A DNA stretch of 64,000 bases from Kutzneria chonburiensis (lineage in GTDB: Bacteria; Actinomycetota; Actinomycetes; Mycobacteriales; Pseudonocardiaceae): the NCBI RefSeq assembly GCF_028622115.1, contig NZ_CP097263.1:9621501-9685500 (forward strand), given 5' to 3'. A program made the translations under genes and the position numbers. A model generated the notes under the pieces. That model saw only the letters and a program-made list of their open reading frames with translations. It ran no database searches and was not told the DNA's origin. Below are positions 1-64,000 of this stretch, piece after piece (position 1 is the first letter of the stretch; each line of letters begins with the position of its first letter).

Positions 1-884
1 GCGGCCAAGATGATCCGTGTGGACGACATCTCCACCCGACGCCACCACACGGCGACGATCAGGGCCAGCACCAGGAATCCCGTCACGAGGATCCCGGTGA
101 TCCGGATGGCGGACGACGTCACCGACGTCCCGAGGTACTGGTACACGTTGGGGGCATTCAAGGTCAGCAGGTCGAAGGTCCCGGTCTGGGACACGTAGAC
201 CTCTAGAAGCTGCGACGGACTGGTGCCGATGAGCAGCGCCGGAATGTCCAGGACCACGTACACCAGGGGAATGGCCAGCAGCGTCTTCCACGGCATGAAA
301 CGCAACAGCACCAACAGAAGTAGCAGCGGGAACAGGAACACCGTCTGGAGCTTCAAGGCGAACGCTATGCCGACAAAGACACAAGCCAGCCAGGGACGCC
401 TGCGCAGCACGAAATACACGCCGCCCACGGCGAAAGCGGCGTACATGGCGTCGGCCTGACCCCACATCGAGGCGTTCACGACCACGGTCGGCAGGAACAA
501 CGTCAGCGCCCCGGCCAGCACCGGCCACCACTTGCCCGGATAGCGCAGCGCCACCAGCCGGTACACGAAGTACCCGAGCAGGAAGTCGAAGGCCGCGGAC
601 AGCACCTTGATCCCGATCAGCGGCGTCACCGGCAGATAACTCAACGCCGCCAACAGATACAGGTAGGTCACGTTGTAGTTGGCGAAGCTGATGTCCTTGA
701 GCGCCGCGAAACCGCCGTTGGAGGCGATGTGCTCGTACCAGGACAGGAAGATCCGGGCGTCCCCCGTCTCGTAGGACAGGAACGCCATCCGCAGCGCGGC
801 GGCGGCGATCACCACGACCGCCACCACGCCGATCCGCGGCAGGGATCGGCGTGGCGGGGCCTGCGGTGCAGCGAGAGCGACCAT
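1..884 (-). CDS. GT-C fold membrane glycosyltransferase (Gpi18/mannosyltransferase-like), 3' end outside window
   Basis: The first 294 residues are visible, read from an ATG at 884; the C-terminus lies beyond base 1. The protein is almost entirely hydrophobic, with at least eight predicted membrane helices. After the first helix comes an extracytoplasmic loop (YETGDARIFLSWY, about residues 38-50) whose acidic GD pair is placed like the catalytic loop of GT-C polyprenyl-phosphate-sugar transferases. Later helices carry WGQADAMYAAF and a KLQTVFLFP segment typical of Gpi18/PIM-type mannosyltransferases. By family it would transfer a sugar from a lipid-linked donor on the outer face of the membrane. 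It is downstream of narK on the same strand, 77 bases away, and need not be functionally linked. The substrate cannot be inferred. Confidence 0.75.
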   Translation of the reverse strand, partial: MVALAAPQAPPRRSLPRIGVVAVVVIAAAALRMAFLSYETGDARIFLSWYEHIASNGGFAALKDISFANYNVTYLYLLAALSYLPVTPLIGIKVLSAAFDFLLGYFVYRLVALRYPGKWWPVLAGALTLFLPTVVVNASMWGQADAMYAAFAVGGVYFVLRRRPWLACVFVGIAFALKLQTVFLFPLLLLLVLLRFMPWKTLLAIPLVYVVLDIPALLIGTSPSQLLEVYVSQTGTFDLLTLNAPNVYQYLGTSVTSSAIRITGILVTGFLVLALIVAVWWRRVEMSSTRIILA

Positions 885-961
885 GCGCTCAAGTGAAGCG
901 GGCGTGACTGAGTACAGCCTGTGAGCGGAAGACGGTTAGCTGGGAACTGTGTGTGAGAGGC

Positions 962-2329
962 CTACACGTTGGCCAGGGCCAGGCTGGGCAGCTTGGCCAC
1001 GGCGAAGCTGCGCCGCTGGTAGAACCACCAGGTGACGGCGAAGCACAGCACGTAGAACCCGATGAAGCCGTAGAAGGCGTTGTCGGCGACCTTGGTCGCG
1101 GCCACCGAGCTGGCGATGATCCGCGTGACGAAGAAGCCGCCGAAGGCGCCGATCGCCGACACGATGCCGATCGCCGCGGCCGCCTCGCGCTTGCCCTTGC
1201 GCACGGCCTCAGCAGAATCGACACCTTCAGCGGTGTCGCGTCGAGCCTGGGCCACGAAGATCGCCGGGATCATCCGGTAGGTGGAGCCGTTGCCGACACC
1301 GGCCGTCACGAACAGCACCAGGAACGCGCCGAAGAACAGCCCGAAGCTGCCGGACCGCTCGCCGGCCACCACGACCGCGGCGGCCACGCCCATCAGCACG
1401 AAGTTCCACAGCGTGACCCGGCTGCCGCCGACCTTGTCCGACAGCCAGCCGCCGGCCGGCCGGGCCACCGACCCGACCAGCGCGCCCAGCCAGGCGAAGT
1501 AGGTGCCGTGCACGGTCGGGAACTGGGTCTTGATCAGCAGCGGCAGCGCGGCCGAGAAGCCGATGAACGAGCCGAAGGTGCCGATGTACAGGAAGGACAT
1601 CACCCAGGTCTGCGACCGCTTGACCGCGGCCGCCTGCGCCGGGAAGTCGGACTTGGCGGTGCTCAGGTTGTCCTGGAACAGGGCCGAGCAGATGGCCGCC
1701 GCGATCACGAACGGCATGTAGAACAGGCCGGCGACGGCCAGCCCGACCCCGGTCGCCGCGGAGATCACCAGCGGGATGACCAGCTGCACCAGCGCGGCGC
1801 CGAGGTTGCCGCCGGCCGCGTTCAGACCGAGCGCGAAGCCCTTGCGGCTCTCCGGGTAGAAGAACGAGATGTTGGTCATCGACGACGCGAAGTTGCCGCC
1901 GCCGAAGCCGGCGGTGGCCGCCGCGAACAGGAAGAAGCCGAAGCTCGCGTGGCTGGTCACGGCCACCGTGAGCAGCGCGCACGGGACGAGCAGCATCAGC
2001 GAGCTGACGATGGCCCAGTTGCGGCCGCCGAAGCGCGGCACCGCGAACGTGTAGGGCAGCCGCAGCGTGGCGCCGACCAGGTTGGGCAGCGCGGTCAGCC
2101 AGAACAGCTGGTCGACGCCGAACTTGAAGCCGGCGCCGGGCAGCGACAGCACCACCACGCTCCAGATGGACCAGAGCGAGAAGCCCAGGTGCTCGGAGAA
2201 GATGGAGAAGATCAGGTTGCGGTTGGCGATGCGGCGGCCGGTCGCCGCCCAGAACCCCGCGTCCTCGGGGTCCCACTGCTGGATCCACTTGTGTCCACCG
2301 CGAACGGGTGCCTCGGTTGTCGTCGTCAT
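962..2329 (-). CDS. narK: NarK-type nitrate/nitrite MFS transporter
   Basis: A 455-residue 12-helix major facilitator. The nitrate signature is clear in the fifth-helix region: GFGGGNFASSMTNISFFYP followed by GLNAAGGNLG. A second Gly-rich signature, GVGNGSTYRMIP, occurs near residue 350. These are diagnostic of the NarK/NasA nitrate-nitrite porter family. The start chosen (MTTTTEAP) overlaps the stop of the upstream flavoprotein gene as ATGA, which implies translational coupling. It is the last gene of a three-gene operon with the assimilatory nitrate reductase, so nitrate import for assimilation is the most likely role; nitrite export is the alternative known for the family. No nitrite reductase lies in this window, so nitrite must be reduced by genes elsewhere. 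Confidence 0.93.
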   Translation of the reverse strand: MTTTTEAPVRGGHKWIQQWDPEDAGFWAATGRRIANRNLIFSIFSEHLGFSLWSIWSVVVLSLPGAGFKFGVDQLFWLTALPNLVGATLRLPYTFAVPRFGGRNWAIVSSLMLLVPCALLTVAVTSHASFGFFLFAAATAGFGGGNFASSMTNISFFYPESRKGFALGLNAAGGNLGAALVQLVIPLVISAATGVGLAVAGLFYMPFVIAAAICSALFQDNLSTAKSDFPAQAAAVKRSQTWVMSFLYIGTFGSFIGFSAALPLLIKTQFPTVHGTYFAWLGALVGSVARPAGGWLSDKVGGSRVTLWNFVLMGVAAAVVVAGERSGSFGLFFGAFLVLFVTAGVGNGSTYRMIPAIFVAQARRDTAEGVDSAEAVRKGKREAAAAIGIVSAIGAFGGFFVTRIIASSVAATKVADNAFYGFIGFYVLCFAVTWWFYQRRSFAVAKLPSLALANV

Positions 2330-3771
2330 GTCGCGTTGCAGCCCAACTTCTCGGGTTCGGTGACGGGGTCCTGCTCGGCCAGCCAGCGGGACAGCGCGCA
2401 GACGCTGTCCCGGCAGCCACCGCAGCCGGTGCCGGCCAGGGTGGTGCTGACCAGTGCGTCGAACGACCGGGCGCCGGCGTGCCATGCGCCGACCAGCCGG
2501 CCCTTGTCCACGGTGTTGCAGCGGCAGATCAGCGCCGACGCCGGCAGGGTGCCCGGGTCGGTGGTCTCGCCGGCGGGCATGGCGCGGCCGAGCAGCAGCG
2601 CCATCCGGTCGGCGGGGGCGGGCGTGCCCCGGTCGTGCAGCTGCGTGACGGCGGCGGCCACATCGGGCGCCCCCAACACGATCGCGCCCGTGACCCGGTC
2701 GTCACGCAGCACGAGCTTGGTGTAGCGGCCGCGGCTGGGATCTTCCAGCCGGACCACTTCCGCGTCGCGGTCATGCGGTTCCACGTGCACCTCGCCCATC
2801 GCGGCCAGGTCCACGTCGCGGGTCTTGAGTCGGGTCACCACGGGGGTGCCCGTGTACCGGATGTCCTCGCCGGTGAGCCGGCGGGCCAGCACCGCGGCCT
2901 GCTCCCAGGCCGGCTGCACGAGGCCGCTGACGGTGCCGGGATGCGTTGCGCAGTCACCGATCGCGTACACGTCCGGTGCGCTGGTGGCGAGGAGGTCATC
3001 GATGATCACGCCGCGGTCGACGGCCAGCCCGGCCGCCTCGGCCAGCTCGGTCGACGGCCGCGCCCCGGCCGAGACGACGACGAGACCGGCGGCGACCACC
3101 GAGCCGTCGTCGAGCAGGAGTCCCTTGCCCGGCAAGTACTTCGTGGCCAGCTGCCCGAGCCGGAACTCGATGCCCTTGGCGCCGAGGACCCGGGCCAGCA
3201 CGTGTCCGCCGGCCGGATCCAGTTGGCGTTCCATGAGATGCCCGACGGGATGCACGACGGTCACCGCGCAGCCACGGCCGGCCAGTCCACGGGCGGCTTC
3301 CAGACCGAGCAAACCGCCGCCCAGCACGGCCACCGGGCCGAAGTCCTTGGCCTGGTTGACGATCTGCCGGCAGTCGTCGAGATCGCGGAAGGCCACGACA
3401 CCCGGTGCGAGGACGCCGTCCTCGATCAGGCCGTCGGTCGGTGGGATCCACGGCGTGCTGCCGGTGGCCAGCACCAGCGCGTCGTAGTCCACAGTGGATC
3501 CGTCGGTGAGCACGACCCGGTGTTCGGCGGGCAGGATCTCGGCCGCCGCGACGCCGAGCCGCAGGTCGATCCCGTTGTCCCGGGGCCAGTCCGGTGAATG
3601 CAGCAGCACGTCGTCCGGCGTCATCGAGCCGGCAACCACGTTGGACAGCAGGATCCGGTTGTAGGCCGGGTGTTTCTCCGCGCCGATCACGGTGATCGAC
3701 GCGCCGGAGCCGCGCAGGTTGTCGGCCAGCCGGGCGCCGGCCATGCCGTAGCCGATGATCGTGATCCTCAT
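2326..3771 (-). CDS. nasB: FAD/NAD(P)H nitrate reductase electron-transfer subunit with BFD-like [2Fe-2S] domain
   Basis: A 481-residue flavoprotein. The N-terminal Rossmann motif IIGYGMAGARLA (residues 4-15) binds FAD. A second dinucleotide motif, AVLGGGLLGLEAARGL, binds NAD(P)H, and YAIGDCA near residue 290 is the FAD ribityl-binding GD motif. The C-terminal 70 residues are a BFD-like ferredoxin domain with cysteines at about 416, 418, 450 and 453 (CRC and CGGC). This matches NirB-N/NasB-type subunits that feed electrons from NAD(P)H to assimilatory nitrate reductase. It lacks the siroheme domain of full NirB, so it is not a nitrite reductase by itself. It overlaps nasA upstream and narK downstream by four bases each. 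Confidence 0.88.
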   Translation of the reverse strand: MRITIIGYGMAGARLADNLRGSGASITVIGAEKHPAYNRILLSNVVAGSMTPDDVLLHSPDWPRDNGIDLRLGVAAAEILPAEHRVVLTDGSTVDYDALVLATGSTPWIPPTDGLIEDGVLAPGVVAFRDLDDCRQIVNQAKDFGPVAVLGGGLLGLEAARGLAGRGCAVTVVHPVGHLMERQLDPAGGHVLARVLGAKGIEFRLGQLATKYLPGKGLLLDDGSVVAAGLVVVSAGARPSTELAEAAGLAVDRGVIIDDLLATSAPDVYAIGDCATHPGTVSGLVQPAWEQAAVLARRLTGEDIRYTGTPVVTRLKTRDVDLAAMGEVHVEPHDRDAEVVRLEDPSRGRYTKLVLRDDRVTGAIVLGAPDVAAAVTQLHDRGTPAPADRMALLLGRAMPAGETTDPGTLPASALICRCNTVDKGRLVGAWHAGARSFDALVSTTLAGTGCGGCRDSVCALSRWLAEQDPVTEPEKLGCNAT

Positions 3772-5849
3772 GCCGCCCCCAGCCGCACGGCGCACACCTT
3801 GAACTCGGGCATGCGGCTGGTCGGTTCCAATGCCGGGTTGGTCAGCAGGTTGGCCCGCTGTGCGCCGGGGAAGTGGAAGGGGAGGAACACGGTGTCCGGC
3901 CGGATCGTCGTCACGCAGCGAACCCGGGCGCGAACGGTGCCACGGCGGGATTCCACGAGCGCCCACTGTCCATCCTGGACGTCGAAACGCTGGGCGGTGT
4001 CGGGATGCACCTCGACGAACGCCTCCGGACTGGCGTTCATCAGCGCCGGCACCCGCCGGGTCTGCGCGCCGGACTGGTAGTGCTGCAACACGCGACCGGT
4101 GGTGGCGTGCAACGGGAACTCCGGGTCCGGCGGCTCGGCCGGGCCGACGTGGTCGACGGCCTGGAAGCGGGCCAGCCCGCCGGGATGGGCGAAGCGGTCC
4201 AGGAAAAGTCTTGGGGTGCCGGGATGATCGGCCGTCGGCACCGGCCAGTGCAGTGCCTCGCCGGCCCGCAGCCGGTCGTAGCTGACGCCGGCGTAGTCGG
4301 CCGGGCCGCCGGCCGAGGCGCGGCCGAGCTCGGCGAACGCCGTCTCCGGATCGACCGGGAACCGCTCCGCCGGCTGGCCCAGCCGGACGGCAAGGCCGTG
4401 CAGCACGTCGAGATCGCTGCGTACGCCGACCGGCGGCGTGATTGCCTTGCCGCGCAGCAGGATCCGGCCTTCGAGGTTGGTCATGGTGCCGCTTTCCTCG
4501 GCCCACTGCGTGACCGGGAAGACGACGTCGGCCACGGCCGCGGTCTCCGACAGCACGAAATCCGAGGTGACCAGGAGTTCGAGGGAGTCGAGCCGGTCGG
4601 CGATGTGGCCGGCGCGCGGGGCGGAGACCACGATGTTGCTGCCGAACACCAGCAAGGCCTTGGGACCGTTGGCGGTGCCGAGCGAGTCCAGCAGCTCGTA
4701 GGCCGACGGTCCAGGGCCCGGCAGTTCAGCGGCGTCGATACCCCACACCCCGGCGACGTGTGAGCGCGCGGCCGGGTCGTCGATCTTGCGGTAGCCCGGC
4801 AGCTGGTCGGCCTTCTGTCCGTGCTCGCGGCCGCCCTGCCCGTTGCCCTGGCCGGTCAGGCAACCGAACCCGGAACCGGCCCGGCCGCAGAGGCCGAGCG
4901 ACAGGCACAGGTTGATCCACGCCGACACCGTCGCCACGCCGGAGGCGTGCTGCTCGGTGCCGCGGGCCGTGAGCACGTATGCGTTGCGCGCGCGGGCAAG
5001 CAGCGCAACTGCGGCCCGCTGGTCGGCGGCCGGCACACCGGTGATCCGCTCCACCCGCTGCGGCCACCATGCCGCGGCGATCCGCCACACCTCGTCGAAA
5101 CCCGTTGTGCGCTCGGCAATGTACTGGTGATCCACATGTCCGTCGGCCACGACCGCGTGCAGCATGCCCAGGGCCAGTGCGAGATCCGTGCCGGGTGCGG
5201 GCTGGAGGTGCAGCGACGCGGCCTCGGCGGTCGCGGTGCGCCGCGGATCCACGACGATCAGGCCACCCTTGTCCGCCGCCGGCCGCACGTGCCGCATGAA
5301 CGGCGGCATCGTCTCGGCGACATTGGCCCCCACCAACAGGATCGCGTCGGCTGCGGCCAGGTCGGCCACCGGGAACGGCAGCCCGCGGTCGATGCCGAAC
5401 GCCTTGATACCGGCGGCCGCGGCCGAGGACATGCAGAACCGGCCGTTGTAGTCGATTTTCGACGTGCCGAGGGCCACGCGGGCGAACTTGCCCAGCAGAT
5501 AGGCCTTCTCGTTGGTCAGACCGCCGCCGCCGAACACGCCGACCGCGTCCGGACCGAGCCGGTCCCGCAGCTCGTGCAGGCGCAGCGCCACGTAGTCGAG
5601 GGCCTCGGTCCAGCCGACCGGCCGCAGCGGCGCGCCGCGATGCTCGCGCAGCAGCGGCGTGGTGAGCCGGCCGGGGGCGTTGAGCAGGCTCGCGGACGTC
5701 CAGCCCTTCTGGCACAGGCCGCCGCGGTTGGTGGGGAACTCGCGTGGCGCGACGGTGGCCTCGGCTCGCTCGTCGCGGACGACCATCCCGCACTGCAGCG
5801 CGCAGTACGGGCAGTGGGTGTCGACCTCGACGCGGGCGTCGACAGGCAT
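3768..5849 (-). CDS. nasA: assimilatory nitrate reductase catalytic subunit (molybdopterin oxidoreductase)
   Basis: A 693-residue Mo-bisMGD enzyme. The N-terminus binds one [4Fe-4S] cluster through Cys13, Cys16, Cys20 and Cys46 (HCPYCALQCG...GGLCQKG). The predicted molybdenum ligand is Cys139 in YNGRFCMSSAAAA, followed by the molybdopterin domains and a C-terminal molydop-binding domain (HATTGRVLQHYQSGAQTRR, then HPDTAQRFDVQDG). Length and the single cluster fit the cytoplasmic NasA/NarB class; there is no Tat signal. It reduces nitrate to nitrite using electrons from the adjacent flavoprotein. It is the first gene of the nas operon. Its promoter must lie in the 477-base gap shared with the divergent conservon, whose sensor has a nitrate-sensing domain. 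Confidence 0.92.
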   Translation of the reverse strand: MPVDARVEVDTHCPYCALQCGMVVRDERAEATVAPREFPTNRGGLCQKGWTSASLLNAPGRLTTPLLREHRGAPLRPVGWTEALDYVALRLHELRDRLGPDAVGVFGGGGLTNEKAYLLGKFARVALGTSKIDYNGRFCMSSAAAAGIKAFGIDRGLPFPVADLAAADAILLVGANVAETMPPFMRHVRPAADKGGLIVVDPRRTATAEAASLHLQPAPGTDLALALGMLHAVVADGHVDHQYIAERTTGFDEVWRIAAAWWPQRVERITGVPAADQRAAVALLARARNAYVLTARGTEQHASGVATVSAWINLCLSLGLCGRAGSGFGCLTGQGNGQGGREHGQKADQLPGYRKIDDPAARSHVAGVWGIDAAELPGPGPSAYELLDSLGTANGPKALLVFGSNIVVSAPRAGHIADRLDSLELLVTSDFVLSETAAVADVVFPVTQWAEESGTMTNLEGRILLRGKAITPPVGVRSDLDVLHGLAVRLGQPAERFPVDPETAFAELGRASAGGPADYAGVSYDRLRAGEALHWPVPTADHPGTPRLFLDRFAHPGGLARFQAVDHVGPAEPPDPEFPLHATTGRVLQHYQSGAQTRRVPALMNASPEAFVEVHPDTAQRFDVQDGQWALVESRRGTVRARVRCVTTIRPDTVFLPFHFPGAQRANLLTNPALEPTSRMPEFKVCAVRLGAA

Positions 5850-6326
5850 GTTTACCTCCGACGGATCGCGAGGCTTCGGCGTGGCTCGAAGCCTCTCAAC
5901 GACAGGGGCGCGACACCGTGAATCCGGCGTAAAGGACCTGTTCCGGCGCCCTCACTGGGGGTGATTGGGGACTGTGCGGCGCGGGCGCACCAATCCCGCC
6001 GCCCTCAAGCTAGCAGACCGCACAGCGTCGGAAAAGGGTCCGTGAGGTCTAGATGAAAAGGTTTACATAAACTTGTGTCGGCGTCCGATTTAGCGACAAG
6101 AACCAACGCTGGCATGCGTGTTTGTGATTTCCGTCCACAGTTGGCGATCGGCGACCGGCCATTTGTCATTACGGCCATGACTATGTGATGCCGCTAGCCC
6201 GTTCGCTCTATTGACAGTGCTTGTGGCCGTGTGGAACCTTCCCTGCACTGGGGCTGGTAGGCGCATTCGCAAGGACGCGGTGCGTTTTCTGCTCCCGTAT
6301 GCGCGTTTCAACGACAGGAGCACGTG
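5850..6326. promoter_or_regulatory. divergent regulatory region between nitrate assimilation operon and conservon 1
   Basis: This gene-free stretch of 477 bases must contain promoters in both directions and is noticeably richer in A/T than its surroundings between 6040 and 6220. A perfect small palindrome GTTTA-CA-TAAAC lies at 6061-6072. A consensus -35 TTGACA lies at 6211-6216 for rightward transcription, but the corresponding -10 (about 6234-6240) is weak. An AGGAG ribosome site at 6316-6320 precedes the conservon start. The palindrome could be the binding site of a nitrogen regulator; I could not match it convincingly to a GlnR box. Confidence 0.5.
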
Positions 6327-8789
6327 GTGAGCGCACGGCACCGGCCGGCCGACGGTGCGGCCGACGGCCCCGAGTCCGCTGGCGGGCTCGCGACACTGAT
6401 CCGGCCGGGCACCATTCGCGGCCGGCTGGCGCGCATCCTGGTCTTCTCCCTGGTCCTCGTGCTGGCGCTACTGGGCGTGACGATCGCCGGCCAGGTCGGC
6501 ACCTACTTCGCCGCCGGCGACACGGTGAGCTCCGTCTCACTGGCGCTGAAGGTGCAGGACTTCGTGCAGGAGGTGCAGCGCGAGCGCGGCCTGACCAACG
6601 GCCTGCTCGGCGGCGAGACCCGGTTCCAGCAGTCGGTGCTGTCCCAGCGCACGGCCACGGACAAGGCGCAGACGGCGCTGAACCAGGCGTTGGCCGACGA
6701 CTCCGCGCCCGGCGCCGCCCAGGTACGTGATGCTTTGTCACGTTTGTCCGGCCTGACGTCCACAAGGGAGAACGTCGACGCCGGGCGGGCCGACCGCAAC
6801 ACCACTTTCCAGTACTACACCACCGGTGTCGCCGCGCTGAACGGCTTGCAGCTCGGGCTGGACCAGGCGCAGGACCCGCAGCTGCGCCGCGGGTTGCAGG
6901 CCCTGTACGCGCTCGGCGACGCCAAGGAGTACACCGGCCAGGAGCGAGGATTCCTCAACGGCGTGTTCGCGGCCGACAAGTTCGGGCCCGGCGAGTACGT
7001 GCACTTCACCGAGATCCGCGCGAGCAAGCAGGCCGGCCTCACCGAGTACGCCCGCTACGCCACCCAGCCGCAGCAGGCGGCGCTGGACGAGGCGCTGCGT
7101 TCCGACAACGCGACCAAGGCCGCCGCGTCGGAGACTATGGCCATCGGCTCCACCCGTGGCCCGATCGACACCAAGACCGACGCCCTCACGTGGTGGAACC
7201 AGATGACCTCGGTCATCGACGCCGAGCGCAAGGTGCAGCAGTCGATCGGCGGCGACCTGACCACGCGGGCCACCGACCTCCAGGGCCAGGCCAGTACCAC
7301 GCTCATCGTCTTCCTCGGACTGGCCCTGCTCGCGGTGGCGGCCGAGGCGCTGCTGGTGATCACCAGCATCCGCTCCATCGTCCGCCCGCTGGCCGCGCTG
7401 GCCACCGAGGCCGACGACGTGGCCGGCCGCCGGCTGCCGGCGGCGATCGCCGCCTGGCACCAGCCCGGCGACGTCGAGCCCCAGCGGCCACAGCCGGTGG
7501 CCACGCCGCCGAAGGCCGGCGCCGAGATCGCCTCGGTGGCCCAGGCCCTCGACCGGGTCCAGACCACGGCCTTCGAGCTGGCTTCCGAGCAGGCCCTCGT
7601 CCGCCGCAACACCACGGAGTCGCTGGCCAACCTGGGCCGCCGCAACCAGAACCTGGTGCGCCGGCAGCTCAACTTCATCAGCGAGTTCGAGCAGGAGGAG
7701 CTGGACCCGTCGGCGCTGGCCAACCTGTTCGAGCTGGACCACCTGGCCACCCGCATGCGCCGCAACGCCGAGAGCCTGCTGGTGCTGGTCGGCGAGACCA
7801 GCCCGCGCCGCTGGGCCGAGCCGCTGTCGCTGTCCGACGTGATCCGGGCCGGCCTGTCCGAGGTCGAGGACTACCGCCGGGTCGTGCTGCGCCGGGTGGA
7901 CGAGTCCATGATCATCGGCGCGGTGGTCAGCGAGCTGGCCCACATGCTGGCCGAGCTGATCGAGAACGGCCTGGCCTTCTCGCCGCCCGACCTCGAGGTG
8001 GAGATCTACGGCCGCCGGGTCAGCGCCGGCTACATGCTCGCGGTGGTCGACCACGGCGTCGGCATGGCCAAGGAGCAGCTGGCCAAGGCCAACGCCCGGC
8101 TGCGCGGCGAGGAGGACTTCATCGTCGCGCCGACCCGCTTCCTCGGCCACTACGTGGTCGGCCGGCTGGCCCAGCGGCTGGGCATCGAGGTCGAGCTGAC
8201 GGTGTCGCCGGTGAGCGGCATCGTGGCCCGGCTGCTGCTGCCGCCGGACATCCTGGCCGAGGCCAAGACCGACGCGCCGCCCAAGCAGGCCGAGATCACG
8301 TGGCCGAGCACCGAGCCGGAAGCCGCCCCGGCACTGGCCTCGACCGGCGTCGGCCAGATCCCGCCGATGCGCACGGAACCGCCGGCGACGCAGCAACAAC
8401 CGCAACCGGTGCAGCAACCGCAGCCGGTGCGGCAGCCGCCATCGGGGCAGCAGCCCCAGGTTCCGGTGCGCAGCCGGCAGGAACGCCTGTCCGCCACGGT
8501 GGTCACGGCCCCGCCGGCCGTCCACGAGCCGCGCGCCGACGCCTCCGTGCAGCGCACCAAGAACGGCCTGGTCAAGCGCAGCCGGAACCGGACGGAGGAG
8601 CCGTCCGCCCGGCCGTCCGCGCCGAGCCGCCCGCCCGCCGCGGTGGAACAAGCGCCAGCGACACGGAGTTCACGGTCGCCCGAGGAGGTCCGCTCGATGC
8701 TGTCCAGCTTCAGATCGGGCCACCAGCGCGGTGAGCGCGGCCCACTGCCCGCACGAGTCAACACCGTTCCCGAGGAGGAGCCCCGGTGA
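6327..8789 (+). CDS. cvnA: conservon sensor histidine kinase-like protein CvnA with NIT domain
   Basis: About 820 residues. Order: cytoplasmic N-tail; helix 1 (about 33-55); an extracytoplasmic nitrate/nitrite-sensing (NIT) domain with the typical helix VQEVQRERGLTNGLLGG; helix 2 (about 324-347); a HAMP-like linker; a kinase-like helix pair; a HATPase_c domain with N-box LIENGLAFSPP (about 539) and a DHGVGM G-box; and a Pro/Gln-rich C-terminal tail (about 670-800). No HisKA phospho-acceptor motif is obvious, as is usual in CvnA. GTGs at 6324 and 6327 are both possible; 6327 gives the better spacing from AGGAG. It overlaps cvnB by four bases. The family scaffolds a membrane complex with CvnB, CvnC and the GTPase CvnD, resembling a eukaryotic G-protein-coupled sensor. 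Confidence 0.9.
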   Translation: MSARHRPADGAADGPESAGGLATLIRPGTIRGRLARILVFSLVLVLALLGVTIAGQVGTYFAAGDTVSSVSLALKVQDFVQEVQRERGLTNGLLGGETRFQQSVLSQRTATDKAQTALNQALADDSAPGAAQVRDALSRLSGLTSTRENVDAGRADRNTTFQYYTTGVAALNGLQLGLDQAQDPQLRRGLQALYALGDAKEYTGQERGFLNGVFAADKFGPGEYVHFTEIRASKQAGLTEYARYATQPQQAALDEALRSDNATKAAASETMAIGSTRGPIDTKTDALTWWNQMTSVIDAERKVQQSIGGDLTTRATDLQGQASTTLIVFLGLALLAVAAEALLVITSIRSIVRPLAALATEADDVAGRRLPAAIAAWHQPGDVEPQRPQPVATPPKAGAEIASVAQALDRVQTTAFELASEQALVRRNTTESLANLGRRNQNLVRRQLNFISEFEQEELDPSALANLFELDHLATRMRRNAESLLVLVGETSPRRWAEPLSLSDVIRAGLSEVEDYRRVVLRRVDESMIIGAVVSELAHMLAELIENGLAFSPPDLEVEIYGRRVSAGYMLAVVDHGVGMAKEQLAKANARLRGEEDFIVAPTRFLGHYVVGRLAQRLGIEVELTVSPVSGIVARLLLPPDILAEAKTDAPPKQAEITWPSTEPEAAPALASTGVGQIPPMRTEPPATQQQPQPVQQPQPVRQPPSGQQPQVPVRSRQERLSATVVTAPPAVHEPRADASVQRTKNGLVKRSRNRTEEPSARPSAPSRPPAAVEQAPATRSSRSPEEVRSMLSSFRSGHQRGERGPLPARVNTVPEEEPR

Positions 8790-9214
8790 CCGCCGAGGTG
8801 CAGCACGCCGACCCGCACACCTTCAACTGGCTGCTGGCCAACTTCGTCCGCGGCACGGACGGCGTCCGCGACGCGGTGGCGGTCTCCTCGGACGGGCTGC
8901 TGATCGCCATGTCCGAGGGCCTGGACCGCACCTCGGCCGACCGGCTGGCCGCCCTGGTGTCGGGGCTGTCCAGCCTGGCCAAGAGCGCGGCCCGCAACTA
9001 CGACTTCGAGGCCCTCAAGCTGATCATGATCGAGATGAAGCGGGGCTTCCTGCTGGTCTCGGCCATCGAGGGTGGCAGCTGCGTCGGCGTGATCGCCGAC
9101 AGCCAGTGCGACATCGGCCTTGTCGGCTACGAGATCGCCGTGCTGGCCGACCGGGCCGGCGTGCTGCTGACGCCGGCGCTGATCACCGAGTTGAGAGAGA
9201 CGCTGCGGCGATGA
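8786..9214 (+). CDS. cvnB: conservon roadblock/LC7 protein CvnB
   Basis: A 142-residue roadblock/LC7-fold protein, starting TAEVQHADPHTFNWLLANFVRGTDGVRDAVAVSSDGLLIA and ending in an alpha/beta unit (GVIADSQCDIGLVGYEIAVLADR). Roadblock proteins act as dimeric partners or regulators of small GTPases, here expected to be CvnD. It starts with GTG inside the last codons of cvnA and ends in an ATGA overlap with cvnC, so the whole set is translationally coupled. No catalytic site is expected. Confidence 0.92.
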   Translation: MTAEVQHADPHTFNWLLANFVRGTDGVRDAVAVSSDGLLIAMSEGLDRTSADRLAALVSGLSSLAKSAARNYDFEALKLIMIEMKRGFLLVSAIEGGSCVGVIADSQCDIGLVGYEIAVLADRAGVLLTPALITELRETLRR

Positions 9215-9642
9215 GCGACCAGCCGCGGCTGCCCGACCCGCGCATGATCCAGGTCAACCAGGCCCCGGCCTGGTTCGCGCCGAACACCCCGGTGCCGCCC
9301 GCGCCGCCGGCCGAGCCGGCCGACGGGTCGTTCGTCCGGCCGTTCATCGTCACCGGTGGGCGCACCATGCCGCTGCGGGACGACCTGCGGATCGAGACGC
9401 TGGTCGTGGCCGACCGGGCGGCGCTGACCGCGCCGCTGCGCTTCGAGCTGCAGACCGTGGTCCGGCTGTGCCAGAGCCCGCAGTCGGTGGCCGAGGTCGC
9501 CGCCCACCTGCACGTGCCGCTCGGCGTGGCCAAGGTCGTGATCGGCGACCTGATGGCCGCCGGGCACGTGACCGTGCACCAGCCAACCGAGCTCGCCGTC
9601 AGCACCATCGAGAGGATCAGGGACCTTGTCCGGGCGCTCTGA
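9211..9642 (+). CDS. cvnC: conservon DUF742 protein CvnC
   Basis: A 143-residue DUF742 protein. It has a Pro-rich N-terminus (NTPVPPAPPAEP), the characteristic SFVRPFIVTGGRT segment (about 47-59), and a C-terminal winged-helix-like part (SVAEVAAHLHVPLGVAKVVIGDLMAAGHVTV). In known conservons this subunit joins CvnA, CvnB and CvnD in a membrane-associated complex. The ATG at 9211 overlaps the cvnB stop. The 3' end overlaps the cvnD start by 17 bases if cvnD begins at its TTG. The second conservon in this window lacks this gene. Confidence 0.92.
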   Translation: MSDQPRLPDPRMIQVNQAPAWFAPNTPVPPAPPAEPADGSFVRPFIVTGGRTMPLRDDLRIETLVVADRAALTAPLRFELQTVVRLCQSPQSVAEVAAHLHVPLGVAKVVIGDLMAAGHVTVHQPTELAVSTIERIRDLVRAL

Positions 9643-10228
9643 CACATCCGTGCACGGGCCCACGTCCGTGAAGATCGTCATCAGCGGCGGCTTCGGCGTC
9701 GGCAAGACCACGCTGATCGGGGCCATCTCCGAGATCGAGCCGCTGGTCACCGAGGCGGCCATGACCGAGCGCTCGGTCGGCGTCGACGACCCGGGCAGCC
9801 GCAGCGACAAGCACACCACCACGGTGGCGCTGGACTTCGGCCGCATCACGCTGGACTCCTCGCTGATCCTGTACCTGTTCGGCACGCCGGGGCAGGACCG
9901 GTTCGTGTTCCTGTGGGACGACCTGGTCGAAGGCGCGCTGGGCGCGGTGATCCTGGTCGACACCGGGCGGATCGAGGACTGCTATCCGGTGCTGGACTAC
10001 TTCGAGCGCCGGGACACGCCGTTCGTCGTTGCGGTCAACCACTTCCCGGGGCAGCGGGAGTTCGATCTGGACGAGGTGCGGGAGGCGCTGGGCTGTGACG
10101 AGTCCGTGCCGCTGATCGCCTGCGACGCCCGCGACCGCGAATCCGTCAAAGAGGTCCTGGTCACGGTCATCGAGCAGGTACTGTTGGCCCGGTTGACAGC
10201 TCCACCCCAGGTCAGCGCCACACACTGA
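9626..10228 (+). CDS. cvnD: conservon small GTPase CvnD
   Basis: A 200-residue Ras-like GTPase. The P-loop is GGFGVGKTTL near residue 22. Further GTP-binding elements are a switch region with the invariant KHTTTVALDFGRI segment, the G3-like FGTPGQDRF, and AVNHF in the place of the NKxD base-recognition loop, a usual deviation in this family. Three in-frame starts exist: TTG 9626, GTG 9650 and GTG 9668. The TTG has GAGGA nine bases upstream and keeps the overlap with cvnC. It is the effector GTPase of the conservon; its output pathway cannot be seen here. An AfsR-type regulator follows 12 bases later and may be co-transcribed. Confidence 0.9.
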   Translation: MSGRSDTSVHGPTSVKIVISGGFGVGKTTLIGAISEIEPLVTEAAMTERSVGVDDPGSRSDKHTTTVALDFGRITLDSSLILYLFGTPGQDRFVFLWDDLVEGALGAVILVDTGRIEDCYPVLDYFERRDTPFVVAVNHFPGQREFDLDEVREALGCDESVPLIACDARDRESVKEVLVTVIEQVLLARLTAPPQVSATH

Positions 10229-10240
10229 GGCAGGTGCCGC

Positions 10241-13108
10241 ATGCGGTACGGGATTCTCGGCCCACTGGAGGTCACCCGTACCGGGGAAACGGTCACGCCC
10301 AGCACGCCGCAGCAGCGCACGGTTCTGGCCCTGCTGCTGGCCAACGCCGACAGCTGGGTCTCGCTGGGCACCATGGTGGACGAGCTGTGGCCGGCGCGGA
10401 CCCCGCGCAGCGCCAGGGTGATCGTCCAGGTCGCGGTGTCCAAACTCCGCAAAGTGTTGCCTGTCAAGGCAATCCGGACAGGACCGTCGGGCTATTTGTT
10501 GACGGTTGACGGCGCCGAGTTCGACCAGTCGGAGTTCGTGACGCAGGCGCGGCGCGGGCGTGAGCTGATGGGCGCCGGGAAGTTGGGGCCGGCGCGGGAG
10601 TTGCTGGCCGCCGCGCTGGGCCGCTGGCGTGGGGACGCGCTGTGCGATGTGGCCGGTGGGCCCGTGTTGGAAGCGCATGCCCGGTGGCTGACCGAGCTTC
10701 GATTATCCACCGTGGACAGCAAGGTGCGGATCGACCTGGCTGCCGGGCGGTGTCACGACGTGATCGCCGAGCTGACCGTGTTGCTGGCCCGTGACCCCGG
10801 GCAGGAAGTGCTCGCCGGTTCGCTGATGGTGGCGCTGCACCAGGCCGGTCGATCCGCCGAGGCGGCGGACGTGGTCGACCGCGTCGCCGCTTTCGTCGAG
10901 GCCGATCCGGGGCCGGTGCTTCGCCGGCTGGTGACCGATCCCTCCGCGTGGGAGCTGCCGCGGACCGTGGTCCACACTGCCCAGCTGCCGCCCGCGGTGC
11001 CGGATTTTGTTGGCAGAGCGGATATTCGGTGCTCGTCGTTGACCGTCCTGTGTGGACCTTCTGGTGGTGGCAAGACCGCGTTGGCGGTGCGGATCGCCCA
11101 TGATCGCCGTGACGAGTTCCCGGACGGCCAGCTGTTCGCGCAGCTTCGTGGCGTGGCGACGGCCGAGGTGCTGGGGTCTTTCCTGTCGGCGCTGGGCTGC
11201 GAGGTGCCGCATGGTCTGTTGGAACGGCAGCAGCTGTTCCGGAGCGTGACCGCCGACCGGCGAATCCTGGTGGTACTGGACGATGCCGCCGGCGAGGCGC
11301 AGGTTCGGCCGCTGCTGCCCGGCGGTGCCGGGTGTGCCGTGCTGGTGACGTCACGCAGTCGGTTGTCCGGGCTGGAAGGCGCTGCCGTCGCCGAGGTCGC
11401 CGAGTTGACCGAAGCCGAGTCGCTGGCGTTGCTCTCGGCCGTCGCCGGGGCGGATCGTGTTGCCGCGGAGGAGGAATCGGCCAGGGAACTGGTCCGGTTG
11501 TGCGGGCAGCTGCCGCTGGCCGTGCGGGTCGCCGGGGCCAAGCTGGCGTCGACCAAGTACTTGCTGGTGCGGGAATTAGTTGAGCGGATGGCCGACGAGC
11601 GCCGCCGGCTGGCCGAGCTCAAGGTCGGCGACCTGGACGTGCGGGCCGGCGTCGAGATCGGCTACTCCTCGTGCGATCCCTTGCAGCGCAAGCTGTTACG
11701 GCTGCTGGGCTGGTTCGACTCGGTCGACCTGCCCGAGTGGGCCATGGCCACGCTGCTCGACGGGGACCCGTCGGCCGCGCTGGCCGGCTTGGTCGAGGCC
11801 CAGCTGGTGGCCGTGACCGGCCGGGATCGCCTGGGACAGCTGCGTTATCGTCCGCACGAGCTGATCCGGGTCTTCGGCCACGAGCGCCTGCTGGTCGAGG
11901 AGCCGGCCCGCGAGGCGGCGCTCGACCGGCTGCTCAAGTCCTATTTGGACGTGTCCGTACGGGCCGACCGGCGGCTGCCGACCGGCCGTTTTCCCTTGTC
12001 CCCGGCGGAGAAGGCCGCCGATCCCGCCGTGGTCCGGCGGGCCGAGGCCGATCCGCTGGGCTGGCGGGACGCCGAGTCCGCCATGCTGCGCTGCCTGGTC
12101 CGGCTGGCCCACCGGCACGGCCGCTGGGCGCTGGCCGGGCGGCTGGCCGAGGTCTGCGCGGCCCGTCCCGGCGACCGGCGGATCGAGGTCATCGGCCTGG
12201 TTTCCGCGCGGCACACCGGTGATCGCCGGGCTCAGGCCGTCAGCCTGTGCCGGCTCGGCGATCTGCACTGGAACGCGCACGGCCGGGCCAACCGGGCCCG
12301 CGTCTACTACGACATGGCGTGCCGGATCTTCACCGGGCTCGACGACCGGGCCGGGCTCGGGCGCGCGCTGGCCGCCCGGGCCGACATCGACGTGGAGCGC
12401 GGCGACATCGAGCGGGCCCAGGTCTGCCTTGAGGACGGGCTGGTCATGCTGCGCCAGGTCGACGACCAGACCGGGCAGGCCGATGTGCTGCGGCAGCTGG
12501 GAACCGTGCTGGCCGACCGGGACCGGCCGGCCGAGGCCATCCGCTGCTTCGAGGACAGCGTCCGCCTCGCCCGTGGTCTCGGCGACCGGCGGCGCGAGGC
12601 CCATGCCGGCAAACAGCTGGCGGATGTGTTGCGGCGCAACGGTGACCACGATCGGGCCGGCGCGTTGCTCGAGGACGCCCTCGCCGCGAGCATCCGGCTG
12701 GCCGACCGGCACTGGGAAGCGCACGTGCTGCGCAGTCTGGGCGAACTGTCCGATGCCGAAGACCCGTTGACCCGGTCACTGGAGATGTTCCAGGAGTCGG
12801 GCCATGAGCACGCCACCGCGTATGCCTTGCGGTCGCTGGGGGAGTGGCACCGGCGGCATGGGCAGGACGATCGCGCCGACGCCTTGCTGCGGGCCAGCCT
12901 GGTCGTCTTCGAGGGCATCGACGACCGGCGCGGGCGGGCCTACGCCTTGCTGGGGTTGGGGCAGCTCCGACACCGCGCCGGCGACTCCGCGGCCGGCCGC
13001 CGGGCCGTCCGGGAGTCGATCACGTTGTTCGCCGGCCTCGGCTTCACCGGCTGGCAGGCCGAGGCCCGCCGCACCCTGCGCCGATTGACCCCCGCGAGTC
13101 CCGCTTAG
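10241..13108 (+). CDS. SARP/AfsR-family transcriptional regulator
   Basis: A 955-residue regulator with full AfsR architecture. An OmpR-type winged-helix DNA-binding domain (about 1-90) is followed by a bacterial transcriptional activation domain (about 95-240). An NB-ARC STAND ATPase comes next, with Walker A GPSGGGKTAL at about 272-281 and a LVVLDDAAGEAQVRPLLPGG Walker B region. C-terminal tetratricopeptide repeats (about 670-940) show repeated A-x-x-L-G-D-L-type helices. Such proteins activate secondary metabolism genes after ATP-dependent multimerisation. It begins 12 bases after the conservon GTPase. Its last seven codons (encoding TPASPA and the stop) fall inside a dispersed palindrome, so the element appears to have replaced or extended the original C-terminus. 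Confidence 0.9.
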   Translation: MRYGILGPLEVTRTGETVTPSTPQQRTVLALLLANADSWVSLGTMVDELWPARTPRSARVIVQVAVSKLRKVLPVKAIRTGPSGYLLTVDGAEFDQSEFVTQARRGRELMGAGKLGPARELLAAALGRWRGDALCDVAGGPVLEAHARWLTELRLSTVDSKVRIDLAAGRCHDVIAELTVLLARDPGQEVLAGSLMVALHQAGRSAEAADVVDRVAAFVEADPGPVLRRLVTDPSAWELPRTVVHTAQLPPAVPDFVGRADIRCSSLTVLCGPSGGGKTALAVRIAHDRRDEFPDGQLFAQLRGVATAEVLGSFLSALGCEVPHGLLERQQLFRSVTADRRILVVLDDAAGEAQVRPLLPGGAGCAVLVTSRSRLSGLEGAAVAEVAELTEAESLALLSAVAGADRVAAEEESARELVRLCGQLPLAVRVAGAKLASTKYLLVRELVERMADERRRLAELKVGDLDVRAGVEIGYSSCDPLQRKLLRLLGWFDSVDLPEWAMATLLDGDPSAALAGLVEAQLVAVTGRDRLGQLRYRPHELIRVFGHERLLVEEPAREAALDRLLKSYLDVSVRADRRLPTGRFPLSPAEKAADPAVVRRAEADPLGWRDAESAMLRCLVRLAHRHGRWALAGRLAEVCAARPGDRRIEVIGLVSARHTGDRRAQAVSLCRLGDLHWNAHGRANRARVYYDMACRIFTGLDDRAGLGRALAARADIDVERGDIERAQVCLEDGLVMLRQVDDQTGQADVLRQLGTVLADRDRPAEAIRCFEDSVRLARGLGDRRREAHAGKQLADVLRRNGDHDRAGALLEDALAASIRLADRHWEAHVLRSLGELSDAEDPLTRSLEMFQESGHEHATAYALRSLGEWHRRHGQDDRADALLRASLVVFEGIDDRRGRAYALLGLGQLRHRAGDSAAGRRAVRESITLFAGLGFTGWQAEARRTLRRLTPASPA

Positions 13109-13175
13109 CGTCACACCGAAAGTGTGAAACGGATTCATGCAGTTCGGTGTGACTGTGGGCGGGACTCGCGGGGTT
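13088..13175. repeat. dispersed palindrome, family A copy 1 (also a terminator)
   Basis: Outer arms CCCCGCGAGTCCCGC and its complement flank inner arms GTCACACCGAA/TTCGGTGTGAC, with a 20-base loop. The loop (GTGTGAAACGGATTCA) is the reverse complement of the loops in copies 2 and 3, so this copy is inverted relative to them. It overlaps the end of the AfsR-type gene. No other gene lies between here and 13246. Confidence 0.9.
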
Positions 13176-13245
13176 TGGCGTTTAGCGAGTGTTTAAGGCT
13201 TCCGGTTTCACTGGCCGCCCCTGCTCGTACCGGAGGAGTGTGCTC

Positions 13246-13719
13246 ATGAAAGCCGTTCTGGTCGCCGCGGCCATCGCCGGATCCCTGCTCACCGGCGCCG
13301 GTGCCGCGAGCGCGGCGCCGGCCGTGACCAAGCTGTCCCAGTCGACCGCCGCCTCGGAGCTGCGGGCGGCCGGCATCACCTGGTCCTCCAGCGGCAACTG
13401 CACCGACCGCACCAACTCGCACTGCACCTCGTTCGACCAGATCAACGCCAGCACGGTCGACGGCGTGATCACCCTGCGGCACGCCAGCGGCTGCGCCATC
13501 AACATCACCGGCGGCACCGAGGTCGGCCACGCCTCCGGCACCTACAGCCACTACAACGGCTACAAGGTGGACATCTCGCACAACAGCTGCATCGACGGCT
13601 ACATCAAGCGCAGCTTCACCTACATCGGCCTGCGCGGCGACGGCTACCCGCAGTGGAAGGCGCCCTCCGGCAACCTCTACTGCGACGAGGGCAACCACTG
13701 GGACATCACCTACTTCTGA
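13246..13719 (+). CDS. secreted M15-like (D,D-carboxypeptidase fold) protein
   Basis: A 157-residue exported protein. The ATG at 13246 follows GGAGGAG. A signal peptide of about 23 residues ends in GAASAAPA. The mature part has six or more cysteines, suggesting disulfides. SHYNGYKVD (His102, Asp109) and EGNHWD (Glu148, His151) are spaced like the HxxxxxxD and ExxH zinc/catalytic motifs of M15 peptidases (VanY, D-Ala-D-Ala carboxypeptidase), so a peptidoglycan-hydrolase role is plausible. This assignment is inference from motif spacing; the overall sequence is a short secreted family I cannot name. It stands alone, with a terminator behind it. Confidence 0.75.
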   Translation: MKAVLVAAAIAGSLLTGAGAASAAPAVTKLSQSTAASELRAAGITWSSSGNCTDRTNSHCTSFDQINASTVDGVITLRHASGCAINITGGTEVGHASGTYSHYNGYKVDISHNSCIDGYIKRSFTYIGLRGDGYPQWKAPSGNLYCDEGNHWDITYF

Positions 13720-13747
13720 CCGGTTCGTACGCCGCCCGACGCGGAGG

Positions 13748-13823
13748 ACCGGCCTTCTCGGCCGGTGGGCGGCGCACTCGGCCCCTGCGGCGCAGTCGCG
13801 AGCCACGCGGCCGCCGCAGGGGC
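13748..13823. terminator. two consecutive stem-loops
   Basis: Hairpin ACCGGCC/GGCCGGT at 13748-13766 is followed by GCCCCTGCGGCG/CGCCGCAGGGGC (12 paired bases) at 13781-13823. They lie just behind the secreted-protein gene. No T-run follows, as is common in high-GC actinobacteria. The rest of the 230-base gap shows no gene. Confidence 0.65.
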
Positions 13824-13950
13824 CATACGCCTTTGTGGTAGCCCGAACTGGACCTCGTGGTGACGACGTGGCACACCGGTAGCGGCGATCTTTGTGGTCA
13901 CGGGAGCCGTGGCCATCCGGGCCGCGGCCGGACCGCGAGGTTGTGAGCGG

Positions 13951-14853
13951 ATGATCGTCGCGCGCGGACTGACCAAGCGCTATGGATCGGTGACAGCGGT
14001 GGACGACCTGTCGTTCACCGTCCAGCCCGGCGTGGTGACCGGCTTCCTCGGCCCCAACGGGGCCGGCAAGTCCACCACCATGCGGCTGATGCTGGGCCTT
14101 GACCACGGGGCCGGCCGCACCGAGTTCGACGGGCGCAGCTTCGGTGAGCTGGCCCACCCGGCCCGGACCGTCGGCGTCATGCTCGACGCCCGCGCCGTGC
14201 ACCCGGGCCGCACCGCCCGGGCCCACCTGCGGATGGTCGCCGCCGGCAGCGGCCTGCCGGCCGACCGCGTCGACCAGGCGCTGGACCGCGTCGGCCTGCT
14301 GACCGTGGCCGACCGCCGGGCCGGCGGCTTCAGCATGGGCATGTCGCAGCGGCTCGGCCTGGCCGGGGCGCTGCTGGGCAACCCGCAGGCGCTGATGCTC
14401 GACGAGCCGGCCAACGGCCTCGACCCGGAGGGCGTGCGCTGGCTGCGTGACCTGCTCAAGGCCCTTGCGGCCGAGGGACGAACGGTGTTCGTGTCCTCCC
14501 ACCTGCTCAACGAGATGGCCGTGCTGGCCGACGCCCTGGTGGTGATCGGGCAGGGGCGGCTGGTCGCCGCCGAGACGACCGACGCCTTCGTCGCCCGCAA
14601 CTCCCGGCCCGAGGTGCTGGTCCGCCCGGCCGACCCCGGCCTGCTGGCCGACCTGCTGGCCCGGGCCGGTTTCGCGGTCGCGCCGCAGCCGGACGGCTCG
14701 CTCGTCGTCGCCACGCACGACACCGACGCCATCGCCACCATCGCGATGCGGGCCAGCATCGTGCTCCGTGAGCTGACCGTCCGTCACAGCAGCCTGGAGG
14801 ACGCGTTCTTCACCGCGACCGCCGGCGCCGCGCAGTACCGTGGGAGGGCCTGA
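13951..14853 (+). CDS. ABC transporter ATP-binding protein (exporter type)
   Basis: A 300-residue ABC ATPase. Walker A is GPNGAGKST (34-42), the signature region is FSMGMSQRLGLAGALLG, Walker B is ALMLDEPANGLDPEG, and the H-loop is VSSHLL. A C-terminal extension of about 80 residues resembles DUF4162-type extensions of drug-export ATPases. The best start is ATG 13951, giving MIVARGLTKRYG; upstream in-frame starts lack coding character. Its permease begins four bases after its stop, and a two-component system follows. This arrangement is common for bacitracin- or lantibiotic-type export and envelope stress modules. The substrate is unknown. Confidence 0.9.
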   Translation: MIVARGLTKRYGSVTAVDDLSFTVQPGVVTGFLGPNGAGKSTTMRLMLGLDHGAGRTEFDGRSFGELAHPARTVGVMLDARAVHPGRTARAHLRMVAAGSGLPADRVDQALDRVGLLTVADRRAGGFSMGMSQRLGLAGALLGNPQALMLDEPANGLDPEGVRWLRDLLKALAAEGRTVFVSSHLLNEMAVLADALVVIGQGRLVAAETTDAFVARNSRPEVLVRPADPGLLADLLARAGFAVAPQPDGSLVVATHDTDAIATIAMRASIVLRELTVRHSSLEDAFFTATAGAAQYRGRA

Positions 14854-14857
14854 CCCG

Positions 14858-15550
14858 ATGCTCGACGCTGTCCGCTACGAACTCGTCCGACTCCGTTCGC
14901 TGCGCTCGACGTGGGTGCTGCTGGCGACCGGGCCGGTGATCCAGTTCCTGTTCGCCCTCATCTGGGCCACCCACCACGACATGCCGGTGCAGACCCGGTT
15001 CGACAACGCCTTCCTCGGCCTGTTCCTCGTGCTGGCCGTGCTGCCGGCGGTGACCGTCGGCGTGTCGTCGTTCGGCCACGAGTACCGGTTCCGAACGATC
15101 GTCACGACCACGCTGACGCTGCGCACACCGACCCGCATCCTTGGCGCCAAGGCGATCACCGTCGCCCTGTTCGGGGCCGTCACCGGGGCTCTGCTGGTCG
15201 CCGTGACGTTGCTGGCCGACACCGTCGGCGGCAACCCGTACACCGACGGTGCCGCGATCGGCCAGGCCTTCGTCGGTGCCATCGTGTTCGCCGCGCTCAG
15301 CTGCCTGGTCGGGCTCGGCGTGGCCGCCCTGTGCCGCAACTCCGCCGTCGCGCTCGTCGCCATGATCGCGTTCCCGACCATCATCGAGACGCTGCTGCTG
15401 TTGGCCAAGGTCGATCCGGCACTGATCCCGTTCTCCGCGGCGGAAAAGCTGGTCACCACCGCCAGTTGGACCTCGCCGCTGGCGCTGCTCGGGCTGGCCG
15501 TGGTGTTCCTGGCCGGCAGCTGGGTGACGCTGCGCCGCCGCGACGCCTAG
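14858..15550 (+). CDS. ABC-2 type transporter permease
   Basis: A 230-residue protein with six predicted membrane helices. It starts MLDAVRYELVRLRSLRSTWVLL, the usual ABC-2 permease N-terminus with an amphipathic segment before helix 1. FGHEYRFRTIVTTTLTLRTPTRILGAKA is the typical cytoplasmic loop that contacts the ATPase. It forms an exporter with the preceding ATPase, probably a homodimer of each subunit. It ends ten bases before the histidine kinase gene, so all four genes to 17368 are probably one operon. Confidence 0.88.
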   Translation: MLDAVRYELVRLRSLRSTWVLLATGPVIQFLFALIWATHHDMPVQTRFDNAFLGLFLVLAVLPAVTVGVSSFGHEYRFRTIVTTTLTLRTPTRILGAKAITVALFGAVTGALLVAVTLLADTVGGNPYTDGAAIGQAFVGAIVFAALSCLVGLGVAALCRNSAVALVAMIAFPTIIETLLLLAKVDPALIPFSAAEKLVTTASWTSPLALLGLAVVFLAGSWVTLRRRDA

Positions 15551-15560
15551 GGTTGCCGGT

Positions 15561-16721
15561 GTGCTGAGCAAGCTTCGGTCCCGATTGGACAGTCCGTGGG
15601 TGGTGATCGCGCGGGACGCCGTGCTCGCCGCGCTTCTCGTGACCCCGACTGTGTCCGAGGCCCACACCACCGGCATCGGCCTTCTGCCCGACGGTCCCGT
15701 GGCGGCCGGTGTGGCCGTTGCCGCGGCCGTGGTGGTGGCGGTACGCAGCCGTTTCCCGCGGGCCGTCGCCCTGCTGACCTCGTTGACCATGGTGTTGGAC
15801 GGCGTGTTCTTCCCGCTCGTGTTCGCCGTGTGGTCGCTGGGCGTGCGGCGGGGCAACACGCGGGACACGTGGCTCATCGCCGCTTGGTGCGCGGTGGCCG
15901 TCACCGTGCCGTGGCGGCCCGGGTTCCGGCTGTACTTCACCGACTGGGACCCGCAGTTCCTGCTCCTGCTGCCCGTCTTTCCGGTGATGTTCGTCGGCTT
16001 CCCGCTGGTGCTGGGGCTGTGGGTGTGGCAGCGCCGGCAGCTCGTGGCCAGCCTGCGGGAGCGGGCCGTGCAGGCCGAGGAGCAGCGGGACATGTTGGCC
16101 GCCAAGGCCGTCACCGACGAGCGGGCGCGGATCGCCCGCGAGCTGCACGACGTCGTGGCGCACCGCGTCAGCCTGCTGACCGTGCAGGCCGGCGCGGTGT
16201 CGCTGTCGCCCAACCAGGAGCTGGCCGACTTCGCCGAGGGCATCCGTCAGCACGGCGCGGCGGCGATGGAGGAGTTGCGGGAGATGCTCAGCGTGCTGCG
16301 CCGTGAGGACGGCGAGGCCCCGAAACACCCTCAGCCCACGCTCGCCGCCGCGTGCGAGCTGATCACCGAGGCGGTGTCGGCCGGCCAGCACGTGCAGGCT
16401 TCGTTGCCGGAGGAGTTGCCGGAGGTGCCCGGTTCGACCGCTCGGGCCGTGTACTGGCTGCTGCACGAGTCGTTGATCAACGCCGGCAAGCACGCCCCCG
16501 GTTCGGACATCTCGGTCAGCCTGCGTGATCATGACGGCCGGCTGGACGTGCGGGTCGCCAACACCGTCGGCCTGCCGCGGGCCGTTCCCGTGCCGCGGTC
16601 CGGTTTCGGCCTGATCGGCATGCGCGAGCGGGTCGCGCTGTCCGGCGGGACGCTGACCGCTGGTCCGCTGCTGGACGGCGGGTTCGAGGTGGCCGCCACG
16701 TTTCCGAAGGAGCCCCGGTGA
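15561..16721 (+). CDS. NarL-family sensor histidine kinase
   Basis: A 386-residue kinase from GTG 15561. The N-terminal half carries four to five membrane helices with little extracytoplasmic sequence, so it probably senses within the membrane. The HisKA_3 motif RIARELHDVVAHRVSLL carries the phospho-accepting histidine near residue 196. The C-terminal HATPase_c domain has LLHESLINAGKHAPG (N-box) and GFGLIGMRERV (G-box). The DesK/NarX type pairs with LuxR-class response regulators, and the next gene is exactly that, overlapping by four bases. It probably responds to the substrate of the ABC exporter encoded upstream. Confidence 0.92.
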   Translation: MLSKLRSRLDSPWVVIARDAVLAALLVTPTVSEAHTTGIGLLPDGPVAAGVAVAAAVVVAVRSRFPRAVALLTSLTMVLDGVFFPLVFAVWSLGVRRGNTRDTWLIAAWCAVAVTVPWRPGFRLYFTDWDPQFLLLLPVFPVMFVGFPLVLGLWVWQRRQLVASLRERAVQAEEQRDMLAAKAVTDERARIARELHDVVAHRVSLLTVQAGAVSLSPNQELADFAEGIRQHGAAAMEELREMLSVLRREDGEAPKHPQPTLAAACELITEAVSAGQHVQASLPEELPEVPGSTARAVYWLLHESLINAGKHAPGSDISVSLRDHDGRLDVRVANTVGLPRAVPVPRSGFGLIGMRERVALSGGTLTAGPLLDGGFEVAATFPKEPR

Positions 16722-17368
16722 TCAAGGCCGTGTTGTTGGAGGACGAGGAGCTGGTGCGGCTCAGCATCAAGATGATCCTGGAGAGCAGCGGCCGCGTCGA
16801 GGTCGTCGCCGACCGTGGCGACGGGGTCGACGCGGTTGAGCTGGTGCGGGAGTTCCGTCCGGACATCGTGGTCACCGACATCCGGATGCCCACTGTGGAC
16901 GGTCTCGAGGTCACCCGCCGGTTGCAGGCCGCCGGCGACGCGCCGCCCATTCTGCTGCTGACCACTTTCGACCTCGACGAGTACGTCTACGAGGCGCTCG
17001 GCGCCGGCGCGGCCGGGTTCTTGTTGAAGGACACCCCGCCGCGTGACCTCATCCGTGGCGTCGAGATGGTCGCCGCCGGCAACGCCGTGCTGGCCCCTTC
17101 GGTGTTGAAACGCATGGCCGTCCGGTACTCCGGCGGCATCCTGGCCAAGGAGGCCGCCGCCCAGGCCCGATTGGACACGCTCACCGACCGTGAGCGCGAG
17201 GTCGTGCTGGCCGTGGCCACCGGGGCCGGCAACACCGAGATCGCCGCGCGGCTGTCGGTCAGCGAGGCCACCGTCAAGGTGCACGTCAGCCGGGCCATGA
17301 CCAAGCTCGGCCTGGACAACCGGACCCAGTTGGCCATCCTGGCCTTCCAGGCCGGCGCAGCCGGGTGA
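16718..17368 (+). CDS. NarL/LuxR-family response regulator
   Basis: A 216-residue two-domain response regulator. Receiver domain: acidic pair EDEE (8-11), phospho-acceptor Asp54 in VVTDIRMP, Thr in LLLTTF, Lys in FLLKDTPP. C-terminal LuxR HTH: LTDREREVVLAVATGAGNTEIAARLSVSEATVKVHVSRAMTKLGL. The GTG at 16718 overlaps the kinase stop. It is the cognate partner of the preceding kinase and probably controls the ABC exporter operon. Confidence 0.93.
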   Translation: MIKAVLLEDEELVRLSIKMILESSGRVEVVADRGDGVDAVELVREFRPDIVVTDIRMPTVDGLEVTRRLQAAGDAPPILLLTTFDLDEYVYEALGAGAAGFLLKDTPPRDLIRGVEMVAAGNAVLAPSVLKRMAVRYSGGILAKEAAAQARLDTLTDREREVVLAVATGAGNTEIAARLSVSEATVKVHVSRAMTKLGLDNRTQLAILAFQAGAAG

Positions 17369-17544
17369 CCCTTGGTGACTGATTGACCGTTGCCGGGTAC
17401 AGTCCGTCGACAAGGCCCCCACGCGGGTGCCGCGCGGCGTCGCTCCCCGGCTTCGGTGGCGCTTCTCGCCAGAGGGTTTGTCTTCAGCCCACCGCGTCCC
17501 CATTGGAGCGCCGTGCCGGGGCGGCTCGTCCCGAGGACGCCCCC

Positions 17545-18246
17545 ATGCCCCGTCACTCTCCGTTGGTCGCCGCCGTCGCCCGTCTTCGCCGGCCTTACAC
17601 CGGTGAGCCCCAGTGGGCCGTCGAGCCCGAGGTCGGCGGTGCGTTGGCCGAGCTCAGTCCCCTCGAGTTGGCCCACCTCCTCGGCCAGGCTTCCGGCCCC
17701 GTCCCGCCCCGCGTCCGTCGCACCGTCCTGCCCGATGCGCACGATCCCGTCCAGCAGTCCTTGGAGGCCGCCGTCTTCGCCGCCGCCGCCACGATTGCCC
17801 GGCCCGTCTTCTGGATGGTCCAGCCCCGTGTGGACCAGCTCCGTCTCTCCGTCATGCCCGATGTGGCGGCTGGGCTCGTCCAGGCCTTGTTCTCCTTGGT
17901 GCCGGGGTTGATCGCCCGCCCCATCGGCATGCACGTCTTCTTGGCTCATGGTCCCGGAGTCGTCGTCCTCACCGGCGTCGGCGCCGACCGTTGGGCGTCC
18001 TTGATGGACGGCTTTGTTCCTTCCGCCGTCCCGCCTCTGCCGGTTGCGTTGGACCCTTTGCTGAGCTCCCTGCTCCGGCGAGTCTGCCTCTTCCCGTCGC
18101 CGCCCAGCGTCGAGGCCGGCGAACTTCGGTGGCAGGACGGCCCTTCCATCGAGTGGATCTCCGCTGCCCTGTCCCACCCCATCACCGGGTTGTCCGTGCC
18201 GTTGACCTTGAAGCTGGCCGCTCAGTCGCCCACGAACATGAGATAG
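17545..18246 (+). CDS. unknown protein
   Basis: 233 residues from ATG 17545, with strong G/C bias at third codon positions, which supports coding. I do not recognise the family. It is rich in Ala, Pro, Leu and Val. A central hydrophobic stretch (AAVFAAAATIARPVFWMVQPRVDQLRL, about 76-102) and GIGADRWASL-like turns suggest an alpha/beta globular protein; there is no signal peptide. In-frame sequence continues upstream to 17383, but that part looks non-coding. Its last 25 bases overlap the convergent gene at 18222. A TACAGT-type -10 at about 17400 could drive it. Confidence 0.6.
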   Translation: MPRHSPLVAAVARLRRPYTGEPQWAVEPEVGGALAELSPLELAHLLGQASGPVPPRVRRTVLPDAHDPVQQSLEAAVFAAAATIARPVFWMVQPRVDQLRLSVMPDVAAGLVQALFSLVPGLIARPIGMHVFLAHGPGVVVLTGVGADRWASLMDGFVPSAVPPLPVALDPLLSSLLRRVCLFPSPPSVEAGELRWQDGPSIEWISAALSHPITGLSVPLTLKLAAQSPTNMR

Positions 18247-18548
18247 CTGCCCGGTGTCCCGGCACATTCCGCGAGCATCCCTCGCAGCGCCCCCACCGCT
18301 TCCCGCTCCCCGTCCGTGGTGCACAGGTCCTCCAGCTGCCGCACCTCTTTCAGCGCCGCTTCCGCCTGCTGCTCGTTGTACAGCGTGTCGCCGTAGGGGT
18401 CGATCGCCGCCAGCCGGCGATCGCCCCCGAGGCGGCTCAGTGCCGTCGGCAGGTTGTCCGCCGGGTCACCCCAGCGCCGGATCACCCTCGCGGGCCGCCT
18501 CCGATGCCCCGGCGGCCGCTCGGTGTACAGAATCAGGTCAATCCCCAT
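18222..18548 (-). CDS. small unknown protein
   Basis: 108 residues beginning MGIDLILYTERPPGHRRRPARVIRRWGDPADNLPTAL and ending GTPGSYLMFVGD. Codon usage and an internal heptad-like charged helix (EQQAEAALKEVRQLEDLCTTDGEREAVGALRGML) support a real, mostly helical cytoplasmic protein. No family is recognised. It converges with, and overlaps by 25 bases, the unknown gene on the other strand. It lies 28 bases downstream of the Lrp-type regulator gene and could share its transcript. Confidence 0.65.
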   Translation of the reverse strand: MGIDLILYTERPPGHRRRPARVIRRWGDPADNLPTALSRLGGDRRLAAIDPYGDTLYNEQQAEAALKEVRQLEDLCTTDGEREAVGALRGMLAECAGTPGSYLMFVGD

Positions 18549-18576
18549 GCCGCCCTTCTACCACTCCGCGCGGCCG

Positions 18577-19539
18577 TCAGCTGCCGGCCCGGATCAAACC
18601 GGTCCGCTTCACGGTGGTCAGGATCGGGGTGACTTCGGTGCCGACGCTGCCGTCCAACCCGCCGCCGGTCAGGAAGGCGTACAGCTCAGGCAGATCGGCG
18701 GCGGCGACGGCTACCAACAGGTTGGCGCGGCCGGTGGTGGCGGCGGCGAAGCGGACCAGAGGGTGCTGGCTCAAGGCCTCGCCGGTGGCGTCGAGGTCAC
18801 CGGGGGCGACGTTGAGCCAGAGCAGGGCCTCGCCGTGGATGCCGAGCAAGCCGAGGTCGACCTCGATGGCGAGGCGAAGGCTGAGACCACGGACGAGGGC
18901 GTCGAGGCGGCGGCGGGCGGTGACGGGGGAGGTGTCGGCGTGGAGGGCGAGGTCGGTGTAACTGGCCCGCCCGTCGGCGACGAGAGCGGCGATGAGGGCC
19001 TCGTCGATGTCGTGGTGAGTGGGCGGAAGCTGGTACCCGACAGGGAAAGGAGGCTTGACGGGCTTGCCGTTCCACAGGAAGGCAGTGGGGAAGACACGGA
19101 GCATGGTGTACGAGGTCCACGACTCGACGGCGGCGGTGGCGGGAAGGTCCCGTAGCAGCAACAGGTTCCGGGCCTCGGCACCGGCGAGCATGAACTGGAC
19201 GCAGATCTCGTCGCCGCCGCCGATGATGTCGACGGCGACGGTGTCGGGTCGGCGGGCGAGCACGGCGGCGACGGCGCGGATGCGGTTGGGGGCGCAACGA
19301 ATCCGTAGGGCCATGGGCACGATGCCGGGGAAGTGCATGGGATTCCGGACGACGGTGGCCCGGAGGGTGCCGTCCTGGAACAACGGCAGGGCCCGACGAA
19401 CGACGGTCCGCTCGGAGATCCCCAGCTCCAAGCCGACGGCCCGCCACGAAGCCCGCGGCGAAGCGAGCAACACGGAGACGATACGGCGCTCGGTCTCGCC
19501 CAGGATCTGTCGCATAAACGCTAGAATAGACCGATTCAT
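18577..19539 (-). CDS. Lrp/AsnC-family transcriptional regulator (duplicated form)
   Basis: A 320-residue regulator made of two Lrp-like halves. Each half has a winged helix-turn-helix (RIVSVLLASPRASWRAVGLELGISERTVVRR near the N-terminus; LIAALVADGRASYTDLALHADTSPVTARRRL around 180-215) followed by a RAM ligand-binding beta-alpha-beta sandwich. Double-length Lrp proteins are common in actinobacteria and usually sense amino acids. The first ATG (19539) has no good ribosome site. An internal ATG at 19515, nine residues in, is preceded by a TATTCT -10-like box and could be a leaderless start. The gene is divergent from a carboxylesterase, which it may regulate. Confidence 0.88.
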   Translation of the reverse strand: MNRSILAFMRQILGETERRIVSVLLASPRASWRAVGLELGISERTVVRRALPLFQDGTLRATVVRNPMHFPGIVPMALRIRCAPNRIRAVAAVLARRPDTVAVDIIGGGDEICVQFMLAGAEARNLLLLRDLPATAAVESWTSYTMLRVFPTAFLWNGKPVKPPFPVGYQLPPTHHDIDEALIAALVADGRASYTDLALHADTSPVTARRRLDALVRGLSLRLAIEVDLGLLGIHGEALLWLNVAPGDLDATGEALSQHPLVRFAAATTGRANLLVAVAAADLPELYAFLTGGGLDGSVGTEVTPILTTVKRTGLIRAGS

Positions 19540-19596
19540 GTCCTAGAACCGGAAGAAAGCTACCCGAGAAAGACCGTATACCTCTAAACCACACCT

Positions 19597-20730
19597 ATGG
19601 ACGTGAACACGACGACGGGACCGGTCCGAGGCGTCACGACGGGCCAGGTCGAGGCATTCCGAGGCATCCCCTACGCGACGGCGGCAAGGTTCCAACCGCC
19701 GACGCCGCCCAAAGCCTGGACGGAGCCCCTGGCAGCCACGAAGCCGGGACCGGCGGCCCCGCAGACGGCGTCCCGACTCGCCTGGATCATGGGGGAACGG
19801 GAGCTGGACTGGGCCGAAGACGGCTGCCTGAACCTGAACGTCTGGACCACGGGCCTGGCCACCAAGAAGCCGGTGCTGGTCTGGTTCCACGGCGGTGCCT
19901 TCACGAGCGGTTCCGGCGGCTGGGACTGGTACGACGGCGGCAACCTGGCCGGCGACAACGACATCGTGGTGGTGACGGCCAACTACCGCCTTGGTGCCCT
20001 CGGCTACCTCTACAAGCCGGAGATCGGCGCGGACAATCTCGGCGCGCAGGACCAGGCGGCGGTGCTCCGCTGGGTGCACGACAACATCGCGGCGTTCGGC
20101 GGCGACCCGGGCAAGGTGACGGTCGGCGGCCAGTCGGCGGGCGCGTATTCGGCGCTGTACCTGGCGATCGACCCGGCGACGAAGGACCTCGTGCACCGGG
20201 TGGTCCTGCAAAGCGGACCCTGGGCGCTGCCGCCGGCCGATCCGACCGTCGCGAAGGCCAACGCCGACAAGTTCCTGAAGCTGCTCAAAAACCCCGACGC
20301 CCCAACGGAAACCGTGCTGGCCACGCAGCAGAAGCTGCCGACCGACGGCCTGCCGTTCCTGCCGGTGCTCGGCGGCGCCGGCTACCCGAAACCGTGGCAG
20401 CAGGCCGATCTGTCCGAGCTGGACGTCCTCATCGGCCACACCAAGGACGAAATGGTGGCGTTCGGCAACACACCGGACGTCTTCCAGCCGGGCGTGCACG
20501 AGATCGCCAAGGCCAGCAACGGTTTCGCCTATCGGTTCGACTGCACGGGACCGCTCGGCGCACCGCACTGCGTCGAGCTGCCGTACCTGTTCGGCACCTT
20601 CGAGGCCTTCAAGGACAGTCCGATGCTCGGTGACGACCGCAACACCGATTTCGGCACGGCCGTGGCCAACTTCACCAAGACCGGGGAGCCCGGCTGGCCC
20701 CGCTACCCGGAGTGCCGCCACTTCGTGTGA
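19597..20730 (+). CDS. compact type-B carboxylesterase
   Basis: A 377-residue alpha/beta hydrolase of the carboxylesterase/lipase family. The oxyanion hole is FHGGAF (97-102). The nucleophile is Ser180 in GGQSAGAYS. The DNLGAQDQAAVLRWVHDNIAAFGGDP block before it is diagnostic, and a probable catalytic His lies in GAPHCVELPYLFG (about 335). The usual family length is about 500 residues; the stretch between the nucleophile elbow and the last acid is shortened, so the lid domain is reduced. No signal peptide is seen, so it is cytoplasmic. A TATACC box about 20 bases before the ATG and no clear Shine-Dalgarno suggest leaderless translation. Confidence 0.85.
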   Translation: MDVNTTTGPVRGVTTGQVEAFRGIPYATAARFQPPTPPKAWTEPLAATKPGPAAPQTASRLAWIMGERELDWAEDGCLNLNVWTTGLATKKPVLVWFHGGAFTSGSGGWDWYDGGNLAGDNDIVVVTANYRLGALGYLYKPEIGADNLGAQDQAAVLRWVHDNIAAFGGDPGKVTVGGQSAGAYSALYLAIDPATKDLVHRVVLQSGPWALPPADPTVAKANADKFLKLLKNPDAPTETVLATQQKLPTDGLPFLPVLGGAGYPKPWQQADLSELDVLIGHTKDEMVAFGNTPDVFQPGVHEIAKASNGFAYRFDCTGPLGAPHCVELPYLFGTFEAFKDSPMLGDDRNTDFGTAVANFTKTGEPGWPRYPECRHFV

Positions 20731-20755
20731 CCCCGCACACCACCCCCGTTCCTGG

Positions 20756-20804
20756 CACATGCGGTCCGGACTTGCCTCTGGGAGGCAAGTCCGGGCCGCA
20801 TGTG
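20756..20804. repeat. long palindrome (family C), probable terminator
   Basis: 22-base arms beginning CACATGCGGTCCGGACTTGC, one mismatch, 5-base loop. It is followed by TTTTAG, so it should terminate the carboxylesterase transcript. It is placed 25 bases behind the stop codon. The CACATGCG start resembles the family B palindromes at 36579. Confidence 0.75.
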
Positions 20805-20860
20805 ACTTTTAGAGGGGCGCGTGGGGTGTGTGGGGCTGGTGGGGCCGCCAGCTCTGATAG

Positions 20861-20876
20861 TTGTGCGAAGCAACAA
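20861..20876. promoter_or_regulatory. candidate MarR-type operator upstream of MFS operon
   Basis: TTGT-N8-ACAA inverted repeat (TTGTGCGAAGCAACAA) inside an A/T-richer stretch 47 bases before the GTG of the MFS gene. The operon contains a MarR regulator, so an autoregulatory site here is reasonable. This is inference only. GGGGAGG at about 20912-20918 is the ribosome site. Confidence 0.4.
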
Positions 20877-20922
20877 TATCGGTTAGCCTACGTCAAGCAA
20901 GTTCCATGCGAGGGGAGGACCA

Positions 20923-23448
20923 GTGTCCACGGCTCAACACGCCAAGGCGCCGACCAGGACCACGGCCGAGTTAGGGCCCAGATACAAGTGGATCGCACTG
21001 TCCAACACCACGTTGGGCATGCTGATGGCGACCATCAACTCGTCCATCGTGCTGATCGCGCTGCCGGACATCTTCAAGGGCATCGGCATCAACCCGCTGT
21101 CCCCGGACAACACCAGCTACCTGCTGTGGATGATGATGGGCTTCCTCGTCGTCACGGCCGTGCTGGTGGTCAGCTTCGGGCGCCTCGGCGACATGTACGG
21201 CCGCGTGAAGATGTACAACATGGGCTTCGCGATCTTCGCGATCTCCTCGATCCTGCTCAGCGTCACCTGGTTCGACGGTCCGAACGCGGCCCTCTGGCTG
21301 ATCGGCTGGCGGGTGGTCCAGGGCATCGGCGGCGCCTTCCTGATGGCCAACTCCAGCGCCATCCTGACCGACGCCTTCCCGGCCAACCAGCGCGGCACCG
21401 CGCTCGGCCTCAACGCCGTCGCCGCGATCGCCGGCTCCTTCCTCGGCCTGGTCCTGGGCGGCGTGCTGGCCCCGGTGGACTGGCACCTGGTCTTCATCGT
21501 GTCCGCCCCGTTCGGCGTCTTCGGCAGCATCTGGGCCTACCTGAAGCTGCACGACAACGGCATCCGCCAGAAGGCCAAGATGGACTGGTGGGGCAACATC
21601 ACCTTCGCGGTGGGCCTCATCGTGGTGCTGGTCGCGATCACCTACGGCATCCAGCCCTACGGCGACTCCAGCATGGGCTGGGGCAACCCCTGGGTCTACG
21701 GCTCGCTCATCGGCGGCGTCGCCGTCCTTGTCGCCTTCGGCATCATCGAGACCAAGGTGGCCAACCCGCTGTTCAACCTGAGCCTGTTCAAGATCAGGGC
21801 GTTCACCGCGGGCAACGTGGCCAACCTGCTGGCCTCCCTCGGCCGCGGCGGCCTCCAGTTCGTGCTGATCATCTGGTTGCAGGGCATCTGGCTGCCGCAG
21901 CACGGCTACAGCTTCGAGTCGACGCCGCTGTGGGCCGGCATCTACATGCTGCCGCTGACCGTCGGCTTCCTCGTGTCCGCCCCGCTGTCCGGTGTGCTCT
22001 CGGACCGCCTGGGCGCCCGCGCCTTCACCACCGGCGGCATGCTGATCACCGCGGCCAGCTTCGTGGCCCTGATCGTGCTGCCGGTCGACTTCAACTACTG
22101 GGTCTTCGCGGTCATCCTGCTGGTCAACGGCCTCGGCATGGGCCTGTTCTCCTCGCCCAACCGGGCCGACGTGATGAACAGCCTGCCCACCAACGCCCGC
22201 GGCGTCGGCGCCGGCATGACGGCCACCTTCCAGAACTCCGCCATGGTGCTGTCCATCGGCATCTTCTTCAGCCTGATCATCGCCGGCCTGTCGGCCAGCC
22301 TGCCGTCCACGTTGTCGACGGGCCTGGTCTCCAACGGCGTGCCGCAGGCCGCCGCCAACCAGATCGCGCAGCTGCCCGCGGTGGGCGTGCTGTTCGCGGC
22401 GTTCCTCGGCTACAACCCGATCCAGCAGCTGCTCGGCCCCACGCTGCAACAGCTTCCGGCCGACAAGGCCAGCTTCCTGACTGGCCGCAGCTTCTTCCCG
22501 AACCTGATCTCCGGGCCGTTCCAGGAAGGCCTTCAGGTCGTGTTCTGGTTCGCGGTCATCGCCTGCATCGTCGCGGCGGTCGCGTCCTGGCTGGTCGGCA
22601 AGCGCAACAAGGCGATCGTGTCGGAGTCGGCCGGCGCGGAGCTCGCGGCAGTCGCCGGCGAGGGTGCTTTCGGTGACGTGGAACTGGTCGAACCGCTGGC
22701 GCGCATCGTGTTCAGCGGACGGGTGCACACCCGCAGCGGATCGGGCGTCGGCGGCGCGGTCATCACGGTGACCGGCGCGGACGGGTCGCAGGTGGACCGG
22801 GTCCCGGTCGACGGCGACGGCCGCTACGAGCTCAACGACCTGCGCAACGGCAAGTACACGCTGATCGTCACGGCGGCGGGCTACCGGCCGGCGGCCGGCA
22901 CGGTCGCCATCAACGACGTGCCTGGCGCGCAGGATTTCGAGCTGGCCGGCGGCGGCCTGGTCAGCGGCATGGTCCGCTCGGACGGCATTCCGGTGCCGCT
23001 GGCGGCGATCGTGGCCAGCGACGTGGACGGCCACATCCTGGCCCAGGTCGCGGCGGACGAGGCCGGCCGGTACCGGATCGAGGGCCTGCCCGACGGCGAC
23101 ACCGTGCTGACGGCCAGCGCCACTGGCTACGAGCCGACGGCCGAGCCGGTGGGCGTCTCGGCGCTGCGACCGTCCATTGTGGACCTCAACCTGCCGGTGC
23201 AGGCCGTGGTGCACGGCGTGGTCACCGCGCCCGACGGCCCGGTGGTGGCCGGCGCGACCGTGACCGCGGTGGACGGTGACGGCCGGGTGGTGGCGACCGC
23301 GGTGACCGGGTCGGACGGCAGCTACCGGCTGACCGGGCTGCCCAGCGGCGACTACACGGTCGTGACGAGCGTGTACGAGCCGGTCGCCGTGCGGGTCAGC
23401 GCCCGCGCCGGTGAACTGTCCACGGCAGACGTGGTTTTCGGGCGGTGA
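20923..23448 (+). CDS. DHA2-type MFS exporter fused to three carboxypeptidase-regulatory-like domains
   Basis: 841 residues. Residues 1 to about 565 are a 14-helix drug:H+ antiporter (DHA2/EmrB type): [13 protein letters not shown] is motif [20 protein letters not shown] and [10 protein letters not shown] are motifs B and C. The last 240 residues are three tandem beta-sandwich repeats of about 80 residues of the CarbopepD_reg/Cna-B-like type (for example [19 protein letters not shown]...[24 protein letters not shown]). DHA2 proteins have both termini in the cytoplasm, so the repeats should be cytosolic, unusual for this normally extracellular fold. The next three genes continue the theme: MarR, a protein made only of such repeats, and a YceI protein carrying one. 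Substrate unknown. Confidence 0.88.
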
Positions 23449-23452
23449 CGTC

Positions 23453-23908
23453 GTGACGCCCAACGTAGTGCGTTCCAACGACGACATCGCCGGCCGGCTG
23501 CAGATGGCGATCAGCGCCATCTCGCACCGGATGAAGACACGCGCCGCGAGCGACGAGCTGACGCCGACCCGGCTGGTCACCCTGGCCACCGTGGCCGAGC
23601 ACGGGCCGCTGCGCATCAGCGACCTGGCCGACCGGGTCGGCATCAGCGCGGCCACCATGTCCCGCCTGGTGGACTGGCTGGTCGAGCACGCGTTGCTCAC
23701 GCGCACGTGCAGCACCAAGGACCTGCGGGTCAGCAATGTCGCGCTGAGCCCGCAGGGCGAGGCCCTGCTGGAACGGATGCGCGGCATCCGCACCGGCTAC
23801 CTCGCCGAGCGGATCAGCCGGCTGCCAGCCGATCAGGTGCGTGCGCTGGCCGACGCGCTCGAGGTGCTGGAGGATTTCGCGACGGGCTCGGAACAGGAGC
23901 GGCACTGA
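23453..23908 (+). CDS. MarR-family transcriptional regulator
   Basis: 151 residues from GTG 23453 (GTG 23468 is possible). The winged helix comprises TLATVAEHGPLRISDLADRVGISAATMSRLVDWLVEHALLTRTCSTKDLRVSNVALSPQGEALL, with the wing DLRVSNVAL. Dimerisation helices lie at both ends. MarR proteins usually repress a neighbouring exporter and are relieved by its substrate; this gene starts four bases after the MFS gene and overlaps the next one (TGATG). Its target is most likely its own operon, perhaps through the site at 20861. Confidence 0.9.
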   Translation: MTPNVVRSNDDIAGRLQMAISAISHRMKTRAASDELTPTRLVTLATVAEHGPLRISDLADRVGISAATMSRLVDWLVEHALLTRTCSTKDLRVSNVALSPQGEALLERMRGIRTGYLAERISRLPADQVRALADALEVLEDFATGSEQERH

Positions 23909-24663
23909 TGGACTCCTCGCTCATTCGCGGCAGGGTGGTCGGCGCGGACGGCGCGCTGATCGGCCGGGCCGCGCTCACGCTGATCGACGCGGCGGGGCGG
24001 CAGGTCGGCCGGACCTCGTCCGAGGTCGACGGCACGTACCACTTCAACGTGGCGGCCAGCGGCGGCCACGTGCTGATCGTGACGGCGCCGGGACACCAGC
24101 CGCAGGCTGTCACGGTGATGGTGGCGCCCGACGGCGCCCGCATCGACGTGACGCTGACCGGCACCAGCGGACTGTCCGGCCTCGTGCACTCGGCCACCGG
24201 CGCGCCCGTGCCGTCGGCGGCGGTCACGCTGGCCGACGGCCGCGGCGAGGTCGTCGCCTCCCGCGTGACCGGCGCGGACGGCGGCTACTCGTTCGACGAC
24301 CTGGTCGCCGGCAGCTACACCCTCGCCGTCAGCGCCCCGGCGCTGCGGCCGGTCGCCATGACCGTCACGGTGCCGGCCACCGGCCGTGTTACGCAGGACG
24401 TCGAACTGGCCGGCGGCGCGAGGGTGCGCGGTGTCGTGCGGACCAACGGCAGCAGCCATCCCGTCGAGGCGCGCGTAACGCTCGTCGACGCCGCCGGCAC
24501 GGTCATCGCCGCGACCAGCACCGAGACCGACGGCAGCTACGCCTTCGAGGACGTGCCCGAGGGCGACTACACGATCATCGCGACCGGCTACCCGCCGGCC
24601 GCCAGCGCCCTGCGGATCGGCGGCGGCAACCAGAGCCGGCACGACATCGAGTTGAGTTTCTAA
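23908..24663 (+). CDS. protein of three carboxypeptidase-regulatory-like domains
   Basis: 251 residues composed of three repeats of about 83 residues (1-83, 84-168, 169-251). Each has the pattern G-x-V...A-x-V-T-L-x-D...G-x-Y-x-F-x-D-L/V-x-x-G-x-Y-T-L/I, the CarbopepD_reg/Cna-B prealbumin-like fold. There is no signal peptide, membrane helix or sortase motif, so unlike most such proteins it should stay in the cytoplasm. The repeats resemble those on the MFS exporter encoded two genes upstream and the N-domain of the YceI protein downstream. An adaptor role holding those two together is a guess. The start overlaps the MarR stop. Confidence 0.8.
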   Translation: MDSSLIRGRVVGADGALIGRAALTLIDAAGRQVGRTSSEVDGTYHFNVAASGGHVLIVTAPGHQPQAVTVMVAPDGARIDVTLTGTSGLSGLVHSATGAPVPSAAVTLADGRGEVVASRVTGADGGYSFDDLVAGSYTLAVSAPALRPVAMTVTVPATGRVTQDVELAGGARVRGVVRTNGSSHPVEARVTLVDAAGTVIAATSTETDGSYAFEDVPEGDYTIIATGYPPAASALRIGGGNQSRHDIELSF

Positions 24664-24675
24664 AGGGGATTCGCC

Positions 24676-25497
24676 ATGAGCCAAGGCGTCAACGCGCTGG
24701 TCCGCACCGGCGACGGCTGGGCCGTGCAGCACGCGGTGCTCACCGTCACCGACCTGTCCGGCAACCAGGTCGCCCGCAGCGGGGCCGACCAGGACGGCGC
24801 GGTCAGCACCGCCGCGCTGCCCGCCGGCACGTACACCGCGATCCTCACCGCCGCCGGCTACGCGCCGGTCGCGCGCACCGCGATGGTCACCGCCAGCGGC
24901 TCCGCGCCGCTCGGCACCGTCACGCTCAACCGTGTCGGCGGCGTCGAGCTGCCGCCGCCCGGCGTGTGGACCATCGACCCCGCGCACTCCTCGATCAACG
25001 TCTCCGCGCGGCACCTGGGGATGTCCAGCGTGCGCGGCCGTTTCGACGCCTTCAGCGGCACGGTCGAGGTCGCGCACCCGGTTGAGCATTCCTCGGTCAG
25101 CGCCGTGATTCAGGCCGCCAGTGTCGACACGAACAACAAGATGCGTGACGATCACCTGCGCTCCAAGGACTTCCTGGACGTGGAGCAGCATCCGGTGATC
25201 ACCTATCGGAGCACCGGTCTCTCCCAGCTGTCCGAGGAGCGCTGGACCCTGGACGGGGAGCTGACCCTCAACGGCATCACCCGGTCCGTGCCGCTGGACC
25301 TGACCTATCTCGGCACCGGGCCCGACTCCTGGGGCGGCACTCGGGCCGCGTTCCACGCCGTGACCGAGCTGCACCGCGACGACTTCGCCATCACCTACAA
25401 CCAGGTGCTGCGGGCCGGTATCGGGGCCATCGGCGCGACGCTGCGCGTGGAGATCGACATCCAGGCGGTGCAGGGCGACACGCTGCCCGGCGCCTGA
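24676..25497 (+). CDS. YceI-family protein with N-terminal carboxypeptidase-regulatory-like domain
   Basis: 273 residues. Residues 1-90 are one copy of the beta-sandwich repeat found in the two neighbours. Residues 95-268 are a YceI lipocalin-like barrel: WTIDPAHSSINVSARHLGMSSVRGRFDAFSGTV, MRDDHLRSKDFLDVEQHPVITYRS and TLNGITRSVPL are the family hallmarks. YceI proteins bind polyisoprenoids or quinone-like amphiphiles. Most proteobacterial members are periplasmic; this one has no signal peptide. AAGGGG lies eight bases before the ATG. It is the last gene of the operon, with a strong terminator behind. A hydrophobic ligand handed to the exporter would fit the context but is unproven. Confidence 0.85.
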   Translation: MSQGVNALVRTGDGWAVQHAVLTVTDLSGNQVARSGADQDGAVSTAALPAGTYTAILTAAGYAPVARTAMVTASGSAPLGTVTLNRVGGVELPPPGVWTIDPAHSSINVSARHLGMSSVRGRFDAFSGTVEVAHPVEHSSVSAVIQAASVDTNNKMRDDHLRSKDFLDVEQHPVITYRSTGLSQLSEERWTLDGELTLNGITRSVPLDLTYLGTGPDSWGGTRAAFHAVTELHRDDFAITYNQVLRAGIGAIGATLRVEIDIQAVQGDTLPGA

Positions 25498-25510
25498 CCG
25501 TTCGACCGCG

Positions 25511-25543
25511 AAGGCCTTCTCCCGTACGGGAGAAGGCCTTTTT
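25511..25543 (+). terminator. intrinsic terminator
   Basis: A perfect 15-base palindrome AAGGCCTTCTCCCGT and its complement, without a loop, is followed by TTTT. It lies 14 bases behind the YceI gene and is one of the few T-tailed terminators in the window. Confidence 0.9.
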
Positions 25544-25559
25544 CGCACGCCGTGTCGAC

Positions 25560-25735
25560 TACCCGGTGTCACATCGAGTTGGCCTTGCGTAAGACTGCGG
25601 TGAGTGACCTGGTGCTCCGACATTCGTTACAGGGCAATCGGTTTATGTCACCTGTAAGTGTGGTCGACCGGCCGAGCACTAGCCCTTGTTGTGACATTGA
25701 GTTAGGAATGCCGCCTGATCGAGTCGAGGAAGTGA
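25560..25735. promoter_or_regulatory. upstream region of conservon 2 with repeated motifs
   Basis: No gene in this stretch. Two similar blocks, TCACATCGAGTTGG (from about 25569) and TGACATTGAGTTAGG (from about 25691), lie about 122 bases apart. Between them sits an inverted repeat TTACAGG (25627-25633) / CCTGTAA (25651-25657). GAGGA just before 25731 is the ribosome site for the TTG start at 25736. Regulator unknown. Confidence 0.4.
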
Positions 25736-28087
25736 TTGAAGTTGACCCCCTCCAGTGGGCGTCACGAACTGGCGATTCGCGCGATCGGCTGGCGGCTGCG
25801 TCGGGTTGCGGACTGGCCGCTGCGCACCAAATTGGCGGTGGTGTTGCTGACGCCCACCGTCGTCGCCGTGGTGCTGGGCGCGACGCAGGTCAGCGCCGAG
25901 CTGAGCCTGGCCGGCCAGTCGGCCCAGCTCGCCGGCCTGGTGGCGGTGCAGGGCCGGGCCACCGCCGTCGTGCATGGCCTGCAAGGGGAGCGGGACCTCG
26001 CGGTCGTGCCGGGCGCGGCCCGTCCGGACGTGATCGCCGCGCGGGCCCAGGTCGACGGCGCCATCGCCGCGTTCGACACCGAGCTGACGGCCAACCCGGA
26101 CGTCGCCGCCACGGACGAAGTCGTGACGGCCGAATTGAATCTCGCCAACCTCACCGCGGCCCGGAAGGCCGCCGACACACCCGACACCGGCCGCCTCACG
26201 TCGCTGGACAACTACTCCGTGATCATCGCGTCGCTGCTCGCGGTCGGCGTGACCGAGCCCAACGACGCCGGCGATCCGCTGGTCAGCACGGCTGCGGCGG
26301 CGCTGGCCGTGGTGGGCAAGGCGATCGAGCAGGTCCAGGTGGAGAAGACCGTGCTGGCCGCCGCGACCGCCGGTTACGCCCTGCCGGCCGGCGGGACCGG
26401 CCGGATCCGCGTCGCCGGAGCGTTGGCCGACAACGCGCTGGCCGAGTTGACGCGGGAACTCACGCCCGAGCGGCGGGCCGCCTACGCCGACACGGTCGGC
26501 ACAACCGCCCTGACCCAGTTGGCCCAACTCCGCGACGATGCGGTGACCCGCATGGAATCCGGGCGACCGCCGGGCTTGGCGACATCGGCGTGGCAGCAGG
26601 CCGCCCAGCTGGTGACCAGTCGCCTGACCACGTTCGAGGGCTCGCTGTCCCAGTCGCTGCGCGGCGCGGTCGAGGGCCTGGGCGTGTCGTCACGCACGAG
26701 TTCGTTGCGCGACACCGCACTGATCATCGGGGCGCTGCTGCTGGGACTGGCCATCGCGCTGTACTTCGCCGCGACCATGGTCCATCCACTGTGGACACTG
26801 CGGCGGCGGGCGCTGGAGATCGCCGAGCACGAGCTGCCCGGCGTGATCGACCGGATCGCCCACGACACCGCCGAGGTCGGCCGGCTGCGGCCGGCCCCGG
26901 TCGAGGTCACCACCACCGAGGAGATCGGCCAGGTGGCCCGGGCCTTCGACGAGGTGCACTCGGCGGCCGTGCGGCTGGCCGTCGAGCAGGCGGCGCTGCG
27001 GCACAGCGTCAACGAGATCTTCGTGAACCTGTCGCTGCGCACCCAGAGCCTGGTGCAGAGCCAGCTGAAGATGATCGACGTGATGGAGGCCGACGAGCTC
27101 GATCCGGACCAGCTCGGCCGGCTGTTCAAGCTGGACCACCTGGCCACCCGGATGCGGCGCAACAGCGAGAACCTGCTGGTGCTGGCCGGTGCCGGGCTGC
27201 GCCGGTCGACCAGCCAGCCGGTGTCGGTCACCGACCTCGTGCGGGCCGCGGTGTCCGAGATCGAGCAGTACAACCGGATCACGCTGGCGCCCGCGCCGGA
27301 CGCGGTGGTGATCGGCTCGGCGGTCAGCGACATCGTGCACCTGCTGGCCGAGCTGCTGGACAACGCCACCTCCTACTCACCGCCGGACACGCCGATCACC
27401 GTGGCGTGCAGCGAGGATCCCGACGGCACGCTGCGCATCCGGGTCGCCGACGAGGGCGTCGGGCTGCCGCCGGCCGAGCTCGCCGGGCTCAACCGGCAGC
27501 TGGCCGCCGAGGCGCCGCTCGAGGCCGTGTCGTCCCGGCGGATGGGCCTGTTCGTGGTGAGCCGGCTGGCCGCCCGGCGGCGGATCGCGGTGCGGCTGAC
27601 GGCCAACGTCGGGGCCGGCACGGTCGCCGAGGTCGAGCTGCCGGCCGACCTGCTGCGCCCGGACGAACCCCCGACCGAGCCGGCATTGTCGCCCGGCACC
27701 ATGGAAGTGCCGCGGCAGCGCAACTTCGCGATGGCCACGGTGATTGCCGCCCGTCGGCACTTCGCCGAACGCCGGTCGTCGCCGGAAGTGTCGGCCGAGC
27801 CGTCCGAGGAGCCCGTGTGGCCGGTGGACGAGCCGACCGAGGGCACCCCGATCTACGAGTCCGTCGCCTCGGCCTGGTTCCGGTCGACCGGGCGGCAGCG
27901 TGACGACCGCACCTGGCGTACCGACACCGACTCGATCTGGCGCACCGGCGACCCACTCGACAAGCCGGTCTCCGCCGGCCTGACCGCGGCCGGCCTGCCG
28001 CGGCGCATCCGGGGTGCGCTGCTGCTGCGCGGCAGCGCGCCCAAGGCGGCGGAGCCGCACCACACCACTGGAAAGGCAACCCCGTGA
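25736..28087 (+). CDS. conservon 2 sensor histidine kinase-like protein CvnA
   Basis: 783 residues. Helix 1 (about 32-52), then an extracytoplasmic NIT-like domain (VVHGLQGERDLAVVPGAARPD), helix 2 (about 325-348), a HAMP-like linker, and a HATPase_c domain with LLAELLDNATSYSPP (N-box), VADEGVGLPP (G1) and RRMGLFVVSRLA. The C-terminal tail is charged and disordered. There is no clear phospho-acceptor histidine motif. TTG 25736 is chosen (AGGA upstream); TTG 25742 is possible. It overlaps the roadblock gene by four bases. It is a paralogue of the CvnA at 6327, with a different partner set. Confidence 0.88.
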   Translation: MKLTPSSGRHELAIRAIGWRLRRVADWPLRTKLAVVLLTPTVVAVVLGATQVSAELSLAGQSAQLAGLVAVQGRATAVVHGLQGERDLAVVPGAARPDVIAARAQVDGAIAAFDTELTANPDVAATDEVVTAELNLANLTAARKAADTPDTGRLTSLDNYSVIIASLLAVGVTEPNDAGDPLVSTAAAALAVVGKAIEQVQVEKTVLAAATAGYALPAGGTGRIRVAGALADNALAELTRELTPERRAAYADTVGTTALTQLAQLRDDAVTRMESGRPPGLATSAWQQAAQLVTSRLTTFEGSLSQSLRGAVEGLGVSSRTSSLRDTALIIGALLLGLAIALYFAATMVHPLWTLRRRALEIAEHELPGVIDRIAHDTAEVGRLRPAPVEVTTTEEIGQVARAFDEVHSAAVRLAVEQAALRHSVNEIFVNLSLRTQSLVQSQLKMIDVMEADELDPDQLGRLFKLDHLATRMRRNSENLLVLAGAGLRRSTSQPVSVTDLVRAAVSEIEQYNRITLAPAPDAVVIGSAVSDIVHLLAELLDNATSYSPPDTPITVACSEDPDGTLRIRVADEGVGLPPAELAGLNRQLAAEAPLEAVSSRRMGLFVVSRLAARRRIAVRLTANVGAGTVAEVELPADLLRPDEPPTEPALSPGTMEVPRQRNFAMATVIAARRHFAERRSSPEVSAEPSEEPVWPVDEPTEGTPIYESVASAWFRSTGRQRDDRTWRTDTDSIWRTGDPLDKPVSAGLTAAGLPRRIRGALLLRGSAPKAAEPHHTTGKATP

Positions 28088-28503
28088 CCTCCCTGAATCT
28101 GTCCACATCGGACGAATTCACCTGGCTGCTCAGTTCGTTCACCAGGGGCACGCCCGGCGCCGCGCACACCGTCGTCGTCTCCAGCGACGGGTTGCTGCTC
28201 AGCGGCTCCGACTCGCTGCCGCGCGACCGCGCCGACCAGTTGGCCGCGGTCGTGTCCGGGCTGCAGAGCCTGACCAACGGCGCCGCGAACCTGTTCGAGG
28301 GCGGCGAGGTCGACCAGACGGTGGTCGAGATGCGCCGCGGCCTGCTGCTGACCATGACCGTCAGCGAGGGCTCCTGCCTGGCCGTGCTGGCGTCGCCGGA
28401 CAGCGACATCGGCGTGCTGGCCTACGAGATGATGGCGTTGCGGCAGAAGGTCGGGCGGCTGCTCACCCCGGAGCTGAGAGCGAACGTGGAGTCGGCGCCG
28501 TGA
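28084..28503 (+). CDS. conservon 2 roadblock/LC7 protein CvnB
   Basis: 139 residues, GTG start overlapping the cvnA stop. FTWLLSSFTRGTPGAAHTVVVSSDGLLLSGSD and SPDSDIGVLAYEMMALRQKVGRLLTPELR align with the roadblock/LC7 protein of conservon 1. It is expected to dimerise and contact the GTPase encoded next. In complete conservons a DUF742 gene would follow here, but the GTPase gene follows directly with a four-base overlap. Confidence 0.9.
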   Translation: MTSLNLSTSDEFTWLLSSFTRGTPGAAHTVVVSSDGLLLSGSDSLPRDRADQLAAVVSGLQSLTNGAANLFEGGEVDQTVVEMRRGLLLTMTVSEGSCLAVLASPDSDIGVLAYEMMALRQKVGRLLTPELRANVESAP

Positions 28504-29003
28504 CCGCCAAGATCATGGTCACCGGCGGGTTCGCCGTCGGCAAGACGGCTTTCGTCGCGGCGGCGTCGGAGATCGAGCCGCTGACCACCGAGGCCGAGAT
28601 CACCGGGCCGGTGGCCGGGTCGTCGGCCGCCAAGTCCACCACCACGATGGCGCTGGACTTCGGCCGGCTCACCCTGGACGGCTCGGCGCTGTACCTGTTC
28701 GGCACGCCGGGGCAGCGCCGGTTCTGGTTCATGTGGGACGGCATCGCCACCGGTGCCACGGGCGCGGTGGTGCTGGTCGACTGCGCCCGGTTGGAGGAGT
28801 CCTTCGCCGCCGTGGATCACTTCGAGCAGTTCGGCGTGCCTTTCGTCGTCGCCGTCAACGGCACCGGTGATCACGACGAGATCCGTGCCGCGCTACGGCT
28901 TCGGCCCTCCGCACCGATCGTGGACTGCGACGTCCGCGAGCGTTCTGCCGTGCAGGACGTGTTGATCGCCCTCGTCGAGCACGCGAGTCAGGTGACGTCA
29001 TGA
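28500..29003 (+). CDS. conservon 2 small GTPase CvnD
   Basis: 167 residues. P-loop GGFAVGKTAF (9-18), KSTTTMALDFGRL switch segment, FGTPGQRRFWFMWDG (G3 region), and AVNGTGD in the base-recognition position. It is shorter than the GTPase at 9626, mainly at the N-terminus, and starts with GTG inside the roadblock stop. It ends in a four-base overlap with the MHYT gene, so the membrane sensor belongs to the same translational unit. Output pathway not visible. Confidence 0.88.
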   Translation: MTAKIMVTGGFAVGKTAFVAAASEIEPLTTEAEITGPVAGSSAAKSTTTMALDFGRLTLDGSALYLFGTPGQRRFWFMWDGIATGATGAVVLVDCARLEESFAAVDHFEQFGVPFVVAVNGTGDHDEIRAALRLRPSAPIVDCDVRERSAVQDVLIALVEHASQVTS

Positions 29004-29761
29004 CCATGAACATGCAGCAGATGTCGATGGGCGCGTGGACCCTCGTGTTGGCCGCCCTCACCTCGTTCGCCGGCTCGTTGATCGGCCTCGCCTGCGCCGC
29101 GCGGGCCCATCGCCACCGTGGCCACCGCGTCGCCGTGGTGTGGACGGCGTGCGCCGCCGTCGCCATCGGCGGCGTGGCCATCTGGCTCATGCACTTCATC
29201 GCCATGTACGGCTTCGCCGTCGACGGCAGTCCCGTGCGCTATTCGGTGTGGCTCACCGTCGTCTCCGCCGCCGTCAGCGTCGGCGTAGTCGGCCTCGGGC
29301 TCTCACTCGTGACCTTGCGCCGAGCCAGCACCCCTCGCCTGATCTGCGCCGGGGCGCTGACCGGCATCGGCGTGGCGTTCATGCACTACCTCGGCATGGC
29401 CGCCGTCCGCTTCCAGGGCGACATCGGCTACGACCCCTTGTTGGTCGCCGTGTCCCTGGTCATCGCCGTAGTCGCCGCCACCGCCGCTTTGTGGTTCACC
29501 ATCGTCGTCCGCGCCACCCTCGCCCGCCTCGGCGCCGGCGCCGTCATGGCCGTCGCCGTCACCGGCATGCACTACACCGGCATGGCCGCCGTGCACGTCG
29601 TCATGATCCCCACCCAGACCCTGCCGCCCGCCGTCGACGGCTTCGACCTCGTGTTCCCCGTCTTCCTGGCCAGCGGCCTGATCGTCGCCGCCCTCCTGTG
29701 GGCCCTGTTCACCACCGGCACCCCCGGCCTCGACCGCCCGTCGACTCACGCCGTCCGCTGA
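29000..29761 (+). CDS. MHYT-domain integral membrane sensor protein
   Basis: 253 residues with seven predicted helices. Three MHYT-type motifs sit near helix ends: LMHFIAM (63-69), FMHYLGM (127-133) and GMHYTGM (189-195). The family is proposed to bind a copper-like metal through the His and Met residues and to sense O2, CO or NO. There is no GGDEF, EAL or kinase output domain, unlike most described MHYT proteins. It is translationally coupled to the GTPase gene of a conservon, so the conservon may provide its output. A His-rich N-terminal loop (AHRHRGHR) is notable. Confidence 0.88.
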   Translation: MTMNMQQMSMGAWTLVLAALTSFAGSLIGLACAARAHRHRGHRVAVVWTACAAVAIGGVAIWLMHFIAMYGFAVDGSPVRYSVWLTVVSAAVSVGVVGLGLSLVTLRRASTPRLICAGALTGIGVAFMHYLGMAAVRFQGDIGYDPLLVAVSLVIAVVAATAALWFTIVVRATLARLGAGAVMAVAVTGMHYTGMAAVHVVMIPTQTLPPAVDGFDLVFPVFLASGLIVAALLWALFTTGTPGLDRPSTHAVR

Positions 29762-29846
29762 CCCCCGCGAGTCCCGCTTAGCGTCACACCGAATGCCTGA
29801 ATCCGTTTCACACATTCGGTGTGACGCTGGCCGGGACTCGCGGGGT
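29761..29846. repeat. dispersed palindrome, family A copy 2 (bidirectional terminator)
   Basis: ACCCCCGCGAGTCCCG/CGGGACTCGCGGGGT outer arms and GTCACACCGAAT/ATTCGGTGTGAC inner arms. The loop carries TGAATCCGTTTCACA, nearly identical to copy 3. It occupies the entire gap between the convergent MHYT and histidine kinase genes. Confidence 0.9.
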
Positions 29847-29848
29847 GG

Positions 29849-31324
29849 TTAGGCGGGGGCCAACAGCACTCGGAACCTGGTGCCCTGGCCGGGCTGGCTG
29901 AGCAGCTCGATGCGGCCGGCGTGGGCCTCCAGGATGGCGGCGGTGATGGCCAACCCCAGGCCGGAGCCGCCGCTGGCGCGGGAACGGGCCTGGTCGGCGC
30001 GGTAGAAGCGGTCGAAGACGAGTTTGCCCTGGTCCTCGGGGATGCCGGGGCCGCTGTCGATCACTTCCAGCACGGCGAAGCGGGAGGTCCTGGGGAGGTC
30101 GCCGCCGGCTACGGCGACGGCGTGGGTGCTGGGGCGGGTGCGTTCCTGCCGGACGGCGACGCGGACGGCGGCATCGGCGGGGGTGTGGGTGACGGCATTG
30201 GTGACGAGGTTCATCACGACCTGGCGGAGCTTGTCCTCGTCGCCGATGACGCGGACGGCGCCGTGCGGGGCCTCCAGGACGATGTCGCGTTCGGGGGTGG
30301 CGGCGCGGGCGTCATGCACGGCGTCGGCGGCGACGACGAGGAGGTCGACCTCGGCGAAGTCGAGCGACCGCTCCTGGTCGAGGCGGGCCAACATGAGCAG
30401 GTCCTCGACCAACAGCCCCATGCGGATGGCCTCGCTCTCGATACGGGCCATCAGCCGCTCGACGTCGGCCGACGACGGCGCGCCGCCCCGCCGGTACAGC
30501 TCGGCGAAGCCACGGATGGAGGTGAGCGGCGTGCGCAGCTCGTGCGAAGCGTCGGCGACGAAGCGGCGCAGTCGCTGCTCGGAGCGGGCGCTGTCGGTCA
30601 ACGCGGCCGAGATCCGGGCCAGCATGACGTTCAAGGAGGCGCCGAGGCGGCCGGTCTCGGTCCGCTGATCGGTGTCGGCGACCCGCCGGTCGAGCTCGCC
30701 GGCGGCGATGGCCTGCGCGGTGTGCTCGATCCGGGTCAGCGGCCGCAGCCCTACGCGTACCACGACCAACCCGGTCAATCCGAGCAGTAGCAACAGAACC
30801 GCGCCCGAAGCAACCTCGATCCACGCCGTGTTGACCACAGTGGACTCGGTGTCGCTCAACATTGCCGCCACGGCAACGGTTCCGCCGCCCGGCTGCCACG
30901 GGTTCGGCGCCTGCACGGCGACGATCACCCGCCACGTCGCGTTGCCGCTGACGTCATCGGTGGTGAACGGCTGCTGGCCGTGCTGCTTCACCGAGGCGAT
31001 GGTCATCGTCGGCAGCTGAGGCATGGCGGTCTCGTTGCGGTCCGGCGTCTGGGCGAAGCCGGCGCTGCCGTCCGGATCGAAGAAATAGACCCGGAAACTC
31101 GTCGGCAGCGACGGGAAGTTGTTGGTGGGCAGCGGATGCGGCGGCGGCCGGTTGCGGTCGACGCTCTTGGCAACGCTCTCCTGCAGCTGGGCGTCGATCC
31201 GGCCCAGCAACGACTCACGCAGCAGGATTCCCGTCACGGCACCGAACAACGCCAGCCCGACCGCGGCGAACGCCAGTAGCGACACCAAAAGGCGGGTGCG
31301 CAGCGTCCAGGGGCGGCGGGCCAT
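29849..31324 (-). CDS. OmpR-class sensor histidine kinase (TcrY/MprB-like)
   Basis: 491 residues: helix 1 (12-35), extracytoplasmic sensor of about 125 residues, helix 2 (about 170-192), HAMP, HisKA with FVADASHELRTPLTSIRGFAEL (phospho-His near 265), and HATPase_c with VVMNLVTNAVTHTP (N-box), DSGPGIP and GGSGLGLAI (G boxes). The architecture and the partner resemble mycobacterial TcrY/TrcS. It follows the response regulator gene by one base and shares its operon. The stop lies two bases from the family A palindrome. Confidence 0.93.
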   Translation of the reverse strand: MARRPWTLRTRLLVSLLAFAAVGLALFGAVTGILLRESLLGRIDAQLQESVAKSVDRNRPPPHPLPTNNFPSLPTSFRVYFFDPDGSAGFAQTPDRNETAMPQLPTMTIASVKQHGQQPFTTDDVSGNATWRVIVAVQAPNPWQPGGGTVAVAAMLSDTESTVVNTAWIEVASGAVLLLLLGLTGLVVVRVGLRPLTRIEHTAQAIAAGELDRRVADTDQRTETGRLGASLNVMLARISAALTDSARSEQRLRRFVADASHELRTPLTSIRGFAELYRRGGAPSSADVERLMARIESEAIRMGLLVEDLLMLARLDQERSLDFAEVDLLVVAADAVHDARAATPERDIVLEAPHGAVRVIGDEDKLRQVVMNLVTNAVTHTPADAAVRVAVRQERTRPSTHAVAVAGGDLPRTSRFAVLEVIDSGPGIPEDQGKLVFDRFYRADQARSRASGGSGLGLAITAAILEAHAGRIELLSQPGQGTRFRVLLAPA

Positions 31325-31325
31325 G

Positions 31326-32048
31326 TCAGACTTCGGCCCGCGGCAGCCGCAGCGTGTAGCCGACGCCGCGGATGGTGTGCAGCAGCGGCTGACCCGAGCC
31401 GTCCACCTTGCGCCGCAGGTACGAGATGTACGACTCGACGATCCGGCTGTCGCCGCCGAAGTCGTAGTTCCACACGCGATCCAGGATCTGCGTCTTGCTG
31501 ACCACCTTCTCCGCGTTGACCAACAGGTAGCGCAGCAGGTTGAACTCGGTGGGGGACAACCGGATCTCCCGGCCGTCGCGGCGCACCTCGTGCGCGTCCT
31601 CGTCCAGCTCCAGGTCGGCGTAGCGCAGCCGGCCGTCGTTGGGCTCGGGATCGTCGAGGGCGTGCGTGCGGCGCAGGATGGCCCGCAGCCGCAGCACGAC
31701 CTCCTCCAGGCTGAACGGTTTGGTCACGTAGTCGTCGCCGCCGGCGGTGAGGCCGGCGATACGGTCCTCGACGGAGTCGCGGGCGGTCAGGAACAGCACC
31801 GGCACCCGGTCGTTGCCGGCCCGCAGCATGCGCGCCAGGGTGAACCCGTCGTAGTCGGGCAGCATCACGTCCAGCACCACGATGTCCGGTCTGACCTGGG
31901 CCGCCGTGGACAGCGCCGCCACGCCGGTGTCGGCGGCGTGCACGTCGAAGCCGCTCAGCCGCAGCGCGGCCGACAGCAGCTCCAGGATGTTCGGCTCGTC
32001 GTCGACGACCAGGACGGTCGGCGGCGGCGTCACGCTCGGAGTGCCCAC
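31326..32048 (-). CDS. OmpR/PhoB-class response regulator (TcrX-like)
   Basis: About 240 residues. Receiver domain: VVDDEPN, phospho-acceptor Asp in IVVLDVMLPDYDG, LTARDS, and YVTKPFSLEEVV. Winged-helix DNA-binding domain: IRLSPTEFNLLRYLLVNAEKVVSKTQILDRVWNYDFGGDSRIVESYISYLRRKV. The start is uncertain: GTG 32048 (MGTPSVTPPPTVLVV) or GTG 32033; upstream in-frame sequence is implausible. It is the cognate partner of the kinase downstream. It is transcribed away from nothing else, and the glycosyltransferase genes upstream on the same strand may be a separate unit. Confidence 0.92.
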   Translation of the reverse strand: MGTPSVTPPPTVLVVDDEPNILELLSAALRLSGFDVHAADTGVAALSTAAQVRPDIVVLDVMLPDYDGFTLARMLRAGNDRVPVLFLTARDSVEDRIAGLTAGGDDYVTKPFSLEEVVLRLRAILRRTHALDDPEPNDGRLRYADLELDEDAHEVRRDGREIRLSPTEFNLLRYLLVNAEKVVSKTQILDRVWNYDFGGDSRIVESYISYLRRKVDGSGQPLLHTIRGVGYTLRLPRAEV

Positions 32049-32145
32049 CGGCCCAGCATGGTCGGCCAACCTGTGAGGTCGCTGGGAAGAACCTGAGAAC
32101 AGCGGTGGGACCACCCGAACCGGGGATCCCACCGCGTGTTCTGTC

Positions 32146-34305
32146 CTATTTGGTCAAACAGTCGTACAGCGTCTGCGTGCCGCCGCCGTAGGCACTGGCC
32201 GGCACCACCTTGCAGTTCTGCTGCACCCACTGCGTGCGTTCCTGCGCGACGCCGCCGCCCCGGCCGCCGAAGCCGCCCGCGCCGCCGGCCAGCACGAAGC
32301 CGAGGCTGCCTTCGGACTGCCACTGCTTGAGCAGGTCGACGCTGGGCGAGTTGTCGGTGCCCATGAAGCCGCCCATGCCGATCACCGTCACATCGCTGTT
32401 GACGATGAACGTCTCGGACGCCATCGCGCCACCCTCCACGGCCAGCTTGATCTTGGCGTTGGGCGCGTTCTTCACCACGTAGTCGAGGATCTTCTTGTCC
32501 TCGGCCGTGAGCGTGCTGCCGCCGCGCCCACCGCCGCCGCGGAAGCGCTGCTCGAGTTGCTCCAGCTGTTCGGGCGACAGCTGCTGACCACCGGGGAAGC
32601 CGCCGGCACCGCCCTGGCCGCCGGGGAAACCGCCCTGGCCGCCGCCGCGACGGCCGCCGGGCGCGCCGCCGAAGCCGCCGCCAGGCGGACCCGCGGTCGC
32701 GAGGCCGCCGGGACCGCCGGCGCTACCCGAGTCGACCGCCGCGGCCGCCGACCACACACCGGGCGCGAGCAACACGGCCACGATGCCGAGCACCGCCGCG
32801 ACCCGCGCACCGGCCGCGTTCAGCAGCTTGGCCAGCACCAGACCGAGCACGGCGATCGCCGCCACGGCCGCCACCGCGTACCGCAGCCAGCCGTTCCACG
32901 ACGTGTCCCGCGACACCAGCACCCACGCCCACACCGCCGTGATCACGATGCCCGCCGGCAGCAGCAGCCAGCTGAAGCCGGTCGGCTGCCGGTAATGCCG
33001 CCACAGCAGGGCCAGTCCGGCCCCGGCCAGCGCCGCGATCGCCGGGGCCAGCTGCGTTGTGTAGTACTGGTGGAAGATGCCCTGCTGGAAGCTGAACACC
33101 AGGCTCAGCACGATCAGCCAGGTGCCCCACATGAACCAGCCCGCGCGCCGCTGGTGATCGGCCGGCAGTTTTCGCCGCCAGGCCAGCACTCCCGTCACGG
33201 CCACGACCGCCAGCACGAACAAACCCAGCGGCATCAGCCAGCTGATCTGACCGCCGACCTGCTCGCCGAACATGCGCGTGATGCCGTTGCCCTCGGCAAA
33301 GCCACCGAAGCCCCCGCCACCACGGCCGCCACCCGGGAAACCACCGCCGCCGGGGAAGCCACCGCCGGCCGCACCACCGGTTCCGGCACCGGGGCCCGCT
33401 CCGCCTGGGAAGCCGCCCGCGCCCGCCCCGCCACCGCGGCCGATGTTCTCACCGAACACCCGGCCCAGCCCGTTGTAGCCGAAGATCAGCGACAGCTCGC
33501 CACCGTCCGTGCTGCCGCCCACGTAAGGCTTCGGGCTCGGCCACACGACCGTCAGCAGCACCCACCAGAACGAGCTCGCCAGCAGCACACCACCGGCCGC
33601 CAACAGGTCGACGATCCGCCGGCCCCACGAAGCGTTGCGCCCGAACAGATAGCCAACGGCCAGCGCCGGCACGATCATCCACGCCGCCAGGCTCTTGGTC
33701 AGGAACCCACACCCGACCCAGAAAGCCGCCTGAAGCAACCACTTCGTCGCACTACGGGCCGTGATGCCGACCTCGACCGACCGCGTGAACGCGTACGCCG
33801 CCGCGACACACAACAGCGTCAAAGCGGCATCGGGATTGTTGACCCGGTCGATGGCCACGGTGATCGGCGTCAGGGCCAGCGCCGCCGCGGCGATCAACGC
33901 CACGTTCTCGCCGGCCCACCGCCGAACCGTGCGGTGCAACAGAAAGACCGCCGCCACGCCCTCAAGCGCCTGCGGCAGCGCCAACGCCCAGGCGTGCCAG
34001 CCGAAGATCCACACCGACACGACCTGTGGCCACAGGCCCATCGGCGGCTTGTCCACGGTGACCACGCCGGCCGGGTCGAACGAGCCGAACACGAAGTTGG
34101 TCAGGCCCTGCGACATGGACTTCACGGCCGCCGAGTAGAACTCGTTGCCCCAGCCGGATCCCCAGATGTCCCACCCGTACAACACCGTGGCGCCCAGCAG
34201 GATCGCCCCCAGCGCGTACGTACGCCAGCGCGGCCGACGGCCCGGCGACTCGATCTGAGTCGCCGGGCCGGCCGGTGGCGCGGTCGCTTCCGCGGCCGTC
34301 GTCAT
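32146..34305 (-). CDS. GT39/ArnT-type membrane glycosyltransferase with Gly-rich insertions
   Basis: 719 residues. The N-terminal GT-C core has EFYSAAVKSMSQGLTNFVFGSFDPAGVVTVDKPPMGLW as first luminal loop and RVNNPDAALTLLCVAAAYAF typical of the PMT/ArnT superfamily; about 11 helices are predicted. Two low-complexity segments built of GGFPGG/GGGGF units (about residues 290-350 and 560-610) interrupt the loops. The extracytoplasmic C-terminus (ILDYVVKNAPNAKIKLAVEGG...GFMGTDNSP...CKVVPASAYGGGTQTLYDCLTK) matches the conserved tail of actinobacterial members. It is expected to use a polyprenyl-phosphate sugar. Its start overlaps the stop of the upstream gene, which encodes a predicted donor synthase. 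Confidence 0.87.
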   Translation of the reverse strand: MTTAAEATAPPAGPATQIESPGRRPRWRTYALGAILLGATVLYGWDIWGSGWGNEFYSAAVKSMSQGLTNFVFGSFDPAGVVTVDKPPMGLWPQVVSVWIFGWHAWALALPQALEGVAAVFLLHRTVRRWAGENVALIAAAALALTPITVAIDRVNNPDAALTLLCVAAAYAFTRSVEVGITARSATKWLLQAAFWVGCGFLTKSLAAWMIVPALAVGYLFGRNASWGRRIVDLLAAGGVLLASSFWWVLLTVVWPSPKPYVGGSTDGGELSLIFGYNGLGRVFGENIGRGGGAGAGGFPGGAGPGAGTGGAAGGGFPGGGGFPGGGRGGGGFGGFAEGNGITRMFGEQVGGQISWLMPLGLFVLAVVAVTGVLAWRRKLPADHQRRAGWFMWGTWLIVLSLVFSFQQGIFHQYYTTQLAPAIAALAGAGLALLWRHYRQPTGFSWLLLPAGIVITAVWAWVLVSRDTSWNGWLRYAVAAVAAIAVLGLVLAKLLNAAGARVAAVLGIVAVLLAPGVWSAAAAVDSGSAGGPGGLATAGPPGGGFGGAPGGRRGGGQGGFPGGQGGAGGFPGGQQLSPEQLEQLEQRFRGGGGRGGSTLTAEDKKILDYVVKNAPNAKIKLAVEGGAMASETFIVNSDVTVIGMGGFMGTDNSPSVDLLKQWQSEGSLGFVLAGGAGGFGGRGGGVAQERTQWVQQNCKVVPASAYGGGTQTLYDCLTK

Positions 34306-35558
34306 GCGTTTCCTTCCTTGACAGTGTTCTTGAAGACCCAGGCGCGCAGCAGCACGAACCGGGCCGCGGTGCCGATCAGCGAAGAAGCCAGCAGCACCAG
34401 TAGTTCCAGCGCCTTCGAGGCAGTGGGGTCGAAGGCGCCGAGCGCCAGCAGCGCGCCCGAGGTGAAGGCGTAGTACAGCGCGAAGACGATCAAACCTTGC
34501 AGGTGGACGCGGCCGGTTGAGCCGGTCGAGCGCAGGAAGGTGAAGCGGCGGTTGGCTTCCGTGTTCAACAGTGTCGTCACGGTCAACGCCACGAAGTTCG
34601 CCACCAGCGCCGGCCACCACGTGCGCATGATGCCGTACAGCGCCAGATTGGCCACAGTGGACACCACGCCGATCGCCGCGAACGACAGCAGCTGCCACAG
34701 CAGCCCGGTCTCCCGGCGGGCCACCACCGCGTCCGGATGCTCGGAGCGGGGCGCCGGCCGCCGCGGCAGGTCGTCCACCCGGGCCGAGCCGGTGGCCTTG
34801 GCCCGGGCCACCCGGATCAGGCCGCGGATGTCCTCGGTCGCGGTCTTGGCCACGTGCACCCGGGTGTCCATGTCCTCCACCCAGTCCACCGGCACCTCGT
34901 GCACCCGCAGCCCGTTGTGCTCGGCCAGCAGCAGCAGCTCGGTGTCGAAGAACCAGGAGTCGTCGGCGATGTGCGGCAGCAGCCGGCGGACCACGTCGGT
35001 CCGGACCGCCTTGAAGCCGCACTGGGCGTCGGAGAACTTGGCCCCGTGCGAGAGCCGGATCATCGCGTTGTAGCAGCGGGAGATCATCTCCCGCTTGGGA
35101 CCGCGGACGGTCCGCGAGCCCGGGGCCAGCCGGGACCCGATTGCCACGTCGGAGTGCCCGTTGACCAGCGGCGCGACCAGCGGCAGCAGCGCGTTCAGGC
35201 CGGTCGACAGGTCCACGTCCATGTAGACGACGATGTCGGCGTCGCTCCAGCCCCACGCCTTGCGCAGCGCCAGGCCGCGGCCCTTGCGGTCCAGATGCAG
35301 CACCCGCACGCCCGGGTACTTGTCGGCCAGCTCGCCGGCCACCTCCATGGTGGCGTCGGTGCTGGCGTTGTCGGCCACCGTGATCGTCCACTCGAACGGG
35401 AACTGCTCGGTGAGGAAGCCGTGCAGCACCTCGATGCAGCCCGGCAGCGAACGCTCCTCGTTGTACACCGGAACGACGATGTCCACGGTCGCGGTTCTGC
35501 CGACCGACCAATGCCCCGAAGCCGTGTCGGTGTCGCCGCGAACGGCCGCTCCACTCAT
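34302..35558 (-). CDS. polyprenyl-phosphate sugar synthase (GT2, DPM1-like) fused to GtrA domain
   Basis: 418 residues. Residues 25-255 are a GT2 domain: VDIVVPVYNEERSLPGCIEVL, the DADIVVYMDVDLST DxD region, and QCGFKAVRTDVVRRLLP. Residues 280-410 are a GtrA-like four-helix membrane domain (QLLSFAAIGVVSTVANLALYGIMR). It would charge polyprenyl phosphate with a hexose on the inner face and help anchor or flip it, supplying the GT39 enzyme encoded next (ATGA overlap). The start MSGAAVRGD at 35558 is chosen because upstream sequence lacks coding character. Confidence 0.9.
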   Translation of the reverse strand: MSGAAVRGDTDTASGHWSVGRTATVDIVVPVYNEERSLPGCIEVLHGFLTEQFPFEWTITVADNASTDATMEVAGELADKYPGVRVLHLDRKGRGLALRKAWGWSDADIVVYMDVDLSTGLNALLPLVAPLVNGHSDVAIGSRLAPGSRTVRGPKREMISRCYNAMIRLSHGAKFSDAQCGFKAVRTDVVRRLLPHIADDSWFFDTELLLLAEHNGLRVHEVPVDWVEDMDTRVHVAKTATEDIRGLIRVARAKATGSARVDDLPRRPAPRSEHPDAVVARRETGLLWQLLSFAAIGVVSTVANLALYGIMRTWWPALVANFVALTVTTLLNTEANRRFTFLRSTGSTGRVHLQGLIVFALYYAFTSGALLALGAFDPTASKALELLVLLASSLIGTAARFVLLRAWVFKNTVKEGNA

Positions 35559-35792
35559 GTCGGACCACCTGACCCCAGTCGCGGTACGGCTCTGGATCGA
35601 GCCCACGTTCAGGTATGGCGGTCGTCTGTGCGAGCACGCTGGACGCATCCTTGGAGGAACCTGGGAGTCGGTCACGGCCGGGTGAACATCACCGCCCGTG
35701 ACCGATCTTTCTCCCGGGACCGGTGAACCGCTCGTGGGTGGCCGTCGTAATCGTGGGCAGCAAGGAACACTTCCTACCCCCGGAGGCTTCTC

Positions 35793-36554
35793 GTGACACG
35801 AGGCCGTCGTATCGCGATCGGTATCGCCAGCGGCCTGACCGCCGTGACCGCACTGACCTGGCTCGGTATCCAGGAGCTCGGGGCCAACCAGTCGGCTCCC
35901 GGCACGGTGACGAACGCCGCCGCCCAGTCCCCGGTCACCGTGCAGCTGGGTGACCCGTCCTCGTCCACCCCGGCCACCGGCAGCCCGGCCGCGCCCACCG
36001 GCGCGAACCAGGCCGGCCAGGCCGGCGCGCCCGGCGCCAACGCGCTCGGCCCGGCCCAGCTGTCCTCGACCACCATCCCCAAGATGGGCTCGGTCATCGA
36101 GGACGGCAAGGGCTTCGTGCTGTACCGGTTCGACAAGGACACCGCCAACCCGCCCAAGTCGAACTGCGTCGACAAGTGCGCCCTGATCTGGCCGCCGGTG
36201 CTGACCAACGGCACCCCGGTGATCTCCGGCGTCGACCCGTCGCTGGTCGGCACGGTCGCCCGCCCCGACGGCACCATGCAGGTGACGCTGGCCGGCTGGC
36301 CGCTGTACAACTTCTCCAACGAGAAGGAGCCGGGCAAGTGGGCCGGCCAGGCCGTCGGCAACACCTGGTGGGTCATCGACTCGGCCGGCAAGAAGAACCT
36401 GACCTGCGTGCCGGCCACGCCGCCGCCGGCCCCGACCGTGCCGGAGCAGGCCCCGCCGCCCGCCGCGAACCCGGGCAGCGGCACCGGCACCGACCCCAAC
36501 GGCAACAACAACGGGGGCTACGGCAACTCCGGTGGCGGCACCGGCGGCTACTGA
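35793..36554 (+). CDS. secreted/anchored protein with PF03640-type repeats
   Basis: 253 residues from GTG 35793, preceded by GGAGG. A single N-terminal hydrophobic segment (IAIGIASGLTAVTALTWLGI) anchors or exports it; no lipobox is seen. A Pro/Ala/Gly-rich linker (45-90) leads to two secreted repeats: VLYRFDKDTANPPKSNCVDKCALIWPP and PLYNFSNEKEPGKWAGQAVGNTWWVI. The C-terminus is disordered, ending in a Gly/Asn tail (NGNNNGGYGNSGGG). Function of the repeat family is unknown. It is divergent from the glycosyltransferase pair and convergent with the sigma factor gene. In related genomes such proteins often sit beside a sigma factor, but here the two converge. Confidence 0.82.
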   Translation: MTRGRRIAIGIASGLTAVTALTWLGIQELGANQSAPGTVTNAAAQSPVTVQLGDPSSSTPATGSPAAPTGANQAGQAGAPGANALGPAQLSSTTIPKMGSVIEDGKGFVLYRFDKDTANPPKSNCVDKCALIWPPVLTNGTPVISGVDPSLVGTVARPDGTMQVTLAGWPLYNFSNEKEPGKWAGQAVGNTWWVIDSAGKKNLTCVPATPPPAPTVPEQAPPPAANPGSGTGTDPNGNNNGGYGNSGGGTGGY

Positions 36555-36578
36555 GCCTCGCCGCGCTACCCCCGAGCT

Positions 36579-36635
36579 ACGCCACATGCGCTTCCTGTGT
36601 GAGCCCTGGTGCCACATAGGAAGCGCATGTGGCGT
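36579..36635. repeat. palindrome family B, copy 1
   Basis: Perfect 18-base arms ACGCCACATGCGCTTCCT and complement, 21-base loop, then TTCGGCGGT. It sits 24 bases behind the secreted-repeat gene. A second copy lies 26 bases further on. Confidence 0.9.
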
Positions 36636-36660
36636 TTCGGCGGTGAGCCGGGAGCGCGAT

Positions 36661-36717
36661 GTGCCACGTGCGCTTCCTACTTGCGTCTGAACGCCACATG
36701 GGAAGCGCATGTGGCGT
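36661..36717. repeat. palindrome family B, copy 2
   Basis: Arms TGCCACGTGCGCTTCC and GGAAGCGCATGTGGCGT, 23-base loop of different sequence from copy 1, and the same TTCGGCGGT after the right arm. It ends 11 bases before the stop of the convergent sigma factor gene, so it is probably its terminator. Confidence 0.9.
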
Positions 36718-36728
36718 TTCGGCGGTTG

Positions 36729-37241
36729 TCAGGCGTTGGCCCAGGACTTGATCTTGCCGCGGACCCGGGTGATGGCGGTCTGGGTGGCTCCTGGCGTGGT
36801 GCCGAGCATGCGGGCGATATCGCTGTGCGGATGCCCGTTGGCCACTAAAGCCACCAACTCCCGCTCGTAGGCGGTGAGCCGGGGGAGGGTGGAGGCGACC
36901 CAGTCGGCCTCGGCCCGGTCGCAGGTGAGCTCGGCCGGGTCGGCGTCGGCCAGCGGGTCGAGCTTGGTGTGCGAATGGGCCCGGGTGGCCGTGCTGCGGC
37001 GGCGGGCTTCGTCGACGCACAGCCGCTTCACGACGGTGACCAGGAAGGGGTGCAGGCGGTCCAGGTCCAGCTCGGAGAAGTGCGCGGCGCGCAGCAGGGC
37101 GTCGTGGACTATGTCCTCCGCCTGCCCGCTGCCCGCGGTGTGCCGTGCCGCGATGCCGACCAGTTGCGGTCGGACCTTGGCGCACTCCTCCCAGAACCGG
37201 GCCGGGACCTCTGCGGTCTGGCCCGGTGGGTGCTGTCGCAT
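36729..37241 (-). CDS. ECF-like RNA polymerase sigma factor
   Basis: 170 residues from ATG 37241 (AGGACGGCAATG gives a ribosome site). Region 2: AEDIVHDALLRAAHFSELDLDRLHPFLVTVVKRLCVDEARRR. Region 4: LPRLTAYERELVALVANGHPHSDIARMLGTTPGATQTAITRVRGKIKSW. The -10 recognition helix is present although region 2.4 is short. There is no adjacent anti-sigma gene on this strand, so regulation is unknown. An upstream in-frame ATG at 37322 adds 27 unlikely residues. Confidence 0.85.
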   Translation of the reverse strand: MRQHPPGQTAEVPARFWEECAKVRPQLVGIAARHTAGSGQAEDIVHDALLRAAHFSELDLDRLHPFLVTVVKRLCVDEARRRSTATRAHSHTKLDPLADADPAELTCDRAEADWVASTLPRLTAYERELVALVANGHPHSDIARMLGTTPGATQTAITRVRGKIKSWANA

Positions 37242-37627
37242 TGCCGTCCTCTCGTAGGCACAACAGGAAGAAGTTGCGAATTCATTGACGTTCGCGAAAA
37301 AATCTCCCGTGGCGCACGGCACTGTGCGCCCTGCTTGTGTCTACGGTGTAACAACGTTTGCTGTCACTGCCGGTAGGCCGTTATCTACGTCACGTGACAA
37401 AGGGGCGGTCCGGCCGCTTGCTCACCCTTTCGGGTGACGTTTGGTGAGTCCGCCGGTGCGCCGAGCGTAGACCCGATGGAACGACAAGTTCCCCAGAACC
37501 AGGTGTCCGGTGTGGTGGCAGGGACCACGCCGGTTGCCTGACCGGTGGGCTGGCGCGGTGGCAGGGACCGTGCCAGCCCATCCTTATATCCAGAGATGAA
37601 TATCCGGTGATGATTGCCCGGATTTCC
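37242..37627. other. gene-free region between sigma factor and MarR genes
   Basis: No convincing gene. It contains a 10-base palindrome GTCACGTGAC (about 37391-37400), a repeated GGTGGCAGGGACC (two copies, about 50 bases apart near 37515-37570), and a hairpin ATCCGG/CCGGAT at about 37603-37622. The hairpin lies just behind the MarR gene and could terminate it. A promoter for the sigma factor gene must lie in the A/T-richer part around 37270-37400. Confidence 0.5.
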
Positions 37628-38083
37628 TCAGCGGTAGCTCTCGAACAGCTTGAGCAGCAGTCGGTGCAACTCGTCCTGTTCCTCGGCCGTCAGCGGCGCG
37701 AGCATCTCCGCGTTCATCCGCTCCACGTCGATCAGCCGCTGCCGCAGCGCCTTCGCGCCGGCCGGGGTCGGCATCACGGCGTAGCGGCGCCGGTCCCGCT
37801 CGTCCCGCTTGCGATTGGCCAGCCCGGCCTTCTCCAGGTCGTCCAGCAGCGCCACGAGATCGCTGGCGTCGATGCCCAGCCGCTCGCTGATCTCCTTCTG
37901 CGACGACGCGCCGTGGTCCTCCAGCGAGGCCAGGATCATCAGGTGCTGGGCGCGCAGATCGTGCTCGAATCGGGCGACAGCCAGTCGGCGCCATTGCTTG
38001 GCCAGGTGCACCACCAGGAAGCTGGGTAGGCGCAGCATCCGTTCCGGTAGCGCCAATGCAGCGGTGCGGTCCGGGGTGCCCAT
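37628..38083 (-). CDS. MarR-family transcriptional regulator
   Basis: 151 residues starting MGTPDRTAALAL. Winged helix: LMILASLEDHGASSQKEISERLGIDASDLVALLDDLEKAGLANRKRDERDRRRYAVMPTPAGAKAL, with the conserved DxRxR wing. ATG 38083 is preferred over ATG 38107 because the predicted -10 TACAAT lies just upstream of 38083, giving a near-leaderless message. The start codon overlaps one arm of a strong inverted repeat, a natural autoregulatory operator. No co-transcribed target is adjacent. Confidence 0.9.
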   Translation of the reverse strand: MGTPDRTAALALPERMLRLPSFLVVHLAKQWRRLAVARFEHDLRAQHLMILASLEDHGASSQKEISERLGIDASDLVALLDDLEKAGLANRKRDERDRRRYAVMPTPAGAKALRQRLIDVERMNAEMLAPLTAEEQDELHRLLLKLFESYR

Positions 38084-38117
38084 GCCCCCATTGTACGGAT
38101 TACCCATGTTGGGGCAT
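38081..38117. promoter_or_regulatory. MarR promoter with flanking inverted-repeat operator
   Basis: ATGCCCC (38082-38088) and GGGGCAT (38111-38117) form a perfect 7-base inverted repeat around the leftward -10 box TACAAT. The left arm contains the MarR start codon. Dimer binding would block both transcription and the leaderless start. Confidence 0.6.
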
Positions 38118-38337
38118 CCCCACGAAGTGGCGCGGGATGGAGATCGACTGTGGTCTTGATCACATTCGGCTAACGCCGGCCACCCCGTGAAGAGATGTGC
38201 ATGGTGTCTGTCGAAACAAAGGCTTTCCGCGCACTTGCGCGCAGCCGGGCCGCCCCCGGGGTAGCTTTTCGATGGCCGATCGTCAGGATTCCCGGCCCCG
38301 GGGGTTGCTCTCTGCGCCGGATGCCCTAGGCTGGTGC

Positions 38338-38425
38338 CAGATCGAACAACACAGACCTCCCGTCACCCCTCCCCCTGGTGACGGGAAAACCGGAGCCCCC
38401 GTCCTTGACGGGGGCTCCGTGCTTT
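38338..38425 (+). ncRNA. 6C-type small RNA
   Basis: Two adjacent perfect hairpins with C-rich features. CCCGTCACC/GGTGACGGG (38359-38385) has the nine-base loop CCTCCCCCT. GGAGCCCCCGTC/GACGGGGGCTCC (38392-38418) follows with a three-base loop and then GTGCTTTC. They are preceded by an unpaired leader ending ACACAGACCT and by a promoter-like pair, TTGCTC at 38305 and TAGGCT at 38327. This matches the actinobacterial 6C motif, whose C-rich loops contact G-rich ribosome sites of target messages. The exact 5' end is an estimate. The remaining sequence from 38118 to 38330 shows no gene. Confidence 0.75.
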
Positions 38426-38456
38426 CCCGGGGTCGCTGTGCTGTCCGCGCACGGAG

Positions 38457-39137
38457 CTAGTGAAGAACGTTGACCGCCCGAGCCACCACCAGCACCACGA
38501 TCACCAGCGACACGATCGACTGGGCCATCATCGCCAGCTTGGCCCAGGGGCGCATCGGCAGCACGTCGGTCGGGCTGAACGCGGTGGCGTTGGTGAACGA
38601 CAGGTACAGGTAGTCCACGTACCAGGGCTCCCAGTCCTTCGGCGCCATGTCCGGGCTGGCCATCTGCGGGAACAGGAAGTCCGGGTACTCCCGCACGCCC
38701 ATCGCCCGCGGCCCCGGCCCGCCGCGGTCGAACTCCCAGTACCAGAGCGCGAACACGATGATGTTGGTGACGTAGATGTCCGCGCCGGTGGCCAGCAGCT
38801 CGACCGCGTTGTCGCCGATGGTGCCGTCCAGGATGTGCCGGATCAGCTGCACGCCGTTGAGCGCGTTGGCCGCGCTGACCAGGAAGCCGACCGTCAGCCC
38901 GACCCGCCGCTCGGCCACGCTGTGCTTGCTGATCCGTCCCGGATTGGCGATCAGCAGCGCCACCATGAGCGCGAAGGTCAGCGCCGGCAGGAGCCAGATC
39001 GGCAGGAACGTCATGGTCTGCGGCAGCGGCAGCTGGAGGGCCAGCGCCACCGCGATCGCGCTGGCCACCGCCCAGCGCTGCTCGGTCTGCGTCTCCCGGC
39101 GCCACGCGGGCATCTCGGCTTGGGTCACGAGAGGCAT
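38457..39137 (-). CDS. DUF1345-like integral membrane protein
   Basis: 226 residues with about six helices. The C-terminal signature YVDYLYLSFTNATAFSPTDVLPMRPWAKLAMMAQSIVSLVIVVLVVARAVNVL resembles DUF1345 membrane proteins; the SFTNATAFSPTD segment between two helices recalls a selectivity-filter-like loop of two-helix ion channels. The function is not established. The 3' end lies 31 bases from the 6C RNA hairpin on the other strand. A stable hairpin, GGGCGGGG/CCCCGCCC (about 39154-39178), precedes the start and would lie in its 5' leader. Confidence 0.75.
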   Translation of the reverse strand: MPLVTQAEMPAWRRETQTEQRWAVASAIAVALALQLPLPQTMTFLPIWLLPALTFALMVALLIANPGRISKHSVAERRVGLTVGFLVSAANALNGVQLIRHILDGTIGDNAVELLATGADIYVTNIIVFALWYWEFDRGGPGPRAMGVREYPDFLFPQMASPDMAPKDWEPWYVDYLYLSFTNATAFSPTDVLPMRPWAKLAMMAQSIVSLVIVVLVVARAVNVLH

Positions 39138-39561
39138 CCTGACGTGCGAACGGGCGGGGCGTCCGAAGACACCCCGCCCGTCACGGTAGCGGTCGACCAG
39201 TAGGTCGCCTCTCGGCGAGTTACGCAGTACGGCTCCAGCCGAACGGTATTCCGTACCCGTGGTTTCAGATGCGGCCCGGGGGACACGTACTGGCCAACCG
39301 CTTCCTACAACGGTACGGGCAGTGGTCTTGTTCCCGCATCACTCGGGAGGCGCAAAGGGATGCGTGACCATGATCACGCAACGTGGTCGAACTCGGCTGA
39401 ACCCGGTCCGGCAGACGGAATTCCGGTCACGAGTGGTCACGCACCGACAGCACGGTGGTGCGTCCCCTTCGGCATCGCCCGGGCCGATGATGTGTTCGGC
39501 CGGGCCGGACGCGACCGGTCGGTACCAGCCGGAAATACGGCTTCCGGCGAGTGGGACTGCG

Positions 39562-39590
39562 TTGACAAATGGTGACCGGTTCGGTGTTGT
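39562..39590 (+). promoter_or_regulatory. sigma70-like promoter
   Basis: TTGACA (39562-39567), 17-base spacer, TGTTGT (39585-39590). Transcription would begin at about 39597, right at the short ORF's ATG, and run into the LuxR gene with a leader of about 230 bases. Confidence 0.55.
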
Positions 39591-39597
39591 TGGAGCC

Positions 39598-39663
39598 ATG
39601 ACCGCCATCGCGAACCACGTGTGTGACTGCGTTGTGTCCGGCGTGTTGCGCTGTCCGCGCTGA
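39598..39663 (+). CDS. possible 21-residue leader peptide
   Basis: MTAIANHVCDCVVSGVLRCPR, starting at the predicted transcription start, with TTGGAG just upstream. Three cysteines in 21 residues recall cysteine-rich leader peptides of actinobacteria that sense translation rate. The link to the LuxR gene 163 bases downstream is only positional. It could be chance; no homology can be checked here. Confidence 0.3.
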   Translation: MTAIANHVCDCVVSGVLRCPR

Positions 39664-39826
39664 TCGTCTGACCAGGCAAGAGACGCGCGTCCGAATTGGT
39701 GGACTACCGACGAAAGTCGTAGGCCGTACTGCCTAGCGGCTCACACGAATACGCGGTTGGAATACCGGTGTGTGGCCGATCAGAATGGTGGAGTACCAAC
39801 TCTGCCCTGCGGTTGAGGTACCACAC

Positions 39827-42619
39827 ATGAATGATCCTGGCCCGGTTGGACGTGGCGAGCTCCTGCGCTCGGCACGGAACCTGCTGGCGGGCGGCAGCGT
39901 GCTGTTCTGCGGCCCCGCCGGCATCGGCAAGTCGACGCTGCTGGGTGCGCTCGCCGACGAGCGAGAGGCCCGCGGCGACACGGTGCTGCGCTGCGCGCCG
40001 GCCGAGTCGGATCGAAGACTTCCGTTCGTCTGCCTGATCGACCTGCTCGTGGACGTCGCCGACGACGTGCTCGCGACGCTGCCGCCACCCCTGCGGGCAG
40101 CGTTGGACGCGGCGCTGCTGCGCGGCGAGCACCCGACGTCTGACCAGAGTCGGCTCGGTGTGCGGCTGGCCGTGCTCCAGGTCCTCCAGCTGCTGTCCGA
40201 TCCCGGCCCGGTGCTGCTGGTGATCGATGATCTCCAGTGGGTGGACCGGCCGAGCGCCGAGGTGCTGGCCTTCGTGGCCCGCCGGCTGACCGGCGACCGG
40301 CTGCGGGTGCTGGCCGCCGAGCGGGTGCCGGACGGCGAGCAGCCGCTGCACCGCAGCCTGTGCCCGCCGGACGTGGCCGAACTGCCGGTGCCGCCGCTGA
40401 CTCCGCGCGACGTGGCCCGATTGTTGCTGCGCGACAACGGGGTTCTGCTGCCGCACGGCTCGGTGTCGCAGATCCACCAGCTGGCCGACGGCAATCCCTT
40501 CTACGCCTTGGAACTGGGCCGCGCGGTGCTGCGCTCGGGCGTGCCGGAGAGCCCGGGCCGGCCGCTGCCGGTGCCGCGACGGCTGCGCGCGCTGCTGCTG
40601 GACCGGCTGGGCGAGCTGACCGAACGGGCCCAGGCCACCCTGCTGGTGGCCAGCGCCGCCACCCGGCCGAGCCTGACTCTGCTGCGCGCCGCCGGACGTC
40701 CCGACGCGGCCGCGGATCTGGTCGCGGCCGAGCTCTGTGATCTGGCCGTGGCCGACGACGAGGGCATCGTCCGGTTCAGACATCCGCTCATCCGAGCGGC
40801 CATCTACGCCGAGGCCGCCTCGCACCGCCGCATCGACGCGCACGCCCGGCTGGCCGACGTGGTCACCGAGCCGGTGGAGCGGGCCCGGCACCTCGCGTTG
40901 GCCAAACCCCATGAGGACGAGTCGGTCGCCGCGACCCTGATGGCCGCCGCGGCGTCGGCCCGTCGGCGCGGCGCCCCCGTGACCGCGGCCGAGCTGGCGG
41001 CGATGGCCGCGGACCGAACCCCGTGGGACAGCCAGCAGATCCGTGCCGAGCGGCGGCTGGTCGCGGCCGAACACGCCTGCGACGCCGGTCTGCGGGCCGA
41101 GGCACGGACCGCCGCCGAGTCGGTGCTGGCCGACGCGCGCTGCCCGCGGCTGCGGGTGCGGGCCCGGCTTGTCTTGCTGCGCAACGCCGGGCAGGCGCTG
41201 CACGACCTCGGCCCGTTGATCGACGACGGGCTGGCCGACGCCGCCGGCGATCCCGAGCTGGAAGCGCCGCTGCGAATGTGGCTGGCCGGCCGGGCGTTGC
41301 TCGGCGGCGACACCGTGGAGGCGGCGGTGCAGGCCGCCCGCTCGGCCGAACTGGCCACCGAGGCCGGCGACACGGCGACCGCCGTGCGCGCGCTGACCCG
41401 ATTGGCACACCTGCAATCCCTGCGCGGAGATCCGGCCGCGCGGGAGACCGTGGCCCGGGCGATCGAAATCGTCGAACGTGATCCGCACGCCGAGTCGTGG
41501 GAGCTGGAACGGCACCAGGCCGTGGTCGAGCTGCACGACGACGAGCTCCAGCGGGCCGAGCGGCGGCTGTTGTCGTTGCTGCGCAAGGTGGAGGAGACCG
41601 CGGCGGTCGAGGACACCGTCGCGATCATGGTCACGCTGGCCGAGGTGCAGTCCCGGGCCGGGCAGTGCCGCCGGGCCGTGGAGACCGCGCGGCGGGCCAT
41701 GACCCTGTTCTCCGAGGCCGGCGTCAGCTGCCCGCCCGCGCTGTACGTGGCCGCGTTGGCCGAGACCAACGGCGGCAGCGTCGAGGCGGCCGCGGAGTAC
41801 GCCGAGCGTGGCGCCCGCGAGTCGGCGGCCGTCGGCGATCAGCTCTACCTCATGCGGAACTTGGCCGTGCTGGGCCAGGTTCAGCTCACCACCGGCGACG
41901 CGCCGGCCGCGGTCGAGACCCTGTGCCGGGTCGGCGAGATCGGCCGCCGCATGGACATCCGTGACCCGGCCGTCGTGCGCTGGCAGGCCGATCTGGCCGA
42001 GGCGCTGGTGGCCACCGGGGCGCTCGAGGACGCCCGTGAGCTGATCGGCCAGACTTCCAAGCAGGCCCTCGACTTCGGCCGGCACACGGTGATGGCCAAC
42101 CTGGAGCGGTCGGCCGCGCTGCTGGCCGTCGCCTCCGGTCTGCCCAGCGACGGCGTCGCGCGCTTGCGGGACATCGCCGATGGTCAGGTCGGTCTGGACC
42201 GGGCCCGTACGCTCATCGCCCTCGCCGGTGTCGAACGCCGTTGCCGCCGGCGGGCCGCCGCCCGGGCCGCGTTGTCGGAGGCGTACGAGATCTGTGCGGC
42301 GATCTCCGCCACGCCGTGGGCCGAGCGTGTCCGTGACGAGCTCGACCGGGCCGGCGCGCAGTCCCGGGCCGACCACACCGTGGCGCTCACCGTTGCCGAG
42401 CAACGAGTTGCCGAGCTGGTTCGTGCCGGATCCACCAACCGTGAGGTGGCCGCGGTGTTGTTCATCAGCGTGAAGACGGTCGAGGCCACATTGTCGAGGA
42501 TCTATCGCAAAGTAGGCGTGCGGTCACGCACCGAGTTGGTGCGCGCGATGGACGTCCCGGTCCCGGTGCCGGCTGCCCGCCAACCCGAGCCCGAACCCCT
42601 CCGCAGCCAGGCCGTCTAG
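39827..42619 (+). CDS. LuxR-family ATP-binding regulator (LAL type)
   Basis: 930 residues from ATG 39827 (TTGAGG upstream). The N-terminal AAA/STAND ATPase has Walker A CGPAGIGKST (28-37) and Walker B VLLVIDDLQWVDRPSAEVL (about 127-145). A long helical TPR-like middle (about 330-830) is followed by a C-terminal LuxR HTH (LTVAEQRVAELVRAGSTNREVAAVLFISVKTVEATLSRIYRKVGVRSRTELVRAM). LAL regulators, related to MalT, often act as pathway-specific activators. The neighbouring secreted S53 protease is a possible target. Family A palindrome copy 4 starts two bases after the stop. Confidence 0.92.
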   Translation: MNDPGPVGRGELLRSARNLLAGGSVLFCGPAGIGKSTLLGALADEREARGDTVLRCAPAESDRRLPFVCLIDLLVDVADDVLATLPPPLRAALDAALLRGEHPTSDQSRLGVRLAVLQVLQLLSDPGPVLLVIDDLQWVDRPSAEVLAFVARRLTGDRLRVLAAERVPDGEQPLHRSLCPPDVAELPVPPLTPRDVARLLLRDNGVLLPHGSVSQIHQLADGNPFYALELGRAVLRSGVPESPGRPLPVPRRLRALLLDRLGELTERAQATLLVASAATRPSLTLLRAAGRPDAAADLVAAELCDLAVADDEGIVRFRHPLIRAAIYAEAASHRRIDAHARLADVVTEPVERARHLALAKPHEDESVAATLMAAAASARRRGAPVTAAELAAMAADRTPWDSQQIRAERRLVAAEHACDAGLRAEARTAAESVLADARCPRLRVRARLVLLRNAGQALHDLGPLIDDGLADAAGDPELEAPLRMWLAGRALLGGDTVEAAVQAARSAELATEAGDTATAVRALTRLAHLQSLRGDPAARETVARAIEIVERDPHAESWELERHQAVVELHDDELQRAERRLLSLLRKVEETAAVEDTVAIMVTLAEVQSRAGQCRRAVETARRAMTLFSEAGVSCPPALYVAALAETNGGSVEAAAEYAERGARESAAVGDQLYLMRNLAVLGQVQLTTGDAPAAVETLCRVGEIGRRMDIRDPAVVRWQADLAEALVATGALEDARELIGQTSKQALDFGRHTVMANLERSAALLAVASGLPSDGVARLRDIADGQVGLDRARTLIALAGVERRCRRRAAARAALSEAYEICAAISATPWAERVRDELDRAGAQSRADHTVALTVAEQRVAELVRAGSTNREVAAVLFISVKTVEATLSRIYRKVGVRSRTELVRAMDVPVPVPAARQPEPEPLRSQAV

Positions 42620-42620
42620 C

Positions 42621-42740
42621 ACCCCCGCGAGTCCCGCTCTCAGACACAGTGAATTCCGGTTTCGAGCAGAACCGAGCCGCGGGGCTCAGTTCTGCTCGAG
42701 AGCGTGTTTCGGTGTGCCCCAGAGCGGGACTCACGGGGGT
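42621..42740. repeat. palindrome family A, variant copy 4
   Basis: 20-base outer arms ACCCCCGCGAGTCCCGCTCT and complement with one mismatch, matching the other copies. The core differs: a nested hairpin CGAGCAGAACCGAGCC/GGCTCAGTTCTGCTCG. It lies directly behind the LuxR gene. Confidence 0.85.
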
Positions 42741-42831
42741 TGTGGGGCCGGGCAAGGGTTTCCTCGGTTTCACTGAGGGTGGTCGACCAATAGCGTTTGG
42801 TGAGTCCCGATCCTGCCCCTGGGAGACCACA

Positions 42832-44430
42832 GTGAAGACGTTGAGGATCATCGGCGCGCTGGTTGCGCCGCTTGCCATCGCCGCGGTGGCGGCCCCGACC
42901 GCGCTGGCCGCCCCGCAGCCGCGAGTGGCGCTCCAGTCCGATGCGGTGAGCGGCCTGAACCAGGCCCGGTCACTGGGCGAACTGCCGGCGCAGCAGCGGG
43001 TGTCGGTCGCGGTCAGCCTGAACCTGCGCAACGGCACGGAACTGGACCGCACCATCGCCGCGGTGAACGACCCGCATTCGCCGCAGTACGGCCACTTCCT
43101 CACGCCGGAGCAGTTCACCGCCCGCTTCGGCCCGACCGACGACCAGGTCACGCGGGTGAAGGAATACCTGCGCGGACAGGGCCTGTCGATCGACTCGGTC
43201 AGCGCCAACCACCTCACGGTCGACGCCAGCGGCCCGGCCGCGGCGGTGCAGAAGGCGTTCGGCACCACGCTGGCCAACTACCGTGACGGCAAGACGGATC
43301 GTCCCTTCTACGCCAACACCTCGGCCCCGACGCTGCCGGCCGACCTGGCCGGCACCGTGCTCGACGTGGCCGGTCTGAACAACCGACAGATCCGCGTGCA
43401 CCACACCAGGGTCGACCCCCACGCCGGCCCGGGCGGCGGCTTCACGCCCACTCAGCTCAAGGGCGCCTACGACGTTTCGTCCACGTACAACGGATCCGGC
43501 CAAACGGTCGCACTGTGGGAGTTCGACGGCTTCCAGCAGTCCAACATCGCCAAGTACGACAGCAACTACAACACCGGCTCGCCCACGCCCAAGGTGCAGC
43601 AGGTGTCCGGCGGCTCCGGCCCGCTCGGCGACGGCCAGGTCGAAGTCGAGCTGGACATCGAAGCGATTCAAGCGATCGCGCCCAAGGCCGCCATCACGGT
43701 GTTCGAGGCGCCCAACACCGATCAGGGCGAGGTCGACCTGGCCAACGCCATCGTGGCCAGCAAGATCTCGGTCACCTCGATCAGCTGGGGCCTGTCCGAG
43801 AAGGGCCGCACCACCGCCGGCATCCAGGCCGTGAGCAACGTCTTCAAGCAGGGCGCGGCGCAGGGCCAGAGCTTCTTCGCCGCCTCGGGTGACGACGGCT
43901 CGGACGACAACGGCGACGGCAGCACCACCGTCGACTACCCGGCCAGCGACCCGAACGTGACCGGTGTCGGCGGCACCAACCTGTCCACTTCGACCACCAC
44001 CACGTGGAAGAGCGAGACCGGCTGGAACGGCTCGGGCGGCGGCTATTCCTCGGTGTTCGCGCTGCCGTCGTTCCAGAGCGGTGTGAAGATCGGCACGAGC
44101 AACAAGCGCCAGGTGCCCGATGTTTCCGCCCAGGGTGGACCTACGGGCATTTCCGTCTACACCCAGGGGCAGTGGACTTCGGTGTACGGCACGTCCGGCG
44201 CGGCCCCGATCTGGGCCGGCGTCGCCGCGGTCTACAACCAGGCCGCCGCGGCCAAGGGCAAGACCGGACTGGGCTCGGCCAACGCCAAGCTGTACGGGCT
44301 GGCCAAGACCAACTTCCACGACATCACCAGCGGCAGCAACGGCGCCTACCGGGCGGGCAGCGGATTCGACCTGGTGACCGGCATCGGCTCGCCGGACACG
44401 GGCAAGATCCTCACGGCCGGCATCCAGTAG
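42832..44430 (+). CDS. secreted S53 (sedolisin/kumamolisin-type) protease
   Basis: 532 residues from GTG 42832. The signal peptide (about 1-26) ends TALAAPQ. The pro-kumamolisin activation domain (about 35-185) contains LNLRNGTELDRTIAAVNDPHSPQYGHFLTPEQF. The catalytic domain has the Glu/Asp pair in VEVELDIEAIQAIAPKA, the oxyanion Asp in FFAASGDDGSDD, and the nucleophile Ser in YGTSGAAPIWAGVAAV; calcium ligands lie near the C-terminus (GFDLVTGIGSPD). Such enzymes are acid-active extracellular endopeptidases released by self-cleavage of the prodomain. The gene lies between the LuxR and TetR regulator genes and is a likely target of either. Confidence 0.93.
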   Translation: MKTLRIIGALVAPLAIAAVAAPTALAAPQPRVALQSDAVSGLNQARSLGELPAQQRVSVAVSLNLRNGTELDRTIAAVNDPHSPQYGHFLTPEQFTARFGPTDDQVTRVKEYLRGQGLSIDSVSANHLTVDASGPAAAVQKAFGTTLANYRDGKTDRPFYANTSAPTLPADLAGTVLDVAGLNNRQIRVHHTRVDPHAGPGGGFTPTQLKGAYDVSSTYNGSGQTVALWEFDGFQQSNIAKYDSNYNTGSPTPKVQQVSGGSGPLGDGQVEVELDIEAIQAIAPKAAITVFEAPNTDQGEVDLANAIVASKISVTSISWGLSEKGRTTAGIQAVSNVFKQGAAQGQSFFAASGDDGSDDNGDGSTTVDYPASDPNVTGVGGTNLSTSTTTTWKSETGWNGSGGGYSSVFALPSFQSGVKIGTSNKRQVPDVSAQGGPTGISVYTQGQWTSVYGTSGAAPIWAGVAAVYNQAAAAKGKTGLGSANAKLYGLAKTNFHDITSGSNGAYRAGSGFDLVTGIGSPDTGKILTAGIQ

Positions 44431-44477
44431 ACCGCAAGCAGTACCCGGCGATCTGGTCGCCATCTGGAAATTTCGAC

Positions 44478-44510
44478 GCGCCCCGTCCGGCCTCCCGCCG
44501 GGCGGGGCGC
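44478..44510 (+). terminator. GC-rich stem-loop
   Basis: GCGCCCCG.CCGG / CCGG.CGGGGCGC hairpin 47 bases behind the protease gene. Beyond it, to 44710, I see no gene; the stretch must hold the TetR promoter. Confidence 0.7.
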
Positions 44511-44710
44511 CGCCGTGATCACGCCGTGTTGCCAACCCCTTGCCAGAGCGTGAGCGTTACTCGGCCGCATGGGTGATGACCCCTCACATGTGCCGTTTTC
44601 GCGTTTTGCCAGGTCAGAGGGAGAACGCTTTCATTCGGCCCCTACCGAACCTGGCAGTCCGCTGAGTGTTTGCTCCGAACACTGCGTGAAACGGCCACTT
44701 CTGTCGCACC

Positions 44711-45358
44711 ATGTTCCGCGTGCAGGACGACCACACGAACAGCAGACTTGCCCTGCTGATGCGCAGACAGCCCGTGCAGGCAAGGGGAGCGGCCACCGTG
44801 ACCGCGATCCTCGACGCGTGCGAGGCGCTGTTGGCCGAGCGGGACTACGACTCGATCACGACGGCGCGCATCGCGGAGTCCGCGGGCATTCCCATCGGGT
44901 CCTTCTACCAGTACTTCCCCGACAAGCGGTCGGTGGTGCGGGCGCTCGCGCTGCGCAGCACCGACAAGTTCCTCACCGAGGTCGAGGAGTACTTCACAGC
45001 GGCGCCGGATGATTGGCGCCAGGCTGTGGCCGGGGTACTGGCGGTGCACGAGCGCATGCGCAAACAGGACGCCAGTTTCGGGCGCGTCCGGTTCGCAGAA
45101 GTGCTCGACAACCACCTCGAGGACCCGGAAGCCGACCACCGGCGCATGGTCGCCGACCGACTCGGCGCCCTGTTCGCCACGCGCTACAAGGTGCGCAAGG
45201 GCGCGGGCTACCGGCTGGCGTTCCTCGCCGCGGTGGAATCCGGCGGGTCACTGCTGCAGATGGCCGACCGGGTGCCCAGCCGGCAGCGACGCCAAGTGGT
45301 CGGGACAGCACAGGAAGTCATGACTACGCTGTTGGCCAAGGCGCTCGAGAAGAGCTGA
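44711..45358 (+). CDS. TetR-family transcriptional regulator
   Basis: 215 residues. HTH: AATVTAILDACEALLAERDYDSITTARIAESAGIPIGSFYQYFPDKRSVVRALALR (about 27-82), with the typical GSFYQYFPDK recognition helix end. The C-terminal ligand domain is helical. ATG 44711 is taken; ATG 44759 (MRRQPVQARGA), nearer the HTH, is equally possible since neither has a clear ribosome site. It ends 22 bases before the PLP enzyme gene on the same strand and may regulate it. Confidence 0.88.
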   Translation: MFRVQDDHTNSRLALLMRRQPVQARGAATVTAILDACEALLAERDYDSITTARIAESAGIPIGSFYQYFPDKRSVVRALALRSTDKFLTEVEEYFTAAPDDWRQAVAGVLAVHERMRKQDASFGRVRFAEVLDNHLEDPEADHRRMVADRLGALFATRYKVRKGAGYRLAFLAAVESGGSLLQMADRVPSRQRRQVVGTAQEVMTTLLAKALEKS

Positions 45359-45380
45359 CGGCGAGAGGACCCGCGCGCGG

Positions 45381-46379
45381 ATGGCCACCGACCTTTCGAG
45401 CTTCCCTCGGATCCAGTTGGGACAGTGGCCATCGCCGCTCCAGCCGTGCCCACGGCTGTCGGGCCGGCTCGGGCCGGCGGTCGTGGTCAAGCGGGACGAC
45501 GTGAGCCTGCTCGGCGTCGGCGGCAACAAGCTGCGGAAACTCGAGTTCCTGCTGGGCGCCGCCCTGCGTGACGGCGCCGAGCGGGTGGTCACCTTCGGTG
45601 CGGTGCAGACCAACCACGGCCGGCTGACCGCGGCCGCGTGCGCGCGCCTCGGGCTGCCGTGCGACCTGGTGCTGACGCGGTCCGTGCCGCGCGAGGGCGA
45701 GGCGTACGAGCGGTCCGGCAACATCCTGCTCGACCACGTGTACGGCGCGACCGTGCACCTGGTCGACACCGACGAGGAAGCCGCGGCCCGTCACGAGGAG
45801 TTGTTGGCCCGTCACGGAAACGTGGCCTCGATTCCGGTCGGTGGCTCCACCGGCGTAGGGGCACTCGGCTATGTGGCCGCGGTCGCCGAACTCATCGAGC
45901 AGTTCGGTGACACCGGCGTGTGGCCGACGCGCCTGGTCGCGCCGCTGGCCAGCGCCGGCACCGCCGCCGGATTGGTGGTCGGTGCGGCCGCTTTCGGCTG
46001 GGAGATCGACGTCGACCTGATCGCCGTGTCCCGCCCGGCCGAGGCCGCGCGGCAGGTGCTGCTGCCGATCATCGACGAGACCGCCGCGCTGCTGGACATC
46101 GCGCCGCCGCCGCTGGACCGCGTCCGCATCACCGACCGCACCCTCGGTCCCGGTTACGGCCTGCCGACCGAGGATGTGTGGCGGACGATCTCGCTGTTCG
46201 GCTCGACCGAGGCGATCACCTTGGACCCCGTCTACTCGGCCAAGGCCGCCGCCGGCATGGTGTCCCTGATCGAGGACGGCTCCATCGGCACCTCCGAGAC
46301 GGTGTTGTTCCTGCACACCGGCGGCCTCCCCGGCCTCTTCGCCTACACCCCGGAAGCCACCACACATCTGGCCAACTAA
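45381..46379 (+). CDS. PLP-dependent D-cysteine desulfhydrase / ACC deaminase family enzyme
   Basis: 332 residues of fold type II PLP enzyme. The PLP-binding lysine is Lys50 in GVGGNKLRKLEFLLG; VTFGAVQTNHGRLTAAACARLGL binds substrate carboxylate; VPLASAGTAAGLVVG is the phosphate-binding loop in slightly altered form. The family includes D-cysteine desulfhydrase (DcyD) and 1-aminocyclopropane-1-carboxylate deaminase. I cannot decide between these from sequence; the overall pattern is nearer DcyD. It would release ammonia and pyruvate or 2-oxobutyrate. It follows the TetR gene and is closed by a perfect palindrome. Confidence 0.85.
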   Translation: MATDLSSFPRIQLGQWPSPLQPCPRLSGRLGPAVVVKRDDVSLLGVGGNKLRKLEFLLGAALRDGAERVVTFGAVQTNHGRLTAAACARLGLPCDLVLTRSVPREGEAYERSGNILLDHVYGATVHLVDTDEEAAARHEELLARHGNVASIPVGGSTGVGALGYVAAVAELIEQFGDTGVWPTRLVAPLASAGTAAGLVVGAAAFGWEIDVDLIAVSRPAEAARQVLLPIIDETAALLDIAPPPLDRVRITDRTLGPGYGLPTEDVWRTISLFGSTEAITLDPVYSAKAAAGMVSLIEDGSIGTSETVLFLHTGGLPGLFAYTPEATTHLAN

Positions 46380-46434
46380 CGCTTGGAAGGGGGCCTTCCT
46401 CCACTCCGAGTGCAGGAAGGCCCCCTTCCAAGCG
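46380..46434. repeat. palindrome family D, copy 1
   Basis: Perfect 21-base arms (CGCTTGGAAGGGGGCC... and complement) around the core CACTCCGAGTG, beginning at the base after the stop of the PLP enzyme gene. An inverted, decayed copy is at 54351, and a fragment of the core (ACTCCGAGT) is at about 47911. Confidence 0.9.
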
Positions 46435-46490
46435 CACGGTTGGCCGGGTCCGGCTTGCTCGGGAATGGCTCGTGGTGTGAGGTGGCGGGC

Positions 46491-47885
46491 GTGACAGATA
46501 CCTTCGACGTGATCGTGATCGGCGCCGGCGCGGTCGGCGAGAACGTCGCCGCCCGGGCGGTGCGCGGCGGGCTGACCGCGGCCCTGATCGAGCACGAGCT
46601 GGTCGGCGGCGAGTGCTCGTACTGGGCGTGCATGCCGAGCAAGGCTCTGCTGCGGCCCGGCCATGCGCTGGCCGCCGCCCGGCGGCTGCCCGGCGTGCCG
46701 GTCGGCGAGCACCTGGACGCGGCCAAGGTGTTGGAGCGCCGCACCTACTTCACGTCCAACTGGGACGACGCCGGGCAGATCCAGTGGGCCGAGGGCGCCG
46801 GCATCACCGTGATCCGCGGCTTCGCCCGGTTGGACGGCGAGCGCCGCGTCGTGGTCGGGGACCGGACGCTGACCGCCCGTCAGGCCGTCGCCGTCTGCAC
46901 CGGCAGTGTGCCGGTGATCCCTCCGCTGGAAGGTATTGCCGACACGAGGGTGTGGACGTCCCGCGACGCCACCTCGGCCAAGGCTGTGCCGGGACGGCTG
47001 ATCGTGCTCGGCGGCGGCGTGGTCGGCGTCGAGCTGGCGCAGGCGTGGCGACGCCTCGGGTCCGAGGTGGACCTGGTGATCACGAGCGAGCTGCCGCTGC
47101 CTCGACTGGAGCCCATCGCCGGCGAGCTCGTGGCCGATGGCCTGCGTGAGGACGGCGTCCGCATCCACGCCGGCGCCAAGGCCGTTCGGGTCTCCCGTAC
47201 CAACGGCGAGATTTCCCTCGGCCTGTCCGACGGCACCGTGCTCACCGCCGACGAGCTGCTCGTCGCCACCGGCCGCCGTCCCGCGACGGAGGGCATCGGC
47301 GTCGAGACCGTCGGCCTCAAGCCCGGCGAGAAGCTGCACGTCGACGACTCCGGGCAGGTGTCCGGGGTGGACGGTCAGTGGCTGTACGCCGCCGGCGACG
47401 TCACCGGCCGGGCGCTGCTCACCCACCAGGGCAAGTACGCCGCCCGCGTCGTCGGCGACGTGATCGCCGCTCGGGCCAAGGGCCCGGTCGAGACGCCGCC
47501 GTGGAGCCAGTACACCGCCACCGCCGACCACGCCTCAGTGCCGGCCGTCGTCTTCACCGACCCCGAGGTTGCCTCCGTCGGCCTCAGCGCCGCCCAGGCC
47601 TCCGCCGCCGGCATCGACATCCGCGTCGTCGACCTGGACATCGCCGTCGCCGGTTCGTCCGTGCACGCCGACGGCTACCGCGGCAAGGCCCGCATGGTCG
47701 TCGACGAGCAGCGCCAGGTGCTCGTCGGTGTCACCTTCGTCGGCCAGGACGTCGCCGAGCTCCTGCACTCCGCCACCGTCGCCATCGTCGGCGAGGTGCC
47801 CCTGCACCGCCTCTGGCACGCCGTGCCCTCGTACCCGACGATCAGCGAGGTCTGGCTCCGCCTGCTGGAGGCCTACGGCCTCTGA
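46491..47885 (+). CDS. pyridine nucleotide-disulfide oxidoreductase (FAD)
   Basis: 464 residues from GTG 46491. FAD motif [16 protein letters not shown] (9-24); redox-active pair Cys42/Cys47 in [16 protein letters not shown](P) motif [15 protein letters not shown]; second FAD motif LYAAGDVTG; and a C-terminal dimerisation domain ending [17 protein letters not shown], where the usual HAHPT-SE catalytic segment is altered. It belongs with dihydrolipoamide dehydrogenase/mercuric reductase-like enzymes; the altered His segment argues against a true lipoamide dehydrogenase. The substrate is unknown. It stands alone between palindromes. Confidence 0.87.
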
Positions 47886-47938
47886 AGCTGTGAACGGACC
47901 ATTCCCAAACTCCGAGTAGAGGCCGACAGCCTCCGACC

Positions 47939-48055
47939 CAAGATCAAGGGACCGATCCTCGCGTTGAACGTCAGGAAGGACCCCTTCCTGACACCGCCGG
48001 CAAGATCAAGGGACCGATCCTGGCGTTCAACGTCAGTAAGGGGCCCTTCCTGACA
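47939..48055. repeat. tandem direct repeat carrying palindromes (family E)
   Basis: Two copies of about 55 bases with period 62 (47939 and 48001). Each begins CAAGATCAAGGGACCGATCC and ends in a small palindrome (TCAGGAAGGA/CCCCTTCCTGA in copy 1). There are only a handful of differences. It fills the gap between the convergent oxidoreductase and membrane-anchored protein genes. Confidence 0.85.
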
Positions 48056-49291
48056 TCAGGACAGGGCCAGGTTCAGGGTGTGCTTGGCGATGGACTGGAG
48101 GGTGGGGTCGTCGGTGGTGCTGGGGCGTCCGATCCAGACGGTCTCGACGAGGCGGACGGTGCCGCCGGAGCGGTTGCTGGCGAACGCGGCCCGGTCGAAG
48201 GTGGTCGGGCCGCCGGGCCAAGGGCGGTCCTTGAGCAGCTCGGTGATGCCGCCGGCGCCGGGCTGCTCGGCCAACGTCTGGAACTGCGCGGCCGGATCGG
48301 CGGTGGCGAAGCGGATCTCGGCGACGGCGATGCCAGCCGGCTGGCCGGCGTTCTCGGCGCGGTAGTTCCAACGCCGAAGGTCCACGCACTGGTTCTGGCC
48401 CAGCCACACCTGCACGTCCCCGTACGCGTGGTCGGCGCAACGGCTGCCGTCGTCGACACCGTCGACCCTGGTGTAGCCGCCGGACGCCTGCGGCGCGGCG
48501 GGGGCGGAGCCGCCGCTGGTGAGGGCGGCGACGATGCTGCCGACGGCGAGGGTGCCGATCAACGCGGCGGCCCCGATGGGGAGCCAACGGCGCTTCTTCT
48601 TGGCCGGCGGCTCGACCGGCGCGGGCTTCAGGGCGGAGAAGCCCTCGGCCAACAACTCGGCGGTGGTGAAGCGCTCGTCCGGGGACAGATGAATGAGTAA
48701 CCCACCGGCCTGCTCGGCGGTCAGCATCGGCGCACCCACAGCCACGTCCCGCACGGCGCCCAACAGGGTTGTGGGCATCGGGTGCAGCACCCGGATGCCG
48801 CGATCCAGGTCCAGCTGCGGCTGTGTCACCTGACCGACGTAAGGGCCGACGGCCACGACCAGCCGAACGGGTAAGCCGGTGTCGCGGACCGCCTCGGCCA
48901 CGGCCTCGGCCGCGCCGACCGCCTCGGCCGCCGGATTGACGGTCGGATCCGGGCCGACGAGCGGCCAGCCGTCGATCTTCCACTGGCCGGCGACCGGCGC
49001 GTCCAGCCGCATCGCCGGGTCCGGCAGGTCGACGCCGGCCACCACCACGACGGCGTTGGGCAGCACCAACACCGTGTCCACCGGCCGGGACCGGCCCGGC
49101 GGCAGGTAGCCGGCCAGCGCGACGCCGCCGAGCACGGCGTCGCCGCCGCCCCACGACGCCAGCGCCGCCTTCACGTCGGCGGCGACCGCGGACTGCGCGT
49201 CGCCCAGTCGCACCAGGCGCACGGCGCCCACCTCCCCAGCTGCTGCGGAACCCGAACGCACAACGGTAACCGGCCCCGATGGTGACGCCAT
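48056..49291 (-). CDS. membrane-anchored unknown protein
   Basis: 411 residues from ATG 49291 (AGGA upstream). A cytoplasmic N-domain (about 1-235) includes VDTVLVLPNAVVVVAGVDLPDP, weakly NERD-like. A basic stop-transfer and helix follow (KKKRRWLPIGAAALIGTLAVGSIVAAL, about 236-262). The extracytoplasmic C-domain of 150 residues has two cysteines (RCADHAYGDVQVWLGQNQCVDL) likely forming a disulfide. I do not recognise the full protein. It is divergent from the DUF3145 gene, so it borders the fatty-acid region without obviously belonging to it. Confidence 0.75.
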   Translation of the reverse strand: MASPSGPVTVVRSGSAAAGEVGAVRLVRLGDAQSAVAADVKAALASWGGGDAVLGGVALAGYLPPGRSRPVDTVLVLPNAVVVVAGVDLPDPAMRLDAPVAGQWKIDGWPLVGPDPTVNPAAEAVGAAEAVAEAVRDTGLPVRLVVAVGPYVGQVTQPQLDLDRGIRVLHPMPTTLLGAVRDVAVGAPMLTAEQAGGLLIHLSPDERFTTAELLAEGFSALKPAPVEPPAKKKRRWLPIGAAALIGTLAVGSIVAALTSGGSAPAAPQASGGYTRVDGVDDGSRCADHAYGDVQVWLGQNQCVDLRRWNYRAENAGQPAGIAVAEIRFATADPAAQFQTLAEQPGAGGITELLKDRPWPGGPTTFDRAAFASNRSGGTVRLVETVWIGRPSTTDDPTLQSIAKHTLNLALS

Positions 49292-49485
49292 GTCGCGTCC
49301 TGTGAGCGAGGTCACCCGTGTCGGTGCCCCCTCGGCCGGGTGATCTCTGACCCGGGATGTGCCGGTTGCGGTGGCGGCCGGTCCCGGATACAGGGCAGAA
49401 TGGCGCATCGGCTTGATCCGCTGGTGGTCACGGCACGTGTGAGGGCGTAGGGGAAGACGTCCCTCGGCAGGTGCGGAGGTCAGCA

Positions 49486-49989
49486 GTGAACAACCGTGGC
49501 AAGACCAGTGGCGTGGTGTACGTCCACTCGTCGCCGTCTGCGGTCTGTCCGCACGTCGAGTGGGCCATCTCGGGCACCCTCGGGGTCCGGGCCGACCTGC
49601 GCTGGTCGGCGCAGCCGGCCGCGCCCGGCCAGTTGCGCGCGGAATGCGCGTGGACCGGCGACCCGGGCACCGGCGCGCAGCTTTCCGGCGCGCTCAAGGC
49701 CTGGCCGATGATCCGGTTCGAGGTGACCGAGGACCCCAGCCCCGGCGTGGACGGCGAGCGGTTCTGCTTCGCCCCCGGCATCGGGCTCTGGCACGCCCGC
49801 GCCGCGGCCAACGGCGACATCGTGGTGGCCGAGGACCAGCTGCGTGCGCTGGCCGCCAAGGCGAGAACGGGCGAGTCCTTCGCGCACGGCATCGACGGGC
49901 TGCTGGGCAAGCCGTGGGACGACGCGCTGGAGCCGTTCCGGCGGGCCGGCGACGGCGCGCCGGTGACCTGGTTGCACCGGGTGGGCTGA
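49486..49989 (+). CDS. DUF3145 family protein
   Basis: 167 residues from GTG 49486, seven bases after GGAGG. GVVYVHSSPSAVCPHVEWAISGTLG at the N-terminus is the hallmark of actinobacterial DUF3145, continuing with GLWHARAAANGDIVVAEDQLRALAA. In Streptomyces the orthologue lies beside the fabDHPF operon, as it does here, which suggests a role connected with fatty-acid synthesis; no activity is known. It is probably cytoplasmic. Confidence 0.88.
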   Translation: MNNRGKTSGVVYVHSSPSAVCPHVEWAISGTLGVRADLRWSAQPAAPGQLRAECAWTGDPGTGAQLSGALKAWPMIRFEVTEDPSPGVDGERFCFAPGIGLWHARAAANGDIVVAEDQLRALAAKARTGESFAHGIDGLLGKPWDDALEPFRRAGDGAPVTWLHRVG

Positions 49990-50009
49990 CTCGTGGCACC
50001 CTCGATCGT

Positions 50010-50597
50010 GTGACCCCGCAGGCTTCGCCCAACCGGTCGACGTTGACCTGGCTGATCCCGATCACGCTGCTCATCGCCGTGTGCGCGCTGGTGGGCGGCC
50101 TGATCGCCCGCCAGCTCTACGCCACGTCCAAACCGGTGGACACCAAGCCGCCGGCGTCCGCGCCGTCCGGGCCGACCACGGACACCGGGCACCCCGACGA
50201 CACCGAGTCGGTGTACTTCACGGAGTTCGCCAAGGCCGACCCCGACGCCGACCAGGTCCAGCGGGCGATCCAGAACTACTTCAACGCCATCAACAAGCGC
50301 GACTACAAGAAGTGGCAGCAGACCATGACGCCGGAGGCCGGGGGCCAGACCGAGTCGTACTGGCGCAACGGCTACAAGTCCACCGTCGACAAGGACATGC
50401 ACATCTACCGGATCGAGGACACCGAGCAGGGCGCGGACGTGTTCGGCTCGTTCACCAGCTACCAGGACCTGGCCGACGCGCCGGACGAGCTCAAGGCCAC
50501 CTGCGTCCGCTGGAACATGATCTGGCCGATGGTGAGCATCAACGGCGTCTTCCGGATCGGCAAGCCCAGCATCGCGCCGCACGCCTGCGGCACATGA
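50010..50597 (+). CDS. single-pass membrane protein, extracytoplasmic domain unknown
   Basis: 195 residues from GTG 50010. N-terminal helix TLTWLIPITLLIAVCALVGGLIA (12-34), a Pro/Thr-rich linker, then an NTF2-like-looking domain (VQRAIQNYFNAINKRDYKKWQQTMTPEAGGQTESYWRNGYKSTVDKDMHIYRIEDTE). The pattern of a helix plus a small alpha+beta domain is common in actinobacterial envelope proteins of unknown role. It follows DUF3145 by 20 bases and converges with fabF. Confidence 0.75.
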   Translation: MTPQASPNRSTLTWLIPITLLIAVCALVGGLIARQLYATSKPVDTKPPASAPSGPTTDTGHPDDTESVYFTEFAKADPDADQVQRAIQNYFNAINKRDYKKWQQTMTPEAGGQTESYWRNGYKSTVDKDMHIYRIEDTEQGADVFGSFTSYQDLADAPDELKATCVRWNMIWPMVSINGVFRIGKPSIAPHACGT

Positions 50598-50599
50598 GA

Positions 50600-50631
50600 A
50601 AGGCCCTTCCCGCCGTGGCGGGAAGGGCCTT
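50600..50631. terminator. bidirectional terminator between fabF and convergent gene
   Basis: AAGGCCCTTCCCGC/GCGGGAAGGGCCTT arms with a four-base loop, followed by TCTT on the plus strand. It lies between the convergent gene ends at 50597 and 50646. Confidence 0.85.
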
Positions 50632-50645
50632 CTTCGCTACGGGGA

Positions 50646-51878
50646 TCAGGCCTTGGTGAAGGCCAGCGCCACGTTGTGGCCGCCGAAGCCGAACGAGTCG
50701 GTGATGGCCGCCGTCAGCTCGACCTTGCGCGGCTGGCCGGCCACGACCTCGTGCAGCACGGCCGGGTCCGGGTTCTCCAGGTTCGCGGTCGGCGGGATCA
50801 CGCCGTCCCGCACCGACAGCACGGTCGCGATCGCCGCCACCGCGCCGGACGCCCCGAGCAGGTGCCCGAGCGAGCCCTTGGCCGCGGTGAGCAGCGGGTG
50901 GTCGCCGATCGCCCGGTGGATGGCGATCGACTCGATCGTGTCGCCGACCGGGGTGGAGGTGGCGTGGCAGTTCACGTGGCCGATGTCCTCGGCCGACAGC
51001 TCGCCGCTGCGCATGGCCGCCTGGATGGCCCGCCGCTGGCCCTCGCCCTCCGGGTCGGGCGCGGTGATGTGGTGCGCGTCGGAGCTGGTGCCGATGCCGG
51101 CCAGCCGGCCGTAGACCTTGGCCCCACGAGCCTTGGCGTGGTCGGCCCGCTCCAGCACCACGACGCCGGCGCCCTCGCCGAGCACGAAGCCGTCGCGCTC
51201 GCCGTCGAACGGCCGCGACGCCTTCTCCGGCTCGTTGTTGCGGGTCGACATGGTCCGGGCCTGCGCGAAGCCGGCCATGGTGATGCCGGTGATGCACGCC
51301 TCGGCGCCGCCCGCGATGATCACGTCGGCCTCGCCGCTGCGGATCATCCGGTACGCCCAGGCGATCGCCTCGGCGCCGGAGGCACAGGCCGACACCGGGG
51401 CGTGCACCCCGGCGCGGGCCTTGGCCCACAGCCCGACGTGCGCCGCCGGGCCGTTGGGCATGAGCATCGGCACCGTCAGCGGAGACACCTTGCGCAGGCC
51501 GGCCGTCTCCAGCAGGTCGTCCTGCGCGAGCAGAGTGAGCGCGCCGCCGATGCCGGTGCCGATGATCACCGCGAGCCGCTCCGGGTCGACGGCGTTCTCA
51601 TCGAGGCCGGCGTCGGCGTAGGCCTGCCGGGACGCCACCATCGCGACCTGCTCGCTGCGGTCCAGCCGCCGGGCCTCGACCCTCGGCAGGATCTCGGTGG
51701 GTTCTACCTTGAGCTGCGCGGCGATCTGCACCGGCAGCTCGTACTTGTGCACCCAGTCCGCGTCCAGGGTCGACACCCCGCTGCGGCCGGCGAGCAGGCC
51801 GTCCCAGGTGGACGCGACGTCCCCGCCCAGAGGGGTCGTCGCGCCGACACCGGTGACGACGACGTCGACAGAGCTCAC
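50646..51878 (-). CDS. fabF: beta-ketoacyl-ACP synthase II
   Basis: 410 residues. Catalytic triad of condensing enzymes: Cys in PVSACASGAEAIAWAY (about 161), His in NCHATSTPVGDTIES (about 300) and His in SLGHLLGASGAVAAI (about 338). It elongates acyl-ACP with malonyl-ACP in the type II pathway. It is the last gene of the fabD-fabH-acpP-fabF operon, the order known from Streptomyces, and is separated from acpP by 38 bases. A neighbouring terminator closes the operon. Confidence 0.95.
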   Translation of the reverse strand: MSSVDVVVTGVGATTPLGGDVASTWDGLLAGRSGVSTLDADWVHKYELPVQIAAQLKVEPTEILPRVEARRLDRSEQVAMVASRQAYADAGLDENAVDPERLAVIIGTGIGGALTLLAQDDLLETAGLRKVSPLTVPMLMPNGPAAHVGLWAKARAGVHAPVSACASGAEAIAWAYRMIRSGEADVIIAGGAEACITGITMAGFAQARTMSTRNNEPEKASRPFDGERDGFVLGEGAGVVVLERADHAKARGAKVYGRLAGIGTSSDAHHITAPDPEGEGQRRAIQAAMRSGELSAEDIGHVNCHATSTPVGDTIESIAIHRAIGDHPLLTAAKGSLGHLLGASGAVAAIATVLSVRDGVIPPTANLENPDPAVLHEVVAGQPRKVELTAAITDSFGFGGHNVALAFTKA

Positions 51879-51916
51879 TGCGCCTCCGCTCTACAAGCGT
51901 TTCGTTCTACGACAGC

Positions 51917-52156
51917 TCAGGCGTGGCTCGCGATGTAGGTCACCGCGTCGCCCACGGTCTTCAGGTTGGCCAGCTCGTCGTCCGGGATCTTGACGCCGAA
52001 CTTGTCCTCGGCCTGCACCGCGATCTCGACCATGGACAGCGAGTCGATGTCCAGGTCGTCCACGAACGACTTCTCCACCGTCACGTCGTCCACGGCGACA
52101 CCGGCGACCTCTTCGACGATCTCGGCCAGGCCGGCGCGGATCTCCTCGTTCTCCAC
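51917..52156 (-). CDS. acpP: acyl carrier protein
   Basis: 79 residues, strongly acidic, four-helix ACP. The phosphopantetheine attachment Ser is Ser39 in DIDSLSMVEIAV. It carries the growing acyl chain between FabD, FabH and FabF, whose genes flank it. The sequence is of the fatty-acid rather than polyketide type, judged by its operon position and the short helix-2 motif. Confidence 0.95.
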   Translation of the reverse strand: MENEEIRAGLAEIVEEVAGVAVDDVTVEKSFVDDLDIDSLSMVEIAVQAEDKFGVKIPDDELANLKTVGDAVTYIASHA

Positions 52157-52220
52157 CTTGTCGTTCCTTTCGTAGTGAATCCCGGCGGCGCGGCCGCGCC
52201 GCCGGAAGCGTGTCGGCCCG

Positions 52221-53207
52221 TCACGGGCAGATGGCCACCTGGCCGGAGTAGGACAGCCCGGCGCCGAAGCCGACCAGCAGCATCATGTCGCCGCTGGAGA
52301 TCCGGCCGTCGGCCCGCATGTGGTCGATGGCCATCGGGATCGAGGCCGACGAGGTGTTGCCCGAGTGCACGATGTCGTCGGCCACCACCATGTCCTCACG
52401 GGCGCCGCGCGCCCGCAGCTTCTTGGCGATGTGCTCGACGATGCGCAGGTTGGCCTGGTGCGGCACCAGCACGTCGATGTCGGACAGCTTCACGCCGGCC
52501 GCCTCGACCGCGCGCTCGGCGATCGGCGCGATCTGCGTGGTGGCCCAGCGGAAGACCGACTGGCCCTCCTGGAAGATGTGGCCGTTCTCGGTCAGCCCGA
52601 TCATGTCGACCAGGTCGCCGGAGCTGCCCAGCACGGCCGGCGCGATCAGCGGCTCGTCGGCCGGGCCGACAACGCAGGCGCCCGCGCCGTCGGCGAAGAT
52701 GATGCAGTTGCCGCGGTCGGACCAGTCCACCCAGTCGGTGAACCGCTCGGCCCCGATCACCAGCACCCGCTCGGCGCTGCCGCCGCGGATCATGTCGCTG
52801 GCCACGGTCAGCGAGTACGGGAAGCCGGCGCACGCGGCGTTCAGGTCGAACGCGGCCGGCGACCGCACGCCGATCCGGTCCGCGGTCTGCGCGGCGGCGT
52901 TGGGGATGTTGCCCGGCATGGTGCAGGTGGCCACCAGGACCGTGTCGATCTGGCCGGCCGTCACGCCCGAGTCGGCCAGCGCCTTGGCGCCGGCCTCGAC
53001 GGCCATGTCCACCAGCGACTGGTCCGGGTCGGCCAGCCGGCGCTCGATGATGCCGACGCGCTGGCGGATCCACTCGTCGTTGGTGTCGACGCCCATCGCC
53101 GCGATGTCGTCGTTGGTGACGGTCCGGTTGCCCTGCGCGCTGCCGAAACCCAGCAGCCGCGTGCCGGCCGGCCCGGTGCGACCGATCAATCCGGGTCGCT
53201 CACTCAT
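52221..53207 (-). CDS. fabH: beta-ketoacyl-ACP synthase III
   Basis: 328 residues from ATG 53207. Catalytic Cys126 in DLNAACAGFPYSLTVA, His in LVPHQANLRIVEH (about 258), and Asn in VHSGNTSSASIP (about 289) complete the KAS III triad. It starts fatty-acid synthesis by condensing an acyl-CoA with malonyl-ACP; in actinobacteria branched starters are favoured. The start overlaps the fabD stop by four bases. Confidence 0.95.
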   Translation of the reverse strand: MSERPGLIGRTGPAGTRLLGFGSAQGNRTVTNDDIAAMGVDTNDEWIRQRVGIIERRLADPDQSLVDMAVEAGAKALADSGVTAGQIDTVLVATCTMPGNIPNAAAQTADRIGVRSPAAFDLNAACAGFPYSLTVASDMIRGGSAERVLVIGAERFTDWVDWSDRGNCIIFADGAGACVVGPADEPLIAPAVLGSSGDLVDMIGLTENGHIFQEGQSVFRWATTQIAPIAERAVEAAGVKLSDIDVLVPHQANLRIVEHIAKKLRARGAREDMVVADDIVHSGNTSSASIPMAIDHMRADGRISSGDMMLLVGFGAGLSYSGQVAICP

Positions 53208-54124
53208 GCGGACACCGCCTCCACTGCCTTGTCCAGGTCCGCCGGGGTCTTGACCGCGATCGGGTTGGTCACGACGCCCTTGAGCTGCCGCTTGACCAGA
53301 CCGGTGAGCGCGCCGCCCGGGGCCAGTTCGATGGTGGTCGTCACGCCGGCGCGGGCCAGCGTGTCCATGCACAGGTCCCAGCGCACCGGCAGGGTCACCT
53401 GGGCGACCAGCCGGCCCAGCATCTCCGGGCCGCTGGTCACGACGGAACCGTCCGCATTGGACAGCAGCGGCCGGATCGGGTCGGCGGTCTTCACGCCGAC
53501 GGCCCGCTCCCGCAGCGTGTCCCGCGCCGGGTCCATGTAGTGGGTGTGGAAGGCGCCCGCGACCTTCAGCATGATGACCTTGGTGCCGGCCGGCCGCTCG
53601 TCGGCCAGCTTCTGCAACGCGGTCAGCGAGCCCGCGGCCACCGTCTGGCCGGCGCCGTTGCGGTTGGCCGGAACCAGGCCGTACTCGTCGAGACGGGCCA
53701 GCAGCTCGTCGGCCTCGCCGCCCATCACCGCCGCCATGCCGGTCGGCTCCAGCGCGCATGCGTCGGCCATCGCCCGGCCGCGCACCGCGGCCAGCGCCAC
53801 CGCGTCGTCCATGGACAGCACGCCGGCGATCGCGGCGGCGGCCAGCTCGCCGATGGAGTGGCCGGCGACCGGGGCCGCGTTCGGCACCGTGACGCGACGC
53901 TGCAACTCGCGGAAGGCGACCAGCGTCTGCGCCACGATCAGGGGCTGCGTGACGGCGGTGTCCTTGATCTCCTCGGCGTCGGCCGTGGTGCCGAGCCGGG
54001 CCAGGTCCAGGCCGATGGTCTCGGACCAGCCGCCGACCAGCTCAGCCACGCCGTCCAGCTCGAGCCACGGTGCGAGCATGCCGGGGGCCTGGGACCCCTG
54101 TCCGGGGGCTAGGAGCGCGATCAC
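53204..54124 (-). CDS. fabD: malonyl-CoA:ACP transacylase
   Basis: 306 residues from GTG 54124 (MIALLAPGQGSQAPGML, the usual family N-terminus). Nucleophile Ser90 in VAGHSIGELAAAA, Arg in VRGRAMADAC (about 115), and His in GAFHTHYMDPAR (about 193). It loads malonate onto ACP for FabH and FabF. A longer in-frame reading to 54286 exists but lacks support. It is the first gene of the fab operon, with the FasR-like regulator gene upstream on the same strand. Confidence 0.93.
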   Translation of the reverse strand: MIALLAPGQGSQAPGMLAPWLELDGVAELVGGWSETIGLDLARLGTTADAEEIKDTAVTQPLIVAQTLVAFRELQRRVTVPNAAPVAGHSIGELAAAAIAGVLSMDDAVALAAVRGRAMADACALEPTGMAAVMGGEADELLARLDEYGLVPANRNGAGQTVAAGSLTALQKLADERPAGTKVIMLKVAGAFHTHYMDPARDTLRERAVGVKTADPIRPLLSNADGSVVTSGPEMLGRLVAQVTLPVRWDLCMDTLARAGVTTTIELAPGGALTGLVKRQLKGVVTNPIAVKTPADLDKAVEAVSA

Positions 54125-54350
54125 CCGCCCACTGAACACGGTCGCGGCGGCGTCATGTGATGTCGCCACCGACGAAGTCCGGTGGTCAGCGTTGTAGAAA
54201 CCCTCCAAAGGTTGCCGGAATATGTCCACTGAGCGGCCGGCTGGGTTGTCGAGGCCGTCGCACTGGACCGCTGAGGCGCTCCTCACTCCCCGATCTTGCC
54301 GCTACGCCGGTCGGCCTACTCCAGCCCCCGCCCACTGTCAACCCCCCGAT

Positions 54351-54393
54351 GCTTGGAAGGGGGCATTCCAGCACTCGGAGTGGAGGAATTGCG
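54351..54393. repeat. palindrome family D, degenerate copy 2
   Basis: GCTTGGAAGGGGGCATTCC ... GGAATTGCGC around CACTCGGAGTG. The core is the reverse complement of copy 1. It lies between the fasR-like gene and fabD; the rest of the 286-base gap (54125-54410) contains only promoter-like sequence. Confidence 0.75.
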
Positions 54394-54410
54394 CGTTGAT
54401 CATGCGCTGA

Positions 54411-55595
54411 TCACCACAGGCCGCGGGCCTTGGCCAGGCGGCCGACGGTGAGGGCGATCCGCAGCACGAGGGCGTCGCGGGGGTCGTTGGCGTTGCGGCC
54501 GGTCAGCTCGGAGACCCGTTTGAGCCGGTAGCGCACGGTGTTGGGGTGCACGAACAGGTTGCGGGCGCACGCCTCGAGCACGCCACCGGTCTCGAGGAAG
54601 GCGTCGACCGTGGCCATCAGGCCGCCGGTGGCCTCCTCGAGCGGACGGGCGATGCGGTCGATCAGCTGCCACTCCGCCTCCGGGTCGCCGGCCAGCGCCC
54701 GCTCCGGCAGCAGGTCCAGCGATCGCACCGGGCGGGGAGCGGTCGGCCAGCCGACCACGGCGCGCAGCCCGGACAACGCGTCCGAGGCGCTGCGGTGCGC
54801 CTCGGCGATGCTGTCGACCGTCGGGCCGACGACCACCGGGCCCGGCCCGAACGCCTCGGCCATCTTCGGCAGCACCTCGTGGCTCTCGTCATCGGAGCCG
54901 CCCAGCACGACCACCAGCCGCGAGCCCTGCACGCTCAGCAGCACCGGCCGGTGGATGCGGGCCGCGCGGCTGCGCACGTCGAACACCACCCGCGTCGGCT
55001 CGGTCGACATCGGGTTGCCGACCAGCACCGTCGCCTCGGCCGTCTGCTGCCAGCCAAGGGCCGACGCCCGGGACAGCAGCGACTCCTCGGCGTCACCACG
55101 GACGATGCCGTCCACGATCAGCGCCTCCAGCCGGGCGTCCCAGGCGCCACGGGCCTCGGCCGCGGCGGCGTAGGAGGTGGCCGCGGCGAAGGCGATCTCC
55201 CGGCCGTAGCGCAGGACCGCCTCGGTGAGCTGGGCTCGCTCCTTCTCGTCGGCGGCGATCTCCGGCAGCATGCGCTCGAAGACCTCGAGCGCCACCCGGA
55301 CCAGCTCCACCGTCTGGCGCAGGCTCACCCAGCGTGACATGTCCTTGGGGGCCGAGCGGAACGCCTCCGCGGTCAGCCGGATCGCCTGCTTGTTGTCCCG
55401 CAGCCAGGACACGAAGCCGGCGACCCCGGTCTGGGTGACCATCAGCACGCTGGCCCGCTGGTCGGCCGGCAGCCGCCGGAACCACGGCAGCCGGTCCTCC
55501 ATCTCGCCGATCGTGCCGGTGGCCAGCCGGCCCGACGCGTGCTCGAGCCGGCGCAGCGTCTCCGCGGACAGCGAGTCCCACGCCAGTTCACTCAT
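54411..55595 (-). CDS. fasR: PucR-type regulator of fatty-acid synthesis (FasR-like)
   Basis: 394 residues from ATG 55595. The C-terminal PucR HTH, LETGGVLEACARNLFVHPNTVRYRLKRVSELTGRNANDPRDALVLRIALTVGRLAKA, follows a GGDEF-like CdaR domain (about 165-290). Its place directly upstream of fabD on the same strand is that of Streptomyces FasR (SCO2386), the activator of the fabDHPF operon, so the same role is inferred. A family D palindrome separates it from fabD, so the operon probably has its own promoter. Confidence 0.88.
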   Translation of the reverse strand: MSELAWDSLSAETLRRLEHASGRLATGTIGEMEDRLPWFRRLPADQRASVLMVTQTGVAGFVSWLRDNKQAIRLTAEAFRSAPKDMSRWVSLRQTVELVRVALEVFERMLPEIAADEKERAQLTEAVLRYGREIAFAAATSYAAAAEARGAWDARLEALIVDGIVRGDAEESLLSRASALGWQQTAEATVLVGNPMSTEPTRVVFDVRSRAARIHRPVLLSVQGSRLVVVLGGSDDESHEVLPKMAEAFGPGPVVVGPTVDSIAEAHRSASDALSGLRAVVGWPTAPRPVRSLDLLPERALAGDPEAEWQLIDRIARPLEEATGGLMATVDAFLETGGVLEACARNLFVHPNTVRYRLKRVSELTGRNANDPRDALVLRIALTVGRLAKARGLW

Positions 55596-55699
55596 GGTTC
55601 CCAGCTTCGCACGCCACCCACCCGTACGAAGGAACAACCGGCTCGTGCCGGGAAATCGCCCCTATGTTCGGTGGGGTCGTAGCCTTGGAGGAGGTCGTC

Positions 55700-57211
55700 T
55701 TGCGAAGACTGCTGCCCGTCGCGCTCAGCCTGCTCACCGTGTTCGCGCTGGTCACACCGGCGCACGCGGAGCGGGTCGTGTGGGCCCCGTGCCCCGGCGC
55801 GCTCGCCGCACTCGAATGCACCACGCTTTCCGTTCCCCTCGACCACGCGAATCCCTCGCAGGGATCGATCGCCGTGGTCGTCAGCCGTCGTCAGGCGTCC
55901 GATTCCTTGCACCGCAAGGGAGTTCTGCTGATCAATCCCGGCGGTCCCGGCGGCAGCGGGCTGTCCATGCCGCGCTACATCGCCGACCACACCCCGTTGG
56001 GGCAGTACTACGACCTGATCGGCTTCGACCCCCGTGGTGTCGGGGCCTCGACCGCCTTGCAGTGCTTGAAACCTCTTGGCCTGGCGTCGTTGGATTCCCG
56101 TCCCACGGATGACCAGTTCGCTTTGTGGGCTGCCGATGCCCGTCAGTCCGAGGACGCCTGCGCGCATGCCGGCGGTGGCATCCGGCCGTTCGTCAACACC
56201 CGGGACACCGCGTACGACATGGACCAGATCCGTGAGGCGCTCGGTGTTGCGAAGATCAATTACCTGGGCTATTCGTACGGGACCTATCTCGGGGCCGTGT
56301 ACGGCAGCCTGTTCCCCGACCGGCTGAACCTGTCCGTTCTGGACTCGGCCGTGCATCCCGAGTGGATCTGGCGGCAGCAGTTCCTGGAGCAGGCCGCGGC
56401 ATATCGGTCTGATGTGGACGCTTGGGCCACGTGGGTCGGCGACCGCAACGGCGCCTTCGGTCTCGGTGTCGGCCGGGACGCCGTGTTGGCGTCCGTCGAG
56501 CAGATCGCCGGCGCCGTGGCCAAGTCTCCGGTCGGCAAGTTCAACCGCAGCGTGCTCGACGGCACCGTCGGCGAGGGTGCCCGCTACCGTCCTTTGTGGT
56601 CGGATCTTGCCCAGGTCCTCGCTTCTGTCCGTTCCGGGGCTTCCGTCGCCGACGCCGTCGACGCCGGCCTCGCCTTGGCTCAGCGGGGCCTCTCCACCAT
56701 GAAGGCCGGCGTCTTCGACACCGTCACCTGCGAGGCCGATTGGCCTTCGGACCTTTCGACCTATTACCAGGACATGCGCGTCTACCGTTCTTCTTTCCCT
56801 TACGGCTACGGCGTTCTTCGCGCTGCCCCCACCACGTGCACCTACCGCTCCTTCTCTCCCGCCTCCCCGCCCGTTCCCTTGTCCCGCACCGGCTATCCCG
56901 TCGGCGTCGTCGTCCAGGCCGAGGGTGACACTCAGACCGCGTACGCCGGCGGTCCCGCCATGGCGCAGCGTCTCCGTGACAACCTCATCACCGTTTCCGA
57001 CGAGGGCATCCATGGCCTGTACGCCAGCAACCCCTGCGTGACCGAGAAGATCAACCGCTACTTCCTCGACGGCGTGCTCCCCGACAGCTCGTCGGTCTGT
57101 CCCGGCTCGCCCCGCCCGTCCGTCCCCGCCGACGCGGCCCCGTCTCCCACCCGCGCCGCCACCCTCGGCCAGTCCGTGACCGGCTACCTCTCCGCCCTGG
57201 CCCCCTTCTAA
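55700..57211 (+). CDS. secreted S33-family tripeptidyl aminopeptidase
   Basis: 503 residues from TTG 55700, five bases after GGAGGAGG. Signal peptide about 1-23 (LLPVALSLLTVFALVTPAHA). Alpha/beta hydrolase: oxyanion loop INPGGPGGSG, nucleophile Ser in YLGYSYGTYLGAVY (about 205), and His in DEGIHGLYASNPCV (about 447). The C-terminal TAP-like domain fits the SlpD/Tap family that removes tripeptides from extracellular proteins. The stop codon touches a family A palindrome. It probably works with other secreted proteases such as the S53 enzyme. Confidence 0.92.
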   Translation: MRRLLPVALSLLTVFALVTPAHAERVVWAPCPGALAALECTTLSVPLDHANPSQGSIAVVVSRRQASDSLHRKGVLLINPGGPGGSGLSMPRYIADHTPLGQYYDLIGFDPRGVGASTALQCLKPLGLASLDSRPTDDQFALWAADARQSEDACAHAGGGIRPFVNTRDTAYDMDQIREALGVAKINYLGYSYGTYLGAVYGSLFPDRLNLSVLDSAVHPEWIWRQQFLEQAAAYRSDVDAWATWVGDRNGAFGLGVGRDAVLASVEQIAGAVAKSPVGKFNRSVLDGTVGEGARYRPLWSDLAQVLASVRSGASVADAVDAGLALAQRGLSTMKAGVFDTVTCEADWPSDLSTYYQDMRVYRSSFPYGYGVLRAAPTTCTYRSFSPASPPVPLSRTGYPVGVVVQAEGDTQTAYAGGPAMAQRLRDNLITVSDEGIHGLYASNPCVTEKINRYFLDGVLPDSSSVCPGSPRPSVPADAAPSPTRAATLGQSVTGYLSALAPF

Positions 57212-57297
57212 CCCCCGCGAGTCCCGCTCAGCGTCACACCGAAATGCTGAATCCGTTTCACACGTTCGGTGTGACTGTGGGCGGGACTCGCGGGGGT
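57211..57297. repeat. dispersed palindrome, family A copy 3
   Basis: ACCCCCGCGAGTCCCGC outer arm and complement, GTCACACCGAA/TTCGGTGTGAC inner arms, loop TGAATCCGTTTCACA as in copy 2. It begins at the last base of the peptidase stop codon. The remaining gap to 57463 holds no gene. Confidence 0.92.
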
Positions 57298-57463
57298 GGG
57301 TATGCCGGAGGCCGCCCGCGCCGAGCGCTGGGCGGCCTCCCTCTCCCCGGTCCCCACCGGTGTGTCCACTGTGGATCACGCCGGGCCTCGGCGCCACGCG
57401 AATCCCCTTTCGGGCCAACCGTGTCGAGTTGCTCCACACTGGACACTGCGAAACCATTCGGCA

Positions 57464-58315
57464 ATGGGCGATCAACTCAGTCAGGGGCTGGGCGACGCGT
57501 GGGCGCTGATCACCACGTTCGTGCCCAAGCTGCTGGGCTTCCTACTGGTGCTGCTGGTCGGTTGGCTGGTGGCCAAGGCGCTGTCGAAGGCCGTGGAAAT
57601 CCTGCTCAACAAGGTCGGCTTCGGCCGGCTGGTCGAGCGGTCGGGGCTCGGCGGCCCGAAATCGCCGGTGGACGCGGGCAAGCTGATCGTGCAGCTGGTC
57701 TTCTACTTCGTGCTGCTGATCGCGCTGAACTACGCGTTCGCGGTGTTCGGCGCGGGCAACCCGGTGAGCGACCTGCTCAACCAGGTCATCGCCTACCTGC
57801 CACGAGTGGTGGTGGCGATCATCCTGGTGCTGATCGCCTCGGCGATCGCGCGGGTGGTCCGCAACCTGATCACGGGCGCGCTGGCCGGCCGTCAGTACGG
57901 CCGGCTGCTGGGCACGGTCACGTACGCCTTCCTGCTGGCGCTGGGCATCATCGCGGCGCTCAACCAGCTGGGCATCGCGACCACGGTGACCGAACCGATC
58001 CTGATCTTCGCGCTGGGCACGGTCGGCGGCATCCTGGTGGTCGGTGTTGGCGGCGGCATGGTCCGGCCGATGCAGTCACGGTGGGAGCAGTGGCTGACCA
58101 GGGCCCAGGCCGAAGTGGCGACGCAGCCGACGAACCCGTCGACCCAGGGCGCGCCCTGGGAGCGGAACCAGCCTCCGGGCTCGGAGACGCCGACGCCGGC
58201 CGAGGGTTTCCCCGCCCGGATCAGTCCCAGCCGGAGTGACCTAAATCCCTGCGGAATACCCGGCCCCGGGGCATATGTTCTCCAGAGAGGAGAAGTGCGC
58301 TCCGGGGCCTGGTGA
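57464..58315 (+). CDS. membrane protein with conserved TM-helix repeats (PF05552-type)
   Basis: 283 residues from ATG 57464. The N-terminal part has five helices, including two conserved TM-helix units (LLGFLLVLLVGWLVAKALSKAVEILL and LPRVVVAIILVLIASAIARVVRNLI) found in proteins related to small mechanosensitive channels. No beta-domain of MscS follows; the tail is disordered and Pro-rich. The last 22 bases of the frame, including the stop, run into the FMN riboswitch aptamer, so the final residues (about GEVRSGAW) are encoded by aptamer sequence. Translation of this gene could disturb aptamer folding. Confidence 0.82.
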   Translation: MGDQLSQGLGDAWALITTFVPKLLGFLLVLLVGWLVAKALSKAVEILLNKVGFGRLVERSGLGGPKSPVDAGKLIVQLVFYFVLLIALNYAFAVFGAGNPVSDLLNQVIAYLPRVVVAIILVLIASAIARVVRNLITGALAGRQYGRLLGTVTYAFLLALGIIAALNQLGIATTVTEPILIFALGTVGGILVVGVGGGMVRPMQSRWEQWLTRAQAEVATQPTNPSTQGAPWERNQPPGSETPTPAEGFPARISPSRSDLNPCGIPGPGAYVLQRGEVRSGAW

Positions 58316-58480
58316 AACTCCAGACCGGCGGTACAGCCCGCGAACCGCCCCCGCAAGGGGGTGGCCGACCTGGTGAGATTCCAGGGCCGACGGTGACAGT
58401 CCGGATGAGAGGCGCGCACCACGCCTGCCGTTGGCGTGCGCCCGAACAAAGGCCCCGGACCGAAGCCGGAAGGGGCTGAC
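58294..58480 (+). promoter_or_regulatory. FMN riboswitch (RFN element)
   Basis: The aptamer spans about 58294-58420. Conserved elements in order: GGGGCCTGGTGAAACTCC, GACCGGCGGTACAGCCCGCG, the variable CCGCCCCC/GGGGGTGG hairpin, GCCGACCTGGTGAGATTCC, GGCCGACGGTGACAGTCCGG, ATGAGAGG. P1 pairs GTGCGC with GCGCAC. Downstream, GGCCCC (58451-58456) can pair with GGGGCT (58471-58476) at the ribosome site, or instead GGCCCCGG can pair with CCGGGGCC (58302-58309) in the aptamer. This gives a translational on/off switch: FMN frees the sequestor, which closes the ribosome site. Confidence 0.93.
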
Positions 58481-58483
58481 CAG

Positions 58484-59128
58484 GTGAACTGGTTGCTGGA
58501 GCACGGACTGACGCTGCTGGGCGAACACATCTCGTTCGCGGAGCTGCTGGGCCAGATCGGCGCGGTGGCGGTGGTGTTCCTGGCCCAGCGGCGCACGCTG
58601 TGGACCTGGCCCGTGCAGATCGCCGCGGCCATCCTGCTCTTCTCCGTCTACACCTCGGCCCACCTGGGCGGACTGGCCCTGCGCCAGGTCATCGTGCTCG
58701 CCATCTCGGGATACGGCTGGTGGGCCTGGACCCGCCGCCGCGACGCCGAGTACGGCGTGGTGGTCCGCCGCTCGACCTGGCCGGAGCTGGGCGCGCTGGC
58801 CACGGTGTTGGTCGTCGGCACGGTCGGCATGGCCCTGCTGCTCCAGGCCACCGACGCCTCCTGGGCCCCGTGGCCGGACGCCGCGATCTTCATCGGCACG
58901 GCCGTGGCCTACGGCGCCCAAGGCCTGCGTCTGGTCGAGTTCTGGCTGGTCTGGCTGCTGGTGGACGCGATCGGCGTGCCGTTGCAGATCGCGTCGGGCC
59001 TGTACTTCAGCGCCAGCGTCTACATCGTCTTCACGTTCTTGGTGATCAAGGGCTGGCGCGACTGGACCCGCAGCGCCAAGGTCAGCGCCTCACTGGCTCA
59101 GACACCAGTCGGCAACGCCAGCGTGTGA
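58484..59128 (+). CDS. pnuX: riboflavin transporter of the PnuC family (PnuX)
   Basis: 214 residues from GTG 58484 (GAAGGGG upstream). About seven helices in the PnuC arrangement: FAELLGQIGAVAVVFLAQRRTLWTWPVQIAAAILLFSVY, GYGWWAWTRRR (the WxxW signature), and a C-terminal VEFWLVWLLVDAIGVPLQIASGLYFSASVYIVF. Actinobacterial members under FMN riboswitch control import riboflavin; PnuC itself takes nicotinamide riboside. The riboswitch directly upstream makes riboflavin or a precursor the best substrate call. Its end overlaps a spurious extension of the truncated deacetylase on the other strand. Confidence 0.9.
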   Translation: MNWLLEHGLTLLGEHISFAELLGQIGAVAVVFLAQRRTLWTWPVQIAAAILLFSVYTSAHLGGLALRQVIVLAISGYGWWAWTRRRDAEYGVVVRRSTWPELGALATVLVVGTVGMALLLQATDASWAPWPDAAIFIGTAVAYGAQGLRLVEFWLVWLLVDAIGVPLQIASGLYFSASVYIVFTFLVIKGWRDWTRSAKVSASLAQTPVGNASV

Positions 59129-59913
59129 CGCGAACCACACAGTGACATTGGCGCCGCCTCCGGCGGCGCGGGCTCGGCCCCTTTGGGGCCCTGCCTCGCC
59201 CTTGCTGGATTTTTCGAGGCCCGCATCGGCTTGTGTGGTGGGGCGCGTCGGGTGGCGGACCTCGAAAAATCCAGCAACCGTGCGAAGCAGGGGCGGGGCC
59301 GAGCCGACTTCGGGTTGGCGGCTCGAATTCGCGGTGGTGCGTGCACCCCCAGCGGATGGTCGTCGTCGGCCATCAGCGATGAGTCGTAGCGCAGCCCGAG
59401 CTCACGGATCACCGCCAGGGTGTCTTCGCTGAAGTCCCAGGACGGCGTGCGGAGCCCGACCGGCCGGGTGCCGCTCAGCCGTTCGAGCGTGTCGGCAGCG
59501 CGGAAGGCAAGCTCGCGCTCAACGCCAGGCGGCAGCGCGGTGTTGCGCTCGTGGATCCAGCCGTGAAGGGCGACTTCGTGCCCGCCCTGCACGTACGCGT
59601 CGATGTCGGCCGGATGCAGCAGCGCCGACACCGCCGGCACGAAGAACGTGGCCGGAATTCCGTGCGTGGCCAGCAGGTTCAGGATCTTCGGCACGGCAAC
59701 GCGGCTGCCGTACTCGCCCTGCGACAGCTGGCAGGGGCTGAACTCCCCGTCCCGCAGCGGAATCGTCTCGTGGTCGGAGTCGAAGGACAGCGCCACCGCC
59801 GCCCGACGGCCGTGCGGCCAGCGGTCCGGGCGCAGGCTGCGCCCTGCGCGCACGCGGCCGACTTGCTGCTGCCAGACCGTTTCCGGCCATTCCCAGGGCT
59901 GTCCGGTCACCAT
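59098..59913 (-). pseudogene. polysaccharide deacetylase, truncated at its C-terminus
   Basis: Reads from ATG 59913 (MVTGQPWEWPETVWQQQVG). Deacetylase motifs 1-3 are intact: VALSFDSDHET (catalytic Asp/metal Asp), HEVALHGWIHE (metal His pair) and GLRTPSWDFSEDT. After LRYDSSLMADDDHP (about residue 190) family similarity stops and the frame runs through the inverted-repeat element into low-complexity, Arg/Pro-rich sequence, then overlaps pnuX. Motifs 4-5, including the catalytic His of the last strand, are missing. Intact members act on peptidoglycan, chitin or purine derivatives (PuuE-like). Probably inactive. Confidence 0.65.
59156..59320. mobile_element. MITE-like inverted-repeat element
   Basis: Two related arms of about 65 bases face each other. 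The inner 18 bases are perfect: TTGCTGGATTTTTCGAGG (59202-59219) and CCTCGAAAAATCCAGCAA (59260-59277). Farther out GGCTCGGCCCC pairs with GGGGCCGAGCC (about 59171/59295) with some gaps. The 40-base loop carries no gene. It lies across the 3' part of the deacetylase gene. Exact ends and target duplication cannot be fixed. Confidence 0.65.
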
Positions 59914-60017
59914 GCGCAACAGGTTAGCCCCGTTCACACCTTCGACTGACCAACTGTGGACAACTCGCCAAGTTCGCCTAACGTCGAGGACGGCCCGACC
60001 GCGACGGAGGTGAAACT

Positions 60018-60776
60018 GTGCTGTCACAGCAAGAACGTCTCACCTTCCTGGCCGGCGGCCTCGCCGCGCTTCGTGACGGCAGTGCGCCGACGTGGACGCA
60101 ACTGGGCCTGGCGCAGCCGAAAACCGGTCTGTACGGCGAGATTTCGCTGGCAGTGCGAGAGATGCTCGCACAGGACCGGATCACCGACTTCTTCTTCATG
60201 CACAAGCCGCCGGGCCTGCGGGTCAGGTTCGCCGCCGCGCCGGGCCGTGAGTCGTGGGTGCGGGCGGAGATCATGCGGCTGGCCCGGCGCTGGCACGAGG
60301 ACGGCCTGGTCGACGGCGTGGTGCCCGGCGTGTACGAGCCTGAGGCCTTCCTGTTCGGCGGGCCGTCGGCGATGCACCACGTGCACCGTCTGTTCACAGT
60401 GGACTCGTTGGCCTGGCTCGATCATCACGTGCGGCCGGTGCTGCCGGCGTGGCTGCTGTCCATGCGGCTGCTGCGATCGGTGTTCGGCGGCCTCGGCCTG
60501 TGTTGCCAGGCGTGGCCGCGCGTGCGGGACACCTGCGGCCGGCGGGTGACAGTCAAGGACGACGCCGTCACCATGGCCTGCGCCGAGCTGCGGGCCGTGT
60601 GGGAGACGACGCGGGCGCCGGCCGAGCCGGCGGCGCGGAGCTGGCGGGTGGCGCTGGAGCGGGTCGGCGGCGACGCGGCCGAGGCGGCGGCCTACTACGT
60701 GGTCTTCCACTGGAACCGGGGCCGGCTGAGCTCGGTCCGGCAGGCCTTGATCACCGAAGCGCTGGCGGGCGCATGA
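60018..60776 (+). CDS. lanthipeptide dehydratase, elimination domain (SpaB_C type)
   Basis: 252 residues from GTG 60018, seven bases after GGAGG. Matches the thiopeptide-type bacteriocin biosynthesis/SpaB C-terminal domain: ITDFFFMHKPPGLRVRFAAAPG near residue 55, VYEPEAFLFGGPSAMHHVHRLFTVDSLAWL (about 107-136), and HWNRGRLSSVRQALI at the C-terminus. In class I lanthipeptide and thiopeptide pathways this domain removes glutamate from glutamylated Ser/Thr to give dehydroamino acids. Here it is a separate protein, encoded before its partner and coupled to it by ATGA overlap. It is divergent from the deacetylase remnant; the promoter lies in the 104 bases before it. Confidence 0.87.
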   Translation: MLSQQERLTFLAGGLAALRDGSAPTWTQLGLAQPKTGLYGEISLAVREMLAQDRITDFFFMHKPPGLRVRFAAAPGRESWVRAEIMRLARRWHEDGLVDGVVPGVYEPEAFLFGGPSAMHHVHRLFTVDSLAWLDHHVRPVLPAWLLSMRLLRSVFGGLGLCCQAWPRVRDTCGRRVTVKDDAVTMACAELRAVWETTRAPAEPAARSWRVALERVGGDAAEAAAYYVVFHWNRGRLSSVRQALITEALAGA

Positions 60777-62893
60777 GCGTGCTGCTGCGGGTCGGTGGGC
60801 TGCCGATGCGCCTGTGGACCGCCGCCGGCAACCCGGAACTGGTCGCCGAGCTGCGGGATCTCATCGCGGAGGAGGCCGCGTACGGGGCGTACGCCCGTGC
60901 ACTGGCCGACTGGCTGGGCACGGTGATCCCGCAGTTCGAGGACCGGTCGGAGCTGCTGGCGCTGCGCCGGGACCTGCACAACGGCCGTCCGGTGTCGAGC
61001 GACCTGCCCGAGCTGGCCCGGGCCACCGGCTGGTCGACGGCCCTCGGTCTGCGCCGTGCGGCGGTGAACGAAACCCTGCTTTTGGAGCGTGAGAGGCTAC
61101 GAAAGCTGCCTTGGTCGCAGGTCGACGAGGCCGTTGCCCGGGCCGTGCCGGATCTGGTCGGTGATCTCTCGCGGCGGGTCGAAGCCGGCGAGAACTGGGG
61201 TAGCAAGCGTTTGCGACAGCGCTCGGAGTACCTACTTCGCATGATCGCCCGCGGCGCGGCCAAGCCGACGCCGCGCGGCTGGCTCGCTCACGTCGCCCAG
61301 GCCGAGGTGGCCGAGACGGCGTCGTGGCCGGTGCTCGGGTCGTGTTCGGCCCAGTGGGTCAGCAACATCAACGCCGACCGAAGACCGACCGAGCTCGACG
61401 GCGCCACGATCACCCTGAACGGGCTGAACTGGGTCGACGGGGATCGGCTGCGCTGCTGGTCCGCGAGCCGTGTGGTGGAGGTTCGGCGGACGCCGCTGGT
61501 GGACGCCATCCGCAACGTGGTCGCCGACGGCGTGCACGATGTCGACGAGCTCGTCCGCCGCCTGGCCCCTTCGTCAGCCGATGTCCTGCGCGGCTTCCTG
61601 CGACACCTCGTCGACCTTGGCGTTCTCCAGCTCTCCCGGCCGTCGCGCTCAAGTTGGACCGTTCCTCTCGACGGTTTCGTCGACGTCTACCGCCGCGTCT
61701 CCGGTGCCGTGCCCGCCGATTTCGTCGCTCGGACCACGCAATTGGCTTTGCAGGCGCTGCGCTTGGTCGACGTCTTGCCGCGGCCCGCCGATCACCCCAT
61801 CCTGTCGCTGGTCGGCTCCACGCCACGTGCTGTCACCGACCTTGTCGCCGAGTACCTCGCCGCCGACCCCGTCGAGCCCGCCCATCGTCGAAGATCGCCC
61901 GAGCTGCCCGAAGTCCTTACCCCGCAGCTGCTCGACGAGATGGGCCTGCCGCCGGCCGAGCTGCCCGAGTGGCCGTTGGACTGTTTGGTCCGCCCCATGA
62001 CCACTGGTGCCGTGCTGGAGGCCATCGCCCCCGCCGGCGTCATCGACTCTCGCTTCGCTTCCGCCTTCACCTCGCTCGGCGGCGAGCCCTCTTCGGTCCG
62101 CTCCTACCGGGAGTTCCTGTCCCACAAGGCATCCTCCGAGGGTGTGCGGCCCATCGAGATCCTCGCACCGCCCCTCGACGACCGTGCCGCCAACGCCGTC
62201 CGCCGGCCGACTTATTGTCCACTATGGACAGGCGACTCCGACTGCTCCGGCTACCTGCCGGTTGCGGGTCGATACCTCCCCTTGGACCGCATCACTTTGC
62301 GCCGCTCGGGAAGCCGCATCATCGCCGAGGACCCTTCCGGCACCGTGTTGTGGCCCATGCACCACGCTACCCGAACCCCTGTCGGCCCTTGGGGCTTGGT
62401 CGTCACCTTGCTCACCGCCTCCGCGCCACGCGGGCCGTCGATCTCCTTCGGCAACCGGATGGCCGCCTTCCCGGACCGGAACTTCTTGCCGCGGATGGAA
62501 ATAGCCGGCGGCCTTGTCCTTTCCGGTCGACACTGGCGGATCCGTGCTCCGCGGTCCTTTCGCGACCTGGTGGCGCTGGATCTTCCACGCTTTGTCTTTG
62601 CCCGCAACGGGGGCAAGCCGCGGCCGGTGGACCTGCACAGCCTGGCCGCCGTACGCGACCTGGCCCGGCTGGGCGAGGAGATCGTGGTCGAGGAGATGCT
62701 GCCGGACCCGGATCACCTGCCGCTCAAGGACGAGCGCGGTGAACCGGTCGCGGGGCAGCTGCTGGTGCGACTGCCGCACCGACGAGCCACCACCGCGTCG
62801 GCGGTGGGGAATCAGGAAGGGGACAGTGGATGGAATCCGTCTTGGCCGTCACCGAACTGGACCGTCTCATCGAGGAACTGGACACCCGGATGA
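60773..62893 (+). CDS. lanthipeptide dehydratase, glutamylation domain (Lant_dehydr_N)
   Basis: 706 residues from ATG 60773. N-terminal LanB signature: VLLRVGGLPMRLWTAAGNPELVAELRDLIAEE, then RKLPWSQVDEAVARAVPDL, YLLRMIARGAAKPTPRGWLAHVA, and a later LDRITLRRSGSRIIAEDPSGTVLWPMHH region with FGNRMAAFPDRNFLPRMEIAGGLVLSGRHWRI. It transfers glutamate from Glu-tRNA to Ser/Thr of the precursor. The split from the elimination domain resembles thiopeptide (TbtB/TbtC) and pinensin systems. Its last 64 bases overlap the precursor gene in another frame. Upstream in-frame starts would overlap the partner gene and are rejected. Confidence 0.88.
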   Translation: MSVLLRVGGLPMRLWTAAGNPELVAELRDLIAEEAAYGAYARALADWLGTVIPQFEDRSELLALRRDLHNGRPVSSDLPELARATGWSTALGLRRAAVNETLLLERERLRKLPWSQVDEAVARAVPDLVGDLSRRVEAGENWGSKRLRQRSEYLLRMIARGAAKPTPRGWLAHVAQAEVAETASWPVLGSCSAQWVSNINADRRPTELDGATITLNGLNWVDGDRLRCWSASRVVEVRRTPLVDAIRNVVADGVHDVDELVRRLAPSSADVLRGFLRHLVDLGVLQLSRPSRSSWTVPLDGFVDVYRRVSGAVPADFVARTTQLALQALRLVDVLPRPADHPILSLVGSTPRAVTDLVAEYLAADPVEPAHRRRSPELPEVLTPQLLDEMGLPPAELPEWPLDCLVRPMTTGAVLEAIAPAGVIDSRFASAFTSLGGEPSSVRSYREFLSHKASSEGVRPIEILAPPLDDRAANAVRRPTYCPLWTGDSDCSGYLPVAGRYLPLDRITLRRSGSRIIAEDPSGTVLWPMHHATRTPVGPWGLVVTLLTASAPRGPSISFGNRMAAFPDRNFLPRMEIAGGLVLSGRHWRIRAPRSFRDLVALDLPRFVFARNGGKPRPVDLHSLAAVRDLARLGEEIVVEEMLPDPDHLPLKDERGEPVAGQLLVRLPHRRATTASAVGNQEGDSGWNPSWPSPNWTVSSRNWTPG

Positions 62894-62976
62894 CCGAGGC
62901 CGCCCCGGAGGGCCGGGCGCCGGACTCGGCGATCTGCTCGCTGGTCGGCTGCGACATGAGTCACTGGCACTGCTGA
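62830..62976 (+). CDS. class I lanthipeptide precursor peptide
   Basis: 48 residues, ATG 62830 with AGGAAGGGG eight bases upstream. Leader (about 1-33) is acidic and helical: VTELDRLIEELDTRMTEAAPEG, with an LD-rich stretch in the place of the FNLD-type recognition box. Core is ICSLVGCDMSHWHC, ending at the last residue; with the preceding Ser34 it holds three Ser and three Cys, enough for three lanthionine rings. Thr is absent from the core, so only lanthionine and not methyllanthionine is expected. The start lies inside the end of the dehydratase gene. No second precursor is seen nearby. Confidence 0.87.
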   Translation: MESVLAVTELDRLIEELDTRMTEAAPEGRAPDSAICSLVGCDMSHWHC

Positions 62977-63011
62977 GTCGGACGCGAGGCACGCCGGAGC
63001 TGGGACCGTGT

Positions 63012-63794
63012 GTGCTCGCGACGCTGCTGGCCGCCTCCGCGGATGGTGACGTGCGAGCCGCGGTGAGGATGGCGGTGCCGCAGTGGCTGGATGCCGCCGT
63101 GCGGCCGATGCGAAGCGTCGGCCTGCACGGCGGCATGACCGGCACGCTGTTCGGACTGGAGCTGCTGAGCGGCCTCCATCCGCCGGTTTCCCGCCTGGCG
63201 CACCGGGTCCGAGGCTGGCTGGGGGAGCGGCGGTTCGAAGAGTTCGATCTGATCGGCGGCACGGTCGGGGCCTGCCTGGCGGGGTGTCGGCAACCGGTCT
63301 GGTTCGAAGGGGAGGACACCGGACTGGCCCATGGGGCCGCCGGTGTGCTCCTTGTGTCGCTGCAGCCGGAGTTGATTTCCTGGCTGCTGAAGCAGTCCTT
63401 TGTGGACCAACAACGGCAGGGTTGGTGCTACGGCATTCCCGGCATCGCCTGGGCGCTGTGGACGGCCGGCGCGCGGACCGAAGCCGTGCGGCTGGTACGC
63501 ATTCTGTGTCAGACCTTCGATCCCGAGCTCAATCTGTACGGTGAGCCGGCCGACCGGCTCGGGATCTGTCACGGTGCCGCGGGTGTGCTGCTCATCGCCG
63601 ACGCCTTCGCCCGCGAAGGCGTGTCGGGGGCGAAGGTGCTCAGTGATCTGATGCAGACGTACCTGGTGGAACGCCTGGATTTGGTGGCAGGGCTGGACGA
63701 CACGCTGCTCCGTGGCGGAAGTGGCGTGCTCGCGGCGTTGCTGACGGTGCGGGGTGCCGACCGGCGCTGGCTCAGATGCCTTGGCCTGCGCTGA
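63012..63794 (+). CDS. LanC-type lanthionine cyclase, short form
   Basis: About 260 residues. Gly-rich repeats of the LanC barrel: GLHGGMTGTLFGLELL, IGGTVGACL, LAHGAAGVLLVSL, WCYGIPGIAWAL, ICHGAAGVLLIA, LRGGSGVLAALL. Zinc ligands are Cys in WCYG and the Cys-His pair in CHG. Start uncertain: GTG 63012 has GGAG upstream; no ATG fits. LanC is usually about 400 residues, so the N-terminal helices are missing or reduced. It would close thioether rings between dehydroalanines and cysteines of the peptide encoded 35 bases upstream. Confidence 0.85.
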   Translation: MLATLLAASADGDVRAAVRMAVPQWLDAAVRPMRSVGLHGGMTGTLFGLELLSGLHPPVSRLAHRVRGWLGERRFEEFDLIGGTVGACLAGCRQPVWFEGEDTGLAHGAAGVLLVSLQPELISWLLKQSFVDQQRQGWCYGIPGIAWALWTAGARTEAVRLVRILCQTFDPELNLYGEPADRLGICHGAAGVLLIADAFAREGVSGAKVLSDLMQTYLVERLDLVAGLDDTLLRGGSGVLAALLTVRGADRRWLRCLGLR

Positions 63795-63797
63795 CTT

Positions 63798-64000
63798 TCA
63801 GTGCGCGGCGATGAGCTGGAGGGCGGCCAGGCCGACGAGCAGGGCAGGGCCGCGTAGCAGCTGACGGATGAGGTGGACGGGGACGGCGCCGAAGCCGGTT
63901 TCGAAGATGGCGCTGCCGCCGCCGTAGTCCATGGGCGGGCGGGTGGCCATGGCGTAGACCACGAGCACGGCACCGGCGGCGGAGATGACGACGGTGACGG
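63798..64000 (-). CDS. membrane protein, 5' part outside window
   Basis: The last 67 residues are visible: two hydrophobic segments (VTVVISAAGAVLVVYAM and LLRGPALLVGLAALQLIAAH) around RPPMDYGGGSAIFETGFGAVPVHLIRQ. No family is recognised. It converges with the cyclase gene, with three bases between stops, so it is not part of that operon; whether it relates to peptide export or immunity cannot be told. Confidence 0.6.
   Translation of the reverse strand, partial: VTVVISAAGAVLVVYAMATRPPMDYGGGSAIFETGFGAVPVHLIRQLLRGPALLVGLAALQLIAAH

Follow-up and report, generated by a model that had tools for sequence, protein, structure and literature searches.

The four adjacent genes found at positions 60018-63794 of the window (the whole stretch of 64,000 nucleotides analyzed here) raise the question of what kind of peptide Kutzneria, a genus of soil actinobacteria, could make with them. 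All are on the plus strand, and they code for a glutamyl lyase, a glutamyl transferase, a precursor of 48 residues and a LanC. The four frames are open in the window and their positions match those first described. Our analysis indicates that this is very probably a genuine class I lanthipeptide locus of the SapT type, for which dehydration, ring pattern, cleavage and export are predicted from the sequences. The features of the region are the following:

55664-57211: TAP-like secreted hydrolase, generic aminopeptidase type
60018-60776, plus strand: SptBb-like glutamyl lyase, a glutamate-elimination enzyme of 252 aa standing alone, with Lant_dehydr_C and TIGR03891
60773-62893, plus strand: stand-alone glutamylation enzyme, SptBa-like LanB N-domain, 706 aa (Pfam Lant_dehydr_N, E 2.1e-10)
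62830-62976, plus strand: precursor peptide, 48 aa, conserved family, GC3 0.90
62926-62973, plus strand: predicted core SAICSLVGCDMSHWHC, residues 33-48, from the Ser/Thr-Cys spacing across related precursors
62979-63794, plus strand: LanC lanthionine cyclase, part homologous to other LanC (Pfam LANC_like, E 1.6e-10)
63798-64000 and on to about 65186, minus strand: DUF6297 membrane protein, 3' end in the window, convergent with lanC (PF19814, E 4.6e-71)
about 65183-65794 (L009:8684-9295): ABC ATPase after the DUF6297 gene (ABC_tran, E 4.8e-30)

The 48-residue precursor proposed in the first-pass annotation is real and conserved; its frame survived when conservation across homologues was looked at. 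A ribosome site (AGGAAGGGG, 62814-62822) lies seven bases before the ATG, the third-position GC of the frame is 0.90, and the leader carries the motif L..TELD.LI.ELD. Identity to three other Kutzneria species was 94, 92 and 83%. The window precursor matched profile A1 with an E of 1.6e-23 (the profile contains this precursor itself), and in six other genomes of the genus the same profile gave five matches below 1e-18 and a weak one (G057, E 0.003). Among these five, the copy of G087 holds an internal TAG and that of G019 sits at another site. The cross-species identity, the profile scores and the presence of the family in other genomes exclude a chance ORF. The peptide could also be a by-product of the overlapping lanB or lanC frame: the precursor gene shares 64 bases with the 3' end of the transferase frame, and if lanC began at GTG 62826, one of its candidate starts, the precursor would lie entirely within it in a different frame. 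The other candidates are CTG codons at 62964-62973 and GTG 63012, the last of which would lose a conserved P[DE]xGP block from LanC. Over the whole precursor, substitutions at codon positions 1, 2 and 3 numbered 9, 7 and 10, with no clear bias (five sequences including the broken one of G087). Outside the LanB overlap, the same five gave 4, 4 and 8 in the precursor frame, that is, by rotation, 8, 4 and 4 in the LanC frame, a pattern that appears mildly to favor the precursor frame. We rejected the by-product on the distant homologues and, mildly, on this pattern. As for known families, Pfam MYRF_ICA matched the precursor at a level below the family cut-off (E 0.00026), and 4 of 13 members overall; we took this as a chance helix match. 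NCBIfam yielded nothing credible for the 13 aligned precursors.

The lyase starts at a GTG preceded by the ribosome site GGAGGTG and contains the elimination domain according to both Pfam (Lant_dehydr_C, E 4.1e-14) and NCBIfam (TIGR03891, E 1.5e-20). Its structure model (pLDDT 90.5) had as best fold matches the class I dehydratases MadB, MibB and NisB, followed by weaker ones to PbtD and TbtD. Specifically, Lys63 and Leu112 occupy the positions of a Tyr and an Arg of MibB (references MibB and MadB). In the alignment, made with 23 of the 25 extracted sequences, the Lys was kept in 22 lyases and the Leu in 19; the four exceptions (3 Arg, 1 Lys) count against a uniform SptBb pattern. His231, located near the C-terminus within FHWNR, was retained in 22 of the 23, which would count against the SptBb pattern if it corresponds to the catalytic His, described for SptBb as not aligning (PMC9011353). 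The start of the transferase overlaps the lyase end by ATGA, and its four intact copies in the genus are 78-82% identical with dN/dS values of 0.20-0.29, indicating a sequence under purifying selection. A profile of 28 transferase relatives (28 of the 32 sequences) matched 6ec7, a "lantibiotic dehydratase domain protein", with an E of 6.2e-16. When single sequences were used against solved structures, the transferase found one unrelated weak match only and the lyase none, and for both the profile search succeeded. In LanC, the motifs WCYG and CHG align with NisC, and GLAHG with MadC and LANCL1. The Cys and His of these zinc-ligand motifs were identical in all 20 aligned rows (20 of 22 sequences), and the structure model matched LanCL1, MadC and NisC. 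Thus the marks of class I are present in the unit, namely LanB glutamylation and elimination domains, a cyclase with zinc ligands and a precursor with a conserved core holding Ser/Thr and Cys. The domain matches and the separate lyase and transferase genes bear out the earlier description as a minimal class I locus with a split dehydratase, and a fused LanB or a thiopeptide [4+2] enzyme was rejected on domain matches, fold matches and LanC.

The predicted core also stood: it spans about 16 residues, among them three Ser and three Cys, and contains no Thr. We have compared it with a set of 25 precursors (23 plus two SapT-like ones, leaving out those of G087 and G010). A Ser or Thr was found 3-5 residues upstream of 70 of the 73 core Cys, while 1000 shuffles gave a mean of 24.1 and a maximum of 37. 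This spacing therefore leads us to predict three consecutive small rings rather than the interlocked or overlapping ones suggested at first, the simplest reading being S33-C36, S37-C41 and S44-C48, each separate from the others. Three Ser and three Cys do permit other pairings, e.g. Cys41 to Ser33, and overlapping MeLan rings have been reported for the coi product (PMC9486935), but we consider this arrangement unlikely because nearly every Cys of the set has its own nearby partner. Every predicted ring residue was Ser in 16 of the 25 precursors, and many of the 23 have no Thr in a predicted ring; the precursor of L060 does have a Thr, in ring B. The core sequence varies between genera.

The comparison with thiopeptides and pinensins made in the first-pass annotation was incomplete. 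In those systems transferase and lyase are, by description, on separate proteins as here (PMC7268733, PMC9011353). By gene set, an apparently related leader type and lyase residues, the nearest relative that we found is the SapT locus, spt, of Streptomyces lavenduligriseus, which codes for SptA, SptBa, SptBb and SptC (PMC9011353), and the window locus would be a distant cousin of it. Both share a split LanB, a LanC, a precursor and, as far as spt is described in PMC9011353, the absence of a protease in the cluster. They also share the SptBb pattern of a Lys for the NisB Tyr and a Leu for the NisB Arg, residues carried as well by a sizable group of split-LanB lyases in the lyase network of the same paper. 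SapT is a Streptomyces surface peptide, and net syn elimination by its lyase has been shown (PMC9890492). Two loci (L096 and L097) with SapT-like cores share the leader type, the gene order and the LanB (49-51%, best segment) with the window locus. The window precursor profile matched the leaders of L091 and L092 (E 1.8e-7 and 6.9e-6), beside homologous enzymes; their SapT kinship was judged from core pattern and gene set, not from the SptA sequence. The cores differ: that of SapT is Thr-rich and hydrophobic with MeLan rings, whereas the window core has Ser alone as predicted ring residue. Lacking Thr, the window locus is therefore called a pathway relative and not a SapT. The DUF6297/ABC neighbor is another difference from spt. 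The coi and olv clusters of Streptomyces have class I dehydration as here, and coi an extra SptBb-like lyase domain, but as described in PMC9486935 they carry an unsplit LanB and a methyltransferase, neither of which is in the window unit. We did not find the window locus in print in open-access text. Class I clusters detected by antiSMASH are widespread in all the Kutzneria species studied in PMC10232511, and therefore it may be counted there.

A profile search of 390 family genomes located the precursor beside transferase and lyase in at least 21, with LanC detected in 20 of the 21 (none by tblastn in G100). The precursor profile alone matched at least 24 genomes, of which G057, G135 and G196 were excluded because they gave weak matches with no confirmed cluster. 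These counts are lower bounds, as precursors were scored on the best 17 candidates per genome and LanB on the best 2-5. In a sample of 296 genomes of the phylum, the LanB profile at E 1e-30 gave the own genome alone among the matches listed. Some copies appear damaged: the precursor match of G225 (one of the 21) contains a TGA, and in G087, which represents one of the five species carrying the locus, a TAG interrupts the precursor core, the LanB frame is broken and the genome has no DUF6297. Five of the genomes carry a second locus in which neither precursor nor LanC was detected; in Kutzneria it has a transferase and a lyase without the key Lys.

The earlier statement that no transporter is in view holds inside the window, but only because the window ends at the start of the DUF6297/ABC pair, which begins three bases past lanC. 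DUF6297 was present in all four genomes of the genus with an intact cluster at the window site and in none of the three others. Among 33 loci searched by tblastn it was found in 4, all four at the window site, which counts against a general partner. As the complete cluster of G019, at another site, has no DUF6297, the pair is only a possible exporter or immunity pair. With these pieces, the ribosome would make the 48-residue precursor, whose leader would recruit the transferase to add glutamate from Glu-tRNA to Ser33, Ser37 and Ser44. The separate lyase would strip the glutamates leaving three dehydroalanines, and LanC would join them to Cys36, Cys41 and Cys48 in three consecutive lanthionine rings. 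A protease would then remove the leader, and the neighboring pair may serve in export of the product or in self-protection of the cell that makes it.

Regarding the role of the product, we tentatively prefer a secreted surface-active or developmental peptide similar to SapT, a reading that by analogy comes somewhat short of an even chance. The same chemistry could instead yield an antibiotic against competing bacteria, a class I lantibiotic with the ABC/DUF6297 pair as self-immunity. The restriction of DUF6297, within the genus, to clusters at the window site, the patchy occurrence in the family and the variation of the core between genera would all fit. However, the motif quoted for nisin in PMC7268733, SxxxCTP[GS]C, was in none of the 25 cores, and no regulator was recognized adjoining the unit (both by eye), so that we regard an antibiotic as plausible but doubtful. 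That the cluster is decaying or silent and makes no product seems quite improbable: the broken precursor and transferase of G087 and the second locus of five genomes point that way, but in the window all four genes have open frames, and the dN/dS of the transferase is far below 1. The hallmarks of thiopeptides are YcaO heterocyclization and a [4+2] cyclase, and we know of no thiopeptide pathway with a LanC. A related pathway with the stand-alone elimination protein as [4+2] cyclase is suggested by the thiopeptide-type name of TIGR03891 and by the PbtD and TbtD matches, and is very improbable here given the LanC with zinc ligands in the unit and the better matches to class I dehydratases.

The SptA search of PMC9011353 found relatives in Streptomyces only, in contrast to the Pseudonocardiaceae loci described here, which extend the SapT-related machinery to this family. 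Short three-ring products would be reachable via co-expression of the four genes, and the precursors with Thr-less rings allow a direct test of the purpose of the unusual lyase. In a broader and rather speculative reading, which taken as a whole we consider unlikely, the SapT machinery would be an old general actinobacterial platform with clade-specific short cores. If true, and since dehydroalanine has no E/Z geometry, all-Ser rings would mean that the syn-type lyase is kept for a reason besides the stereochemistry of D-allo-L-methyllanthionine, and the second transferase and Lys-less lyase of Kutzneria may have a new Glu-tRNA-dependent role.

All four genes of the lanthipeptide locus with a split dehydratase proposed in the first-pass annotation were found, in order, in the window (C1:9621501-9685500 of a 10.4 Mb genome). 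The features used here are:

55664-57211: gene for a TAP-like alpha/beta hydrolase (matches to Abhydrolase_1 and Abhydrolase_4), lying some 2.8 kb upstream of the lyase gene
60018-63794, plus strand: four-gene cluster coding for an elimination protein (lyase), a glutamylation protein (transferase), a 48-residue peptide and LanC, the first two stand-alone and sharing an ATGA overlap

The 48-residue precursor is real, as had been claimed, since it appears at the same place in three other Kutzneria species with 94, 92 and 83% identity, and its leader and Ser/Cys pattern are kept in distant relatives. At E 0.01 the precursor profile had matches in all seven Kutzneria genomes, that of G057 being weak and unconfirmed; the G087 copy carries a TAG within the core and the G019 copy sits at another site. 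Among the 390 Pseudonocardiaceae genomes at least 24 had matches, and at least 21 were confirmed (G057, G135 and G196 excluded), with transferase and lyase adjoining the peptide and LanC detected by tblastn in 20 of these 21. In the class sample there were matches in at least 7 of 394 genomes: G000 (this genome) and G045 belong to the same family, G562, G697 and G758 have a LanB on the same contig as the precursor, and G567 and G542 look spurious, though G542 has a LanB on another contig.

A Ser or Thr is found 3-5 residues before 70 of the 73 core Cys in 25 precursors, assignable without crossing (counting Cys after residue 26, or after residue 22 in one shorter peptide). Shuffled cores gave a mean of 24.1 paired Cys and a maximum of 37 in 1000 trials; since the 25 precursors include near-duplicates, the comparison is no formal test. 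The three unpaired Cys are located in L046, L102b and L103b. By this spacing, the rings of the window peptide are predicted to be SAIC, SLVGC and SHWHC; predicted ring residues are all Ser in 16 of the 25 precursors. The clusters of L100, L102, L103 and L104 have two precursor frames apiece, with cores unlike that of the window.

The structure model of the lyase (pLDDT 90.5) matched best MadB, MibB and NisB. In a profile alignment Lys63 and Leu112 align with a Tyr and an Arg of MibB, respectively. The window lyase resembles in this SptBb, for which the same Lys-for-Tyr and Leu-for-Arg pattern and formation of (E)-dehydrobutyrine via net syn elimination are reported (PMC9011353; PMC9890492). 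Among 23 lyase relatives, 22 have the Lys and 19 the Leu; at the Leu position, three of the others have Arg and one has Lys. The His of FHWNR, likewise present in 22 of the 23, is not easily reconciled with a missing base. Lyase and transferase of the Kutzneria clusters at this site appear short, at 252 residues for the window lyase and 706-725 for the transferases, the latter against 764-940 in the other extracted rows except one (668), lengths that depend on the start-codon rule of the extraction script.

The zinc ligands of LanC and the His of GLAHG are conserved in all 20 aligned rows, and the LanC model (pLDDT 79.7, one stretch below 50) gave moderate-score matches to LanCL1, MadC and NisC. 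In L048, L049, L050, L057 and L059 there is an ATG 11-25 bases past the precursor stop. The usable lanC starts in Kutzneria are a GTG at 62826, with which the frame would contain the entire precursor in a different reading frame, and a GTG at 63012, with which a conserved block would be lost; a CTG start is possible.

The absence of a transporter, as first annotated, holds within the stretch then in view, but beyond it a convergent DUF6297 membrane gene lies 3 bases from the lanC stop, followed by an ABC ATPase. DUF6297 is present in four of the seven Kutzneria genomes, precisely those with an intact cluster at the window site, and was not found in G087 (broken copy), G019 or G057, the last two having LanB only at another site among the matches listed. 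The link is not tight, because the complete cluster of G019, located elsewhere, comes without DUF6297 and because the genomes of the genus share ancestry; its absence from all other loci among the 33 examined also counts against it. Genes for an ABC ATPase and an ABC-2-like permease come directly after lanC in L057, and an ABC match occupies the corresponding place in L049. The broken copy, L045 (G087 C1:1858000-1876000), combines the TAG in the precursor core with a transferase frame break, and a short-chain dehydrogenase gene occupies the position that the DUF6297/ABC pair has in the other copies.

Enzymes of the TAP-like hydrolase type could trim peptides, and a role of this one as leader peptidase is possible but unproven, nothing tying the gene to the pathway. 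By eye, ORFs resembling it were seen ahead of the cluster in L042, L043 and L044, and no further protease was recognised. A partly palindromic repeat of about 175 bases (59145-59360), with 46 matching pieces in the genome counting self-matches and inverted pieces, forms the 3' end of a polysaccharide deacetylase frame that aligns only to residue 223 of 309 in L042-L045.

A second lyase/transferase pair is located at G000 C1:5441849-5445263 (L056:5850-9264), and neither precursor nor LanC was detected there or in its orthologs L118-L121. Its transferase is 91-94% identical across five species, with dN/dS of 0.10-0.17, below that of the window copy, and its lyase has Gly-[Ser/Thr/Ala] in place of the window Lys-Pro (four copies read, L118 left out). 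It is possibly a repurposed dehydratase. The complete cluster of G019 has surroundings similar to this locus. In genus g26 (L047, L052, L054, L055 and L105) a transferase is present, and a complete lyase, precursor and LanC were not detected in the stretches fetched, that of L047 beginning at a contig end; the transferase dN/dS for L054 against L055 is 0.45, a value suggestive of relaxed selection.

L096 and L097, probably from Streptomyces, share the gene order of the window; their enzymes and leader are related to those of the window, and their cores are hydrophobic and rich in Thr. We take them to fit the pattern of SapT, the Streptomyces lanthipeptide. The tree of 32 transferases places them among more distant Pseudonocardiaceae loci with modest support (89/73); it puts the window copy together with its orthologs from Kutzneria, which join the second Kutzneria locus (90/93). 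The window cluster is a real class I lanthipeptide locus, a distant SapT relative with a new core type, its product, ring pattern, stereochemistry, export and role being predictions. The lyase network of PMC9011353 already includes a sizable split-LanB group with the same residues. As the SptA search in that paper is reported to have given relatives solely from Streptomyces, the present set widens the precursor group.
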